Source of the DNA: a virus | DNA: 43,106 nucleotides | Reading direction: 5' to 3' (one strand) | IMG/VR virus record: IMGVR_UViG_3300032020_000020 | Coordinates: 1-43,106 of that record | Shown here: positions 1 to 43,106 of the stretch, piece by piece | How positions within the stretch are numbered: the first letter of the stretch is position 1 | How the letters are laid out: each line of letters opens with the position of its first letter | Notes under the pieces: model-generated | Database searches by the model: none | The model's input: only the letters and a program-made list of their open reading frames with translations | What the model was told of the DNA's origin: nothing | Translations under genes and position numbers: made by a program

Positions 1-581
1 ATCCGACCAACGTTTAATTTAACTTTTAAAAGACCACTGGCTAATTTAAAAATCTCATCAGCATCCTCCTGTTCCAAATCTTCCTTTGAGCAACCAAAGT
101 TATCCACAAACTTTTTCACATCTGTTAGTATCTTGCTTTTGTCTATGGGTTTTTTAGTTTCGTCGCTTGGCGATGTTTTATTCTTTCTTTCTTTCTTACT
201 TACTTTCTTACTTACTTGTGGTGAAACACTTCGTAAATCCTTCGTAAGTATTTCCTCAATGCTTTGCTCAAACTTAGGTAAGTGGCTGTCAACACTATAG
301 TTAAACTTCTGATATTTTTTCCAAGACGGCAACTCTATGAAAATTTCTCCATCTGCCTGCCACCTGTGGATAAGTTTGGTTTGGGTTAAAATTTGCAAGT
401 CCATTTCCATACCCAAATCTGAAATATGATCAGATGGAAAAATAAGGGCTTTAATTTTTCTACTCTCACCCCGGAGCCTACCCTCATCATCCGCATTGGA
501 GATCAAACCAATAAAAAGAAGTCGTTGTCGAATTGTCAAACTGATAAACTGGTCGGAAGTCCAAATTCCTGGATCAATCAT
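1..581 (-). CDS. Phage replisome-organizer-like replication protein, N-terminal part (runs off the window edge)
   Basis: The ATG at 581-579 follows an AAGGAAAAGG ribosome site and opens 193 codons that continue past base 1. The N-terminus (MIDPGIWTSDQF, then LLFIGLISNADDEGRLRG) and the later LPSWKKYQKFN segment match the winged-helix N-terminal domain common in phage replication-initiation or replisome-organizer proteins. In those proteins a helicase-loading domain follows. A charged Ser/Lys linker encoded by GTAA and GAAA repeats (181-215) comes next, then an acidic, helical C-terminal stretch. Bases 181-307 are identical to the last 127 bases of the window, where a different C-terminal sequence follows, so this allele carries an alternative C-terminus. 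The family call comes from pattern recognition, with moderate confidence; that the gene is real is nearly certain. Confidence 0.75.
   Translation of the reverse strand, partial: MIDPGIWTSDQFISLTIRQRLLFIGLISNADDEGRLRGESRKIKALIFPSDHISDLGMEMDLQILTQTKLIHRWQADGEIFIELPSWKKYQKFNYSVDSHLPKFEQSIEEILTKDLRSVSPQVSKKVSKKERKNKTSPSDETKKPIDKSKILTDVKKFVDNFGCSKEDLEQEDADEIFKLASGLLKVKLNVGR
181..307. repeat. 127-bp exact direct repeat, copy 1 (assembly/circle junction)
   Basis: These bases equal 42980-43106 exactly and differ immediately on the left (base 180 is A, base 42979 is T). A length of 127 is a commonly used maximum assembler word size, so this is most simply a circle-closing overlap. Unlike a clean circle, the match does not begin at base 1: 180 unmatched bases lie outside it. 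The repeat lies in the replication-protein gene and its left edge falls in a GAAA microsatellite. Confidence 0.9.
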
Positions 582-631
582 CCTTTTCCTTGCCAATCCC
601 TTTTACCCTTTCTGCTTCATCCCGCCCTCTA

Positions 632-811
632 TTATTGAATTATCTCGATTGTAATCCCACAACTTTCATCATCCACAAACTCAGCAGTAAATATCTCACA
701 ACCATCTTCTAATTGAAAGGAATCTTCACCACTGGTGTTTGCAGGAATTAAATTAAAAATATCTTTGTTCTCAGTTTTCTTAAATCTTGTCTTCACTATT
801 TTGATTTTCAT
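632..811 (-). CDS. Small hypothetical protein (59 aa)
   Basis: I chose the ATG at 811 because AGAAAGGAGAAAAAG precedes it. Longer in-frame versions would need a TTG start and would read through a hairpin region. The product starts MKIKIVKTRFKK and becomes acidic (GEDSFQLEDGCEIF, then DDESCG), suggesting a small beta-rich domain. I do not recognise a family. It lies just upstream of the replication gene in the same leftward operon. Confidence 0.6.
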   Translation of the reverse strand: MKIKIVKTRFKKTENKDIFNLIPANTSGEDSFQLEDGCEIFTAEFVDDESCGITIEIIQ

Positions 812-843
812 TTTCTTTCTTTTTCTCCTTTCTTCCCCCACCC

Positions 844-911
844 TGGCGGGGTCAACAGGAGTGCCACCGAATATCCATTCAATTTTTCCTCGATGGGCTC
901 TTTCCCCGCCA
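844..911 (-). other. Intergenic inverted repeat (8 bp arms)
   Basis: TGGCGGGG at 844-851 pairs perfectly with CCCCGCCA at 904-911, enclosing 52 nt in the gap between the 59-aa and 89-aa genes. Read leftward there is no T-run, so it is not an intrinsic terminator. It may be an RNA-processing or translation-control hairpin. Confidence 0.4.
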
Positions 912-956
912 AGATGGGATTGGTTTAACAGTCTAACAATAAGCAAGGGAATTATT

Positions 957-1226
957 TTATGCCTGATTTATTAAAGCATTCGGTTCAAAACATTTCTTGC
1001 AAAGATAAACCGCAACTGCACAACAATCGTGAACCCAATAATCTCCTTTACCATTATTCTCTCTGAGATCACAAATCAATTCCTCTTGGCTGATTTGACC
1101 TGTTGGCTTTTCAAATCCCACAAACATAATCCTTGCCTCACCTTTGCATTTATGACATTTAACGGTTTTAGGAAAATCCGCTTGCCACGATTTATTTAAG
1201 TCCGTTTTTCCTAAGTAAGTTTTCAT
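957..1226 (-). CDS. Small zinc-binding protein (89 aa), function unknown
   Basis: The ATG at 1226 has GAGAGG upstream. Two cysteine knuckles are visible (CHKCKGEA near residue 24 and CKKC near residue 77), plus an internal DCC. This is the layout of a treble-clef or zinc-ribbon fold. Such small zinc proteins in phage early operons often bind nucleic acid or host proteins, but nothing here shows a specific target. It is one of about eight small cysteine-knuckle proteins in this genome. Confidence 0.75.
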   Translation of the reverse strand: MKTYLGKTDLNKSWQADFPKTVKCHKCKGEARIMFVGFEKPTGQISQEELICDLRENNGKGDYWVHDCCAVAVYLCKKCFEPNALINQA

Positions 1227-1251
1227 ATTTTTTTCCTCTCTTTCCCCACTT

Positions 1252-1302
1252 GCTTCGGAGATGGGGGAGTCATATTTTCCGCCGAAGCCAGAAGGTCTGG
1301 CT
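1252..1302 (-). other. Two overlapping, mutually exclusive hairpins
   Basis: GCTTCGG (1252-1258) pairs with CCGAAGC (1282-1288), and AGCCAGA (1286-1292) pairs with TCTGGCT (1296-1302). The stems share bases 1286-1288, so only one can be complete at a time. They lie between the 195-aa gene and the 89-aa gene. No T-run follows on the coding strand. Confidence 0.4.
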
Positions 1303-1307
1303 AATCT

Positions 1308-1895
1308 TTATCTCCCGTTAAGTTTCGCTTGCCCCATTATCAAGGTGTTCCACGTCCGCCAAAAGCCATCGCAGTTGAGAAGGGTTAGGGCAAAGTTTTG
1401 CGGGATTTCACAGTTGCTTTTTTCTAATACTTCTTTTATCTGATCTACTAATCCCGTCAACAACTCACTTGAAATTGACAGGGATGTAAGAACCGGGAGT
1501 TCACTTTTGGGTGAGTCTTCTGCAAACGGTTCAAGTTCAGGTTCCCTCTGTGGCGTATCCATATCCTTTGTCGATTTGGTCATCTTTGTCTTTTTGTTGG
1601 TGAGGACAAAATAAGTGAAGACCTTGCCCGTCTCCTTGTTTTCTCCAGCCTTTTTGGCAACTAAAAACTCATCACCCTTCTTGACTTTCCAGTCCTTCAG
1701 GATTGCGGCCATTCTTTCGTTGGCGAACCAAGAGACCTGTTTCCAAACCTTTTGCTCTTGATCAAATTCATCAGCACCATAAAGCCACCAAGTCCCAAAC
1801 TCACCCTCGCCCGTTACTGGCTCGGAAAACCTGAGCCTTAACAGTTTGCTTTCATCGAGTTCAAACTCGACTTTTGGTATTTGTTTTTCTGGCAT
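1308..1895 (-). CDS. Possible single-stranded-DNA-binding-like protein (195 aa)
   Basis: The ATG at 1895 follows GGCGAGGTGAATAAAA. Residues 1-100 are beta-rich with aromatic and basic positions and a KKGDEF segment near 72, resembling an OB fold. A Lys/Thr then acidic low-complexity linker follows (about 103-130), and then a helical C-terminus. An OB-like domain plus an acidic linker in a replication operon suggests an SSB-like role, but the sequence does not match canonical SSB and lacks the usual DDDIPF-type tip. It could equally be an unrelated conserved hypothetical. Confidence 0.6.
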   Translation of the reverse strand: MPEKQIPKVEFELDESKLLRLRFSEPVTGEGEFGTWWLYGADEFDQEQKVWKQVSWFANERMAAILKDWKVKKGDEFLVAKKAGENKETGKVFTYFVLTNKKTKMTKSTKDMDTPQREPELEPFAEDSPKSELPVLTSLSISSELLTGLVDQIKEVLEKSNCEIPQNFALTLLNCDGFWRTWNTLIMGQAKLNGR

Positions 1896-1897
1896 TT

Positions 1898-2062
1898 TTA
1901 TTCACCTCGCCTTAAAATTTCTTTTAATTTATCTATCGTTGCACCCAAATTTACTATCTGTGAGTCAACAAAGTCATTCAGATATATTAAATTGTTCCAA
2001 ATATCCTCCAATCTTTTCAGTAAAATTATTGCTTTGTCTTTCTTAACTTTTTTCATACTCAT
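1898..2062 (-). CDS. Small helical protein (54 aa)
   Basis: The ATG at 2062 overlaps the end of the preceding gene, with GAGGCG just upstream. A second ATG lies at 2056. The product (MSMKKVKKDKAIILL, then a helix ending LKEILRRGE) looks like a coiled helix with a basic N-terminus. Its stop sits 2 nt before the next start and its tail supplies that gene's ribosome site, so the genes are translationally coupled. No family recognised. Confidence 0.6.
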   Translation of the reverse strand: MSMKKVKKDKAIILLKRLEDIWNNLIYLNDFVDSQIVNLGATIDKLKEILRRGE

Positions 2063-2274
2063 TTATTCGCCTCTGCCTCACTTTGCTGGTCGTCTATTTC
2101 AAATCCGAATTCTTTTTGTTCCTCTTTAGATAAAGCATCAAATTTTCTCTCCAATGATGATTTATGGTCTTTACCTACAAACCCACTATCCTCATCAACA
2201 TAAAATTCAATTGCCCTGTCTAATTCAGTTTCTTTCACCATTTTACAGATAGATTTAAATTTTTTGTCATCCAT
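2059..2274 (-). CDS. Small acidic hypothetical protein (71 aa)
   Basis: The ATG at 2274 follows GGAGGAAAAA. The product is highly charged and helical (MDDKKFKSICKMVKE, then FDALSKEEQKEFGFEID). It overlaps the next gene by 4 nt, as expected in a tightly packed phage operon. No function can be inferred. Confidence 0.65.
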   Translation of the reverse strand: MDDKKFKSICKMVKETELDRAIEFYVDEDSGFVGKDHKSSLERKFDALSKEEQKEFGFEIDDQQSEAEANK

Positions 2275-2286
2275 TTTTTCCTCCTT

Positions 2287-2586
2287 TCATTTTTCCTCTT
2301 TAACTTTTTCTACCATTTCTTTATGTCCTTTTAGAGCTTCTTTTTTTGTGTGATAACGATTTTGTTCTCCATCTAATGTTCCACCAAAAACCATAGTTTC
2401 AAAAAGTATCGGATTACTTTCTCCAAAAGAGTGGTCTAACCCTAAAAATACTGTTGAAATTTCACTTTTGCCGATTTTAGTTCTTGCAATTCTTCTATCT
2501 GCAATTTCAAACCACTTAGCCCAAGTCAACAAATTTTTTTCTTCTTTTGGATTTCCATTTTCATCTAACATATATTTCCCACTCAT
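2287..2586 (-). CDS. Conserved phage hypothetical protein (99 aa)
   Basis: The ATG at 2586 has GAAAGGAG upstream. The pattern MSGKYMLDENGNP, LLTWAKWFE.ADRRIART, STVFLGLDHSF, LFETMVFGG and ALKGH is one I recognise as a widespread phage and prophage hypothetical family, but I know no experimentally established function for it. Length is typical of the family. It sits in the leftward regulatory/replication operon. Confidence 0.8.
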   Translation of the reverse strand: MSGKYMLDENGNPKEEKNLLTWAKWFEIADRRIARTKIGKSEISTVFLGLDHSFGESNPILFETMVFGGTLDGEQNRYHTKKEALKGHKEMVEKVKEEK

Positions 2587-2609
2587 TTTTCTCTCCTTTC
2601 ATTTTTCCC

Positions 2610-2637
2610 TTGACAATCTTTTTAAAAAAGATTATCT
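2610..2637 (+). promoter_or_regulatory. Rightward sigma70-type promoter
   Basis: TTGACA (2610-2615), a 16-nt spacer and TTATCT (2632-2637) predict a start near 2644. It points right, against both neighbouring leftward genes, and is followed within about 60 nt by a strong rightward terminator. This implies a short independent RNA. Confidence 0.55.
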
Positions 2638-2643
2638 TGGGAT

Positions 2644-2702
2644 TGGTTTAAATCCGTTTCGCCACACGGCTCCCAGGTAAGCAATTACTTGGGAGCTTTT
2701 TT
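2644..2702 (+). ncRNA. Candidate phage small RNA (about 60 nt)
   Basis: The unit sits between the promoter at 2610-2637 and the terminator at 2669-2702. Three hairpins can be drawn: GGATT/AATCC at the 5' end, CCGT/ACGG in the middle, and the terminator stem. There is no ATG-led ORF of useful size. It lies in the gap between two leftward genes, so it is not antisense to a coding region over its length. Promoter, structure and terminator are visible; that it is transcribed is inferred. Confidence 0.5.
2669..2702 (+). terminator. Intrinsic terminator, rightward
   Basis: GCTCCCAGGTAA (2669-2680) pairs with TTACTTGGGAGC (2685-2696), one G-T wobble, with a GCAA loop and TTTTTT after it (2697-2702). 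On the opposite strand there is no T-run after the stem, so it acts rightward only. Confidence 0.8.
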
Positions 2703-2925
2703 ATCTTAACGCCGGAGCATTGTTGAGTCTTCTTTTCAGTGAATCCATCTCCTCTTTTATCTGCTCAATCTCATTCTGCATTGACATTACTAACTTTTCT
2801 AAGGAAGCCTGTTTCTTACCCACCAACTTACAAATCTCTACATTGTAGTCTAATGTTTCCCCCAAACATTTAAGAATGTCCTGCCTTAATTCTTCCGTTG
2901 TTTTAGGTCTTTTTGGTTCAGCCAT
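2701..2925 (-). CDS. Coiled-coil hypothetical protein (74 aa)
   Basis: The ATG at 2925 follows AAAGGAGGTGAAAACAGATGG-type spacing. After a Pro/Lys N-terminus, residues 12-70 form one long helix with heptad spacing (EKLVMSMQNEIEQIKEEMDS). It is probably a small oligomerisation or chaperone-like protein. Family not recognised. Confidence 0.65.
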   Translation of the reverse strand: MAEPKRPKTTEELRQDILKCLGETLDYNVEICKLVGKKQASLEKLVMSMQNEIEQIKEEMDSLKRRLNNAPALR

Positions 2926-2940
2926 CTGTTTTCACCTCCT

Positions 2941-3102
2941 TTAATGTGAGAAAATTATCCACGCCAACAGAAAAAATCCAATCCCGGATACTATTGCCCA
3001 TACCCACTTATCCCTTTTTGCCCGCCTTAATTCCATATTTAAAAAATTAACTTGGGGTCTCCATATACCATAGTCGATGGTATCTTCGATTTTATAGGTC
3101 AT
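2941..3102 (-). CDS. Small C-terminally anchored membrane protein (53 aa)
   Basis: I chose the ATG at 3102 because GAAAGGAGGTAAA precedes it. The longer in-frame version starts inside the upstream gene. Residues 1-34 are soluble and charged, followed by one membrane helix (WVWAIVSGIGFFLLAWIIF) at the extreme C-terminus. Such tail-anchored proteins in phage early operons may act in exclusion or membrane targeting. No specific function is visible. Confidence 0.6.
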   Translation of the reverse strand: MTYKIEDTIDYGIWRPQVNFLNMELRRAKRDKWVWAIVSGIGFFLLAWIIFSH

Positions 3103-3380
3103 TTTACCTCCTTTCTCTTCTTTTTGGAATATTCCCAAAGGTCTGGGACGGGTTTAAGTGAGATCGCCCCGCCTTGGAGCGTTTCTTCGCTGTGGACTGA
3201 CGAATTACCAGTTTCTGGGGGTTTATCTCTGCCTGATTTTGCTGATCCCATCCTAAAAGGGTAAAGACTGCATTTTGGGGCGGTGCAAAACTTGACTTCT
3301 TGTGGATTCCCACCAAAACATTCTACACATTGAGTTCTTATAGCTTTCCAAAGTAGTTTCTTAGAAATCCTAACGGTCAT
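3099..3380 (-). CDS. Zinc-finger phage protein (93 aa)
   Basis: The ATG at 3380 follows GAGGAGAGAATAAT. Residues 18-43 contain CVECFGG, FCTAPKC and SLYPFRMG, a four-cysteine cluster that recurs in many phage and prophage hypothetical proteins. The C-terminal half is polar and poorly conserved in look. It probably binds zinc and may bind DNA. It overlaps the neighbouring wHTH gene by 4 nt. Confidence 0.75.
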   Translation of the reverse strand: MTVRISKKLLWKAIRTQCVECFGGNPQEVKFCTAPKCSLYPFRMGSAKSGRDKPPETGNSSVHSEETLQGGAISLKPVPDLWEYSKKKRKEVK

Positions 3381-3727
3381 ATTATTCTCTCCTCAAATAA
3401 ACTTTCCTGCCTTACTCCCGATTTCAACCTTCGCCGGATCGCCTGCTCTACCTGATAGGTCTCAAACCAACGTTTATGAATACGCTCTGCATATTCTGCC
3501 CAATCCTCTGGCTCATCAGACCAGAAATAACCTTTTCCGTTCGCAAGTATCTGGATATATCCTAATTGGGTCCTGAGATAGTGGACAATTCGTCTTGTTG
3601 CCTGAGACCCCTGCAAGTCTAAAATCTTGGCAATCTCATCTCCAGAGATGGGGCAGGATTTGTCCCTCGACTTAATTAGGTCTAAAACTTTTTGGTTAAG
3701 GTTTTGCATTTCTCTTACTCGATTCAT
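3377..3727 (-). CDS. Winged-helix DNA-binding protein (116 aa)
   Basis: Residues 9-70 (LNQKVLDLIKSR, ISGDEIAKILDL, RRIVHYLRTQLGY) read as a winged helix-turn-helix with a wing ending in GKGYFWSD. Tryptophan- and arginine-rich helices follow. The start could be the ATG at 3727 or at 3709. It is the first gene after a structured region (3731-3802) and is a plausible regulator of this operon or a replication accessory. Similar small wHTH proteins occur in many phages. Confidence 0.7.
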   Translation of the reverse strand: MNRVREMQNLNQKVLDLIKSRDKSCPISGDEIAKILDLQGSQATRRIVHYLRTQLGYIQILANGKGYFWSDEPEDWAEYAERIHKRWFETYQVEQAIRRRLKSGVRQESLFEERII

Positions 3728-3730
3728 TCA

Positions 3731-3802
3731 AACCACATCCCCAGCCAAAGCACAAGTAGCCTTTCAGGCGAGGAATTTTTGGTGGGAGCCAGGGATGTGG
3801 TT
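3731..3802 (-). other. Structured 5' leader element with 11-bp closing stem
   Basis: AACCACATCCC (3731-3741) and GGGATGTGGTT (3792-3802) are perfect complements enclosing 50 nt. Leftward, the interior contains GCC-TGAAA-GGC as a second hairpin. The closing stem ends 4 nt before the winged-helix gene's ATG, placing its translation start against the structure. It resembles a cis-regulatory leader, but I match it to no known riboswitch class. The gap from 3803 to 3895 holds only a weak 17-codon ORF (3813-3866, leftward). Confidence 0.45.
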
Positions 3803-3895
3803 AAATTAGTTTTCAATCCTTTCCCCTGCGTTGCCAGCCAGATTGTCCCCCGAAATGTTTAATCATATCTTCATACACTCTTGGGCTAAACGCTG

Positions 3896-4099
3896 TTATA
3901 ATTTTAATACCTCTCCACCGAAAAATCTGGTTTTTGATTTCTCATTTTTTAGTGCCTCAAGTAGTTCATCACCCAGAGTAGCCGTATCCAATTTTTTAAA
4001 GATGGATTTAGCCAACTTATAACTATGACCATATTTGTAGGGTCTAACTAAAACGCCATACTTTTTACCTTCAAATTCTATATTAAAATGACCTTGCAT
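3896..4099 (-). CDS. Small hypothetical protein (67 aa)
   Basis: The ATG at 4099 follows AAGAGGTAAAAAACA. The product is basic and beta/alpha mixed (MQGHFNIEFEGKKYGVLV, then YKLAKSIFKKL). It is the first well-supported gene after the 4.16-kb hairpin. No recognised family. Confidence 0.6.
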   Translation of the reverse strand: MQGHFNIEFEGKKYGVLVRPYKYGHSYKLAKSIFKKLDTATLGDELLEALKNEKSKTRFFGGEVLKL

Positions 4100-4141
4100 T
4101 GTTTTTTACCTCTTAAATCTCCAATCATTCCCATTGCACCA

Positions 4142-4267
4142 TCATATAAAAATTAAGCGAGTGGGAACATCTCCCACTCGCTTTTTGTTCTTTAAAAAAC
4201 CGAAAAAATCTATAATATATATTATGTAAACTACTAAAACAGATTCCAAACCTAAGATTTTCTTCAT
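4142..4267 (-). CDS. Possible small membrane protein (41 aa)
   Basis: The ATG at 4267 lies 5 nt after the stop of the 90-aa gene, with GTAAAAG as a weak ribosome site. Residues 5-26 are a convincing membrane helix (LGLESVLVVYIIYIIDFFGF) followed by KNKKR. Its last codons run through the terminator stem, which argues against it. I give it low confidence. Confidence 0.35.
   Translation of the reverse strand: MKKILGLESVLVVYIIYIIDFFGFLKNKKRVGDVPTRLIFI
4156..4187. terminator. Bidirectional intrinsic terminator
   Basis: AGCGAGTGGGA (4156-4166) and TCCCACTCGCT (4172-4182) form a perfect 11-bp stem with a 5-nt loop. TTTTT follows on the right, and leftward the stem is followed by TAATTTTTAT. It would stop leftward transcription from the 4.75-kb promoter before the 4.1-kb genes unless read-through or antitermination occurs. 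Confidence 0.75.
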
Positions 4268-4274
4268 CTTTTAC

Positions 4275-4547
4275 CTAACGCTTTAATAACTCTTGCAAAA
4301 TTTTAGACTGTTTTCCAAGTTGTCCTTTAATCTCTTTAAGGATTTTAATAATTTTCTCCACTTCAAATTCCCTCCGAAGCCACCTAAAAAAAGATTGTGA
4401 GTCAACACCGACTCCAACTTCTTTGATAATCCCTTTTTGGATTGCTTCTTGTAATTCATTTACTTTGCGTCCCAGTGCTTCGGTTAAACCTTTTGCATAT
4501 CTAAAAGGAATTGTTTCCCCGAAGAAAGTCCAAAGAAGTCGAGTCAA
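4275..4547 (-). CDS. Hypothetical protein (90 aa), first gene after the 4.75-kb promoter
   Basis: The open frame has no ATG. The TTG at 4547 is preceded at good spacing by AGAAAGGA, so I start there. The N-terminus is hydrophobic/aromatic (TRLLWTFFGETIPF), and the rest is helical and basic, ending in a coiled helix (KILKEIKGQLGKQSKILQEL). It is separated from its promoter by a long structured leader. No family recognised; the start is uncertain. Confidence 0.45.
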   Translation of the reverse strand: MTRLLWTFFGETIPFRYAKGLTEALGRKVNELQEAIQKGIIKEVGVGVDSQSFFRWLRREFEVEKIIKILKEIKGQLGKQSKILQELLKR

Positions 4548-4722
4548 GGGGAATCCTTTCTGTATTAAAATAAATACCAAAGAAGAAACCGCAATAACGA
4601 GACAACGGGTTAATGAAGAACCCTTGACTTAAAATTATTGCGGTCTCTCTTTGGGTGATATTCGGAACTGATATGAGTTTCATTTTTGTTGCCTCGATTT
4701 TATTCGCCTTTTTTATTATCGG
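4548..4722 (-). promoter_or_regulatory. Long structured leader RNA of the leftward operon
   Basis: About 175 nt lie between the predicted start and the first good ribosome site. Within it TTATTGCGGT (4635-4644) pairs with ACCGCAATAA (4588-4597), and an inner GGGTT/AACCC hairpin (4607-4611 with 4619-4623) fits inside. GAGAC (4600-4604) can instead pair with GTCTC (4643-4647), giving an alternative fold. This suggests attenuation or regulated translation. Confidence 0.4.
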
Positions 4723-4729
4723 CAAACCT

Positions 4730-4757
4730 ATTATAATACTTAATCTTTTTTTGTCAA
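4730..4757 (-). promoter_or_regulatory. Leftward sigma70 promoter
   Basis: On the minus strand TTGACA (4757-4752), a 16-nt spacer and a perfect TATAAT (4735-4730). The -35 and following bases, TTGACAAAAAAAGATT, are identical to those of the rightward promoter at 13215, so the two may share a regulator. It is the best candidate for driving the second leftward operon. Confidence 0.7.
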
Positions 4758-4782
4758 GAGAAATCTTTCACTTTTTTAAAAA

Positions 4783-4800
4783 TAGGGTCAAGACCCTATA
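4783..4800. promoter_or_regulatory. Palindromic site upstream of the leftward promoter
   Basis: ATAGGGTC-AA-GACCCTAT is a perfect inverted repeat about 26 bp upstream of the -35 box of the promoter at 4757. The same GACCCT core recurs in the terminator at 4935-4956. It could be an activator/repressor site or a small hairpin. Confidence 0.4.
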
Positions 4801-4839
4801 CCGTAAATTTCAGATAAAAGTTATCTTTATGACCAAAAG

Positions 4840-4929
4840 ATGAAACTAAAACTATTTGAAGGTGAAATTGCGTTAGCCATAATTCTTGTTGTGCTCTACC
4901 TCATTTTAAAGATTGTGTTTGGATGGTAA
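4840..4929 (+). CDS. Possible 29-aa membrane peptide
   Basis: ATG at 4840, stop at 4929. The product is one membrane helix (ALAIILVVLYLILKIVFGW) after a short charged N-terminus. The ribosome site is poor and no rightward promoter is obvious. It is listed because the composition is so clearly membrane-like. The rest of 4760-5145 has no supported gene. Confidence 0.25.
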   Translation: MKLKLFEGEIALAIILVVLYLILKIVFGW

Positions 4930-4956
4930 AAAGAAGACCCTGCTATTGCAGGGTCT
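4928..4956 (-). terminator. Intrinsic terminator ending the leftward late operon
   Basis: AGACCCTGC (4935-4943), a TATT loop and GCAGGGTCT (4948-4956) form a 9-bp stem. Leftward it is followed by TCTTTTT (4934-4928). It lies downstream of the last late gene (5146) and before the next leftward promoter. Confidence 0.8.
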
Positions 4957-5048
4957 ATTTCGCCCAGATTAAAACCTGGGCTTTAGTCATTCCATTATCT
5001 AATACGCTACTTAAAAAACTTTTGATTGATAAATCCATTCTTTTTAAA

Positions 5049-5143
5049 ACAGGGCACGCTGTAAAAGGAGATGAGAACTACTTTTATTTTTGAAGAATGT
5101 TCGGGGCTTTAAAAGTAGAAGCTCAAAAAACAGCGTGCCCTGT
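5049..5143. other. Nested inverted-repeat element (95 nt)
   Basis: ACAGGGCACGCTGT (5049-5062) and ACAGCGTGCCCTGT (5130-5143) are perfect 14-bp complements. Inside them CTACTTTTA (5078-5086) pairs with TAAAAGTAG (5110-5118). The result is a long closed structure in a gap with no supported gene, just after the last late gene. Between the arms AAAAGGAGATG precedes a 12-codon ORF reading rightward. It could be a structured RNA, a processing signal or a recombination site. Confidence 0.5.
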
Positions 5144-5145
5144 GA

Positions 5146-5358
5146 TTAGGGTATCTTTTTCTCCATTTTATCTAAAGTCGCCTGCTGAAATCCCAGCATT
5201 ATCTTTGCCTTCTCCATTTCCACTCTGGTCTCTATGACTTGTTTCTCTATTCTATCTAAAGGATCAAAAACAAAGGTCTTTGAGATTGCGAACAAAAGAG
5301 AAAGGATGGCAATGATAACAGGAATGGGAAGATACTTCATCCAGTTAGTCTTTTTCAT
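5146..5358 (-). CDS. Membrane-anchored coiled-coil protein (70 aa), spanin or holin candidate
   Basis: The ATG at 5358 opens a protein with one membrane helix (residues 10-30, LPIPVIIAILSLLFAISKTFVF) then a coiled coil (LDRIEKQVIETRVEMEKAK). An N-terminal anchor with a periplasmic coiled coil is the layout of an inner-membrane spanin, and its place at the end of the lysis cassette fits. No outer-membrane lipoprotein partner with a lipobox is visible, so the call is tentative. Confidence 0.6.
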   Translation of the reverse strand: MKKTNWMKYLPIPVIIAILSLLFAISKTFVFDPLDRIEKQVIETRVEMEKAKIMLGFQQATLDKMEKKIP

Positions 5359-5372
5359 ATTTAAAATCTCAT

Positions 5373-5396
5373 CCCGCCCGGCTGGTAACGGGCGGG
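5373..5396 (-). other. GC-rich hairpin before the 70-aa gene
   Basis: CCCGCCCG (5373-5380) and CGGGCGGG (5389-5396) form a perfect 8-bp stem 14 nt upstream of the ATG at 5358. No T-run follows leftward. It may limit read-through or affect translation. Confidence 0.4.
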
Positions 5397-5433
5397 TGTA
5401 GGGGTTTGTTTAAGGAGCAAGACACCAGCAAAT

Positions 5434-5493
5434 TTATGGAATCAATAATTTCTTTTTCTTTTTCCCTTTTTTCTTTGATTTAGGTTTCGGCAT
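5434..5493 (-). CDS. Lysine-rich micropeptide (19 aa)
   Basis: The ATG at 5493 follows GAAAGGAGGTATTT, a very strong ribosome site at good spacing. The product is MPKPKSKKKGKKKKKLLIP, eleven lysines in 19 residues. A similar lysine-rich peptide with a strong ribosome site lies at 42515-42595. It could bind nucleic acid. The excellent ribosome site is the main evidence. Confidence 0.45.
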   Translation of the reverse strand: MPKPKSKKKGKKKKKLLIP

Positions 5494-5530
5494 AAATACC
5501 TCCTTTCTGGATCGAATTTGTTTTTTTGTT

Positions 5531-6049
5531 TTACCACAAGCTAAAGGTGCAACCCAAAGAAGCAGTAAAAGTGTTTTGCTGTGCTTCTCCAAATTTCCAT
5601 ATTGTCGCTTGTGGTCTCAAATAAACGCCCTTAGCCACTTTTATTACAGCAGTTATCCCAGTATTTATTCCAATATCATCATTAAAAGATGTTCCTTCTT
5701 TTGTGGCAGAGTATCCCGCAGTTGTAATCAGTGCAAAATTAAATGGTGCACCGATTGGCTTTACCCAATAGTTAGTTACTGCTCCATAAAAATTACCAAT
5801 TACATCGGGGTTGTTATCTCCCTTAACGCTCCAATGGAAATAGTTAAATCCCAATGTAATTTTGTCGCCAATCTTTTTATCCCCAGATACATAGAATCCG
5901 AAATCTGGATCAAACTGATGGGACTCGTTTATGGCTGGGAAAACAATGTAGGGTGAGATTGTTAGAAAAATCTCACTTGTATCTGTCTGGGCTTTTGCCA
6001 GAGGGCAAAAAAGAATTAACATCACAAGAAAAATTAAAACTTTTTTCAT
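5531..6049 (-). CDS. Outer-membrane beta-barrel protein with signal peptide (172 aa)
   Basis: GGAGGTGATAAA precedes the ATG at 6049. An upstream in-frame ATG at 6067 would place that ribosome site inside the gene. Residues 1-20 (MKKVLIFLVMLILFCPLAKA) form a signal peptide cleaved before QTD. The mature part alternates short amphipathic strands and turns, and ends in the aromatic C-terminus SLGCTFSLW, the typical signature for insertion by the BAM machinery. About 150 mature residues fit an 8-stranded barrel. It lies within the lysis cassette. Phage barrels of this kind can block superinfection or change envelope permeability; the role here is inferred. Confidence 0.75.
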   Translation of the reverse strand: MKKVLIFLVMLILFCPLAKAQTDTSEIFLTISPYIVFPAINESHQFDPDFGFYVSGDKKIGDKITLGFNYFHWSVKGDNNPDVIGNFYGAVTNYWVKPIGAPFNFALITTAGYSATKEGTSFNDDIGINTGITAVIKVAKGVYLRPQATIWKFGEAQQNTFTASLGCTFSLW

Positions 6050-6336
6050 TTTATCACCTCCTTCCAATTAAGATTAGCTATTTCGTTTTTTATGTAACCT
6101 AAAAACATCCCGACCGCTCTTGAGTCCAAATTCATTTTGTCTATGATAGTCCCAGCAAATCCCTTCAGGACAATCAGAGGGTCGTAGTATTCCTCTGCCA
6201 ATCGAATCAAATCTAAAAGGCATTGCTTGACGATTAAAAAAGCCTCCTTTCCGCCTTTTAAGAATATCTCCTTAACTTTTGGGAAAACCTCCTCTTCCCA
6301 TAATTCTTTGTTTACCTCAAAACTGAATGTCTCCAC
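6046..6336 (-). CDS. Helical lysis-cassette protein (96 aa)
   Basis: The ATG at 6336 overlaps the stop of the holin candidate, and its own end overlaps the next start, so it is tightly coupled to the cassette. The protein is helical, amphipathic and mostly soluble-looking (LWEEEVFPKVKEIFLKGG, then EYYDPLIVLKGFAGTIID). It may be a holin partner or a regulator. No family recognised. Confidence 0.65.
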   Translation of the reverse strand: METFSFEVNKELWEEEVFPKVKEIFLKGGKEAFLIVKQCLLDLIRLAEEYYDPLIVLKGFAGTIIDKMNLDSRAVGMFLGYIKNEIANLNWKEVIK

Positions 6337-6569
6337 TATTTTACCTCACTTTCTTTTTTATTATTTATCTTTGCCTCTCTTATCTTTGTCTCGTGGTCGT
6401 AGATGTTTCCGCCTACGGCTATCACTATCCCTACTCCGATTAAGTATTTTCCTAAATCTACTTGCCCCTTTAAACACATTACAATTCCCACCGCGGTAAG
6501 AGCCCCTCCGAAAATCATCTTTTTCATTCCCTCGAACAGAGATTTTTTCTTCTCATTATTTTCTGCCAT
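6336..6569 (-). CDS. Holin candidate (77 aa, two membrane segments)
   Basis: The ATG at 6569 has AAAGGAGGTTTAA upstream. After a charged N-terminus there are two hydrophobic segments (about 18-35 and 40-55: IFGGALTAVGIVMCL and YLIGVGIVIAVGGNI) and a charged C-terminus. Size, topology and position next to the endolysin fit a class II-like holin that releases or depolarises the inner membrane. The call rests on context and topology. Confidence 0.6.
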   Translation of the reverse strand: MAENNEKKKSLFEGMKKMIFGGALTAVGIVMCLKGQVDLGKYLIGVGIVIAVGGNIYDHETKIREAKINNKKESEVK

Positions 6570-6968
6570 TTAAACCTCCTTTAACATTTTTATTTTTGGA
6601 ACGTGAATGTGTATGTGCCAGGTAGTTCCCATATGATACTTAAACTGCGAAAGATCAAAACTTTCTACGGCGAAATGTTTGAAAAAGTGTTCTTTCAGTT
6701 GTTCTATCTGCGGTTCTATAAAATTGAGTGATCTGAAATCTACTGCCCGGCAGGGTTTGCAAGTGTGCGGTGATGGTCGGCTGTCTCCATAGATTTTTAT
6801 TTGCTCATCCCCAGTTCGGGAAAGTTGGGTTATTATCAATTCCTGAGCGTATTTTTCCCATACATAATAAGCGAAATATAAAATTACCGCTTTCAATCGA
6901 GGGTCGATTTCTTTTTCAGTCGATTGGTAAAATTCTTGGCGTAACTCTTGCGTTTTAAAGTTAAGCAT
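6570..6968 (-). CDS. M15-type peptidase, probable endolysin (132 aa)
   Basis: The ATG at 6968 follows GAGGTGATAA. Zinc-peptidase positions of the M15 / hedgehog-type fold are visible: SPHTC with His68, RAVDF with Asp77, and WHIHIHV with His118 to His122. Phage members of this fold cleave peptide cross-links of peptidoglycan. There is no signal peptide, so release would need the neighbouring holin. At 132 aa it is a minimal catalytic domain with no cell-wall-binding domain. The family call is confident; bond specificity is not known. Confidence 0.8.
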   Translation of the reverse strand: MLNFKTQELRQEFYQSTEKEIDPRLKAVILYFAYYVWEKYAQELIITQLSRTGDEQIKIYGDSRPSPHTCKPCRAVDFRSLNFIEPQIEQLKEHFFKHFAVESFDLSQFKYHMGTTWHIHIHVPKIKMLKEV

Positions 6969-6976
6969 TTATCACC

Positions 6977-7990
6977 TCAGAACACATTAGTCAAATGATA
7001 ACTTGCACTATCAGGAATAATCACATTTGCCTTGTAAAATATATCCCCATCCTCTTTTTTAGAAACCCAAATATCATAGGCAACCGTATCTATAATTCCG
7101 CCTTGCCAATTATATCTTAACAAAGCACTTCTGGGCACATTTACCACCGCATAACCTGTATCGGCAAAAGCACTATACGCTTTTTGATAAATCATCGTTC
7201 CTTCATCAGTTCTCAGATTTGAACCATTCTGTTTTAAAGCGGGTTTTACTTTGATTTCAAAGTGGTCGATTTTATTTAAACCAATATCTTTAGCATCAAC
7301 CCAAATAGCACAAAGTAGTGGATCGGTAGGTAAAGTCGGTATAAATATCGAACCTGTTACAGTATCAATCAAACCGCCAGAGGGAACTACTGAAGTAAAG
7401 TATGTCGAATCCCAGATTATATTTCCGCCTGAAGGATAGATTCGATAAGTCGCTGGATCAAGATTGAAAGTTATATGACCATTTCCACTGGTGTATGCAA
7501 AAGCCAAAGGAGTTCCCGATGTATTTTTAACAGTGATTTTGACATTGGGTTGCATTGTTCCACCCGCCCTTGCCCAAACTTGTAAAGTATCCGAACCTGT
7601 GCCAGTGCAACCAACTGCTTCTATCAAATCCCAAACATAAGCAACTGCGGTAACTGAATCACCACCAAAGTTTTCAACCGTAAAAAACCAATCGTCCGCC
7701 GAAATATTCCCCTCATAATAAGCAAAATATTTGACAACATAACCCCCTGTATTGCTCAGAGGGTTATGTTTTCCTAAATAAGAGCCAGTCCTATCCTTAG
7801 TCAGTTTAGTGCTATCAAGGAGACTTGTTTTATAAAAAAGAAAAGCATAGACCGAATCCCAGTCTGCAAGCCACCCATTCGCCATCGTAGAAATGGAAAA
7901 GGGAATACTATCTGATGTCGTATAAGTCTGGGCAAAGCCAAGTGAAAAACTCAAGCAAACTAAAAGAATTATGGAGATTGCATATTTCAT
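6977..7990 (-). CDS. Exported fibre-like beta protein (337 aa)
   Basis: The ATG at 7990 follows GGAGGTGAT. MKYAISIILLVCLSFSLGFA is a clear Sec signal peptide cleaved before QTY. The mature protein is Ser/Thr/Asp/Gly-rich beta sequence with a segment near 155-210 (PNVKITVKNTSGTPLAF, then GHITFNLDPATYRIYPSGG) like a carboxypeptidase-regulatory or Ig-like domain found in fibres and adhesins. It closes a run of four large fibre-like genes and probably contributes to receptor recognition or the cell surface. Confidence 0.75.
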   Translation of the reverse strand: MKYAISIILLVCLSFSLGFAQTYTTSDSIPFSISTMANGWLADWDSVYAFLFYKTSLLDSTKLTKDRTGSYLGKHNPLSNTGGYVVKYFAYYEGNISADDWFFTVENFGGDSVTAVAYVWDLIEAVGCTGTGSDTLQVWARAGGTMQPNVKITVKNTSGTPLAFAYTSGNGHITFNLDPATYRIYPSGGNIIWDSTYFTSVVPSGGLIDTVTGSIFIPTLPTDPLLCAIWVDAKDIGLNKIDHFEIKVKPALKQNGSNLRTDEGTMIYQKAYSAFADTGYAVVNVPRSALLRYNWQGGIIDTVAYDIWVSKKEDGDIFYKANVIIPDSASYHLTNVF

Positions 7991-8001
7991 ATCACCTCCA
8001 A

Positions 8002-9477
8002 TTAGTTAATACCCTTCGCCCAAACATCGGGCAGATCGTGGTAAAGATTATACCCGGTATCTAAGGTTACGACAAACCATACTGATAATATATCCCCAGT
8101 CCTTACATTGCCCAATCCAGAAGTTATAGACTGATGACTCCAAGCATTTGCACCGCTGGTCGCAGTTGCACTCCCGGTATAGTTTGTAAGTTTGGGTTTC
8201 AAATCTCCCCGGTATCGATATAATATTGGTTTAATAGAAGCAATGGTAGCGGTGGCAGATGAAGCCCTAAAATTAAAGGTTAGTGAGTCAATGGCAGTGC
8301 TATCACCCGCAACATAAGCAACTTTCCCAGTGCAGACAACTGTATCAGATATGTCATTGCCACCAACAGTATTCGTATGCTTGGCACACCACTCAATCAC
8401 TGTCGCACCCGAATCCACGGACATCGGATAATAGATATTAAGACTTGCTCCATTTGCCTCCCTGATTGAGAAATTGAATAATTCAAAACGCTGGCTTACC
8501 CAGTTTATAGTATTTACCCCCAAGAGTTGCCATTCAAAATCACCAGTAGTCGCTTCATAGGTCAAAGCATATTCATCCGTAGCACTATTGACACACTTTA
8601 ATTTTGCCTCTGTGATGGCATCACTGGCTATATTGGTATCCTTGACTGTGCTGGCATTGTCATTTATGTAGTAATAATCTTGCGATGGTTTTAGTGTAGC
8701 TTTGAATGCTGTCGTATCAAAAGAATATGAAACACTGTCGTGTCCGGTAAGTGGAGTATGGGTTAAAATGATAGGTGATATTCCAGCCATTGACATTGAG
8801 TCGGAGACATAACTTCCACTATTAACCCTCCATACAAAAACTGCACCAGGGGCAGTTCCACCTATTTCAAGAAGTGTAGTATCCGCCCCGTAAGTCCAAG
8901 TTAGGGAAGCGTTGGCTGCCTGTTTGATTACCAATTTCTTATCTATCCGAACAACTCCAGTATCAGATCGGTATTGAAAAACATAGTGAATACTGTCTCT
9001 GATATACTGCGGGAAATTTACCCAACCAATACCTCCCGTAGCAAACCAAGTCGATTCAATGGCGGCTGTCATCAAATTAGTAATAGCATCGTTGGGCAAA
9101 TAAAGTTCTCCGGCAGATCCAGTAAAAGCCAATCTTTTTGTTACCCGAATGGTATCATCCACTAAAAGCCGATTGCCCGCAGTGGGACCGAAAGTCATCC
9201 CGCCCCAGACCCTTGCACCAGCACCAATGACCTTTAAGGCGGTCGTAGAGTCGGTAATACCCAACATCACCAATGAATCCTTCAGTCCATTAGTTCCATT
9301 GATAAGAGCCTTAATTGTGTCTGGGTCATTAGCGGACAGTCTCAATCCCCATCCAGCTACAGTATTAGTGCCAAAGGTTCGATTTATCCCTATCGCCCAA
9401 GCAACTGTATAACCGATACTTATCAGAATGGCAACCACCATTCCCACCTCGAAAAATGTTTTTAGTCTTTTTTTCAT
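8002..9477 (-). CDS. Fibre-like protein with N-terminal signal/anchor (491 aa)
   Basis: The ATG at 9477 overlaps the stop of the preceding micro-ORF. Residues 13-30 (VGMVVAILISIGYTVAWA) form a signal peptide or anchor after a basic start. The rest looks like a phage tail fibre: repeated short beta segments, plus the motif DTNIASDAITEAKLKCV near 275, which resembles repeats in trimeric fibres, and a beta-rich C-terminal domain. It is probably receptor-binding. The hydrophobic N-terminus is unusual for a virion fibre. Confidence 0.75.
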   Translation of the reverse strand: MKKRLKTFFEVGMVVAILISIGYTVAWAIGINRTFGTNTVAGWGLRLSANDPDTIKALINGTNGLKDSLVMLGITDSTTALKVIGAGARVWGGMTFGPTAGNRLLVDDTIRVTKRLAFTGSAGELYLPNDAITNLMTAAIESTWFATGGIGWVNFPQYIRDSIHYVFQYRSDTGVVRIDKKLVIKQAANASLTWTYGADTTLLEIGGTAPGAVFVWRVNSGSYVSDSMSMAGISPIILTHTPLTGHDSVSYSFDTTAFKATLKPSQDYYYINDNASTVKDTNIASDAITEAKLKCVNSATDEYALTYEATTGDFEWQLLGVNTINWVSQRFELFNFSIREANGASLNIYYPMSVDSGATVIEWCAKHTNTVGGNDISDTVVCTGKVAYVAGDSTAIDSLTFNFRASSATATIASIKPILYRYRGDLKPKLTNYTGSATATSGANAWSHQSITSGLGNVRTGDILSVWFVVTLDTGYNLYHDLPDVWAKGIN

Positions 9478-9536
9478 TTAAGACCCCCGTTAAAGGTTAA
9501 AGTTATTGTTATCTTCTTTGAGTCTTTTTCATTCAT
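9474..9536 (-). CDS. Micro-ORF coupled to the 491-aa fibre-like gene (20 aa)
   Basis: The ATG at 9536 sits just after GGAGGCGAT, and its stop overlaps the next gene's ATG as ATGA. The peptide is MNEKDSKKITITLTFNGGLK. It may be a real microprotein or a device for translational coupling. Confidence 0.4.
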   Translation of the reverse strand: MNEKDSKKITITLTFNGGLK

Positions 9537-9546
9537 ATCGCCTCCT

Positions 9547-11226
9547 CTATTTGAAAATGTTTTGAACTACTCCATTACTATACATAGTATCAATCGCATC
9601 CGCACCTCCGTGAAAGATTTTTTGAACTTGAGCCACTTGAATTGAATCCTGAAATCTCCAGTCCATCACAAAGGATGGTATAAACCGCCAGTCGTCTTTG
9701 ATTCTTAGAAGGGCAGTATCGGATGGGGCTACATCATAAGTAAATACAAAAAAAGGACACAAAGTTGGGTCTGTGGTATATTCGGTAGAATAAAAATCAT
9801 TTCTTCCCTCATCAATGCTTCCAAGTAATATTATTCCCCGTTCTCCTATCGTCCCATCATACCAACCCGTTGCCAATTCTGTAGATATACTCCAACTATA
9901 CCAGGTGTTCACTGTGGTTACACTTACATTCGATTCGGCAGTTGATTTTCTATCATAATCCGTTCCATCACCAGAATTATCACTTCCAGCATCACTGGTA
10001 TTGGCACATAGAATTGTTCCCCACTCCAAACTAAGGCAATCCCAATCATTCCCAGTTGCACCATTACCCGTTCCGGTACACGTTGCTCCATCGAGTATTC
10101 CCTCAACCCAGGGTTTGAAAACTCGATAGGCACTAATATCATCATCGTGCAGATTAACGACACAGTATAAACTACAAGTTGCAGTTATATTAGTAGCACC
10201 AGCACCTAATTCCGATGTTATGTTTTTTGGTCGAATTAAAACTCCATCATATTGATTGTGAACCCCATAATGAGTTTCAATCACTGTTTCCTCTGATTGC
10301 CCATTTTGTCGATCAAGGTAATAATCGCCAATCTCAACATCTTCAACATTAGTCGTTCCTTCTATCTTTTTGGTATCATTGTGCCAAACAACCGCATTAG
10401 GATAGGCTTTGTGTATCTGCTTTATTTTAGACATCATTACATACTCAACGCAATAAAGTTTATTATCCTTCTTCTGCCAAAGTTGTTTTACCCTTAATTG
10501 TGGTAGGGTATCTGACCCAGGAAAAATAACGGACTGTTCCGATAATTCAAAAGCATACTTACCCAACTGTTTTAATCTTCTCTTATCCACACTTCCTAAA
10601 GCGGAATCATAATCGTCAATGGTTGACGACAAGGTATAGACCATCACATTGCCCAAACCTATATCCAAAGAATCTGCCCTCTTGTTATAGAGTGCCACTG
10701 CAGAATCTAAAAAAACCTTTTTAAAGAATATCCCGTGAGCCACAGTAGCATTGGTTTTCCGAACCCGATAATCCACTCCAGGGAATATATTCGTCCATTT
10801 TATGATGTTGCTATCAACTGAAACAGCAGACCAATTAGAGGTAGAATCAAAAACATCTACCCACCCTAAAGTCGAAACCTTTATCCAGATAAGTTTTTTC
10901 AACTTTTGAGTTAGAACATATTCTGCTCCACCCCAAGTTACTTTAACATAAGACTCTCCAGTCCTCTTAACCGAAGTCTTGAGTATATCCTTTATATTGA
11001 AAGCCGAATCACCACCAGCCACCCAGTTATTGTCAATCGCCTCCCAGGTGTTATCCTCTTTTGGATAATTGGCTAATAATCCGCCTATCCTGGATCTGAA
11101 AGTTGTCGGAGTCTCAACTGCTCTCCACTTCTGGAAATCAACTGGTATCCAAGTCGTATTCGCAAAAGAATTTGAAAACCCAAACGCCAAGATTAAAAAT
11201 ATAAATAAAAGTTTTCTCATCACCAT
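9547..11226 (-). CDS. Exported protein with a DNRLRE-like C-terminal region (559 aa)
   Basis: Starts are possible at 11226 or 11220. A Sec signal peptide is clear (MRKLLFIFLILAFGFSNSFA, then NTTW). Residues about 330-510 show the layout of DNRLRE-type surface domains: a WVEG segment, a W-rich middle, a conserved WYDG/NDFYS region and P.L.F.Y at the end. These beta-jelly-roll domains occur in bacterial surface proteins and often accompany carbohydrate binding. It is placed between two other signal-bearing fibre-like genes. Whether it is a virion component or a host-surface factor cannot be seen. Confidence 0.7.
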   Translation of the reverse strand: MVMRKLLFIFLILAFGFSNSFANTTWIPVDFQKWRAVETPTTFRSRIGGLLANYPKEDNTWEAIDNNWVAGGDSAFNIKDILKTSVKRTGESYVKVTWGGAEYVLTQKLKKLIWIKVSTLGWVDVFDSTSNWSAVSVDSNIIKWTNIFPGVDYRVRKTNATVAHGIFFKKVFLDSAVALYNKRADSLDIGLGNVMVYTLSSTIDDYDSALGSVDKRRLKQLGKYAFELSEQSVIFPGSDTLPQLRVKQLWQKKDNKLYCVEYVMMSKIKQIHKAYPNAVVWHNDTKKIEGTTNVEDVEIGDYYLDRQNGQSEETVIETHYGVHNQYDGVLIRPKNITSELGAGATNITATCSLYCVVNLHDDDISAYRVFKPWVEGILDGATCTGTGNGATGNDWDCLSLEWGTILCANTSDAGSDNSGDGTDYDRKSTAESNVSVTTVNTWYSWSISTELATGWYDGTIGERGIILLGSIDEGRNDFYSTEYTTDPTLCPFFVFTYDVAPSDTALLRIKDDWRFIPSFVMDWRFQDSIQVAQVQKIFHGGADAIDTMYSNGVVQNIFK

Positions 11227-12335
11227 TCTTCATACCTCAAGGTATCTATAATTGAACCAGTGTGGAAATAATAGATAGTGCCTGTTTTTGTCCCAGCCGA
11301 ATTTTTTACTTCAACTGAATCTTTGTTGGCTGAACCATAAGGTCTAAGATGTTGAGTAAATCCATCCTTTGCACCCTGAAAGTTTGCAGTAGAGTGAACC
11401 GTGCCTTGAACATTGGTAAAGGAAGTGTCCTGCTCCAATCCATCTGCGGCAAGCTTAAACCCTGCCTTGTCGGTTAAAGTCCTTGCAGTTGTTCCCCAGA
11501 CTTTATCTGCCGCCACCTGAGTAATATCAACAAGTCCAGTAGTTGCTGAAATGCTCAAGACTCCAAAGTTCGTTGGGAAAGTTACACCTGAAATAGAACC
11601 AACCGAGCCACTCAAATTACCCGTCCAAGTCCCTGTGTTGTTGAAAGTCTGCGTTCCTGCTAAATTCTGTAATCTTCTTACATCAACCCAGAAAGTGCTG
11701 GTAAAAGCAGAGGAATCGAAACAAAGGTCTTTGAATTTTGCACGAGTTAATATGCTGTCTTCAAGTTGAGTGTTTCCGATTGTGCCTCTTGAACTATCAT
11801 AACTAACATAAGCAGTGCTATCGGGTGCTATATGTAAAAGTCGCCCAGCAGGAGCCGGTGCAAGTCTTGAAGAAGTCGTTGCATCCAATAAACCCAGTCT
11901 TGTCGAAAGCGTAGTATCATTATCAATAATCTGAAAACTGAAAAGATTGGGTGTTTGGTATCCCTGTTTGAAAGCAACTACGACTCCGTGATAATTACCA
12001 CTGCCTTTGTCTCCATCTATAAAAGCAATGGGCGTTGTATAATAGTAATAAAGAGCCCCAGCATATCGGGTGCTATCAATCCAAGCGGAATCTGCTGTTA
12101 AAATACACCGATTGGCATAAGTTCTCGTGTTCGCCCCGCAAGAGTCGAACCAGACCAAGACGTGGACGGAATCAGGTGCAACATTATGCGAAGTATCATT
12201 AAAACAAAATATGGGGATGCTGATCCATCCCTGTTTATTGTTATTTGAGATAACTTGAGGGGTGGAATTAGATAAATTTATAGTTAATATCAAAAAAAGA
12301 CTACTAACTATAAAAACATATAAGAATTTTTTCAC
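11220..12335 (-). CDS. Exported fibre-like protein (371 aa)
   Basis: The ATG at 12335 overlaps the upstream stop. The signal peptide is MKKFLYVFIVSSLFLILTIN with cleavage near SNS-TPQ. A central segment, GNTQLEDSILTRAKFKDL near 190, resembles the fibre repeat seen in the 491-aa neighbour (ASDAITEAKLK). The rest is Gly/Ser/Thr-rich beta sequence (FNNTGTWTGNLSGSVGSISG). It is probably a fibre or baseplate-like component. The N-terminal export signal is again odd for a virion protein. Confidence 0.75.
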   Translation of the reverse strand: MKKFLYVFIVSSLFLILTINLSNSTPQVISNNNKQGWISIPIFCFNDTSHNVAPDSVHVLVWFDSCGANTRTYANRCILTADSAWIDSTRYAGALYYYYTTPIAFIDGDKGSGNYHGVVVAFKQGYQTPNLFSFQIIDNDTTLSTRLGLLDATTSSRLAPAPAGRLLHIAPDSTAYVSYDSSRGTIGNTQLEDSILTRAKFKDLCFDSSAFTSTFWVDVRRLQNLAGTQTFNNTGTWTGNLSGSVGSISGVTFPTNFGVLSISATTGLVDITQVAADKVWGTTARTLTDKAGFKLAADGLEQDTSFTNVQGTVHSTANFQGAKDGFTQHLRPYGSANKDSVEVKNSAGTKTGTIYYFHTGSIIDTLRYEEW

Positions 12336-12961
12336 CTATCATCTCCTTGCATAAGTTCTATTATTCTCTTTTTCTTTTCTGATAAAGGTTTCCCTGCAAC
12401 TGGCTGTTGATAATAAACGTGCAAGTGAGCCTGAGTAAGTCGAAGTGTCCCGCAAGCTACGTCACAATAATCCATTTTCATTCCCACCTCCGTTCCGTTG
12501 AGTATAGTCTTAGTTAGCGTAGCCATATTTCTTGTTGATTTATAATAAGTATATGAGTAACTTGAACCAGCCCCCGATACAATATATTCTGCTTGGTCAG
12601 TCCATCTGATATAAGCCCAAAGGGGAGCATCACTTGGGGTAGCATTTTTTTTCCCGATATGTATCTTAACCGAATCAAAAACCGCATTGTCGGGAATGGA
12701 ATCTGCACCTCCGGAGCTACAATTGTCTAACCCTTCTGTTTCTATATAATAACCTTCCCCATCGGAAAGTTTATATAGATAGGTAACATCACTATCGGGT
12801 GAGGCACAAGGATCATCGACTAAAACATAGTGGTCTGTCCCAGTGTTAGGACTAAAATCCTGATTTGTCCCATTGGCATTGGGATAGAGGATTTTTTCGG
12901 TCGCAAAAGCAGGCACAACCCAGAGGGCTAAAAGCAAAAATGTTAAGATTAGTTTTTTCAT
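12332..12961 (-). CDS. Exported jelly-roll-like protein (209 aa)
   Basis: The ATG at 12961 opens with a textbook signal peptide (MKKLILTFLLLALWVVPAFA, then TEK). The mature domain is a beta sandwich by appearance (SDGEGYYIETEGLDN, SVKIHIGKKNATPSD, AYIRWTDQAEYI), ends with a short AHLHVYY strand, and has a basic C-terminal helix. It looks like a small surface or fibre-associated module related in style to the 559-aa protein. Function unknown. Confidence 0.7.
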   Translation of the reverse strand: MKKLILTFLLLALWVVPAFATEKILYPNANGTNQDFSPNTGTDHYVLVDDPCASPDSDVTYLYKLSDGEGYYIETEGLDNCSSGGADSIPDNAVFDSVKIHIGKKNATPSDAPLWAYIRWTDQAEYIVSGAGSSYSYTYYKSTRNMATLTKTILNGTEVGMKMDYCDVACGTLRLTQAHLHVYYQQPVAGKPLSEKKKRIIELMQGDDR

Positions 12962-12976
12962 ACTTTTTTTACCTAC

Positions 12977-13171
12977 TTAAATTTCTTTTTCCTCTATTCT
13001 TGAAACTCTTTTATCCATTGATTTCATCTGTTCGTCAATTCGAGCAATTACAATAGTTAATTCACCTAAATGATTAGAAAATTTAGAAATCTGGATACTG
13101 GCAAATATCCAACCGGAGTTTAAAAGACCTAAAATTATTATGATCCAGTAATACCAAGAAAAGTTCTCCAT
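12977..13171 (-). CDS. Small membrane-anchored coiled-coil protein (64 aa)
   Basis: The ATG at 13171 follows AGGAAGGAAAATTAG. Residues 6-25 (WYYWIIIILGLLNSGWIFAS) form a membrane helix, then a short coiled coil (ARIDEQMKSMDKRVSRIEEKE). The start region is duplicated: TCCATCTAATTTTCC occurs at both ends of the gap (about 13167 and 13198). It may serve lysis or virion attachment to the membrane. Confidence 0.6.
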   Translation of the reverse strand: MENFSWYYWIIIILGLLNSGWIFASIQISKFSNHLGELTIVIARIDEQMKSMDKRVSRIEEKEI

Positions 13172-13214
13172 CTAATTTTCCTTCCTATTATTTTTATCCA
13201 TCTAATTTTCCCTC

Positions 13215-13242
13215 TTGACAAAAAAAGATTTATGCATATACT
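13215..13242 (+). promoter_or_regulatory. Rightward sigma70 promoter of the moron-like gene
   Basis: TTGACA (13215-13220), a 16-nt spacer and TATACT (13237-13242), followed by GGTGGAGGTGAG and an ATG. The first 16 bases, TTGACAAAAAAAGATT, match the leftward promoter at 4757. Confidence 0.7.
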
Positions 13243-13262
13243 GAAAGGTGGAGGTGAGACGT

Positions 13263-13535
13263 ATGAAAGATTCACTGTTTATTAAGATTTGTCTAATCAT
13301 CATTATTGTCCTTTTAGGTTTAAACTTTTTCTTTTCTCATTCTAACTCCGATCGGTATTCGATGTATGTCGATACTCGATATAATGGTATTATTAAGTTA
13401 GATAAACAAACTGGGCAGATATGGGCGATAAGTCTTGGCGAAAATTGCACTGGTTGCATCGTCGAATTAGGTAAAACATTAGGTGAATTCACACCAAAGA
13501 ATTTCTTTGATATACTCAAAGACTCTACTCCTTAA
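13263..13535 (+). CDS. Moron-like membrane protein (90 aa), opposite to the late operon
   Basis: I chose the ATG at 13263 because GGAGGTGAG lies 4 nt upstream. The longer in-frame start would sit in that ribosome site. Residues 6-25 (IKICLIIIIVLLGLNFFF) form a membrane helix, and the outside domain shows YVDTRYNGIIKLDKQTGQIW and a CTGC pair. It has its own promoter, opposes all its neighbours, and its stop overlaps the 1387-aa gene's stop by 11 nt. Insertion of an independently transcribed gene in a late operon is the moron pattern; an exclusion or envelope role is inference. Confidence 0.75.
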   Translation: MKDSLFIKICLIIIIVLLGLNFFFSHSNSDRYSMYVDTRYNGIIKLDKQTGQIWAISLGENCTGCIVELGKTLGEFTPKNFFDILKDSTP

Positions 13536-16500
13536 CTCTTTTTGCTTCTAATAATCTTGGCAAGTGTTCCCTTATTGAAACTGGTTTCCTTTTAATTGTT
13601 TCATACATCTGCCAAGTTTTTGCTTGTCCTAATATTTGTCTCCAATACCTTTTTTCTTCGGGAGTTTGAGCAGATTCAAGTTTATTGCTTACCCACATTT
13701 TGAGAGTAACAGGATCATCTTCAATTTGGTTAGTAATCCTCTTTGATAAAGATACTCCCATTTCAGGAGTGATTTGACCGTGTAATTTCTGAAGGTTATC
13801 CAATCCTTTTTGAAACTCTGGAGACTTGTAATATTCCTGGGGCATAACTCCTGATCTGATAAAATTATCTTTTATATCCAAGACTATTGAAGCCTCATTT
13901 TCTTCTATTTTTTGCAATTCCTTAACAGTTTCATAATCTAATTTTCTCCCGTCAGGTAATATCATCTCTTGTTTTGCGGTATAATCCCTAACTCCTAATG
14001 CTGGCAATCCTGCAAATCTATCAAATACATTTTTAATGGCTTGAGATTTCGGTTTTACCTTTCCTTGTTCCTCACTTATATATCCACTCAACATTGGCAT
14101 AAAAGTTTTCAAAAAGAATAACCCTCGATAATAATTTTCTTTGAAACTTGATAATTTAGAAACATCCAAGGGATAAATACTTTGTCCATCATAAGGGTCT
14201 CTGCCATTAACTAATCCTCTAAAAAATCTAACCATCGGAGTAGTCAAATATGCTAATCCCTTTGCCTCTTTTATGCCCCATCTTTTTAAAGTATCTTTAG
14301 CTCCCTGCCCTATATTTTTCTCACCATTTAAAACCATATTGAGTTGATTAGTAGCTACTGAAAAAATCTTAGTCCCAATCAAAGCATCTTGAGGAGTTTG
14401 TAGATTGAAAACCCGAATAGTTCCTTCTGGTGTTTCTCCAATAGTCCAATGGATACCATCTCTTATATCATCTGAGAGTTTACTTTCTAAACCTCTTATT
14501 TTTTCAGAGCGATTATTATAAACAGTGGAGGCTACTGGTAAAGCCATAAGTCCCAAACCAGCTTTGATAGGATGTCTTTTAACGTATGACCATACCAAAG
14601 GACTCATCTTAAAATACCAAGTCCCAAAGGGGAAAGTTAATCCTCTTATCCACCGATTATAAATTTTAGAATTAGCTTGATAATCTACAAAACTTTCTCT
14701 GGCTATCTTGCCTAAAGCCTCAGGGGTTGAAAGACCTTCTGTGTTGATCCAATCCCATTGTTGTCTTAATAGGTCTCCCTTACCTTCTTTTAATTGTTTA
14801 AATAAATATCTTCCATTTGCTAATCTCTGGATACTTTCCCTGAATTGTGAAATCTCTTGAGCCTTTTCAAGAATCAGTCTTAATGGATTTTTTGATCTAT
14901 ATATATGTGGCAATTCTTTTATGAAAGTAGCATCCACAACCGCATTATCAGAAACCCATTTAGCAAACTCCGTATCAAAGGCATTGTATTTTTCTGGAGA
15001 TTTTACTAAGAATCTTAATCCATCATCCATCTCTCTTAAAAACTTTATTTTAGCAGGATGCTGGAGTAAAGTTAAATACATATCACCAACAAAATTATTG
15101 ATAGTAAAACCTGGATAATGAGAAAGAATGGCTAAAGATTTTCCATAGGCATTAACCTTATTGATAACATAAACAACTTTATTCCCTCTTTCAGAAAACT
15201 GTTCAAAAGTATTATAGACATTTTGAGGTATAAGATAAGTTTTCTTTTCTCTGCCAATCGCCATCAACCCTTCTTCGGTAGGGAATAACTGCCGGGTGAA
15301 TGGCTTATCAGGAGAATAAGCTCGATAACGTTTCCCCTCTATATCAAATATCCGTCCCGATCTTGCCCACGGTCTAACTGCTCCACCCTTAGTTACTCCA
15401 AAGAGTTTTATTTTTTGGTCTCTGGATAATGTAGAAGTAAGATCATATTTCTCAAGTTGAGAGGTAATGAAATCCTCTAAACCGTTATGGTATTCTATTT
15501 GAGTTAAATGGTCTAATAAGGCTTCGGGAGTTTGCCTGTAAGACTTTATAGTTCCCACTGCTTTTTTGGTATAACCTCTCCAAGGACGTCTCATTTTGCT
15601 GGGGATACCAAAAGCAGGAGACCATTCTGGGGTGTAATCTTCTACAAAGTGTGGAGCATAATCCTCAAAAAATTCACCCTCATCTAATTTACCTCGTTTG
15701 ATTAAGTCCTGTCTATATTCTTCAGCAATGGTTTTCCAGTTATCCGCAGACTTAAAAACCTTTTGGTCTTTTATAGAATTTTCAATTTGCCTTAAATCTA
15801 CCATTGCTTCTTCAACAGTAACTCCTGGTTTACCTGCTCCACCTTTTGTTCGAGCTACATTGTCTCTGGCAAAAACTAATTCGACCGCTTGTTCTTTTTG
15901 AACTTTATCTAAACCACCAAAAATAGCAGTCTCTAATTTTCGCCTGTTCGCAAAAATCTTTGGCTGGATAGTTGAAACTTGGGTTCGGATTGCATTTCTC
16001 AATTCGGGTGGTGCATCAGGATAAAACCGAAAAGGTTTAGCTATACTTTTTACTTTTTCTTTTATGTTCCCAAGAATACCAGATAAAATAGGAGTTTTAA
16101 TTGCTGGGATTGTAACTGCACCTTTTTGTCCTGCCTCTTTTTGTGCTTTAATACCTTGTTGATATAATTCATCTACAACTTTTTCAGTTTTAAGTAATTC
16201 GCCACCTTGAACCAGAATTGCCTTTTTCTGTTCGCCTAAAACTCTAATCTGCTCATCTATTTTTGGTCTATTGGTTATTAAAGCACCTTCTCTTTGTGCG
16301 TAGAGGTCGGTAAGTTTATTGTCAATCTCTGTGAATTGACTGCGGAGTTCGGCTTTGCGTTCGGGGGTGAGGGTAGGTTTAGCCAAATCAGGATAGTCCG
16401 CTAAAACTTCGGGGGGGACAGGTTTGCCTTCGGAGAGGGCTTCACGCACTGACTTTCGGTGCGTTGGTATATCTTTATAGGGATAATCTGACCTAATATA

Positions 16501-17688
16501 TTCTTTACGATACTCTTCCCTCGTCATCTCCCACGGTTCTTTAGGTTTCCCCGCAATCTCTGTCGGTGCAGGCTTCTCTGTTACGCCCCTTGCCTTGTTG
16601 TAAAGATCAATAAGTTGGGATTTAGAAGCATTCTGTGGAAATTTAACGTTGGCTTGGTTTAATTTTCTTTTTAATTGAACAATGTCTTTTATATCTTGGG
16701 TTGATCTTATTCCCCTTGATATATCAGTCAATCTTTCAATTTGACTTCCCAAATCCGCTAATCTTAATTGTTCATTAGCGGTCAAGAATGTAGATGGTGA
16801 AACATTTTCACCAGTTGCTTCCATTGTGGGATTTTTCTTCCAATATTCATTAAAGCTATTTTCAGCCTTTGCACTTAACTTATCTGCTTCTTGAGTCAAG
16901 GATTCAAGTTTGGTAGTTACACCCTTTGCCCTCAACTCCTTCGCCATCTCCATTTCGGCTTTACCAAAGACTTTACCTTTCGGCACAATCTTTTCTGCTG
17001 GCAGGAGTTTGGGGGCTGGTGGTGTAACGGTTGGCTCTGGTGAAGGTTTAGTTATTTCAGTCGGCATTGCTTCTTTTAGTTTGGCAACTTGTTCTGCACC
17101 AGCCTTCTTGGTTAAATAATCTTCAAAAGCCGTTCCCTTTTTTAGTAGTCCCTTACCAATTGCCGTAGCAATAAAAATTTTAATTGGCTGTTCTAATATT
17201 CGCTTTTGCCCTTCTGCCCTCTGTTCAGGAGTAGCCAATGGACTTGTAGCAAAAGAATATTCCTCTAAAACTTGTTGAGGTATATCTGCAAATATTCCCT
17301 TGACTTGCTCACCTACGAATTTTGCCTTTCCTACAATACCTGGAGTTTCTTTTAATCCAGTTAAAAATTCAATGGGATAAAGTCCAAGTCCCACTCCACC
17401 CTTTTTTATATTTTCCAAAAGAATATCAATGGGACGACCTTGTGTTTCTGGAGTGTAGGCATATTTGCGTAGGTAATCCAATCCAGACCGCATAACCTTT
17501 TCTGCTGACGGTTCTGGTCTGGTTTCCCTTTTCTCTTTCCATTCCCAAACAGTTTTTAATGTCTTACCTACCTTAGTCAAAAGAGACGGTTTAATTTCTG
17601 TAAAGTATTTCGAGTAATCCTCTTTTACTTCTTGGTCTGTAAAATATTTTGAATAATTTTCCATTATTTTAAACCAGTCAAATCCCAA
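13525..17688 (-). CDS. Very large internal/ejection-type virion protein (1387 aa)
   Basis: The start at 17688 overlaps the previous gene by 25 nt; an internal ATG (MENYSKYF) lies at 17664. Length, charge and position as the third and largest of three genes after the nozzle fit the internal core/ejection proteins of podoviruses. Visible parts: an N-terminal duplicated SKYFT motif, long Lys/Glu helices, a SAP/HeH-like stretch near 338-372 (VQLKRKLNQANVKFP, KSQLIDLYNKA), and a C-terminal half with segments such as NNFVGDMYLTLLQHP, typical of large polyvalent phage proteins. I see no obvious lytic transglycosylase motif. It would be packed in the capsid and ejected into the host. Confidence 0.8.
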   Translation of the reverse strand: MGFDWFKIMENYSKYFTDQEVKEDYSKYFTEIKPSLLTKVGKTLKTVWEWKEKRETRPEPSAEKVMRSGLDYLRKYAYTPETQGRPIDILLENIKKGGVGLGLYPIEFLTGLKETPGIVGKAKFVGEQVKGIFADIPQQVLEEYSFATSPLATPEQRAEGQKRILEQPIKIFIATAIGKGLLKKGTAFEDYLTKKAGAEQVAKLKEAMPTEITKPSPEPTVTPPAPKLLPAEKIVPKGKVFGKAEMEMAKELRAKGVTTKLESLTQEADKLSAKAENSFNEYWKKNPTMEATGENVSPSTFLTANEQLRLADLGSQIERLTDISRGIRSTQDIKDIVQLKRKLNQANVKFPQNASKSQLIDLYNKARGVTEKPAPTEIAGKPKEPWEMTREEYRKEYIRSDYPYKDIPTHRKSVREALSEGKPVPPEVLADYPDLAKPTLTPERKAELRSQFTEIDNKLTDLYAQREGALITNRPKIDEQIRVLGEQKKAILVQGGELLKTEKVVDELYQQGIKAQKEAGQKGAVTIPAIKTPILSGILGNIKEKVKSIAKPFRFYPDAPPELRNAIRTQVSTIQPKIFANRRKLETAIFGGLDKVQKEQAVELVFARDNVARTKGGAGKPGVTVEEAMVDLRQIENSIKDQKVFKSADNWKTIAEEYRQDLIKRGKLDEGEFFEDYAPHFVEDYTPEWSPAFGIPSKMRRPWRGYTKKAVGTIKSYRQTPEALLDHLTQIEYHNGLEDFITSQLEKYDLTSTLSRDQKIKLFGVTKGGAVRPWARSGRIFDIEGKRYRAYSPDKPFTRQLFPTEEGLMAIGREKKTYLIPQNVYNTFEQFSERGNKVVYVINKVNAYGKSLAILSHYPGFTINNFVGDMYLTLLQHPAKIKFLREMDDGLRFLVKSPEKYNAFDTEFAKWVSDNAVVDATFIKELPHIYRSKNPLRLILEKAQEISQFRESIQRLANGRYLFKQLKEGKGDLLRQQWDWINTEGLSTPEALGKIARESFVDYQANSKIYNRWIRGLTFPFGTWYFKMSPLVWSYVKRHPIKAGLGLMALPVASTVYNNRSEKIRGLESKLSDDIRDGIHWTIGETPEGTIRVFNLQTPQDALIGTKIFSVATNQLNMVLNGEKNIGQGAKDTLKRWGIKEAKGLAYLTTPMVRFFRGLVNGRDPYDGQSIYPLDVSKLSSFKENYYRGLFFLKTFMPMLSGYISEEQGKVKPKSQAIKNVFDRFAGLPALGVRDYTAKQEMILPDGRKLDYETVKELQKIEENEASIVLDIKDNFIRSGVMPQEYYKSPEFQKGLDNLQKLHGQITPEMGVSLSKRITNQIEDDPVTLKMWVSNKLESAQTPEEKRYWRQILGQAKTWQMYETIKRKPVSIREHLPRLLEAKRVKE

Positions 17689-18524
17689 TCGGGATGTTCT
17701 TTCGCTACTTCATCCCACTTGATATTTTTACCTTGTTTTCTTGCGATATTTATAGCATCAATAAATTCTTTTGGGGGTATGACTTTGCCTTTTGTCGGAG
17801 TCTGAACTTGCCCAAATCCCATAAGTTTTTTGAAGACCTCCGATTCTGTTGGTTTTTCCTTTTCCCAATATGTCCCTTCCGTATTCCACCTATAACCTTT
17901 ACCTTCTAATAATTGAATCTCTGAAGGTGATAAATCCCCATAATCTTTAGAAAGTAAATAGTCTAATTGTTTGCCCCCATAAAATTCTCTCTCTGCCCAA
18001 GCTACTTTATGTGGCGGATGAGTCCCTGGAGTTTTTGCTTCCTCCGTCAATATCTTATTTGCAAGAGTATATTGTTTTTCCCACTCCGCTGGCTCTTTCG
18101 GTGCTTTTATCACTTTTGGTTTTCCCCACTCTTCAAGAAATTTCGGACGTTCACCCCTAACCATACTTTTTATTGCTGGGGCTACCTCAAAAGGTCTTTG
18201 TGCTTCAGGAACACCCATTGCCCCCATTTGACTTTCAATTAGTCCCGGGACTTTACTTACTATTGCTTCCCGTTTTTCCGCTTCTCTTTCTTCTGCTGTT
18301 TTCCACCCCAACTCTTTTGGTGATACACCAAAAGTCTTTGCACTCATTAGCATTTTATATTCTTCTGGCTCTAAAGAACCAATAAAATTCATTACTCGTT
18401 CCCGTTCCTTATCTTCCCTTTCAGATTTCATCAAAGCCATTTCCCTTGTTTTTCTTTCAAGCCGTCTATCCTTGATGTCCTCTGCAAGCTGGATCGCCTG
18501 TATTATTTTACTACTCATTGCCAT
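17664..18524 (-). CDS. Internal virion protein, charged and helical (286 aa)
   Basis: The ATG at 18524 is preceded by GGTGGTGATAAACT. The N-terminal 60 residues are a highly charged helix (LERKTREMALMKSEREDKER), followed by Pro/Lys/Glu linkers with EKPTE and KVIKAPKEPAE, and a final helical region (EFIDAINIARKQGKN). It overlaps the 1387-aa gene. By position it is the second of three ejection-type proteins. No domain is recognised with confidence. Confidence 0.7.
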   Translation of the reverse strand: MAMSSKIIQAIQLAEDIKDRRLERKTREMALMKSEREDKERERVMNFIGSLEPEEYKMLMSAKTFGVSPKELGWKTAEEREAEKREAIVSKVPGLIESQMGAMGVPEAQRPFEVAPAIKSMVRGERPKFLEEWGKPKVIKAPKEPAEWEKQYTLANKILTEEAKTPGTHPPHKVAWAEREFYGGKQLDYLLSKDYGDLSPSEIQLLEGKGYRWNTEGTYWEKEKPTESEVFKKLMGFGQVQTPTKGKVIPPKEFIDAINIARKQGKNIKWDEVAKEHPDWDLTGLK

Positions 18525-18537
18525 AGTTTATCACCAC

Positions 18538-19293
18538 CTAATCAAGTCCATATCTCACACCAACACCTGTTTGTTGGGGTTTGGTAAAGAATTTGGGACT
18601 ATACAATTTAGCAAAGTTAAGACCACCAGCTTGTGGATTTATATTTTTAAGAAAATTCATAAACATCTCAAGGAGATTATCTCCACCTTCTCCTTGATCA
18701 CCATAATAACCAAACCCAGGTTGAGTACCAATAGAAGACCCTGTAGACATCGCTGATTTTAATGTGGATAATGATAATGGATTTAATTCTTCACCTGAAA
18801 GGGGACTTATTCCTGTTGGCTTACCAACTTGCTTATCAAATATTCCTAATTCTTTAAGGAATAACATCACTCCAATATCTTCTCCACCTTCAGCCAACTC
18901 ACCTAAAAATCCACCAGCTCCTCCACCCTGTTTTGCCCACCTTGTCCCCTTGCCAGAAACCAAACTCGCAATCTGTTCCATTATCCCCCTTCTATAACTA
19001 CCTATTGCCTCAGATTCCTTTGCACCAATTTGTAATTCACCAGCCATTTGAAGTCCTGATGCCACTGGTTGTGCACCATAAAACTTCCTTAATTTCTGCC
19101 GAGCTTGAGCAAAAGGCTCCGTAACAGATGATGGCACAGTTCCCATTTCCTGTTCTAAATAAGCCAAGACTCGCTTTTCCTCTGCGGACATTGCATATCC
19201 TGCCTCTTCTTTCCTACCAAAAAGCGAACCGATGGCTTTGAGTAAAGCTGATCCACCGGCGAATAAACCTGCTGTAACTAATGGTGCTGGCAT
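18538..19293 (-). CDS. Internal/ejection-type protein (251 aa)
   Basis: The ATG at 19293 follows GAGGTGATATT. The N-terminus is hydrophobic and Gly/Ala-rich (APLVTAGLFAGGSALLKAIGS), typical of phage internal proteins that insert in membranes. A helical middle follows, then a Gly-rich tail (GGGAGGFLGELAEGGED). It lies immediately after the nozzle gene, the usual place of the first ejection protein. No signal peptidase site is apparent, so this is not one of the Sec-signal group. Confidence 0.7.
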   Translation of the reverse strand: MPAPLVTAGLFAGGSALLKAIGSLFGRKEEAGYAMSAEEKRVLAYLEQEMGTVPSSVTEPFAQARQKLRKFYGAQPVASGLQMAGELQIGAKESEAIGSYRRGIMEQIASLVSGKGTRWAKQGGGAGGFLGELAEGGEDIGVMLFLKELGIFDKQVGKPTGISPLSGEELNPLSLSTLKSAMSTGSSIGTQPGFGYYGDQGEGGDNLLEMFMNFLKNINPQAGGLNFAKLYSPKFFTKPQQTGVGVRYGLD

Positions 19294-19304
19294 AATATCA
19301 CCTC

Positions 19305-22300
19305 TTATTTTCTATTAGCATCGATTGTGTATTCCCACCAGAAACGACTCAAATAAAATTTATTGACAGTCGCCCCTGACTTAACTTCCATACTTAAATT
19401 CTTTCCGAACAAAGTATCAGGCAAGGTGATCTCCTTTAAGCAATTCCCACCACACCAGAAACTATCCGACCATACTTGCTGACTGTAATCCTTATAGAAT
19501 TTTACATAGACTAAACCTGTATCTAAAAAACACTCTACCGTAGCATATCTTAATGCCTTTCGATAAGATGGTGGAGTGGTGAAATCTTCATATTTGATCT
19601 GAAAGATTAGTTGATGAGTCCCAGTAGTATCCCCCTCGTGATAAGTATAGACTATTGGTGTATCTGGACTGGCAAAGATGACTTTGCAAGTATCCTGTAT
19701 TCCCCACTGGTTAGCCCAGCAAGAAGCACCGAAGGATTGTTTTCCCCAACCGCCGAAATCGACACTCCAAGATAAAACCGAAAATGTTTTCCGAATTGGA
19801 GTTGTAGATAAAACTCTACAAGCGACTGCAGGATAACTAACATCTTCGCCCGAATCAGGGACTGGACTTACCTGAACATTCGAGCCTACGAGATTTCCCG
19901 AACTATCAACTAACTGATAATAGAGAAGAAAGCCACAAAAGGTATCCAGTGGACAAACATACTGCTCAAATGTAACAATATAATTACCATTTAATTCCTC
20001 AATATCGGGAACTGTAAATTGACTAATTGGTCGAGCTGTATCCGTATTAACTCTAAAGTTTGAACCAATTTTTGCACCACCAGAATCATAGGTTTGTGCA
20101 TAGATATAATTTCCTCCAGTTGACGGCCACACCCAATCTCTTGGATCATTCCAACCTACCAGAAATTTTCCATTTTTTAACATTCCAACATCTGAAGACT
20201 CCATTACATAACCTTCTGTAGTATCATCATCATTGACTCTGAAATTGTTACCAATTTCATTTCCGCTTGAATCAAATCTTTGACACCATATATCTTCACT
20301 CTCATCTACTGCCCTAATATCTGTCCAGCAAACCACAAAATAACCCCTATCATCCATATCAACTGTAGGGAAATCCTTGTAGACTATCCCTCCCGAATCT
20401 TCAGTTGAAATCTGAAAATCCGAATCTACGGGCGAACCATCTGATCTAAATATACGTCCAAAAATGCTTTCATAACCCCCGGGTTGCAATCCTCTATCAT
20501 AATCAGTCCAAACAATAACAAATTTACCTGCATCATTCATTGCCATATCCATTTCATACTGCATAATACTATCAGGGTCAGTTGTAACCTCAAACGGCGA
20601 ACCAATCTTGACACCATCACTATTAAATCTTTGTGCATAAATATCCCCATTTCCATCAGGATTTCTATAGTCGAGCCAAGATATAACAAAATTACCCGAT
20701 AAATCACAACCTACTTTAGGTTCTGCTTGTCGTTCTGTCGTGTCATCACTGGCATTCGTTGTAGGGTTTAACACATTTCTGTTTTTGTCAAATCTCTTGA
20801 AATAAACATTATAAGACTGGAGTCCCGCACTACGTCCATCTTCCCAAACAACAGTAAAATTACCAGCAGTATCCATACATACATCTGGCCAGTATGCTAT
20901 ACCCCCCGAAGAATCATCATCGATTAAAAAGTTACTATCGATAGCGATTTTATTTTCTGAAAATTGTTGTCCAAATATATTTGGACAATGAACAGGGAGC
21001 CATCGTTGGAGAGGTTGAGAAAACCACCAATACGAATTTCTTTCATCCTTCCAAACAATAACAAAAGAAAAAGTATCACTACTTTCACTTGAAGTTGAAG
21101 TTGGATAAGATAAATAATAATGTCTATCTTCTGGATTATAAACCCCAGATATATTTTCTATGGCTTCTTTAGGAATACTTCTTATGATAGGATCAATCTT
21201 TGTTGAGAGCGGAATGACATTGTTATTTAGGTCAATCAGGTAAAGACCACCGGGATAATCAAAAAACACTACGCCCTTGCCTTCTATCGATGCAATAGAC
21301 CGAGGAGCATCACAGCCTACACCAGAGGCTATGCGGATAACTAAATAATCGTCAGGGTTATCAGTGGGGATAATCCCGTAGATATGATTGGTCTTAAAAA
21401 CGAGCAATTCCTCTTTAACCGTTCCCCTGTATCCACCTGCTTCAGTGTAGAAGGTAGCCAGACCATTGATATAATCTCCATCGTCTCCACCGACCCACCA
21501 GTTTAATTCAGGGGGGAAAATGCCAAAATCTCCTTCTTTGCTGGCGATGATTCTATTTTTGCTACTATCAGACCAAGCAAGCCATAATCTATTATTAAAA
21601 GTCTCTACAAATTTGGCGGTTAAAGTAAAACCTGGTTTGTAAATTTTATATCTTGTAGTAGTGTCAAAACAAGTAACAGGATAACCATAAACAAAAAATC
21701 CAGTGGTATCCCATTGGCTATTAGTAACAGTAGAGATTGCACCAATGTAGTTACCCAAAAATGTTGCATAGCCACTTCCCTTCCCCGATGTTACAAAAAA
21801 GATATAATCATCATAATTGAATGTGCTATCCCAAGTGAATGCTGAATCTATAATTTTGGTATAATTATGTTCCCAAAAAAAATCAGTTCCACTTTGTTTA
21901 TAACAAGCAGAACCAACCCACCAACTATCGTGAAGTTCCCTTCCGGACGTGCAAATTACAGCCACATCAACTTGCCCTTCTCTCCAAACTGTATCTTCAC
22001 CAAACCAAGAATAAAATTTTAAGTAAGAACCTGTTAAAACCGCATAATGAATTGTAGGTTGAAAACCAGGAATAAATCCAATACATCGATCTGTATTCTC
22101 CATTACCAAATCTTTTCTATACGTAGTATCATTTTCCTGTCGAATATAATAACCCATAATATAACCGCTCCAAGCATCACCCCCTTCCAGACGTGAATCT
22201 ACCGAAACAAGAATTGCTTCGCTATCTGGTCTGCAATTAGGATTACCCCAAACAGTTCCCATCCCAGCTTCTACCCTAAACGAATCTGACGTTACTCCAA

Positions 22301-23132
22301 GATCACCAATTATAGAACCATCCCACCAACAAGGTTCTATAATCCCATTCACAATAATCGCCCTATCCGCAAAAGTCGCAAAGTCCCACAAATCAACCAA
22401 TCCCCCACCTGACAAAAGATGAACCAAACAGGTATCTAAAACAGATTTTTTATACAATGCCGTATCTGTCCCTGCCAATAAAAATGAAGAGTCATCTTGT
22501 CGATAATATTTATAGAGGTCAATTATTGGTTCAGTCGCACAGCCAGTAACCCACTCGGAAAAACCCGGTCTCAAATAAAGCTCCCCTGTTTTCGACCATA
22601 GGGCATCAACCAAATTAACCGCATCCTTTTCATCTATCCTCGTAGAATGTCCCTCTACATTCAATCCACCCCTGAAATCGTCCCACAATTTAATCCCATA
22701 GTTTTCTTGAGAAATTCCCTCGACAGACGAAATCCCTTTCATCTCTGGCTTTTTAACCTCCAGGGTTTTCTCTCCCTGAATTTCTGCCGAAGGAATAGGT
22801 TTTATCTCTGGCTTTTTGATAGGTGGTTTTTCTTCTGGTGTGGGTGTAACGGGATTTATAGGTTTTATTTCTGGCTTTTTGATAGGTGGTTTTTCTTCTG
22901 GTGTTGGAGTTTGTGGACTGATTGGTTTCAGTTGAACTTTGCCAATAGTATCTTTTGGCTCTGGTATAGGTGTGGCGGGGTTTACAGTTTGCGGAACGGG
23001 TTTAGGTTTTTCTGCTTTAGTCTGCCCCATTAAAGATTGAGGATAAAAGATCAATAAAACAAGAAAAGATAAAAAGATAATTGCACATACAATTACCACA
23101 TAGACTTTTGCTTCATTCCAAAGAGTTCTCAT
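19305..23132 (-). CDS. Nozzle-like beta-propeller protein with membrane anchor and Pro/Lys linker (1275 aa)
   Basis: The ATG at 23132 overlaps the preceding gene. Residues 10-30 form a membrane helix (YVVIVCAIIFLSFLVLLIFY). Residues 35-130 are a Pro/Lys/Glu linker with a 21-residue tandem repeat (IKKPEIKPINP..TPTPEEKPP), like the TonB periplasm-spanning linker. From about 145, LWDDFRGGLNVEGHSTRIDE..AVNLVDALW matches the N-terminal pattern of podovirus tail nozzle proteins. The C-terminal half has repeated blades with FVV.W.D.R and QRFDS.G. motifs (residues about 760-1080). Neighbours (adaptor, ejection proteins) support a nozzle. The N-terminal anchor and linker are extraordinary for a nozzle. 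Confidence 0.75.
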   Translation of the reverse strand: MRTLWNEAKVYVVIVCAIIFLSFLVLLIFYPQSLMGQTKAEKPKPVPQTVNPATPIPEPKDTIGKVQLKPISPQTPTPEEKPPIKKPEIKPINPVTPTPEEKPPIKKPEIKPIPSAEIQGEKTLEVKKPEMKGISSVEGISQENYGIKLWDDFRGGLNVEGHSTRIDEKDAVNLVDALWSKTGELYLRPGFSEWVTGCATEPIIDLYKYYRQDDSSFLLAGTDTALYKKSVLDTCLVHLLSGGGLVDLWDFATFADRAIIVNGIIEPCWWDGSIIGDLGVTSDSFRVEAGMGTVWGNPNCRPDSEAILVSVDSRLEGGDAWSGYIMGYYIRQENDTTYRKDLVMENTDRCIGFIPGFQPTIHYAVLTGSYLKFYSWFGEDTVWREGQVDVAVICTSGRELHDSWWVGSACYKQSGTDFFWEHNYTKIIDSAFTWDSTFNYDDYIFFVTSGKGSGYATFLGNYIGAISTVTNSQWDTTGFFVYGYPVTCFDTTTRYKIYKPGFTLTAKFVETFNNRLWLAWSDSSKNRIIASKEGDFGIFPPELNWWVGGDDGDYINGLATFYTEAGGYRGTVKEELLVFKTNHIYGIIPTDNPDDYLVIRIASGVGCDAPRSIASIEGKGVVFFDYPGGLYLIDLNNNVIPLSTKIDPIIRSIPKEAIENISGVYNPEDRHYYLSYPTSTSSESSDTFSFVIVWKDERNSYWWFSQPLQRWLPVHCPNIFGQQFSENKIAIDSNFLIDDDSSGGIAYWPDVCMDTAGNFTVVWEDGRSAGLQSYNVYFKRFDKNRNVLNPTTNASDDTTERQAEPKVGCDLSGNFVISWLDYRNPDGNGDIYAQRFNSDGVKIGSPFEVTTDPDSIMQYEMDMAMNDAGKFVIVWTDYDRGLQPGGYESIFGRIFRSDGSPVDSDFQISTEDSGGIVYKDFPTVDMDDRGYFVVCWTDIRAVDESEDIWCQRFDSSGNEIGNNFRVNDDDTTEGYVMESSDVGMLKNGKFLVGWNDPRDWVWPSTGGNYIYAQTYDSGGAKIGSNFRVNTDTARPISQFTVPDIEELNGNYIVTFEQYVCPLDTFCGFLLYYQLVDSSGNLVGSNVQVSPVPDSGEDVSYPAVACRVLSTTPIRKTFSVLSWSVDFGGWGKQSFGASCWANQWGIQDTCKVIFASPDTPIVYTYHEGDTTGTHQLIFQIKYEDFTTPPSYRKALRYATVECFLDTGLVYVKFYKDYSQQVWSDSFWCGGNCLKEITLPDTLFGKNLSMEVKSGATVNKFYLSRFWWEYTIDANRK
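22798..22905 (-). repeat. 63-bp tandem repeat in the nozzle-like gene
   Basis: The segment starting at 22798 recurs 63 bp later at 22861 with few changes, encoding a repeated 21-residue Pro/Lys/Glu unit. It lies in the linker after the membrane anchor and is a likely site of length variation. Confidence 0.75.
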
Positions 23133-23857
23133 TCGGTAAATACCTTTGGTATAATGTTTATGTCTTTAAAGGCTTCCATTAGTTGAAACTTCTGAATGGC
23201 ATCAACCAACCTCGACTCTACTATTCCCCTGATATTTTTAACAGCCACCCAATTTCTTTCTCTCTCCTTGCACAACTCTAAAGTTTTAAAAACCAAAAGA
23301 AGTCTTAACTGAGTAAATAAAACAGGTCGTCTTGACCATCTGACACAGCTATCAGAATTAGCAATTTGATAAGCCCAGACGTAGATAGTGCAAATCGCCG
23401 AAGGATAGGAGTTGAACCATATATGATTTTTATCATAAGTATAGACCTCTGGTTTTGCTCCTTTGGTTATAGGCACTTTGTTAAAATCATCAATAGACAT
23501 TGAAGTTAAACTCTGCCGATTAGTAGTTTCATAGTGCCTGACTGCTTTAATCCTTTCGGTAAAAAGCTCTGAAGAAAAAGTCGAACCCTCTAAATTCTTT
23601 ACAATGGTTGTCGTAGAGTCCACCAGAAGTATCTTCTCCAAATACCCATATCCATAAAGTTTATCCTGTAACCAAGCATAAGCACTTTTGACTAAAATTT
23701 CTCTTGTGGTAGAATCTGAAAAAGAAGGGTCGGTATCTGAATAGTTCCCCACCAACTTTACCTTTTCCCAAATTCCAGATACGGTGAGTAAGTCTTTTGC
23801 TCCAACATTGGAAGCAAAAAGAAATCCGATTATAAAACACATCAAAAGTTTTTTCAT
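23129..23857 (-). CDS. Signal-peptide-bearing adaptor-like protein B (242 aa)
   Basis: The ATG at 23857 overlaps the upstream stop. MKKLLMCFIIGFLFASNVGA is a Sec signal peptide cleaved before KDLL. The mature helical/beta domain (VKSAYAWLQDKLYG, then FSSELFTERIKAVRHY and IWFNSYPSAICTIYVWAY) has the layout of phage head-tail adaptor proteins. The C-terminus FKDINIIPKVFTE closely parallels FNIEVVPKVIGEGK of the upstream neighbour, indicating paralogy. It sits between the soluble adaptor and the nozzle. Confidence 0.7.
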   Translation of the reverse strand: MKKLLMCFIIGFLFASNVGAKDLLTVSGIWEKVKLVGNYSDTDPSFSDSTTREILVKSAYAWLQDKLYGYGYLEKILLVDSTTTIVKNLEGSTFSSELFTERIKAVRHYETTNRQSLTSMSIDDFNKVPITKGAKPEVYTYDKNHIWFNSYPSAICTIYVWAYQIANSDSCVRWSRRPVLFTQLRLLLVFKTLELCKERERNWVAVKNIRGIVESRLVDAIQKFQLMEAFKDINIIPKVFTE

Positions 23858-24585
23858 TTTCCTTCTCCTATGACTTTGGGAACTACTTCAATGTTAAATA
23901 ACTTATTTAACCAAGCATTCCTCAAAAGACTGATATTGGTCGCCCCTTCATTCCACATCATTACTGCCATATCACTCCTGCCCTTTCTCAAATAGCCCAG
24001 CATTAAAGCCAAATCTAAAACCGCCTCCCTATAATCTGACCTTAAATTTCCACTGATAGTATCTGCAAAAGCAAAGTAGTGAACGGCAATAGAATCACCA
24101 TTGTCGCTGGCTGTGGGTTTGGGGTAGATATAGATATAACTGGTATCTTTTGAGGCATTAAAAACCGTGCTTACTCCTTCCATTATGGTTACAAAATCCC
24201 AGTAGGCGGGATAAGAAACTTCAGATAATCCTTCTTTGCCAAAATCTTCTAAGGCTATATTTTGCCAGCTTCTTTCACCTTCACTAATCTTTCCTACCTT
24301 GTAAACCCAGATTGCTAATTTTTTCAAACCATAATCGGTGGTATTGGTAGCCAAAACCAGTGTATCAATTTTCGGATAGGCAAAACCATCAACAGAGGCA
24401 ATCTCCGAAGCCATATTTATCAATTGATATATGGTGGCATCATCAAAGAAAATAGGATCGGGATGCATTCTATATTTGAAGGCATTGTAAATATCAGTTG
24501 AACTCAATCCTTGTGCCGAGACAACCACAGGTAGAAAAAAGATTGTTAAAAGCAGTATTATCAAAATAAAAAGTTTTAGTCCCAT
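23854..24585 (-). CDS. Signal-peptide-bearing adaptor-like protein A (243 aa)
   Basis: The ATG at 24585 overlaps the previous gene by 10 nt. The signal peptide (GLKLFILIILLLTIFFLPVV, then VSA) is cleaved before QGLSS. The mature part begins STDIYNAFKYRMHPD and includes IYIYPKP..DNGDSIAVHYFA, a pattern typical of adaptor/tail-tube-A-like proteins. Its C-terminal end resembles protein B. Such proteins normally form a ring below the portal in the cytoplasm, so an export signal is unexpected. Confidence 0.7.
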   Translation of the reverse strand: MGLKLFILIILLLTIFFLPVVVSAQGLSSTDIYNAFKYRMHPDPIFFDDATIYQLINMASEIASVDGFAYPKIDTLVLATNTTDYGLKKLAIWVYKVGKISEGERSWQNIALEDFGKEGLSEVSYPAYWDFVTIMEGVSTVFNASKDTSYIYIYPKPTASDNGDSIAVHYFAFADTISGNLRSDYREAVLDLALMLGYLRKGRSDMAVMMWNEGATNISLLRNAWLNKLFNIEVVPKVIGEGK

Positions 24586-25214
24586 CTTATATCACTCCTT
24601 GCTTTATTTATTAGTCCGTGTCTTTCTTCGGGCACTATTCTGGTTTCACCCCTGAAATGCCTCATCCAAACATTCGCTTTTTTCTCTTTATCTCTTTGAA
24701 AAGTAACCATTGCTTGAACTTGCATCGGTGTCCCACCTTTTGCAACTTCTGAAATTGTCCCATTTCTAATAATATCTACAAAACCTGGGTCAACATCCAA
24801 GTCATCCAATTTGCCCCTGCGATGATAGGTAAAATAAACTCTGGTAATCTCACTCAAACCGTTCACTGAGTAAAACTTCATCATTCTACCGATGATGTTC
24901 AAGAATTTCAAATCATCTAAATCTGCCAAATCGGGATAGAGCGACCGTATATAGTCTTCATTCCGAATCTCTATTTTCCCATTCACATAACATATTGAAT
25001 CCTCATCTATGTAAAGAAAATCATCCGGGACGTTATACTCGTCAGTGGCAGAAGTAACATCTTGATAACCGATAACATCCAAAAATGCCCAGGGTTGATC
25101 GGTCAATAAGTTCTGAGCAATTCTTATGATGGTATCTTCTACATTTTGAGCATCGGCAGGACTGGTAAGCCCCAACTGTTGCATCACACTTTTTCTGATG
25201 GCTTCAATGTCCAT
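24576..25214 (-). CDS. Head-tail adaptor-like protein without signal (212 aa)
   Basis: The ATG at 25214 opens a soluble protein with no hydrophobic N-terminus. The middle shows the adaptor / tail-tubular-A style WAFLDVIGYQDVTSATDEYN followed by VPDDFLYIDED and a VNGK.EIRNEDYI segment. It is encoded just after the head genes and before two signal-bearing relatives, which fits the first ring under the portal. Confidence 0.7.
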   Translation of the reverse strand: MDIEAIRKSVMQQLGLTSPADAQNVEDTIIRIAQNLLTDQPWAFLDVIGYQDVTSATDEYNVPDDFLYIDEDSICYVNGKIEIRNEDYIRSLYPDLADLDDLKFLNIIGRMMKFYSVNGLSEITRVYFTYHRRGKLDDLDVDPGFVDIIRNGTISEVAKGGTPMQVQAMVTFQRDKEKKANVWMRHFRGETRIVPEERHGLINKARSDIRWD

Positions 25215-25218
25215 TTAC

Positions 25219-25557
25219 CTACCTCTTACCAATACCCTTGTCGGCACTTACCATTTCAACAACTTTTTCGGGTATTATCTCCGCTGGTTTTTGTTCAAGC
25301 CAGTAGTCTGTGTTGAAAGCGGGATGATTTAAAAGAATATCCTTGTCCCGTTTCTCTGTGGCAATATACATACCTTTTTTCCTACCAGTTACAGGGTCAA
25401 AACCAATCTCTTTGAATTTGATTACCTTACCCCAATTAGCCTCACCTGTTTTCAGGTCTTGCCTCGGTGGGTTCTTTGGATCAGTAATTCTTAGATTGGC
25501 ATATCTGGAAATAAAAATCAACGGTTCGTCTGCTTTTACTTTCTTTTCTTCTTTCAT
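25219..25557 (-). CDS. Small structural-region protein (112 aa)
   Basis: I start at the ATG at 25557, which follows AAGGAAAAACAAT. A longer frame would read through the 25571-25604 hairpin. The protein is basic with IFISRYANLRITDPKN and VTGRKKGMYIAT.KRDKDILLNHP, a pattern I associate with small phage head-neck proteins but cannot name. It lies between the decoration-like and adaptor genes. Confidence 0.65.
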   Translation of the reverse strand: MKEEKKVKADEPLIFISRYANLRITDPKNPPRQDLKTGEANWGKVIKFKEIGFDPVTGRKKGMYIATEKRDKDILLNHPAFNTDYWLEQKPAEIIPEKVVEMVSADKGIGKR

Positions 25558-25570
25558 ATTGTTTTTCCTT

Positions 25571-25604
25571 GATAGGTGGGGGTATGATAAAACCCCCACC
25601 TATC
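25571..25604 (-). other. Perfect 12-bp hairpin inside the head operon
   Basis: GATAGGTGGGGG (25571-25582) and CCCCCACCTATC (25593-25604) flank a 10-nt loop. No T-run follows leftward (AAGGAAAAAC follows), so it is not a normal terminator. It fits an RNA-processing or stability hairpin that adjusts the ratio between head and adaptor mRNAs. Confidence 0.5.
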
Positions 25605-25613
25605 GGTTAAGGG

Positions 25614-26360
25614 TTAGTCTGGTTTATGTTTGTGCGTTGGTGCAAGTATAACTGACCTACCTACAACTGAAAGGTATCCAGTGCAATAGGTTTGTCCTAT
25701 CATACGAATAAGCAATTTCTTGCCAACAACACCTTCCTCTAAGGAGGAACTGGATATTGTCTGATCGACTGTGGTTGCCGCACCAGCCCATTCAGCTACT
25801 TTTGTTTCCCCTTCGTAGATTTGGATTTTGCTTGTGCCAGAAGCAAAAGTATTGTTACTCAGGATAACCTTGACCTCATTCTTCACACCCTGATCACTTC
25901 TGGTCAAGGTTTCGCCGGAAACGGCTAAGGAGAGGTTAAGAGTTACTGAAGTATCCTTATAGAGTTTCAAACCACCAGATACTTTAGCCTGACTGGCCGC
26001 CATTGCCAATAACATACCAACGGTAGAGGCATCGGCTCGCAAAACGTCCACCAGATAAGCTCGGTAGTAAGCAATAGAGTTGATAACATCCACCACTTTG
26101 CCAAAGGTGTTAGCATTGGCATCAGACACATCGATATTCCCACCAGTTCCACCTGGTTCTAAAAAGGTAGTATCGGTCGCCTCCGCACCTAAAACTCCAA
26201 TCGTGCTTGAAATATCTCCAGTAGTATCATCTACCACTATGAGACAACTTTGCTGGGGTCCGAAATACTCGATAATCAAACCTATGTCCCCATCATCCGC
26301 CACGTGTCTGCGTTTCCACACAGACAAGGCTTCAGCTTCAGAATAATCATCTATCGGCAT
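25614..26360 (-). CDS. Head decoration/fibre-like protein (248 aa)
   Basis: The ATG at 26360 follows AGGAGGTGAGATAAA. The N-terminal 80 residues are beta-rich (GLIIEYFGPQQSCLIVVDD), a helical stretch follows (GMLLAMAASQAKVSG), then a beta domain (NEVKVILSNNTFASGTSKIQ) and a His-rich tail (PTHKHKPD). Position immediately after the capsid gene suggests a capsid-decorating protein. No signal peptide. Family not identified. Confidence 0.65.
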   Translation of the reverse strand: MPIDDYSEAEALSVWKRRHVADDGDIGLIIEYFGPQQSCLIVVDDTTGDISSTIGVLGAEATDTTFLEPGGTGGNIDVSDANANTFGKVVDVINSIAYYRAYLVDVLRADASTVGMLLAMAASQAKVSGGLKLYKDTSVTLNLSLAVSGETLTRSDQGVKNEVKVILSNNTFASGTSKIQIYEGETKVAEWAGAATTVDQTISSSSLEEGVVGKKLLIRMIGQTYCTGYLSVVGRSVILAPTHKHKPD

Positions 26361-26372
26361 TTATCTCACCTC

Positions 26373-27524
26373 CTACGCTTTCTTGATCAGACCCATACGG
26401 TTCTCATTGGCAAACCGCATAGTGCCGATGGTTTGAATTTTATCGAGTCGATAGTTTCTGTAACCTTCTCCAACGTTTAGCATAAGTTCGGTGTTTTTCA
26501 GCCACTTCCAAGCTATTCTATCATACTCCAGGACAATACCCAGATAGGACAAATAATCTCCAACAAAGAGAGGAGCTTCGATAATATCGATTTTCCCGCC
26601 AGTTGATCCGTTGTAAGTGCTGATTTCCATACCAAACTCTCTGGTTCTCTGGTCATTAAGAACTAAGGTGTTCATTCCCCATCCAGAAACTCTTGATTTC
26701 AAAAAACCTGAGCAGATAAATACTCTATCCTTACGGTCTGGAGTATTTTCATTTATCTGCATAATGAAATCATCAAAACCAAGTCTGGTGAAATCCGATA
26801 TGTCGTTCATTGACCAAACGTGGGTCTGTATGAACCTATAAATTCCTCTCATTGTTCGAGCATAATAAGTCCCAATGGTTGTCTGTGCTCGCTCTCCAAA
26901 AATACATTCAAGCTCAATCTTTTTCAGATGAGCATCCTTCATATCGTCAATGCTCTGTTGACGCAAATCCTGTCCAGTAACCGTCTCCATCAATTCGGCT
27001 TCAAGTGAGGTTTTGGCATAATCTTCCCACAACTCGGTGTAGTTGTAATCTTCGGTGGGAAGAATCGCTCTACCTTCCGCATTGGTGTCTGATTCCTCTT
27101 GTGAAGTTCCAAGTATGGTGAACACGTCACCGGTTACTAACAAAACTCCACCACCATAAGCACTACCCCAATCACGGGTAACGGTAACAGCAGAACTTGC
27201 AGGTTTAGCGGATACCCTTATAATTTCCCCACTTCTCCGATTCATCCATCGATCGCCTAAACGCATATAAGTCCAGTTGGGAAAGGTAAGGGAAACTCCG
27301 ATTGTTGCCTCATTAGCACCAGTGTAGGTTACTTCCATCGGTAATGGGTTTTTATTAAGCCATTCAACCTTAGTATTCAATGCTTTTTCAGAAGCCAATT
27401 TTGACGAAATAGTCAAAAATGGCTGAACTGATGGAGTCCGTTTCCACAGAATAGTGGAAACGTCCAGTTTGATTTGCTTATCCAGAGCACCTTGACGAGT
27501 AAGCAATTCTCTAATTGTTTCCAT
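26373..27524 (-). CDS. Major capsid protein (383 aa)
   Basis: The ATG at 27524 follows AAGAAGGAAATTAAA. The protein has the look of an HK97-fold capsid protein of the DUF5309-like type: an N-terminal arm, then TKVEWLNKNPLP..VTYTGA..., a spine-like helix with QSIDDMKDAHLKKIE, the domain RRIYRFIQTH-like segment (RTMRGIYRFIQTH), and a C-terminal AIGTMRF-type end (IQTIGTMRFANENRMG). Location directly after the scaffold gene supports this. No signal peptide. The precise family needs a profile search. Confidence 0.85.
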   Translation of the reverse strand: METIRELLTRQGALDKQIKLDVSTILWKRTPSVQPFLTISSKLASEKALNTKVEWLNKNPLPMEVTYTGANEATIGVSLTFPNWTYMRLGDRWMNRRSGEIIRVSAKPASSAVTVTRDWGSAYGGGVLLVTGDVFTILGTSQEESDTNAEGRAILPTEDYNYTELWEDYAKTSLEAELMETVTGQDLRQQSIDDMKDAHLKKIELECIFGERAQTTIGTYYARTMRGIYRFIQTHVWSMNDISDFTRLGFDDFIMQINENTPDRKDRVFICSGFLKSRVSGWGMNTLVLNDQRTREFGMEISTYNGSTGGKIDIIEAPLFVGDYLSYLGIVLEYDRIAWKWLKNTELMLNVGEGYRNYRLDKIQTIGTMRFANENRMGLIKKA

Positions 27525-27592
27525 TTTAATTTCCTTCTTTCAAGGTGTTTTATGTTTTGGTGTAAAACTTTCAGAGAAAATATTCTACTAAG

Positions 27593-27642
27593 AAAAAAGC
27601 CTTCCCGCCATTGGCGGGAAGGCTATGGTTGTTCCATTCACC
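27593..27642 (-). terminator. Terminator with conserved upstream tag, between scaffold and capsid genes
   Basis: Leftward, the tag GAATGGAACAACCATAGCC (27639-27621) runs into a stem whose arms are 27613-27623 and 27599-27609, followed by TTTTTT (27598-27593). It is a textbook intrinsic terminator, yet lies inside the head operon between scaffold and capsid. The tag recurs at 31875-31896. The tag can itself form ATGG-AACAA-CCAT. Confidence 0.8.
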
Positions 27643-27661
27643 CTTAATAAAACGATTTGGA

Positions 27662-28378
27662 TTATCCCAAACGTTCTTTCAGTTCTTTTTCTAAAGTTTT
27701 CGATTCTCCTCCAGCTTTAGCACCTTCTCCTAAACCGCCCCCTAATGATCCGAGTTTTGATTCCCGCTCTTTTTCTTTTCTTACACCCTCCTGTTCAATC
27801 TTGGTTAGAAAATCAGGGGCGGTCATCATCTTAGACTTTAAGGCTTGCTTATACCAATTCCCAGCATTTAAAAATCTTGGATTAGTTTCAAGTAGATTAT
27901 CAATTTCTCTTTCTACTTCTTTTCTAATCTCTGGGTCAAGTGTTTCTCCCATTTCTTTGAACTCTAAGTATTCAGTCTTTTTAGAGATCTGAAGGGTTTT
28001 CTTCGCTAAGTTCAAAATATTGGGGTCAACTTTTGGCTTATCATCAGGTATTTCATCGGGATTTTCAAATTCCTTCATCTTTTTTTGCAATTCCGTAAGG
28101 GTGTAGCCTTTATCTCTATGGAATTGTTCTAACAGTTCATCCGTAACTTCACCAGTTGCTGAATCGATATATGCATCACCATAAAGTTTAGCCTCATCTT
28201 TCAAGCGAGAAAGAATTTCGGATTTCCTAGTAAGGGCTTGTTGCGTGTCTTTAAATCGTTTCTCCCAATCTTCTCCGAGTCCTGCCTTATCTACGGGTGG
28301 AACATCGCCGAGTCCTTTGTCGGGTGGCTTATCTCCGAGTCCTTTGTCGTCAGGGTGGATTTTATTTGGGTCTTCCAT
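27662..28378 (-). CDS. Scaffold protein (238 aa)
   Basis: The ATG at 28378 overlaps the previous stop. The protein is acidic and helical with a low-complexity N-terminus repeating DKGLGD three times, a coiled-coil middle (FKDTQQALTRKSEILSRLKD) and a basic C-terminal helix (KSKTLEKELKERLG-like end). Acidic, helical, directly upstream of the capsid gene and of typical length: this is the usual scaffold pattern. It is predicted to guide capsid assembly and leave the mature particle. Confidence 0.75.
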   Translation of the reverse strand: MEDPNKIHPDDKGLGDKPPDKGLGDVPPVDKAGLGEDWEKRFKDTQQALTRKSEILSRLKDEAKLYGDAYIDSATGEVTDELLEQFHRDKGYTLTELQKKMKEFENPDEIPDDKPKVDPNILNLAKKTLQISKKTEYLEFKEMGETLDPEIRKEVEREIDNLLETNPRFLNAGNWYKQALKSKMMTAPDFLTKIEQEGVRKEKERESKLGSLGGGLGEGAKAGGESKTLEKELKERLG

Positions 28379-28744
28379 TTATTTCTCCTTTTCCTCATAA
28401 GAGGAAGTTTTAGTTAATCTATTTAATTCTTGTGAAACTTGATCTAACTCATTCGGTATGGAGTTTATCCATCCAAAGAATGAGTCCACACTTTTTCTTA
28501 TGGCAATTGACTGCCAGATTGCTTTCAAGGCAAACCAGATACTCAAAATATTTTTATCCGTTTTACTGTCATAAGTTTCTATTGCGTTTTGCTTTTGTCT
28601 TTCAAAGTAATTCCTGATTTGCTGAAAGCCTTCAGAGTTAATAGTCTGGTAGAGTTCCAATAATTTCCTTTGTTGACCCTCCAATTCTTCAATGTGAGTT
28701 CTGTATGGTTTTATATATTGCTCGTTATACCGATCTTGTTTCAT
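28379..28744 (-). CDS. Coiled-coil protein of the head operon (121 aa)
   Basis: The ATG at 28744 overlaps the preceding gene by 4 nt. The product is helical with YRTHIEELEGQQRKLLELYQ and a second helix (FGWINSIPNELDQVSQELNRL). A moderately hydrophobic stretch (SIWFALKAIWQSIAI) lies mid-protein. It could be a head-assembly or ejection-related factor. No recognised family. Confidence 0.6.
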   Translation of the reverse strand: MKQDRYNEQYIKPYRTHIEELEGQQRKLLELYQTINSEGFQQIRNYFERQKQNAIETYDSKTDKNILSIWFALKAIWQSIAIRKSVDSFFGWINSIPNELDQVSQELNRLTKTSSYEEKEK

Positions 28745-28992
28745 CCCAATCTCTTTTTCAAACTTTTATGAACTCTTTGGGGTAGATTTTTACCCTTTGC
28801 TTCCCTACTATGACTCTTTAGTTCTTTCAAGGTCATACCTTTATACATCTCTTTGGATGCACCTTGCAGTTTGCTCTTGGGTAATTTCCCCTTCTTAACA
28901 GCAAAAGCAATATTACCAGCCGTTGTTTGTGCTTCCGAAGTATAGGGAGTATGTTTCCTTCCTTTTTTCTTACCGCAAGATTTAGTTGTCAT
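28741..28992 (-). CDS. Basic small protein (83 aa)
   Basis: The ATG at 28992 follows GAGGAGATAAA. It is strongly basic with SKLQGASKEMYKGMTLKEL, a short pattern that recurs in small phage and bacterial proteins (an 'MYK.M..KEL' motif). It lies between the exported 318-aa gene and the coiled-coil gene. It probably binds nucleic acid or acidic partners; exact role unknown. Confidence 0.6.
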   Translation of the reverse strand: MTTKSCGKKKGRKHTPYTSEAQTTAGNIAFAVKKGKLPKSKLQGASKEMYKGMTLKELKSHSREAKGKNLPQRVHKSLKKRLG

Positions 28993-29002
28993 TTTATCTC
29001 CT

Positions 29003-29959
29003 CTATTGTTTTAATTTTAACCCCACCTCATACTGCATTGGCGGGGACAGATATGCCCCATTTTTGTAATAAACAACTGCCCAAGTCTTAAATACCCGAA
29101 TATGTCCCAGCTTACTCATCGAGGTCATTCGCCAAGCTCCGATAAGTGAATCCGCATAAATGGGAAGCCAAGCCACTAATGTTCGGGGATTTGTAGCCAG
29201 TGTGCGAACATAGGTCTTTATGCTATCCTTGCAGACCGTAAAGGTATCACCCCAAGAGCAACAAGTTGAATCTTTGATACAGATACCAATCCTTGCCTGT
29301 GCAAGACTATCATATCGTCTCATCTGAGTAACAAACCTGATGCTATCAATATAGAGTTGATGGGTAGCGGTATGATTTGTAAAGTTCATCAGCTCAATGG
29401 AATCTCCTAAAACTGCGGAATCGGGTGAGGTAACTTCGATATAGCTGGTGCTGTCGTATGCCTTCCGAAGCATTTTGTAGTGGGCGGCGGCAGAATCGGC
29501 TATGGAAGCGTGCCACTCTTTAGGGGTAGCATCCGCATTGGGTATGAGTGAGTCTCTGGTTATGACTGCGGTATCGTTGAAACAGAGCATAAAACGGGCA
29601 TACTTTTTGAATCGGTTAAGGAAAAGCGAATCCGTTGTGAAAATCCTATAAACTTGAGTCGTGTCCCTTCCAGTGGTATCAGCAATGGTCGGAAGTTCAG
29701 ATACCACAGTCCAAGTGGCATTATCCCAAGAAGTCTGGAGTTTCACAGTTATGGTATCTGGTCTCAAGGTATCTGGAACGGTCATTTTAAAATAGACCGC
29801 AATCTTTGAATAGGACGACCAGTCGGAGCTAAGAAGATAAGAAGTATCACTGGAAAGCGATACTGTCCCCGTAGCATAAGGGAAAATACTTTGTGCTAAA
29901 CCCTGACCACTTAAACCCAGAAGCACAATCAAAAAACAAAAGATAAAGAATTTTTTCAT
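29003..29959 (-). CDS. Exported Ser/Thr/Asp-rich protein beside the portal (318 aa)
   Basis: The start overlaps the portal stop. MKKFFIFCFLIVLLGLSGQG is a Sec signal peptide ending near LAQ-S. The mature chain is beta-rich with repeated Ser-Asp-Thr patterns (SSDTSYLLSSDWSSY, KLQTSWDNATWTVVSE), resembling host secreted proteins. It is the only signal-bearing gene in the head block, placed between portal and scaffold. It may be a virion surface protein or an exported effector expressed with the head genes. Confidence 0.7.
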   Translation of the reverse strand: MKKFFIFCFLIVLLGLSGQGLAQSIFPYATGTVSLSSDTSYLLSSDWSSYSKIAVYFKMTVPDTLRPDTITVKLQTSWDNATWTVVSELPTIADTTGRDTTQVYRIFTTDSLFLNRFKKYARFMLCFNDTAVITRDSLIPNADATPKEWHASIADSAAAHYKMLRKAYDSTSYIEVTSPDSAVLGDSIELMNFTNHTATHQLYIDSIRFVTQMRRYDSLAQARIGICIKDSTCCSWGDTFTVCKDSIKTYVRTLATNPRTLVAWLPIYADSLIGAWRMTSMSKLGHIRVFKTWAVVYYKNGAYLSPPMQYEVGLKLKQ

Positions 29960-31833
29960 TAAAACACTCCTTCTTGTTTTGGTGTTTTGGGTTCTATCCT
30001 TGCCATCACGCTCCTAGATTGTTTCTCCTCGGAGGTGATAAGGTTCTCTCTCATTTTCGCAGGGATTTTCTCCTCTAAAAATATCTGGTGTTGCTGGATA
30101 TGTTTTTCGGAATTGGGAACTCCCTGATGATATTTCAAGTGCAAAAGATGTGGTTCCCGCTCATCCACTGGGACGAAAATTCCTAAGACCATCATTGCAT
30201 TTTCCTTCTCGATGGGGATAAGTTTCTGTTCCGAATCGGGGATGATGTTGTCCGCATTAGGAAGTCCTATGGCTTGGGCTTGAGTTTTGGCTAACAAGTG
30301 CCAATCTACGTCTGCTAATGCGGGTATAGTTTTCCATTGTTCCATTACCCCCGTTAGAGTAGAAGCCACCACTGTTTTTGAAGTCATCTGGGTCATACCC
30401 AGTGCTTTCACTTTAGCCTGATAGATTATCCAATCCCCCCTTATGTCCATTCCCTTATAGGCAGGTGGAATCTGTATTTTGGGAAAGAGTTGGGCATTCA
30501 CTTTCAAACACATCAAAACGTCTTTGGACAATAGTTTGTCTTCTATCTGCCCAATAGTGAAACTCATATCTGAGGCGGCGTTTTGTTGGAGGATTAAATT
30601 GGTCGTGGCAGTCTCCCTACGACTGGGGGATATTCCCATAAAAATATCTTCCAATCCCAAAGCCTGCTTTAATTCCCTCGTAACCAGATTTTCCTCAAGG
30701 ATGTTCGGTTCTAACTTCCCGTGAAATTCCATTGGGACATAATTGTCTTTCCGTCCAGTTCCAACCTTGTGAATCTTTCCAGGTGAGGCTCGAAACATTG
30801 CGGGTGCATCTGGATCGTCTGAGATGTATTGGGAATACAAGGATATGGCTGACTCATCCATCCGGCGATTCCGCAGATAGAATTTTTCGATGAATGCATC
30901 TTCGATTACATCAATAGCGGACTTACCCACCAAATCTGATTTCTTCCCGCCAAGATTTAGGATGGAAAGTCCCAACTCTCTGGATTTAATTTTATTTTTA
31001 TCTCTCTTAAGAATGTGTTTTTTATTGGCTATAAATATTTTTTCATTTTTATCCGTGTATGACCAGATTAAAACTGGACAGATTCGCCTATCCGCTTCTT
31101 TAGTCAAATCCAACTTGGAAGCACCAGTATCAATCTCATAGTTATCTATGTCTTGTTTGAAATTGGCAATGTCTTTGAGTTCAATTCCTTCAACCGCCTC
31201 CCTATCCAAAAGTCCGTGTTCTGCTCGGTCTTGGAGTTGTTCATAGATAAATACCGACTGGATGAAATAGTAGGGCAGATTCCCTTCGGTATCGGTGTAT
31301 GGTGCAGGATAAAATTTGTAGGGGTCAACTATGTCGAACCCGAAACCCTCATACAGGTATTCGTCAGTCAACTCATCGTATTTGACTCTCCAGTGGGCTG
31401 ATTTAATCCCAATCCCATAAATTAGCCAATCCATAACCTGTTCGGCTAATTTTTCCCGATAAAGATCATCCTCCTGGGCAAATTGGAAGTCAACTAATCT
31501 CTGGTTCATATCTAAAATCTGCGGATCGTAGTTGCCCTCCAACTGAAAGAATGGTTTGGTGGAAAATAGGGCGTTAATTATTTTTGACCGTAAATCCCGG
31601 ATGCAAGTTCCAACTAAGGGCGGGACTAAAGCCGAGCGGTCTTTGTATTCGCCAGAGAAATAAATTCTAAATTCTTTGGGTAGGATACCGTCATACCAAT
31701 TTTCCCACCTCTGAAAATCGCCGAACCTTTTCCTTGCTTTGGTTTGAGATGTCTCAAAGCGTTTCTTGAGTAAGTCTATGTCAATACCTTTAGCGGGGGC
31801 AGGTTCTTTTGTCTCTGTCTGATTTTCTGCCAT
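29959..31833 (-). CDS. Portal protein (624 aa)
   Basis: The ATG at 31833 has AAGGGATTT upstream. The length and the pattern RKRFGDFQRWENWYDG, LVPPLVGTCIRDLRSKI, LFSTKPFF.LEG, and the FAQEDDLYREKLAEQ helix are typical of podovirus/P22-type portal proteins. A central NDIYMG-like helix region and the C-terminal barrel helix (YHQGVPNSEKHIQQHQIFLEE) follow. It forms the 12-subunit channel for DNA packaging at one capsid vertex. Located directly after TerL and a small ORF. No signal peptide. Confidence 0.85.
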   Translation of the reverse strand: MAENQTETKEPAPAKGIDIDLLKKRFETSQTKARKRFGDFQRWENWYDGILPKEFRIYFSGEYKDRSALVPPLVGTCIRDLRSKIINALFSTKPFFQLEGNYDPQILDMNQRLVDFQFAQEDDLYREKLAEQVMDWLIYGIGIKSAHWRVKYDELTDEYLYEGFGFDIVDPYKFYPAPYTDTEGNLPYYFIQSVFIYEQLQDRAEHGLLDREAVEGIELKDIANFKQDIDNYEIDTGASKLDLTKEADRRICPVLIWSYTDKNEKIFIANKKHILKRDKNKIKSRELGLSILNLGGKKSDLVGKSAIDVIEDAFIEKFYLRNRRMDESAISLYSQYISDDPDAPAMFRASPGKIHKVGTGRKDNYVPMEFHGKLEPNILEENLVTRELKQALGLEDIFMGISPSRRETATTNLILQQNAASDMSFTIGQIEDKLLSKDVLMCLKVNAQLFPKIQIPPAYKGMDIRGDWIIYQAKVKALGMTQMTSKTVVASTLTGVMEQWKTIPALADVDWHLLAKTQAQAIGLPNADNIIPDSEQKLIPIEKENAMMVLGIFVPVDEREPHLLHLKYHQGVPNSEKHIQQHQIFLEEKIPAKMRENLITSEEKQSRSVMARIEPKTPKQEGVF

Positions 31834-31850
31834 AAATCCCTTAAAATAAA

Positions 31851-31896
31851 ATAGCCTCGCTCAAGTTAGAGCGAGGCTATGGTTGTTCCATTCGCC
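31851..31896 (-). terminator. Tagged terminator-like hairpin between the 57-aa gene and the portal
   Basis: A 12-bp stem (31851-31862 with 31869-31880) is followed leftward by TTTATTTTAA. Just before it in transcription lies the same 22-nt tag (31896-31875) seen at 27642-27621, 21 of 22 bases identical. It ends 18 nt before the portal ATG, so it could both attenuate transcription and influence translation. Confidence 0.7.
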
Positions 31897-31919
31897 TTTA
31901 AACTAAAAAAGTCTGGTAT

Positions 31920-32093
31920 CTATTTCATCTGTCTCATTTCTTTTTCAATATACTCTTTTATTTTCTCTGTTTTCTCCGCATACACTATCTTTCCATTCTG
32001 AACTTCTATTCTAAACGTCCAGTGTCCTTCTGGAGGAACGTCTTTATCGTAATACGAATTTTTCGATAAAAGTTGTGAAAGTTTAAGAACCAT
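31920..32093 (-). CDS. Small hypothetical protein after terL (57 aa)
   Basis: The ATG at 32093 directly follows the TerL stop. The product is MVLKLSQLLSKNSYYDKD, a short beta segment (GHWTFRIEVQNGKIVYAE) and a basic coiled helix. It is translationally coupled to terL. Function unknown. Confidence 0.6.
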   Translation of the reverse strand: MVLKLSQLLSKNSYYDKDVPPEGHWTFRIEVQNGKIVYAEKTEKIKEYIEKEMRQMK

Positions 32094-33596
32094 CTAAACT
32101 CCCACTCCCCGATACTGGTTCAAAAAAGCATAGGGATTTTTATACTCCGCCTCTGGGTCATCAAATCTTACTTTAACATAAGGCACTCCACTCATCTCCA
32201 ACATCCTTATACAGTCTATAAAGTGAATCCCCTTCTTTTTTATCCGCTCCAAAAGCGGCTTTTCAATCTTATGTCGGTAATCATCCCAAATACAGGTCTC
32301 AAATTCTCGAATAGTTAAAGGACAATTCTCAAAAGTAAACAACTGAGGTTTCTGATACATCTCGTCTAAACCCAAAAGATAATCAATCTGCCTGATTCCG
32401 ACAATTACCTCATTAGGTTTAGTCTTGACTGGAATAGCAAAAATCCCCTTCCTACTACCATCTCCTGCTGGGTCTAAAAATTCCTGCAATATTGACTTGC
32501 CCCCCAAATATTGATTAGGAGCTTTAGCCGATGCATCCATCACCACCTTTTCAGGTTTCAACTTCCGTAATTTAGTATTGATTGCATCTATAATCAATCT
32601 TGCCGAACCGTGTTCAAATAACTCATCGAACACAAATCTTTGTTCTTCCCGATTCACTGCATAGAACAAAACCGCAGTCTCCGTTCGGGTATGCGGGTCA
32701 ATACCCAGATAAACCGTGTAATTCTCATTTATCTCAAATGGAGAGATCACGTGCTTCGCCCTCGAAAATGTTTTGAACACCTTCCCAGCAAACATAGGAA
32801 ACTGCCCCGTCATCCTGGTCATCCTCTGATCCTCTGGAAACTGCTTAAAGAAATCCTCAAGCCAAATCTTATCCAAAGACCGATTATTCCGAGTATCGAA
32901 CCCCTCAAAAACCTCCACTGATTTATTCTGACCAGCAGTAGCATCTAAATAAAAATCCGAAATCCAGGAAGTCCGAGCATTCAAATTCACCGGGGTTAAA
33001 GTCATCGTTATTCGCCCTTTAAACTTCATCGTCCGAGCTATATTCTCATTATAAATATCATAAGGCGGCGGTTCATCAAAACCAATCACGTGCCTGTCCA
33101 CACCACCAAACTTATCCGCCTCCTGCTCATAAGTCATAAATTCCTCTGTAGAACCATCAGCAAAAAACAAAGTCTGTAATTCCTTTGAATACGCCTTCTC
33201 CCAACTCCCACCAAGCAAGTCTTTCGACCTAACCATCGACCGAAACATCGGCAAAGCTACCTTCATTAACCCATCCCTGAAATCCGTAGTTACCCACCTC
33301 AAGTGAACTGGTGGTGGGGGTGTCTCCTGATATGGATGAGTCCCAGTCGCCCACCAAATATGCTCCGCACAATGCGGATATGTCTTCCCACTCTTATTGC
33401 CACCCACTGCCAACCTTATTGGAGCCCTACTCTTGTGAAAGTCTAACTGATAACCCGGATTATCATAGGGCACATAAGATGATATTAACTCCTCCCTCCT
33501 ACGCCTCTCTATCTCTAACTGGTGCAAGGCTACCTTAATCATCTCATCCTTGCTCATCCCAGCTATCTTTGCCTGTATCTCTTCTTTGGTCAACAT
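32094..33596 (-). CDS. terL: Terminase large subunit TerL (500 aa)
   Basis: I use the ATG at 33596; a longer TTG start at 33611 is possible. The ATPase has Walker A GGNKSGKT (65-72) and Walker B VIGFDEPP (170-177). The nuclease domain begins YLGID with Asp300 and continues with Asp354 (VVMDASAKAP) and a later acidic FIDC segment. This is the two-domain packaging motor that cuts concatemers and pumps DNA through the portal. Length and context are fully typical. Confidence 0.92.
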   Translation of the reverse strand: MLTKEEIQAKIAGMSKDEMIKVALHQLEIERRRREELISSYVPYDNPGYQLDFHKSRAPIRLAVGGNKSGKTYPHCAEHIWWATGTHPYQETPPPPVHLRWVTTDFRDGLMKVALPMFRSMVRSKDLLGGSWEKAYSKELQTLFFADGSTEEFMTYEQEADKFGGVDRHVIGFDEPPPYDIYNENIARTMKFKGRITMTLTPVNLNARTSWISDFYLDATAGQNKSVEVFEGFDTRNNRSLDKIWLEDFFKQFPEDQRMTRMTGQFPMFAGKVFKTFSRAKHVISPFEINENYTVYLGIDPHTRTETAVLFYAVNREEQRFVFDELFEHGSARLIIDAINTKLRKLKPEKVVMDASAKAPNQYLGGKSILQEFLDPAGDGSRKGIFAIPVKTKPNEVIVGIRQIDYLLGLDEMYQKPQLFTFENCPLTIREFETCIWDDYRHKIEKPLLERIKKKGIHFIDCIRMLEMSGVPYVKVRFDDPEAEYKNPYAFLNQYRGVGV

Positions 33597-33621
33597 TATT
33601 TTATAAAACAAATAAAAACTA

Positions 33622-33678
33622 TTATTTTACATCAAAAGTCGGAGACCCCATCATCTTTTTAATCTCTTCATTGGTCAT
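33622..33678 (-). CDS. Micro-ORF before terL (18 aa)
   Basis: The ATG at 33678 lies 4 nt after the previous stop with GAGTAAAGG upstream. The product is MTNEEIKKMMGSPTFDVK, ending just upstream of terL. It is probably a coupling peptide. Evidence is the ribosome site and spacing only. Confidence 0.35.
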   Translation of the reverse strand: MTNEEIKKMMGSPTFDVK

Positions 33679-33681
33679 CCT

Positions 33682-33918
33682 TTACTCAATACACCAATCC
33701 GATTTCAGCTCTTGCCAGCCAAAACATTCTGCTGGTAATTTTAAATCTTCCATATGTTGCCTAACAGCACGTATCTTTTTTGACTCCAATTGTTTCTTGA
33801 GAACTTCAAGTAAATGTGGTAAAGCCTCAATAAAAAGCTTTTCTAATATTTTAAGACGAATATCTTCGTCAACTCCGGGTATCTCTCCTACCATTGGAGT
33901 TATTTCAACGTAACCCAC
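33682..33918 (-). CDS. Small helical protein upstream of terL (78 aa)
   Basis: The GTG at 33918 is preceded by AGAGGATC. The product is helical (LKILEKLFIEALPHLLEVLKKQLESKK) and ends with LKSDWCIE. It overlaps the 34-aa ORF. It might be a terminase-associated protein by position. No family recognised. Confidence 0.6.
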   Translation of the reverse strand: MGYVEITPMVGEIPGVDEDIRLKILEKLFIEALPHLLEVLKKQLESKKIRAVRQHMEDLKLPAECFGWQELKSDWCIE

Positions 33919-34009
33919 GATCCTCTAATCCATCAAAAGGAATCTGCAATCGACCAACCTCGCCCCCCCGATTGTCGTATATCACCAACTCTAAATACTT
34001 TTTAGGCAT
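33905..34009 (-). CDS. Small protein (34 aa)
   Basis: ATG at 34009 in a TAATG overlap with the preceding gene. The product MPKKYLELVIYDNRGGEVGR continues to a GLEDRGLR end and looks like a compact beta domain. Coupled between two other small genes. Confidence 0.5.
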   Translation of the reverse strand: MPKKYLELVIYDNRGGEVGRLQIPFDGLEDRGLR

Positions 34010-34296
34010 TATTCCCCAATCAGAAAAAAAGGAAAAGGATTCCATACTTTACACATAATATCCTCCATTAAATTTAACTCTGCACCTTCATCTTGCCTAA
34101 TATCCTCCATCTCCCCAATAAACTCTATATCTTCCCCCATTCCAATCTTTTTACCATATCGCCTAATTACCCCATCCTCAAAAAGATGAGCAAAACCTAC
34201 CTTGCCAACCCTGTATTGCTCCTCTGTCGCTATTGCACCATCCACTGGATGCGTTAATATAAACTCCTGACCTAAAAATCGAATCCTTTGCATCAT
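34009..34296 (-). CDS. Small hypothetical protein (95 aa)
   Basis: ATG at 34296 (MMQRIRFLGQEFILTHP). Acidic C-terminal half (GMGEDIEFIGEMEDIRQDEG) and an aromatic end (NPFPFFLIGE). It is part of the small-gene block between the small and large terminase genes. Unknown function. Confidence 0.6.
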   Translation of the reverse strand: MMQRIRFLGQEFILTHPVDGAIATEEQYRVGKVGFAHLFEDGVIRRYGKKIGMGEDIEFIGEMEDIRQDEGAELNLMEDIMCKVWNPFPFFLIGE

Positions 34297-34300
34297 ATTT

Positions 34301-34495
34301 TTAACCTAACCCATTAACAATACTATACTTAACCCCTAAAAAGAGGTTTTGATAAGCGCGTGGCAGGGCTAAGGTATCTATTATCACAAAACTTTCTGCG
34401 TGTCTGCATCGAGCATTCTCCTCTACCTTGCCCGTAGGCGAATAGAAACGGGGCAAGGTTCGATGATCTTTTGTTTGTTTGGTCTGGGAGTTCAT
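34301..34495 (-). CDS. Doubtful ORF containing a 9-bp hairpin (64 aa)
   Basis: An ATG at 34495 opens 64 codons (MNSQTKQTKDHRTLPRFYS). Composition is less protein-like than its neighbours and the ribosome site is weak. Within it ACCTTGCCC (34425-34433) pairs perfectly with GGGCAAGGT (34451-34459), and flanking CATCGA/TCGATG can extend the fold. It may be a coding gene or a structured RNA. Confidence 0.4.
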   Translation of the reverse strand: MNSQTKQTKDHRTLPRFYSPTGKVEENARCRHAESFVIIDTLALPRAYQNLFLGVKYSIVNGLG

Positions 34496-34526
34496 ATTAG
34501 TTTACATAACGTCCAATCAAGGACAT

Positions 34527-35069
34527 TCACTTTTCCTCTATTCCTTTATCTTTTAAGTCATTAACACTTTCAGGCTCCCCTGTCTTGTTTGGTGGGTTAA
34601 GAGGATCACTTTTAGCCTCCAAATCTTTAGACGTCTCCCCACTTTCGACCTTGTTTTCAGTCTCCTCAAAGGCTCTTACGATTACTTTCTCTAAATCTTC
34701 TTTACTCATAGAAGCTAAAATACCCCGGAGATCAATAGAAAACTTCTCTTTCCATAGACCAGTGCCTTTGTAATAGCCTTTAATAGCCTCGAAATTGCAA
34801 GATTCTAAATGAGTCATAAGACCGACAAAAGCAAGATCATCAAGGGCTTTCATCCTTTGTTCGTTGTAAAGATACCATTCACTTCTCTTGATTTCTCTTA
34901 CATCCCGGTAGATAGTATCATAGCTGACTCCAAGTTCCGTAGCAAGTGCTTTCATACGTTTACCCAATTTAAGACCACTATAAACTTGCATTTGTCTTAA
35001 GGTTAAGTTAAACTTCTTATTTTCTTTTCTTTTCAAACTTGAAGCACCGAAATTATGTTTTTCATTCAT
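34527..35069 (-). CDS. Terminase small subunit candidate with HTH (180 aa)
   Basis: The ATG at 35069 opens a protein with a clear helix-turn-helix (residues 24-55: LRQMQVYSGLKLGKRMKALATE, then LGVSYDTIYRDVREI). It continues with an oligomerisation-like helical region and a charged, disordered C-terminal tail. Small terminase subunits have an N-terminal HTH that binds the packaging site and lie just upstream of TerL, which fits. A sigma-like or repressor HTH protein is the alternative, because it is the first gene after the control region. Confidence 0.65.
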   Translation of the reverse strand: MNEKHNFGASSLKRKENKKFNLTLRQMQVYSGLKLGKRMKALATELGVSYDTIYRDVREIKRSEWYLYNEQRMKALDDLAFVGLMTHLESCNFEAIKGYYKGTGLWKEKFSIDLRGILASMSKEDLEKVIVRAFEETENKVESGETSKDLEAKSDPLNPPNKTGEPESVNDLKDKGIEEK

Positions 35070-35263
35070 AGTTTTTTTTATTTTTTTAAGTTTATTAGGT
35101 CTTATAAGCTATTCCTCTCTTTAGAGAGTTTAAACCTTAAAGCTTTAAGAGTCGTATTTCTTTCAGAAATACGTAGTGTTAAAATCATTTGTCAAGAACT
35201 ATTTCTACCTCTTAAATTAAGTCTTTATATTTCAAGGGATTAAAATTTATAATGCAGGTTTAT

Positions 35264-35324
35264 AGTCTTTTAAGTCTTTTAATATATATATAATAATATC
35301 TTTAACATCTTTAATATCTTTTAG
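35264..35324. repeat. 9-bp iteron array around an AT tract (candidate origin)
   Basis: Two tandem AGTCTTTTA units (35264-35272, 35273-35281), 16 bp of pure A/T, then three tandem units ATCTTTAAC, ATCTTTAAT, ATCTTTTAG (35298-35324). Direct iterons next to an AT-rich unwinding element is the usual plan of a phage or plasmid origin. It could instead be a cooperative repressor array. Confidence 0.55.
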
Positions 35325-35377
35325 CAAGATTTGTGCCGAGTTTTAGTTTTGGTTGAAAATAAATATAAATAAATCTC

Positions 35378-35406
35378 TTGACAAAGGTTTAAAGGTTTAT
35401 TATATT
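35378..35406 (+). promoter_or_regulatory. Rightward early promoter
   Basis: TTGACA (35378-35383), 17-nt spacer, TATATT (35401-35406). The spacer contains a tandem AAGGTTTA repeat that probably binds a regulator. The first early gene starts 34 nt downstream. Confidence 0.8.
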
Positions 35407-35439
35407 GCCGATAAGATAAAACAGAGAGGAGACGAAACT

Positions 35440-35715
35440 ATGAATAAAACTAAAGAATTAAAACTTTTTCTTGAGGATTTGTATGTTAATAGATTTCACT
35501 TATCAAAGCCAAGAATAACAATGGTCAAAGACGGAGTCTATATCCATACGGGAGAAAATTTTAAAGAAACCCATAGAGAAATGAAATTATTTGTAAGCAT
35601 TTATGATTTTGAACAGTCAAGAGAGTTAACCGTTCAGTATTTAGAAAATTGCGATGATAGGATTATACATATTCTCGAAGAGATGATAAAAGAGAGAGGA
35701 AGTGAAAAGAGATGA
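35440..35715 (+). CDS. First early gene, hypothetical (91 aa)
   Basis: I chose the ATG at 35440 because AGAGAGGAGACG lies just upstream. An earlier in-frame ATG at 35353 lies before the promoter. The product has a helical N-terminus (MNKTKELKLFLEDLYVNRFH), a beta hairpin (ITMVKDGVYIHTG) and a helical end. Position as first early gene suggests a host-takeover or regulatory role. Family not recognised. Confidence 0.65.
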   Translation: MNKTKELKLFLEDLYVNRFHLSKPRITMVKDGVYIHTGENFKETHREMKLFVSIYDFEQSRELTVQYLENCDDRIIHILEEMIKERGSEKR

Positions 35716-35942
35716 AAATATACAGTTGCACACAAGCCAAGATAGGACAGGAAGGAATAGCCCACTGGACAAATTCCTATAATCTCTATAAGGCGAAAGC
35801 TAAAATTGTCAAGATCAATTTGGCTACGATCCGGGTAGAATTATTGGAAACTATCAATGGCTATCCCGAAGGAAAAATTTTAGTGATTCCCTTAGGATTT
35901 AATCAATGCTATTCCGAGAATAACTGTTTTGAAACCATTTAA
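35712..35942 (+). CDS. Small beta-rich early protein (76 aa)
   Basis: The ATG at 35712 overlaps the previous stop by 4 nt with GGAAGTGAAAAG upstream. The chain looks like a small beta barrel (YKAKAKIVKINLATIRVELL, then GKILVIPLGF). Unknown function; coupled to the first early gene. Confidence 0.65.
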   Translation: MKIYSCTQAKIGQEGIAHWTNSYNLYKAKAKIVKINLATIRVELLETINGYPEGKILVIPLGFNQCYSENNCFETI

Positions 35943-35968
35943 GTTGACGAAGTGCGGAGGGATTAAAA

Positions 35969-36010
35969 ATGAAAGCTAAGGCCCTAACCCTTCAGCCAAA
36001 GGATCGCTGA
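35969..36010 (+). CDS. Possible leader peptide upstream of the amidoligase (13 aa)
   Basis: GCGGAGGGATTAAAA precedes an ATG encoding MKAKALTLQPKDR. Its end overlaps TTCAGC (35991-35996), which can pair with GCTGAA (36006-36011). TCAGCC can alternatively pair with GGCTGA just before GAGGAGG. This is the geometry of translation-coupled attenuation. Inference only. Confidence 0.4.
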   Translation: MKAKALTLQPKDR

Positions 36011-36062
36011 AAGCTGGCTGAGGAGGAAACCGAAAACCCTAACAAAGAAAGGAGCGACTAAA

Positions 36063-36809
36063 ATGAAGACTACATTTGGTATTGAGCTGGAGTTTTCATT
36101 GGTTCACAATCAAACATATTTAGGCCTTGAGCGGTGGACTAAAGAAAACTTTGGGGAACGGTGGGAATTAGGTAATGATGGGTCGGTAAATGGTATTGGT
36201 TCGGAGTTAAGGACTATAGGCGGTCTTGATTTATCAACAATCTTAAAAGACTATAAGCAAATCTCCAAAAAGCTTTTAGGTCTATATAAAGAGGATAAAC
36301 TTTATGTAGATTCGACTGCTGGATTTCATATTCATATTGGTATAGATGGCTGGACTCTTGGTGAACTCAAAAAGTTTCATACTGCCTTTGTCTCATCTTT
36401 ACAATTTTGGTTCGACTTTCAGCCAAGCAGTCGGAGAAATAATAGGAATTGCCATTCCTCAATTTCAAGTGAGGTATTTCAAGAGATTTCCTCAACCGAC
36501 CATTATAAAGCCATCAATATAGGCGATTCCCTTTCACAAAACGGAACTATAGAATTAAGGGTATTCGCTGGAACGGTGCAATACTGGAAGGTCTTTAATA
36601 CTTTACAGTTGGTAAATCAGTATATCAAAGAAATACAAAAGATTAAAACTTTTACCGAAATTGAGAATGGCGACAACACACCGATTAGGATCATCAAAAA
36701 CAAAAAGCTAAAAACCTTTTATTTGAAGAGGGTAAAGGAACTTAACCCAAGCCGGTATATCGACCTGAAAAGCAAATACAAAAAAGAGGTGGCGGAATGT
36801 GCGGAATAA
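36063..36809 (+). CDS. Glutamine-synthetase-like amidoligase (248 aa)
   Basis: The ATG at 36063 follows AAAGGAGCGACTAA. Diagnostic residues of the GS-like amidoligase family (Amidoligase_2) are visible: GIELEF with Glu8 and Glu10, SELR at 47-50, HIHIG at 89-93, and IELRVFAGT at 163-171. These coordinate Mg-ATP in a GS-like barrel and drive amide or peptide bond formation between a carboxylate and an amine. The adjacent class II glutamine amidotransferase, overlapping by 13 nt, would supply ammonia from glutamine. The acceptor (a phage or host protein, peptide or small molecule) is unknown. Confidence 0.85.
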   Translation: MKTTFGIELEFSLVHNQTYLGLERWTKENFGERWELGNDGSVNGIGSELRTIGGLDLSTILKDYKQISKKLLGLYKEDKLYVDSTAGFHIHIGIDGWTLGELKKFHTAFVSSLQFWFDFQPSSRRNNRNCHSSISSEVFQEISSTDHYKAINIGDSLSQNGTIELRVFAGTVQYWKVFNTLQLVNQYIKEIQKIKTFTEIENGDNTPIRIIKNKKLKTFYLKRVKELNPSRYIDLKSKYKKEVAECAE

Positions 36810-37462
36810 TCGGAGCAACGGGCAAAAAGCCTGATGTAAAGCTTTTGTCTAAATTAGTTTCTCTTAATCTGGATCGAGGCGGACAGGACGGAGTTGGTAT
36901 CTGGAGCAACCGTCAAGGATTAAGAAAAGGTTTGAACATAACTTTAGATAAAGAACTTGCCAAAAGGAAAAAGGATAAAAACTTTTTAATCCATCTGCGT
37001 TGGGCAACATCTGGAGAAGTTTCTGCAAGGTTCTGTCATCCTTTTAGGTATAAAGATATAGTTTTTTGCCATAATGGTCATATCTGGAATTATAAAGATT
37101 GGAATTTGCCTATGGACTCTTTGGCTGGGCTCTTGTTTGTAGTTAGGAACTTGCAGGGAATTGAGAAACTTTGGGGCTCGTATGTGTTTGCTTGGTATAA
37201 TCTGGACGACTTAACCTTCAATATTCTAAATCATAACGGAGAAATTCAGTTTGGGTGGGAAAATAAAACTCTATATTTTGCTTCTGAAGGAATCAATATG
37301 GTTATAGAAAAAGCTTATGGCTGTCCTAATAATACCAAATTGACCTTCAATTCGGAAACAGGAGGATTGGTTGGGGTGCAAAACTTAGAAAAGTTACTCC
37401 AAAAACAAGCTAAAATGTGGAGTAATCTTTCTAAAACTTTGGAGGATATAAGCTATGTTTAA
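36797..37462 (+). CDS. Class II glutamine amidotransferase (221 aa)
   Basis: The ATG at 36797 lies inside the amidoligase end, giving MCGIIG with Cys2 as the N-terminal nucleophile after Met removal. Ntn-hydrolase signature residues are in place: RGGQDGVG (27-34), HLRWATSG (66-73) and HNGHIWN (92-98). It hydrolyses glutamine and passes ammonia to a partner. With no synthase domain attached, the neighbouring amidoligase is the obvious partner. Such stand-alone enzymes occur in some phages next to amidoligases. Confidence 0.9.
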   Translation: MCGIIGATGKKPDVKLLSKLVSLNLDRGGQDGVGIWSNRQGLRKGLNITLDKELAKRKKDKNFLIHLRWATSGEVSARFCHPFRYKDIVFCHNGHIWNYKDWNLPMDSLAGLLFVVRNLQGIEKLWGSYVFAWYNLDDLTFNILNHNGEIQFGWENKTLYFASEGINMVIEKAYGCPNNTKLTFNSETGGLVGVQNLEKLLQKQAKMWSNLSKTLEDISYV

Positions 37463-37631
37463 ATGTGAAAAATGTGGGAATGAGAGTGTAAATTATCAAA
37501 AACATAAGATAATTATAAAGACTCCCATTGGGAAAAGTCAAAAACTTTTATGTCCGAAATGTTTTATGATAGTTGATATGGTAATAAGAAAAGAGTTTAA
37601 TCAAAAGAAAGGAGGAAAACCTAATGCATAA
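37455..37631 (+). CDS. Small zinc-ribbon protein (58 aa)
   Basis: The ATG at 37455 overlaps the amidotransferase end by 8 nt. The product has CEKCG at the N-terminus and CPKC near residue 33, a two-knuckle zinc ribbon, with a basic tail. It may bind nucleic acid or regulate transcription. Exact role unknown. Confidence 0.65.
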   Translation: MFKCEKCGNESVNYQKHKIIIKTPIGKSQKLLCPKCFMIVDMVIRKEFNQKKGGKPNA

Positions 37632-37797
37632 CTGTAAAGTTAAACTTAAAAAATGGAGGCTCGATAAAGAATTGGGAAAACATCGGTTCTTTAGATGTAA
37701 AAAGTGTGGAGCAGAATGGATTGCAATTCCACTACCTGGCTCTACAGAATCCATTCTTTACTGCAATGGTAATATGATTTGCTTAAAAACCCCTTAA
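37624..37797 (+). CDS. Second small zinc-ribbon-like protein (57 aa)
   Basis: The ATG at 37624 overlaps the previous gene by 8 nt and follows AAAGGAGGAAAACCTA. Cysteines occur as NCK, RCKKCGAEW and a later YCNG..MIC, giving a zinc-binding core in a basic background. Unknown function. Confidence 0.65.
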   Translation: MHNCKVKLKKWRLDKELGKHRFFRCKKCGAEWIAIPLPGSTESILYCNGNMICLKTP

Positions 37798-37830
37798 CCC
37801 CCCGCCTTGTGCGGAGAAAGGAGCGTTTAA

Positions 37831-38013
37831 ATGCCCATAAAAGAGCGTAACTTACAAGGTAAAATCAATCTTGAGGTAGACGAAAAGACTTTTACCGAGT
37901 TTCACGAAGAGAGAAAATATCGGAAGACAACTTTAAAACAGCTTTTTCTGGATGCTTGGGAAAGCTACAAAAAGGAAATCGGGGGGCTGGAGCAAAGAAA
38001 GGAGAAGAAATGA
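37831..38013 (+). CDS. Ribbon-helix-helix-like regulator candidate (60 aa)
   Basis: The ATG at 37831 follows GAAAGGAGCG. Residues 9-45 (GKINLEVDEKTFTEFHEE, then KTTLKQLFLDAWESYKKE) read as a beta strand plus two helices, the layout of MetJ/Arc repressors. It may bind one of the palindromes in the control region. Motif-level inference. Confidence 0.65.
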   Translation: MPIKERNLQGKINLEVDEKTFTEFHEERKYRKTTLKQLFLDAWESYKKEIGGLEQRKEKK

Positions 38014-38216
38014 GAATTTACATTGAAGATTTTGTAAAGTCTCTACAACAACAACATTCAATCACTGAATTGGGCTCAGACAAAACAATAACTTTTGAGA
38101 CCGACAGCGGAAACAAATTTCGGATTAGCTTTGAGGGTAATATGCTGTATGTAAATTTCTCAGATGGCAGATTATCCATTTACCCCGTATCTTCTAACGC
38201 TATTTATTTAGAGTAA
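38010..38216 (+). CDS. Small acidic early protein (68 aa)
   Basis: I chose the ATG at 38010, which follows AAAGGAGAAG; an upstream in-frame start lies inside the preceding gene. The product has a helix then a small beta sheet (SDKTITFETDSGNKFRISFE). No family recognised. Confidence 0.65.
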   Translation: MRIYIEDFVKSLQQQHSITELGSDKTITFETDSGNKFRISFEGNMLYVNFSDGRLSIYPVSSNAIYLE

Positions 38217-38233
38217 AGAAAGGAGAAGGAGAA

Positions 38234-38410
38234 ATGAAAAAGATAGAGTTTATCTGTGATGCTTGCAAAAAGATAATAATTTCATCAGAACCTGTTGAAA
38301 CTTTAATAAGTGTCATTATCGAATTTCCAGCAGAGAACCCAGTAACTTATCATCTTTGCGATTCTTGTATGAAGAGATTTAAAAGCATAATAGCCCGAAC
38401 TTTTATATAG
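38234..38410 (+). CDS. Third small zinc-ribbon protein of the early operon (58 aa)
   Basis: The ATG at 38234 follows AAAGGAGAAGGAGAA. CDACKK near residue 8 and CDSCMKR near residue 44 form a zinc ribbon. It is the last rightward gene; its stop overlaps the end of the opposing leftward gene by 8 nt. Function unknown. Confidence 0.65.
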   Translation: MKKIEFICDACKKIIISSEPVETLISVIIEFPAENPVTYHLCDSCMKRFKSIIARTFI

Positions 38411-38639
38411 ATGATGGGGTGTTTTTGGCTTTTTTATTTTTCTTTTTATCCTTTTGGTGTTTGGTAATAATGTAACTAATAAAATCCCCCCACTGTTGAG
38501 GATCATTTCTATACAAACAACTTGAGCAGATAACCTCACAATAATATTTATGGTGTGCAAGGAAATCCGCTCGTTGCTCGACTTCTTCTGAAATCAGCCA
38601 CGCCCCGCACCCCTCGCACTGTTGACTCAACCCTTCCAC
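38403..38639 (-). CDS. Zinc-finger protein at the end of the methylase operon (78 aa)
   Basis: The ATG at 38639 overlaps the previous gene by 13 nt. CEGCGAW (residues 8-14) and CSSCLYR (39-45) form a zinc-binding core, and the C-terminus is very basic (KHQKDKKKNKKAKN). It could bind nucleic acid. Convergent with the early operon, with no clear terminator between them. Confidence 0.65.
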   Translation of the reverse strand: MEGLSQQCEGCGAWLISEEVEQRADFLAHHKYYCEVICSSCLYRNDPQQWGDFISYIITKHQKDKKKNKKAKNTPSSI

Positions 38640-38887
38640 CCCACCGGTAGGAGATAAACCCTATTGTATTTTTCCTCGAATCTTTCAGCCCTATTTTTTT
38701 TATACCTTCGATGTTGCCCTGCTAAAATTTCTTTCTTATTTTTTTGATAGTAGTCTTTGGCTTTTTGTCTATGAACCTCACCGCTACAAGACGTGCAATA
38801 ATTTTGCTTGCCCGATTTTGGCTCAAGGGGACGCTTACACTTTTTGCATTTCGGTTTAGATTTTTTCATTCTTAAATCTTTAAACAT
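38627..38887 (-). CDS. Basic zinc-knuckle protein (86 aa)
   Basis: Starts are possible at 38887 or at the internal ATG 38869 (MKKSKPKCKKC). It contains CKKC and CTSC knuckles followed by a lysine/arginine-rich helix (KDYYQKNKKEILAGQHRRYKK-like), resembling small HNH-associated or recombination accessory proteins. I see no complete catalytic HNH. It directly follows the methylase. Confidence 0.6.
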   Translation of the reverse strand: MFKDLRMKKSKPKCKKCKRPLEPKSGKQNYCTSCSGEVHRQKAKDYYQKNKKEILAGQHRRYKKNRAERFEEKYNRVYLLPVGWKG

Positions 38888-41262
38888 TCTTGAGCTAATC
38901 TCCGCTCCTCCAAAGTCAAAGTTTCCATCATATCAATCTGATTGCTCTTTTGAACTTTGACAATCCTGTTTTTAGCCATTTCGCAATACTCTGGTTTTAT
39001 GTCTATGATGATAAAATGCCGTCCCAACTTTTTGGCTACGACTCCCACAGTGCCAGATCCGCCGAAAGGGTCAAGGCAAATCCCACTATCCCAGCCGTCT
39101 TTATGGTCGCAACCACAATCGGTGTAGCCAGTAAATTCTTTACTGTTCAGATATTCCTCACCGTGTTCTCTACTTGCCTGTCTCAATAAAGCCAATCTTC
39201 CTGCCGTTGATTTTTGAATATCATAATTGGTTCTGGTCTTACCAGTATGTGAAGTAAATCCTGCTTTAAATATCTTTTCCCTTGCCTTTCCACACTTTTT
39301 ACAAATAAACTCCGGGCATCCCGCCTTTATCGGCGTTTCGCACAGTTTCTCCGGGAAGGTGGCGAAGTGTGCCTCCTTGAAGGCTTGAGTGCTAATCTTC
39401 CAGACCGAGCCTGCTTTGTTATCCATTAAAGTTTTAGCCACATCATAGACCTCTGCCTGCCAATCCAGATAATCCTCTTTGCTCATTATTGAAACACAAC
39501 GCTTGTTGCGACCCTGAGGATTATAAGTCCTTTTTTGTGGAGACCAAACCGTTCCACATTTTATTGATCGATTACCTTCTTTACTGGAAAATTTATTATG
39601 TTCCGAATACTGTCCATAATTTTGGCTAATAAATTCCGGATGATTATGTGCTTCAAACTGTTGCTCAAACCAAACATCGTGTCCAGACCAGAAATTATGC
39701 TTTATCTGTCCCGTGCCTTTACATCTTTTGCATTCCCCAATTTTATTTCGGTGATACCTTGCTCTTGGGCTACCCATACTCTCAGCCATAGATTCTTCAA
39801 TCTTGGTTTCTCTTACTTCTTCAATTTTACCTGTCCCTTTACAGTTGGGGCATTCCCGCCACTCCCAATCTTGCCCCCCAATCCCCTTTGTGCCTAAAGG
39901 TGCTTTGGATGTTAGCTCCAAAGTCTTTTCATTCGTCCAGTATTGAGTTTTGCTATTCTTTGTGAAAAAATAAAGATATTCAAAGTCCACCGTGAACCTA
40001 TCTCCTGCCGATGAGGGCATAGGGTTAGGCTTGAACCAAATCAAAGTGTTCCTTCTGATCCACCCCCTTTTCTGCATCTCCAAAACAAACATTTCGGGAA
40101 TGCCAATGAGGGATTTGGGTTGAGTAGATTCACTCAAATTTGGCTGAAATCTTGGTTGACTACCCCTTACCTGTTTAGTTCCATCAACTTGATAAGAGCG
40201 ATTTGCAGAGTAACCATCTCCGATATTCACCCAGCAACTCCCCGTCTTTTTTAAAACTCTTTTAATCTCATCGAAAATTCCGCAGAGATGAGAAATGTAA
40301 AGTTCGGGCGTAGGCTCTAAACCTAAAGACCCTTTCCACGCGGAACAGAGGGAACAGAAATTAGAAGTATGTCCAAATCTTATTGAAATCCCATTGTCTT
40401 GTTCGCTACGGTTTGCACCCACATTCGGAGGATTTTCTGGTCGTGTCCTTCCACCTTTTGCTGGTTGTTTATGTTCGACCCACCTATGCTCACATTTTTT
40501 GACTTGTAATCTATCTCCGCAAGTAGGACATCTTAATTTATCACAAATTGTTTGTTGCAAAAAGGACAAATCACTTGACCTTTGTGAGTTCTGTTCAGTG
40601 CTAATTGAAGATTTTCTGGACGATTGTCGTTTCTTATTCCGTTTATATGATGAACAAACTCGGTTTTCTTTAAATATCTGCCTATCATCTTCTCCATTAC
40701 TAATCGATGTTCCATTATATATCCCTTTACATTGTTCGGATGATTTTTCGCCAATATCATTTTGTATCCGTGTATTCTTTTGATTCCCCCCTTCCAGTTT
40801 GTATTGCAACTTCCTGTGCTGTATTTTGAATTCGGAGGTTTGATTCTCCCCTCCATACAGGCTATCTTGACACTGTGGCTTTTGCAACATCCCTTGCCTT
40901 GCCGTATTCTTGATTTGTCTTTGTATTTCCGTTTTTTGCTGTGTCTTCTTGGTTTGTAATAAGGATTCACCGTCTTGCCGCATATTTTGCATAGCCAAGT
41001 TGTCTGTGAGTGTATTTTTTGAGCTTCCATTTTGTTCAACTCCTTTAATGGTATAAGTGTTTCTGTCTATTCTAAATATACCATTACAGGTGGCACAAGT
41101 CAAGAGAATATCCCCATCCCAAATCTGTGGCTCTATTGAATAATCACGTAACCCAAAATAAGGAGGGCTGGTAAGGATGCAGTCAACCGACTCATCGGGC
41201 AAGTCTTTTAAAACTGCCCAAACGTCACCGCAAATAACTTTGTCTTTGAAATCCTCAATCAT
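38872..41262 (-). CDS. DNA methyltransferase, beta-class, interrupted by a nested HNH gene (796 aa)
   Basis: The ATG at 41262 overlaps the previous stop. The catalytic motif TSPPY is at 31-35, and the AdoMet-binding DPFGGSGT near residue 740 is followed by GRHFIIIDI, the beta-class order (N6-adenine or N4-cytosine). Zinc motifs include CATC/CPTC and two CxxCKGTG. Residues about 78-243 are a Gln/Ser/Lys/Asn-rich low-complexity stretch that is the out-of-frame shadow of the HNH gene at 40533-41030. Without it the two halves join in a conventional phage methylase. Methylation may protect phage DNA. Confidence 0.85.
40533..41030 (-). CDS. HNH endonuclease nested out of frame in the methylase gene (165 aa)
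   Basis: The ATG at 41030 is preceded by AAAGGAGTTGAACAAA, a strong ribosome site that also encodes methylase residues. The HNH core EHRLVME (107-113) and [15 protein letters not shown] (127-141) are intact, with zinc knuckles CKIC (14-17) and CPFC (155-158). Such proteins are homing nucleases that mobilise themselves. It lies wholly inside the methylase gene in a different frame, with no in-frame stop in the methylase frame. Clear motifs and start give high confidence. Confidence 0.88.
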
Positions 41263-41483
41263 TTTTTCTCAAATTCATAAATCGACCAGCCCAGCGAATC
41301 TTCAACTACAACCAAATGCCGGTTGCAAGATGTTTTTAGTTCCCTGATCTTGACATCGTTGGAGGCTAATTGTTTTTTAAGTTCGTTATTTTCAAAAGCA
41401 AAATTCACAATCATAACCGCACTTGCCAAAGCCCAGCAGATTAAGATGAAAGCCACAACGCCTTCCCAGAATTTAATGGTCAT
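41259..41483 (-). CDS. Small membrane protein with coiled coil (74 aa)
   Basis: I chose the ATG at 41483, preceded by AAAGGAGAAA, over an upstream start at 41498. Residues 9-29 form a membrane helix (VVAFILICWALASAVMIVNF), followed by a helix (ENNELKKQLASNDVKIREL). Topology resembles an inner-membrane spanin or an anchored accessory protein. It lies between the nuclease and methylase. Confidence 0.6.
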   Translation of the reverse strand: MTIKFWEGVVAFILICWALASAVMIVNFAFENNELKKQLASNDVKIRELKTSCNRHLVVVEDSLGWSIYEFEKK

Positions 41484-41844
41484 TTTCTCCTTTAGCATTT
41501 GTAAATCTCCGCCACCACGAAAGAAATTCGTCCAGCGAATGGGCTACACAATAATCTTCCCCTGCCTCCTCGACCATAGATTTGAAGGCTTTCTGGTCTT
41601 TAGTTAAATTTTGGTTTTGTGTTTTCACTTCGATAAAAAATGGTCGCCCTGGGAAAACGTCTTTATCGTAAACCCCCTCAAGATCGGGCAATCCCGGATA
41701 AGAACCCTGGCTGGCTTTGTTATACCAGAACTTTATTCGATAAAGTTTGAGGTAGTTTTTTATTTGAGTTCTTAACCCCGTATGGGTCAAGACTATTTTA
41801 TTCCTACCCTCTTTGTCTTTTCTAACCTTGAACTTTTTCGCCAT
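41473..41844 (-). CDS. VRR-NUC nuclease (123 aa)
   Basis: The ATG at 41844 is inside the end of the previous gene. The pattern GLPDLEG with Asp54, FFIEVKT with Glu72 and Lys74, and KDQKAFKSMVEEAGEDYCVA matches the VRR-NUC family of the restriction-endonuclease fold. Stand-alone phage members are predicted to cut branched DNA such as Holliday junctions. In this replication operon it would resolve concatemers before packaging. Confidence 0.88.
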   Translation of the reverse strand: MAKKFKVRKDKEGRNKIVLTHTGLRTQIKNYLKLYRIKFWYNKASQGSYPGLPDLEGVYDKDVFPGRPFFIEVKTQNQNLTKDQKAFKSMVEEAGEDYCVAHSLDEFLSWWRRFTNAKGENDH

Positions 41845-42004
41845 CTTGCCCTTCTAAAAACTTTTCTATGTTTTTCAACATTTCGTTTCGACAGTTCCTC
41901 CAAGCTATCCGAAATATTACTTTATAGGAATCGGTATGATACCATTCAAATTCACAATCTTCTTCTGGCACTAATGCCAGCAAAGTTTGTTTGTCGATTT
42001 TCAT
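41822..42004 (-). CDS. Small acidic hypothetical protein (60 aa)
   Basis: The ATG at 42004 follows GGAGATGTTGCAAA. The chain (MKIDKQTLLALVPEEDCEFE, then YKVIFRIAWRNCRNEML) is alpha/beta and acidic. It overlaps both neighbours. No family recognised. Confidence 0.55.
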   Translation of the reverse strand: MKIDKQTLLALVPEEDCEFEWYHTDSYKVIFRIAWRNCRNEMLKNIEKFLEGQDGEKVQG

Positions 42005-42188
42005 TTTGCAACATCTCCTTTAGGGATTTAAGTTCTGCTTTGCGGACGAGCAAATACGCCCTACCCTGTGTTCCGACTTGAATATCCCGTTTATCAAAGA
42101 ATATTTCTAATACCTCTTCGCCTTTTTTGATTTTACACTTTCCAAACTCAAAATCTGTCGGCGAAAAACCTTTTAAGAATCTAATCAT
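41952..42188 (-). CDS. Small hypothetical protein (78 aa)
   Basis: I chose the ATG at 42188, which follows TGGAGGAGTTCCCAAG. A longer frame overlaps the zinc protein fully. The product is basic with beta segments (VLEIFFDKRDIQVGTQGRAY). Unknown function. Confidence 0.55.
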   Translation of the reverse strand: MIRFLKGFSPTDFEFGKCKIKKGEEVLEIFFDKRDIQVGTQGRAYLLVRKAELKSLKEMLQNENRQTNFAGISARRRL

Positions 42189-42315
42189 CTTGGGAACTCC
42201 TCCATTCTTTACAGAATTCACACCACCAATCACCTTCCGGAATCCAATCGTCTATTGGCTCAAAATCTATGAAACTGTCAAGCTCATAACCACAGATTTC
42301 ACATTTCTTTTTCAT
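42181..42315 (-). CDS. Small zinc-finger protein (44 aa)
   Basis: The ATG at 42315 follows GTGGAGAAA. CEICGYE and CEFCKEW provide four cysteines with an acidic loop between (IDFEPIDDWIPEGDWW). Its end overlaps the next start. It is another of the small zinc proteins in this genome. Confidence 0.65.
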   Translation of the reverse strand: MKKKCEICGYELDSFIDFEPIDDWIPEGDWWCEFCKEWRSSQDD

Positions 42316-42335
42316 TTTCTCCACGCTTTCTTTCA

Positions 42336-42359
42336 GGGGCGGACCTTACAACCCGCCCC
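42336..42359 (-). other. GC-rich hairpin upstream of the zinc-finger gene
   Basis: GGGGCGG (42336-42342) and CCGCCCC (42353-42359) form a perfect 7-bp stem 21 nt before the ATG at 42315. There is no T-run. It is similar in style to the hairpin at 5373-5396. I see no ORF between 42316 and 42424. Confidence 0.4.
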
Positions 42360-42424
42360 CGATGTTTTCCTTGCGTAAAAAGTTAATCTTAAAAATAGTT
42401 GATTTAGAAACCTATGGTCTTTGC

Positions 42425-42496
42425 TCAAGGCTGATCTCTGGTTTTAGGGAAAACTAACTCCCGCTTCATAGCAACTAAATCAAAATCACGGGACAT
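42425..42496 (-). CDS. Micro-ORF with strong ribosome site (23 aa)
   Basis: GGAGGTGATGGAAA precedes the ATG at 42496. The product is MSRDFDLVAMKRELVFPK with a TRDQP end. Only the ribosome site supports it; it could be a coupling peptide. Confidence 0.4.
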   Translation of the reverse strand: MSRDFDLVAMKRELVFPKTRDQP

Positions 42497-42514
42497 TTTC
42501 CATCACCTCCTTAT

Positions 42515-42595
42515 TTACGGTTTTCCTGTCGCTGTCAAAGTGGTCTCACTTACTCCGAGTTTGAGTTTTTTCTTTTTAATCTTTTTCCTTGCCAT
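42515..42595 (-). CDS. Lysine-rich micropeptide (26 aa)
   Basis: AAAGGAGGTGAT, a full match to the 16S tail, precedes the ATG at 42595. The product is MARKKIKKKKLKLGVSETTL and a short end, similar in style to the 19-aa peptide at 5434-5493. It probably binds nucleic acid if expressed. Confidence 0.5.
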   Translation of the reverse strand: MARKKIKKKKLKLGVSETTLTATGKP

Positions 42596-42615
42596 AAAAT
42601 TAAAATCACCTCCTT

Positions 42616-42990
42616 TCACGGCATATAAGCTGGTAATTTTTTTACCATATCAATAAATCTACTTTTAGGATTTTTTAATTTATTCCGAATAGGCATTAAC
42701 TCAATCAACTTAATCAGTTTTTCTGGGGGCGTTGGCTGGAAAATATTTCCCTGACAGTTACCACCTCTAACCATCGTCAAAACTAAACCCCAATTAAAAT
42801 ACTCTAAAGTTCCAAAATGATTAGACCAAGCAATCCGCACTTTTTCGATTTCCTTCTGTTCTATTGGGTTTCGTTTATTGACATCAATCCCTACCTTATT
42901 TTCCAACTCAACAATCTTCTGTCTTTGCTCTTCAAGAGATAGGGAAATTTCTGCCGAACAAAGTTCGGCAGTATTTTCTTTCTTTCTTTC
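42616..42990 (-). CDS. C-terminal part of the replication protein, out of frame as assembled
   Basis: This open frame has no good start of its own (a TTG at 42906 is the first start codon). It reads ENTAELCSAEISLSLEEQ..., a coiled helix and then VRIAWSNHFG..LEYFNWGLVLT to the end LPAYMP. It lies directly downstream of the replication-protein N-terminus across the circle junction. The N-terminal frame instead stops at 42891. One extra GAAA unit in the repeat tract at 42975-42990 would join the frames exactly. So this is either a collapsed repeat in assembly or a phase-variable frameshift. Confidence 0.6.
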   Translation of the reverse strand, partial: ERKKENTAELCSAEISLSLEEQRQKIVELENKVGIDVNKRNPIEQKEIEKVRIAWSNHFGTLEYFNWGLVLTMVRGGNCQGNIFQPTPPEKLIKLIELMPIRNKLKNPKSRFIDMVKKLPAYMP

Positions 42991-43106
42991 TTTCTTACTT
43001 ACTTTCTTACTTACTTGTGGTGAAACACTTCGTAAATCCTTCGTAAGTATTTCCTCAATGCTTTGCTCAAACTTAGGTAAGTGGCTGTCAACACTATAGT
43101 TAAACT
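42980..43106. repeat. 127-bp exact direct repeat, copy 2
   Basis: Identical to 181-307. It ends at the window edge. To its left (42979 and below) the sequence differs from the 180 bases before copy 1, so the repeat marks a fork between two C-terminal versions of the replication gene. Confidence 0.9.

Follow-up and report, generated by a model that had tools for sequence, protein, structure and literature searches.

The 43,106-nt stretch of viral DNA analyzed here (the window; IMG/VR record IMGVR_UViG_3300032020_000020) carried an overlapping gene pair, an amidoligase followed by a class II glutamine amidotransferase, that is real and, judged by its motifs and structure models, catalytically intact-looking. 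This type of pair is already known from other phages, and the copy in the window is a stripped-down, very divergent example. Glutamine-fed amide synthesis is very probably the joint activity of the two proteins, as predicted from their sequences and models. The whole explanation that we favor, a glutamine-dependent amide synthetase that would act on stem peptides of host peptidoglycan, is on balance probable; peptidoglycan as the acceptor, taken by itself and argued by analogy, is a tentative choice.

The amidoligase frame (248 aa) began behind a good Shine-Dalgarno sequence (AAAGGAGCGACTAAA-ATG). A first-pass annotation had described two overlapping genes with full catalytic motifs; both open reading frames were recovered, and those motifs, for the amidoligase GIELEF (E8, E10), HIHIG (H89/H91) and ELRVFAGT (E164, R166), were all present on inspection of the sequence. 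In a profile search the protein scored 34.1 bits against PF12224 (Amidoligase_2; curated cut-off 22), and in PHROGs it matched phrog_2443, 'amidoligase enzyme' (4e-12). Relatives at ~15-24% identity kept residues G6, E8, E10, W34, D39, S41 and H89, as well as N152, E164, R166, G170 and T171. An AlphaFold model built on an alignment of divergent viral relatives (pLDDT 67.6, pTM 0.70) matched YbdK (1r8g, 4e-6), glutamine synthetases and Dop in Foldseek, and structure comparison also returned viral amidoligases; a sequence-profile search of PDB chains with the same protein gave no match. Its score, modeled fold, GxExE strand and HxH and ExR motifs identify it as a predicted amidoligase of PF12224. 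The concern that a model might lack the glutamine synthetase-like residues was not borne out, as the modeled protein matched the YbdK/glutamine synthetase fold and its acidic, His and Arg residues were conserved.

The amidotransferase frame (221 aa) also had a good Shine-Dalgarno start (AAGAGGTGGCGGA-ATG) and contained MCG, RGGQDGVG, HLRWATSG and HNGHIWN by inspection. It scored 35.5 bits against PF13522 (GATase_6; curated cut-off 27) and matched phrog_4736 in PHROGs (2e-12). Cys2, directly after the initiator Met, is the predicted nucleophile; C2, H66, R68, H92-N93-G94 and D107 were invariant among 12 divergent sequences and were also kept in an alignment with cultured-phage relatives (alignment A2). 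The loop after Arg27 reads RGGQDG, one residue longer than the RGQDG of the cultured-phage relatives, and the RGG form was seen also at two other loci (L033 and L092). The AlphaFold model, again aligned with divergent viral relatives (pLDDT 64.2, pTM 0.65), matched the glutaminase domain of GlmS (1xff, 2e-6), AsnB, PurF and EgtC. Score, the Cys2, HxR, HNG and Asp residues and the modeled Ntn-hydrolase fold point to a predicted class II amidotransferase. Both single-chain models were of moderate confidence and came from shallow alignments. On the two enzyme identities proposed in the first-pass annotation, PF12224, PF13522, PHROGs and the structure models agreed.

Enzymes of these families hydrolyze glutamine to release ammonia and, in the case of ligases with the glutamine synthetase (GS) fold, activate a carboxylate with ATP. 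As a two-protein glutamine-dependent amide synthetase, the pair would work by hydrolysis of glutamine at Cys2 of the amidotransferase, with the ammonia passing to the GS-fold amidoligase, which would use ATP to form an activated carboxylate, probably an acyl phosphate of the kind formed by glutamine synthetase and YbdK-type ligases; ammonia would then displace the phosphate to give a primary amide. Glutamine-fed amide formation on some acceptor, as the annotation had it, is the best reading of a GS-like fold, retained catalytic residues and a recurrent pairing.

Both genes lay on the plus strand and overlapped by 13 nt, which suggests that their translation is coupled. They sat in a short plus-strand group (~35440-38410) with minus-strand genes to either side, and the best-matching promoter-like site in this region lay just 5' of the group (Table 1); such sites were only mildly enriched in the AT-rich stretch, with 19 seen against 11.4 expected. 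The earlier description of a 'phage early operon' is plausible: a short plus-strand group behind a promoter-like site was confirmed, and its early timing is something we infer. Rfam and tRNA searches across the whole window were empty. With the leader region folding barely more stably than shuffled sequence (z -1.26), these results gave no support to an RNA leader element upstream of the pair.

Table 1. Coordinates of the gene pair, its surroundings and other features discussed in the text (window positions unless a locus is named)
Feature	Position	Strand	Remarks
172-aa protein	5531-6049	-	apparent signal peptide; barrel-like beta pattern
Promoter-like site TTGACA-17-TATATT	35378-35406	+	11/12 match; putative, upstream of plus-strand group
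First gene of plus-strand group	35440-35715	+	~91 aa from ATG 35440; GGAG box
76-aa ORF	35712-35942	+	without family match
Possible 13-codon ORF MKAKALTLQPKDR	35969-36010	+	strong Shine-Dalgarno; directly 5' of amidoligase
Amidoligase gene	36063-36809	+	248 aa; GS-fold (predicted); PF12224 Amidoligase_2
Amidotransferase ribosome binding site AGAGGTGG	36783-36799	+	within 3' end of amidoligase gene
Class II glutamine amidotransferase gene	36797-37462	+	221 aa; glutaminase domain only; PF13522 GATase_6
CxxC zinc-ribbon-like ORF	37455-37631	+	downstream in plus-strand group
Second CxxC zinc-ribbon-like ORF	37624-37797	+	downstream in plus-strand group
60-aa ORF	37831-38013	+	downstream in plus-strand group
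DUF7239-like ORF	38010-38216	+	downstream in plus-strand group
Cys-rich ORF	38234-38410	+	downstream in plus-strand group
N6/N4 DNA methyltransferase ORF	38872-41262	-	796 aa; PF01555, TSPPY motif
HNH_3 endonuclease gene	40533-41039	-	168 aa; E 1e-10; inside methyltransferase ORF, other frame
~180-210-aa cassette protein	L003 4316-4855
~180-210-aa cassette protein	L095 3990-4538
~180-210-aa cassette protein	L097 7089-7643
~180-210-aa cassette protein	L098 7429-8022
~180-210-aa cassette protein	L005 3675-4247
~180-210-aa cassette protein	L096 2951-3577

A survey of IMG/VR with one motif, G..IE[LF]R.F.GT, yielded 82 amidoligase loci (L006-L087) spanning 709 kb. Every one of the 82 motif matches lay in a long open frame, the GxExE N-terminal strand was present in nearly all full-length ones, and those survey proteins put to Pfam scored as PF12224. 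A class II amidotransferase was found in 30 loci and in all 30 directly adjoined the amidoligase on the same strand, 3' of it in 27 and 5' in three. In another 39 loci the amidoligase was followed on its own strand by a gamma-glutamyl cyclotransferase. No locus had both partners, which co-occurred only in large podovirus cassettes, and 13, mostly short sequence stretches, had neither. These raw counts are inflated by near-copies, and a tree of 34 amidoligases is the fairer measure; on it the amidotransferase label needs at least three changes, so the pairing was gained or lost repeatedly and was not inherited as one block, and the amidotransferase-linked amidoligases comprised at least three lineages. 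The window amidoligase formed a long orphan branch on the same tree, and its identity to the other rows nowhere exceeded 23%. Where the amidoligase gene came first, the amidotransferase gene followed at +11 nt in MW202697, -1 nt in MW202615, 25 nt in L033, 0 nt in L040 and 77 nt in L092, and after 12-82 nt in the soil-type contigs that made up the largest amidotransferase group. Conservation of the pair as a unit, on which the annotation had staked its reading, was thus seen among distant loci, adjacent in 30 of 82 and in several unrelated lineages; close relatives were not found. Two arrangements stood apart: one viral contig had three amidoligase-family ORFs in tandem (L064 7578-9907, +), and in L090 an amidotransferase had an amidoligase on either side, all on one strand (431-1702, 2360-3712 and 3898-5016, all -). 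An apparent phage match, CAKLQH020000008.1 ('Acinetobacter phage MD-2021a'), was rejected as host chromosomal GlmS by its neighbors; with rib, glmU, glmS and murI in succession, all ordinary chromosomal genes, the record looks like bacterial chromosome.

It is very improbable that the two proteins work separately, the one as a free-standing glutaminase and the other as an unrelated ligase, and are neighbors by chance. The 52 of 82 loci without an amidotransferase beside the amidoligase, and likewise Porphyromonas phage L002, mean that the ligase in general does not need one; against chance stand the 13-nt overlap in the window and the survey, in which an amidotransferase, where present in the 82 loci (709 kb), always adjoined the amidoligase on the same strand, across at least three lineages. 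The cyclotransferase loci bear on a further alternative, auxiliary nitrogen metabolism, in which the pair would make or recycle a small amide or glutamyl metabolite for the nitrogen supply of phage or host. Gamma-glutamyl cyclotransferase, the partner in those 39 related loci, is an enzyme of small gamma-glutamyl compounds, and a study of a deep-sea planctomycete phage suggested a nitrogen role for its genes encoding an amidoligase, an amidotransferase, a glutathione synthase and a cyclotransferase, although the gene link is speculative there (PMC10945688). Glutamine hydrolysis and ATP use would, however, be a cost in nitrogen donor and energy, and neither another nitrogen gene nor a cyclotransferase was found in the window record, which leaves a nitrogen role improbable.

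If the pair does act as a glutamine-dependent amide synthetase, its acceptor might instead be a protein or a ribosomally made peptide, amidated to hijack or protect it; candidates on the host side include RNA polymerase or a translation factor, and on the phage side a capsid protein or a small peptide, for instance the product of the 13-codon ORF immediately upstream of the amidoligase, which itself is possibly a leader peptide, an acceptor peptide or a chance frame. The strong Shine-Dalgarno sequence of that ORF is consistent with such an acceptor, as are the GS-fold enzymes Dop and PafA, which act on protein tags, Dop being among the structure matches of the amidoligase. Iyer et al. (2009; cited in PMC7824862) are also said, by their title, to have proposed amidoligases as modifiers of peptides and proteins. 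Conserved small neighbors, which the first-pass annotation had suggested as possible acceptors, were not seen beside other amidotransferase-linked loci: compared by eye, the soil-group neighbors resembled none of those of the window pair. This argues against a protein or peptide acceptor, which we regard as somewhat unlikely.

The record behind the window is linear and incomplete, its left end interrupts a gene, and Pfam scans of its ORFs found no DNA polymerase in the 43 kb. Four phages (Arthrobacter phage Jasmine, Microbacterium phage Shocker and two Manatee Spring phages) had terminases 25-32% identical to that of the window, the window capsid protein matched SU10_MCP and the portal protein matched a phrog 'head-tail adaptor' family; the source phage is a divergent podovirus. 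Both pair genes were absent from all four terminase relatives, so the pair looks accessory in this phage lineage, and we picture it as an accessory module that would be co-translated from a small plus-strand operon. Viral-contig scans seeded with the amidoligase, amidotransferase and terminase peptides of the window found no relative, nor did a genome-contig scan seeded with the amidoligase peptide; MW202615 and MW202697 proteins as scan seeds and a plasmid DNA search gave no match either. The 172-aa protein near the left end (MKKVLIFLVMLILFCPLAKAQTDTSEIFLTISPYIVFP...), without Pfam match, is possibly a phage-encoded outer-membrane protein and hints at a Gram-negative host. Neither pair protein matched a defense family in PADLOC, and membership of an anti-phage defense system was rejected.

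On the minus strand near the pair, the methyltransferase ORF enclosed the HNH_3 endonuclease gene on the same strand. The methyltransferase frame stayed open across that gene as low-complexity shadow sequence with little family match (~residues 55-314), and we read this as an HNH gene inserted with the host frame left unbroken. A phage DNA methyltransferase this close to the pair is compatible with a carboxylated base in phage DNA as the acceptor of the same chemistry, a hypermodification that would act against restriction. The phage amide ligase CmoY acts on 5-carboxymethylcytosine in DNA, and one cluster of its relatives bears a glutamine-hydrolyzing domain (PMC12783734). CmoY, however, is an asparagine-synthetase-type, AMP-forming ligase and not GS-fold, the window methyltransferase is N6/N4-type and not C5-type, no CmoA-like carboxy-SAM synthase occurred among the scanned window ORFs, and no N6/N4 carboxymethyltransferase candidates were found in the CmoY study (PMC12783734). 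With only an N6/N4-type methyltransferase and a different ligase fold, the window was not assigned to the CmoA/CmoX/CmoY DNA hypermodification systems, and a DNA acceptor is highly unlikely.

Glutamine-fed amidation of peptidoglycan stems is known from cells, where MurT/GatD acts on D-Glu and AsnB/LtsA on diaminopimelate. Because these enzymes amidate such carboxylates, a peptidoglycan stem carboxylate, either the D-Glu alpha- or the diaminopimelate epsilon-carboxylate, is in our view the most likely acceptor of the amide synthetase, and an amidated stem peptide might make the cell more or less sensitive to lytic enzymes or superinfecting phages. The annotation had held that phage substrates were open. 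This stands insofar as the accessible text of the cited phage amidoligase literature contains no experimental demonstration of a substrate, but published suggestions exist: one paper takes amidoligase/amidotransferase genes of podoviruses for a 'peptidoglycan modification cassette' that would serve to block superinfection (PMC5498523), and another proposes superinfection prevention for such phage genes (PMC10580990). Against a peptidoglycan-amidating synthetase count the other proposed peptidoglycan-cassette genes, not found in the 43-kb window, the moderate confidence of the shallow-alignment models and the orphan position of the amidoligase in the tree. Since this linear record is incomplete and no DNA polymerase was found in it, the missing cassette genes may lie outside the window. 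Alternatively, and in our judgment rather unlikely, the stand-alone pair could be a distinct, repeatedly assembled two-gene system whose substrate is separate from those of the large cassettes and the cyclotransferase pairs, with an acceptor new for phages, e.g., a host translation or transcription protein.

The prediction of amidoligase cassettes in phages dates from 2009 and is traced in the literature to Iyer et al.; such cassettes have since been widely annotated. The proteins of the window pair, at 221 and 248 aa, are among the smallest directly testable units of such systems, and the pattern of partners, amidotransferase or cyclotransferase, predicts ammonia as the nucleophile in one class and gamma-glutamyl chemistry in the other.

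Amidoligase and amidotransferase genes have been reported in LUZ24-like phages (PMC3890496, PMC3517423) and in OM43 phages (PMC10580990). With the peptidoglycan cassettes of the LUZ24, PA11, phiEco32, RIO1 and CW02 types (L003, L004, L005 and L095-L098), the window had in common an Amidoligase_2 gene plus a class II amidotransferase gene. The large cassettes of named phages comprised a class II amidotransferase, a COOH-NH2 ligase, a ~180-aa conserved protein, Amidoligase_2 and an ATP-grasp protein, often with an added cyclotransferase or class I amidotransferase. In contrast, profiles built from 4-7 phages each found no window match for the COOH-NH2 ligase, ATP-grasp, ~180-aa protein or cyclotransferase, and Pfam scans of window ORFs found no COOH-NH2 ligase, ATP-grasp, cyclotransferase or class I amidotransferase. 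Large-cassette amidotransferases were 390-677 aa long compared to 221 aa in the window, and the window amidoligase fell outside the large-cassette clade (97/95 support), a long-branch placement that is itself uncertain. In six larger cassettes a ~180-210-aa protein, unnamed in annotations, lay between the COOH-NH2 ligase and the amidoligase and is a candidate acceptor or scaffold (Table 1). The MW202697 and MW202615 cassettes had the two genes adjacent in the order of the window, overlapping in MW202615, and OM43 phages MEP401 and MEP402 and their relatives resemble the window in having PF12224 and PF13522 in one phage. The amidoligase shared its predicted fold and N-terminal GxExE strand with the YbdK/carboxylate-amine ligase family and glutamine synthetase, but it was shorter than YbdK-type ligases and far below the family cut-off (TIGR02050, residues 4-19 only, E 0.015, 14.6 bits versus 176.4). 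Prophages and Arthrobacter cluster AL phages (PMC11318856, PMC5513430; L008 and others) carried the amidoligase family in a two-gene setting, whereas their partner was a PF06094 gamma-glutamyl cyclotransferase in place of the amidotransferase. The soil-type IMG/VR group (L006, L012, L013, L015, L022, L027 and others) came from high-GC phages unrelated to the window, with ParB-like and DNA-ligase-like neighbors, and their amidoligases were 17-19% identical to that of the window, with HITVG in place of HIHIG; they nonetheless shared its ..RVFAGT motif, and their amidotransferases, like that of the window, were standalone proteins of similar length (~200-215 aa), with no other cassette gene found beside them.
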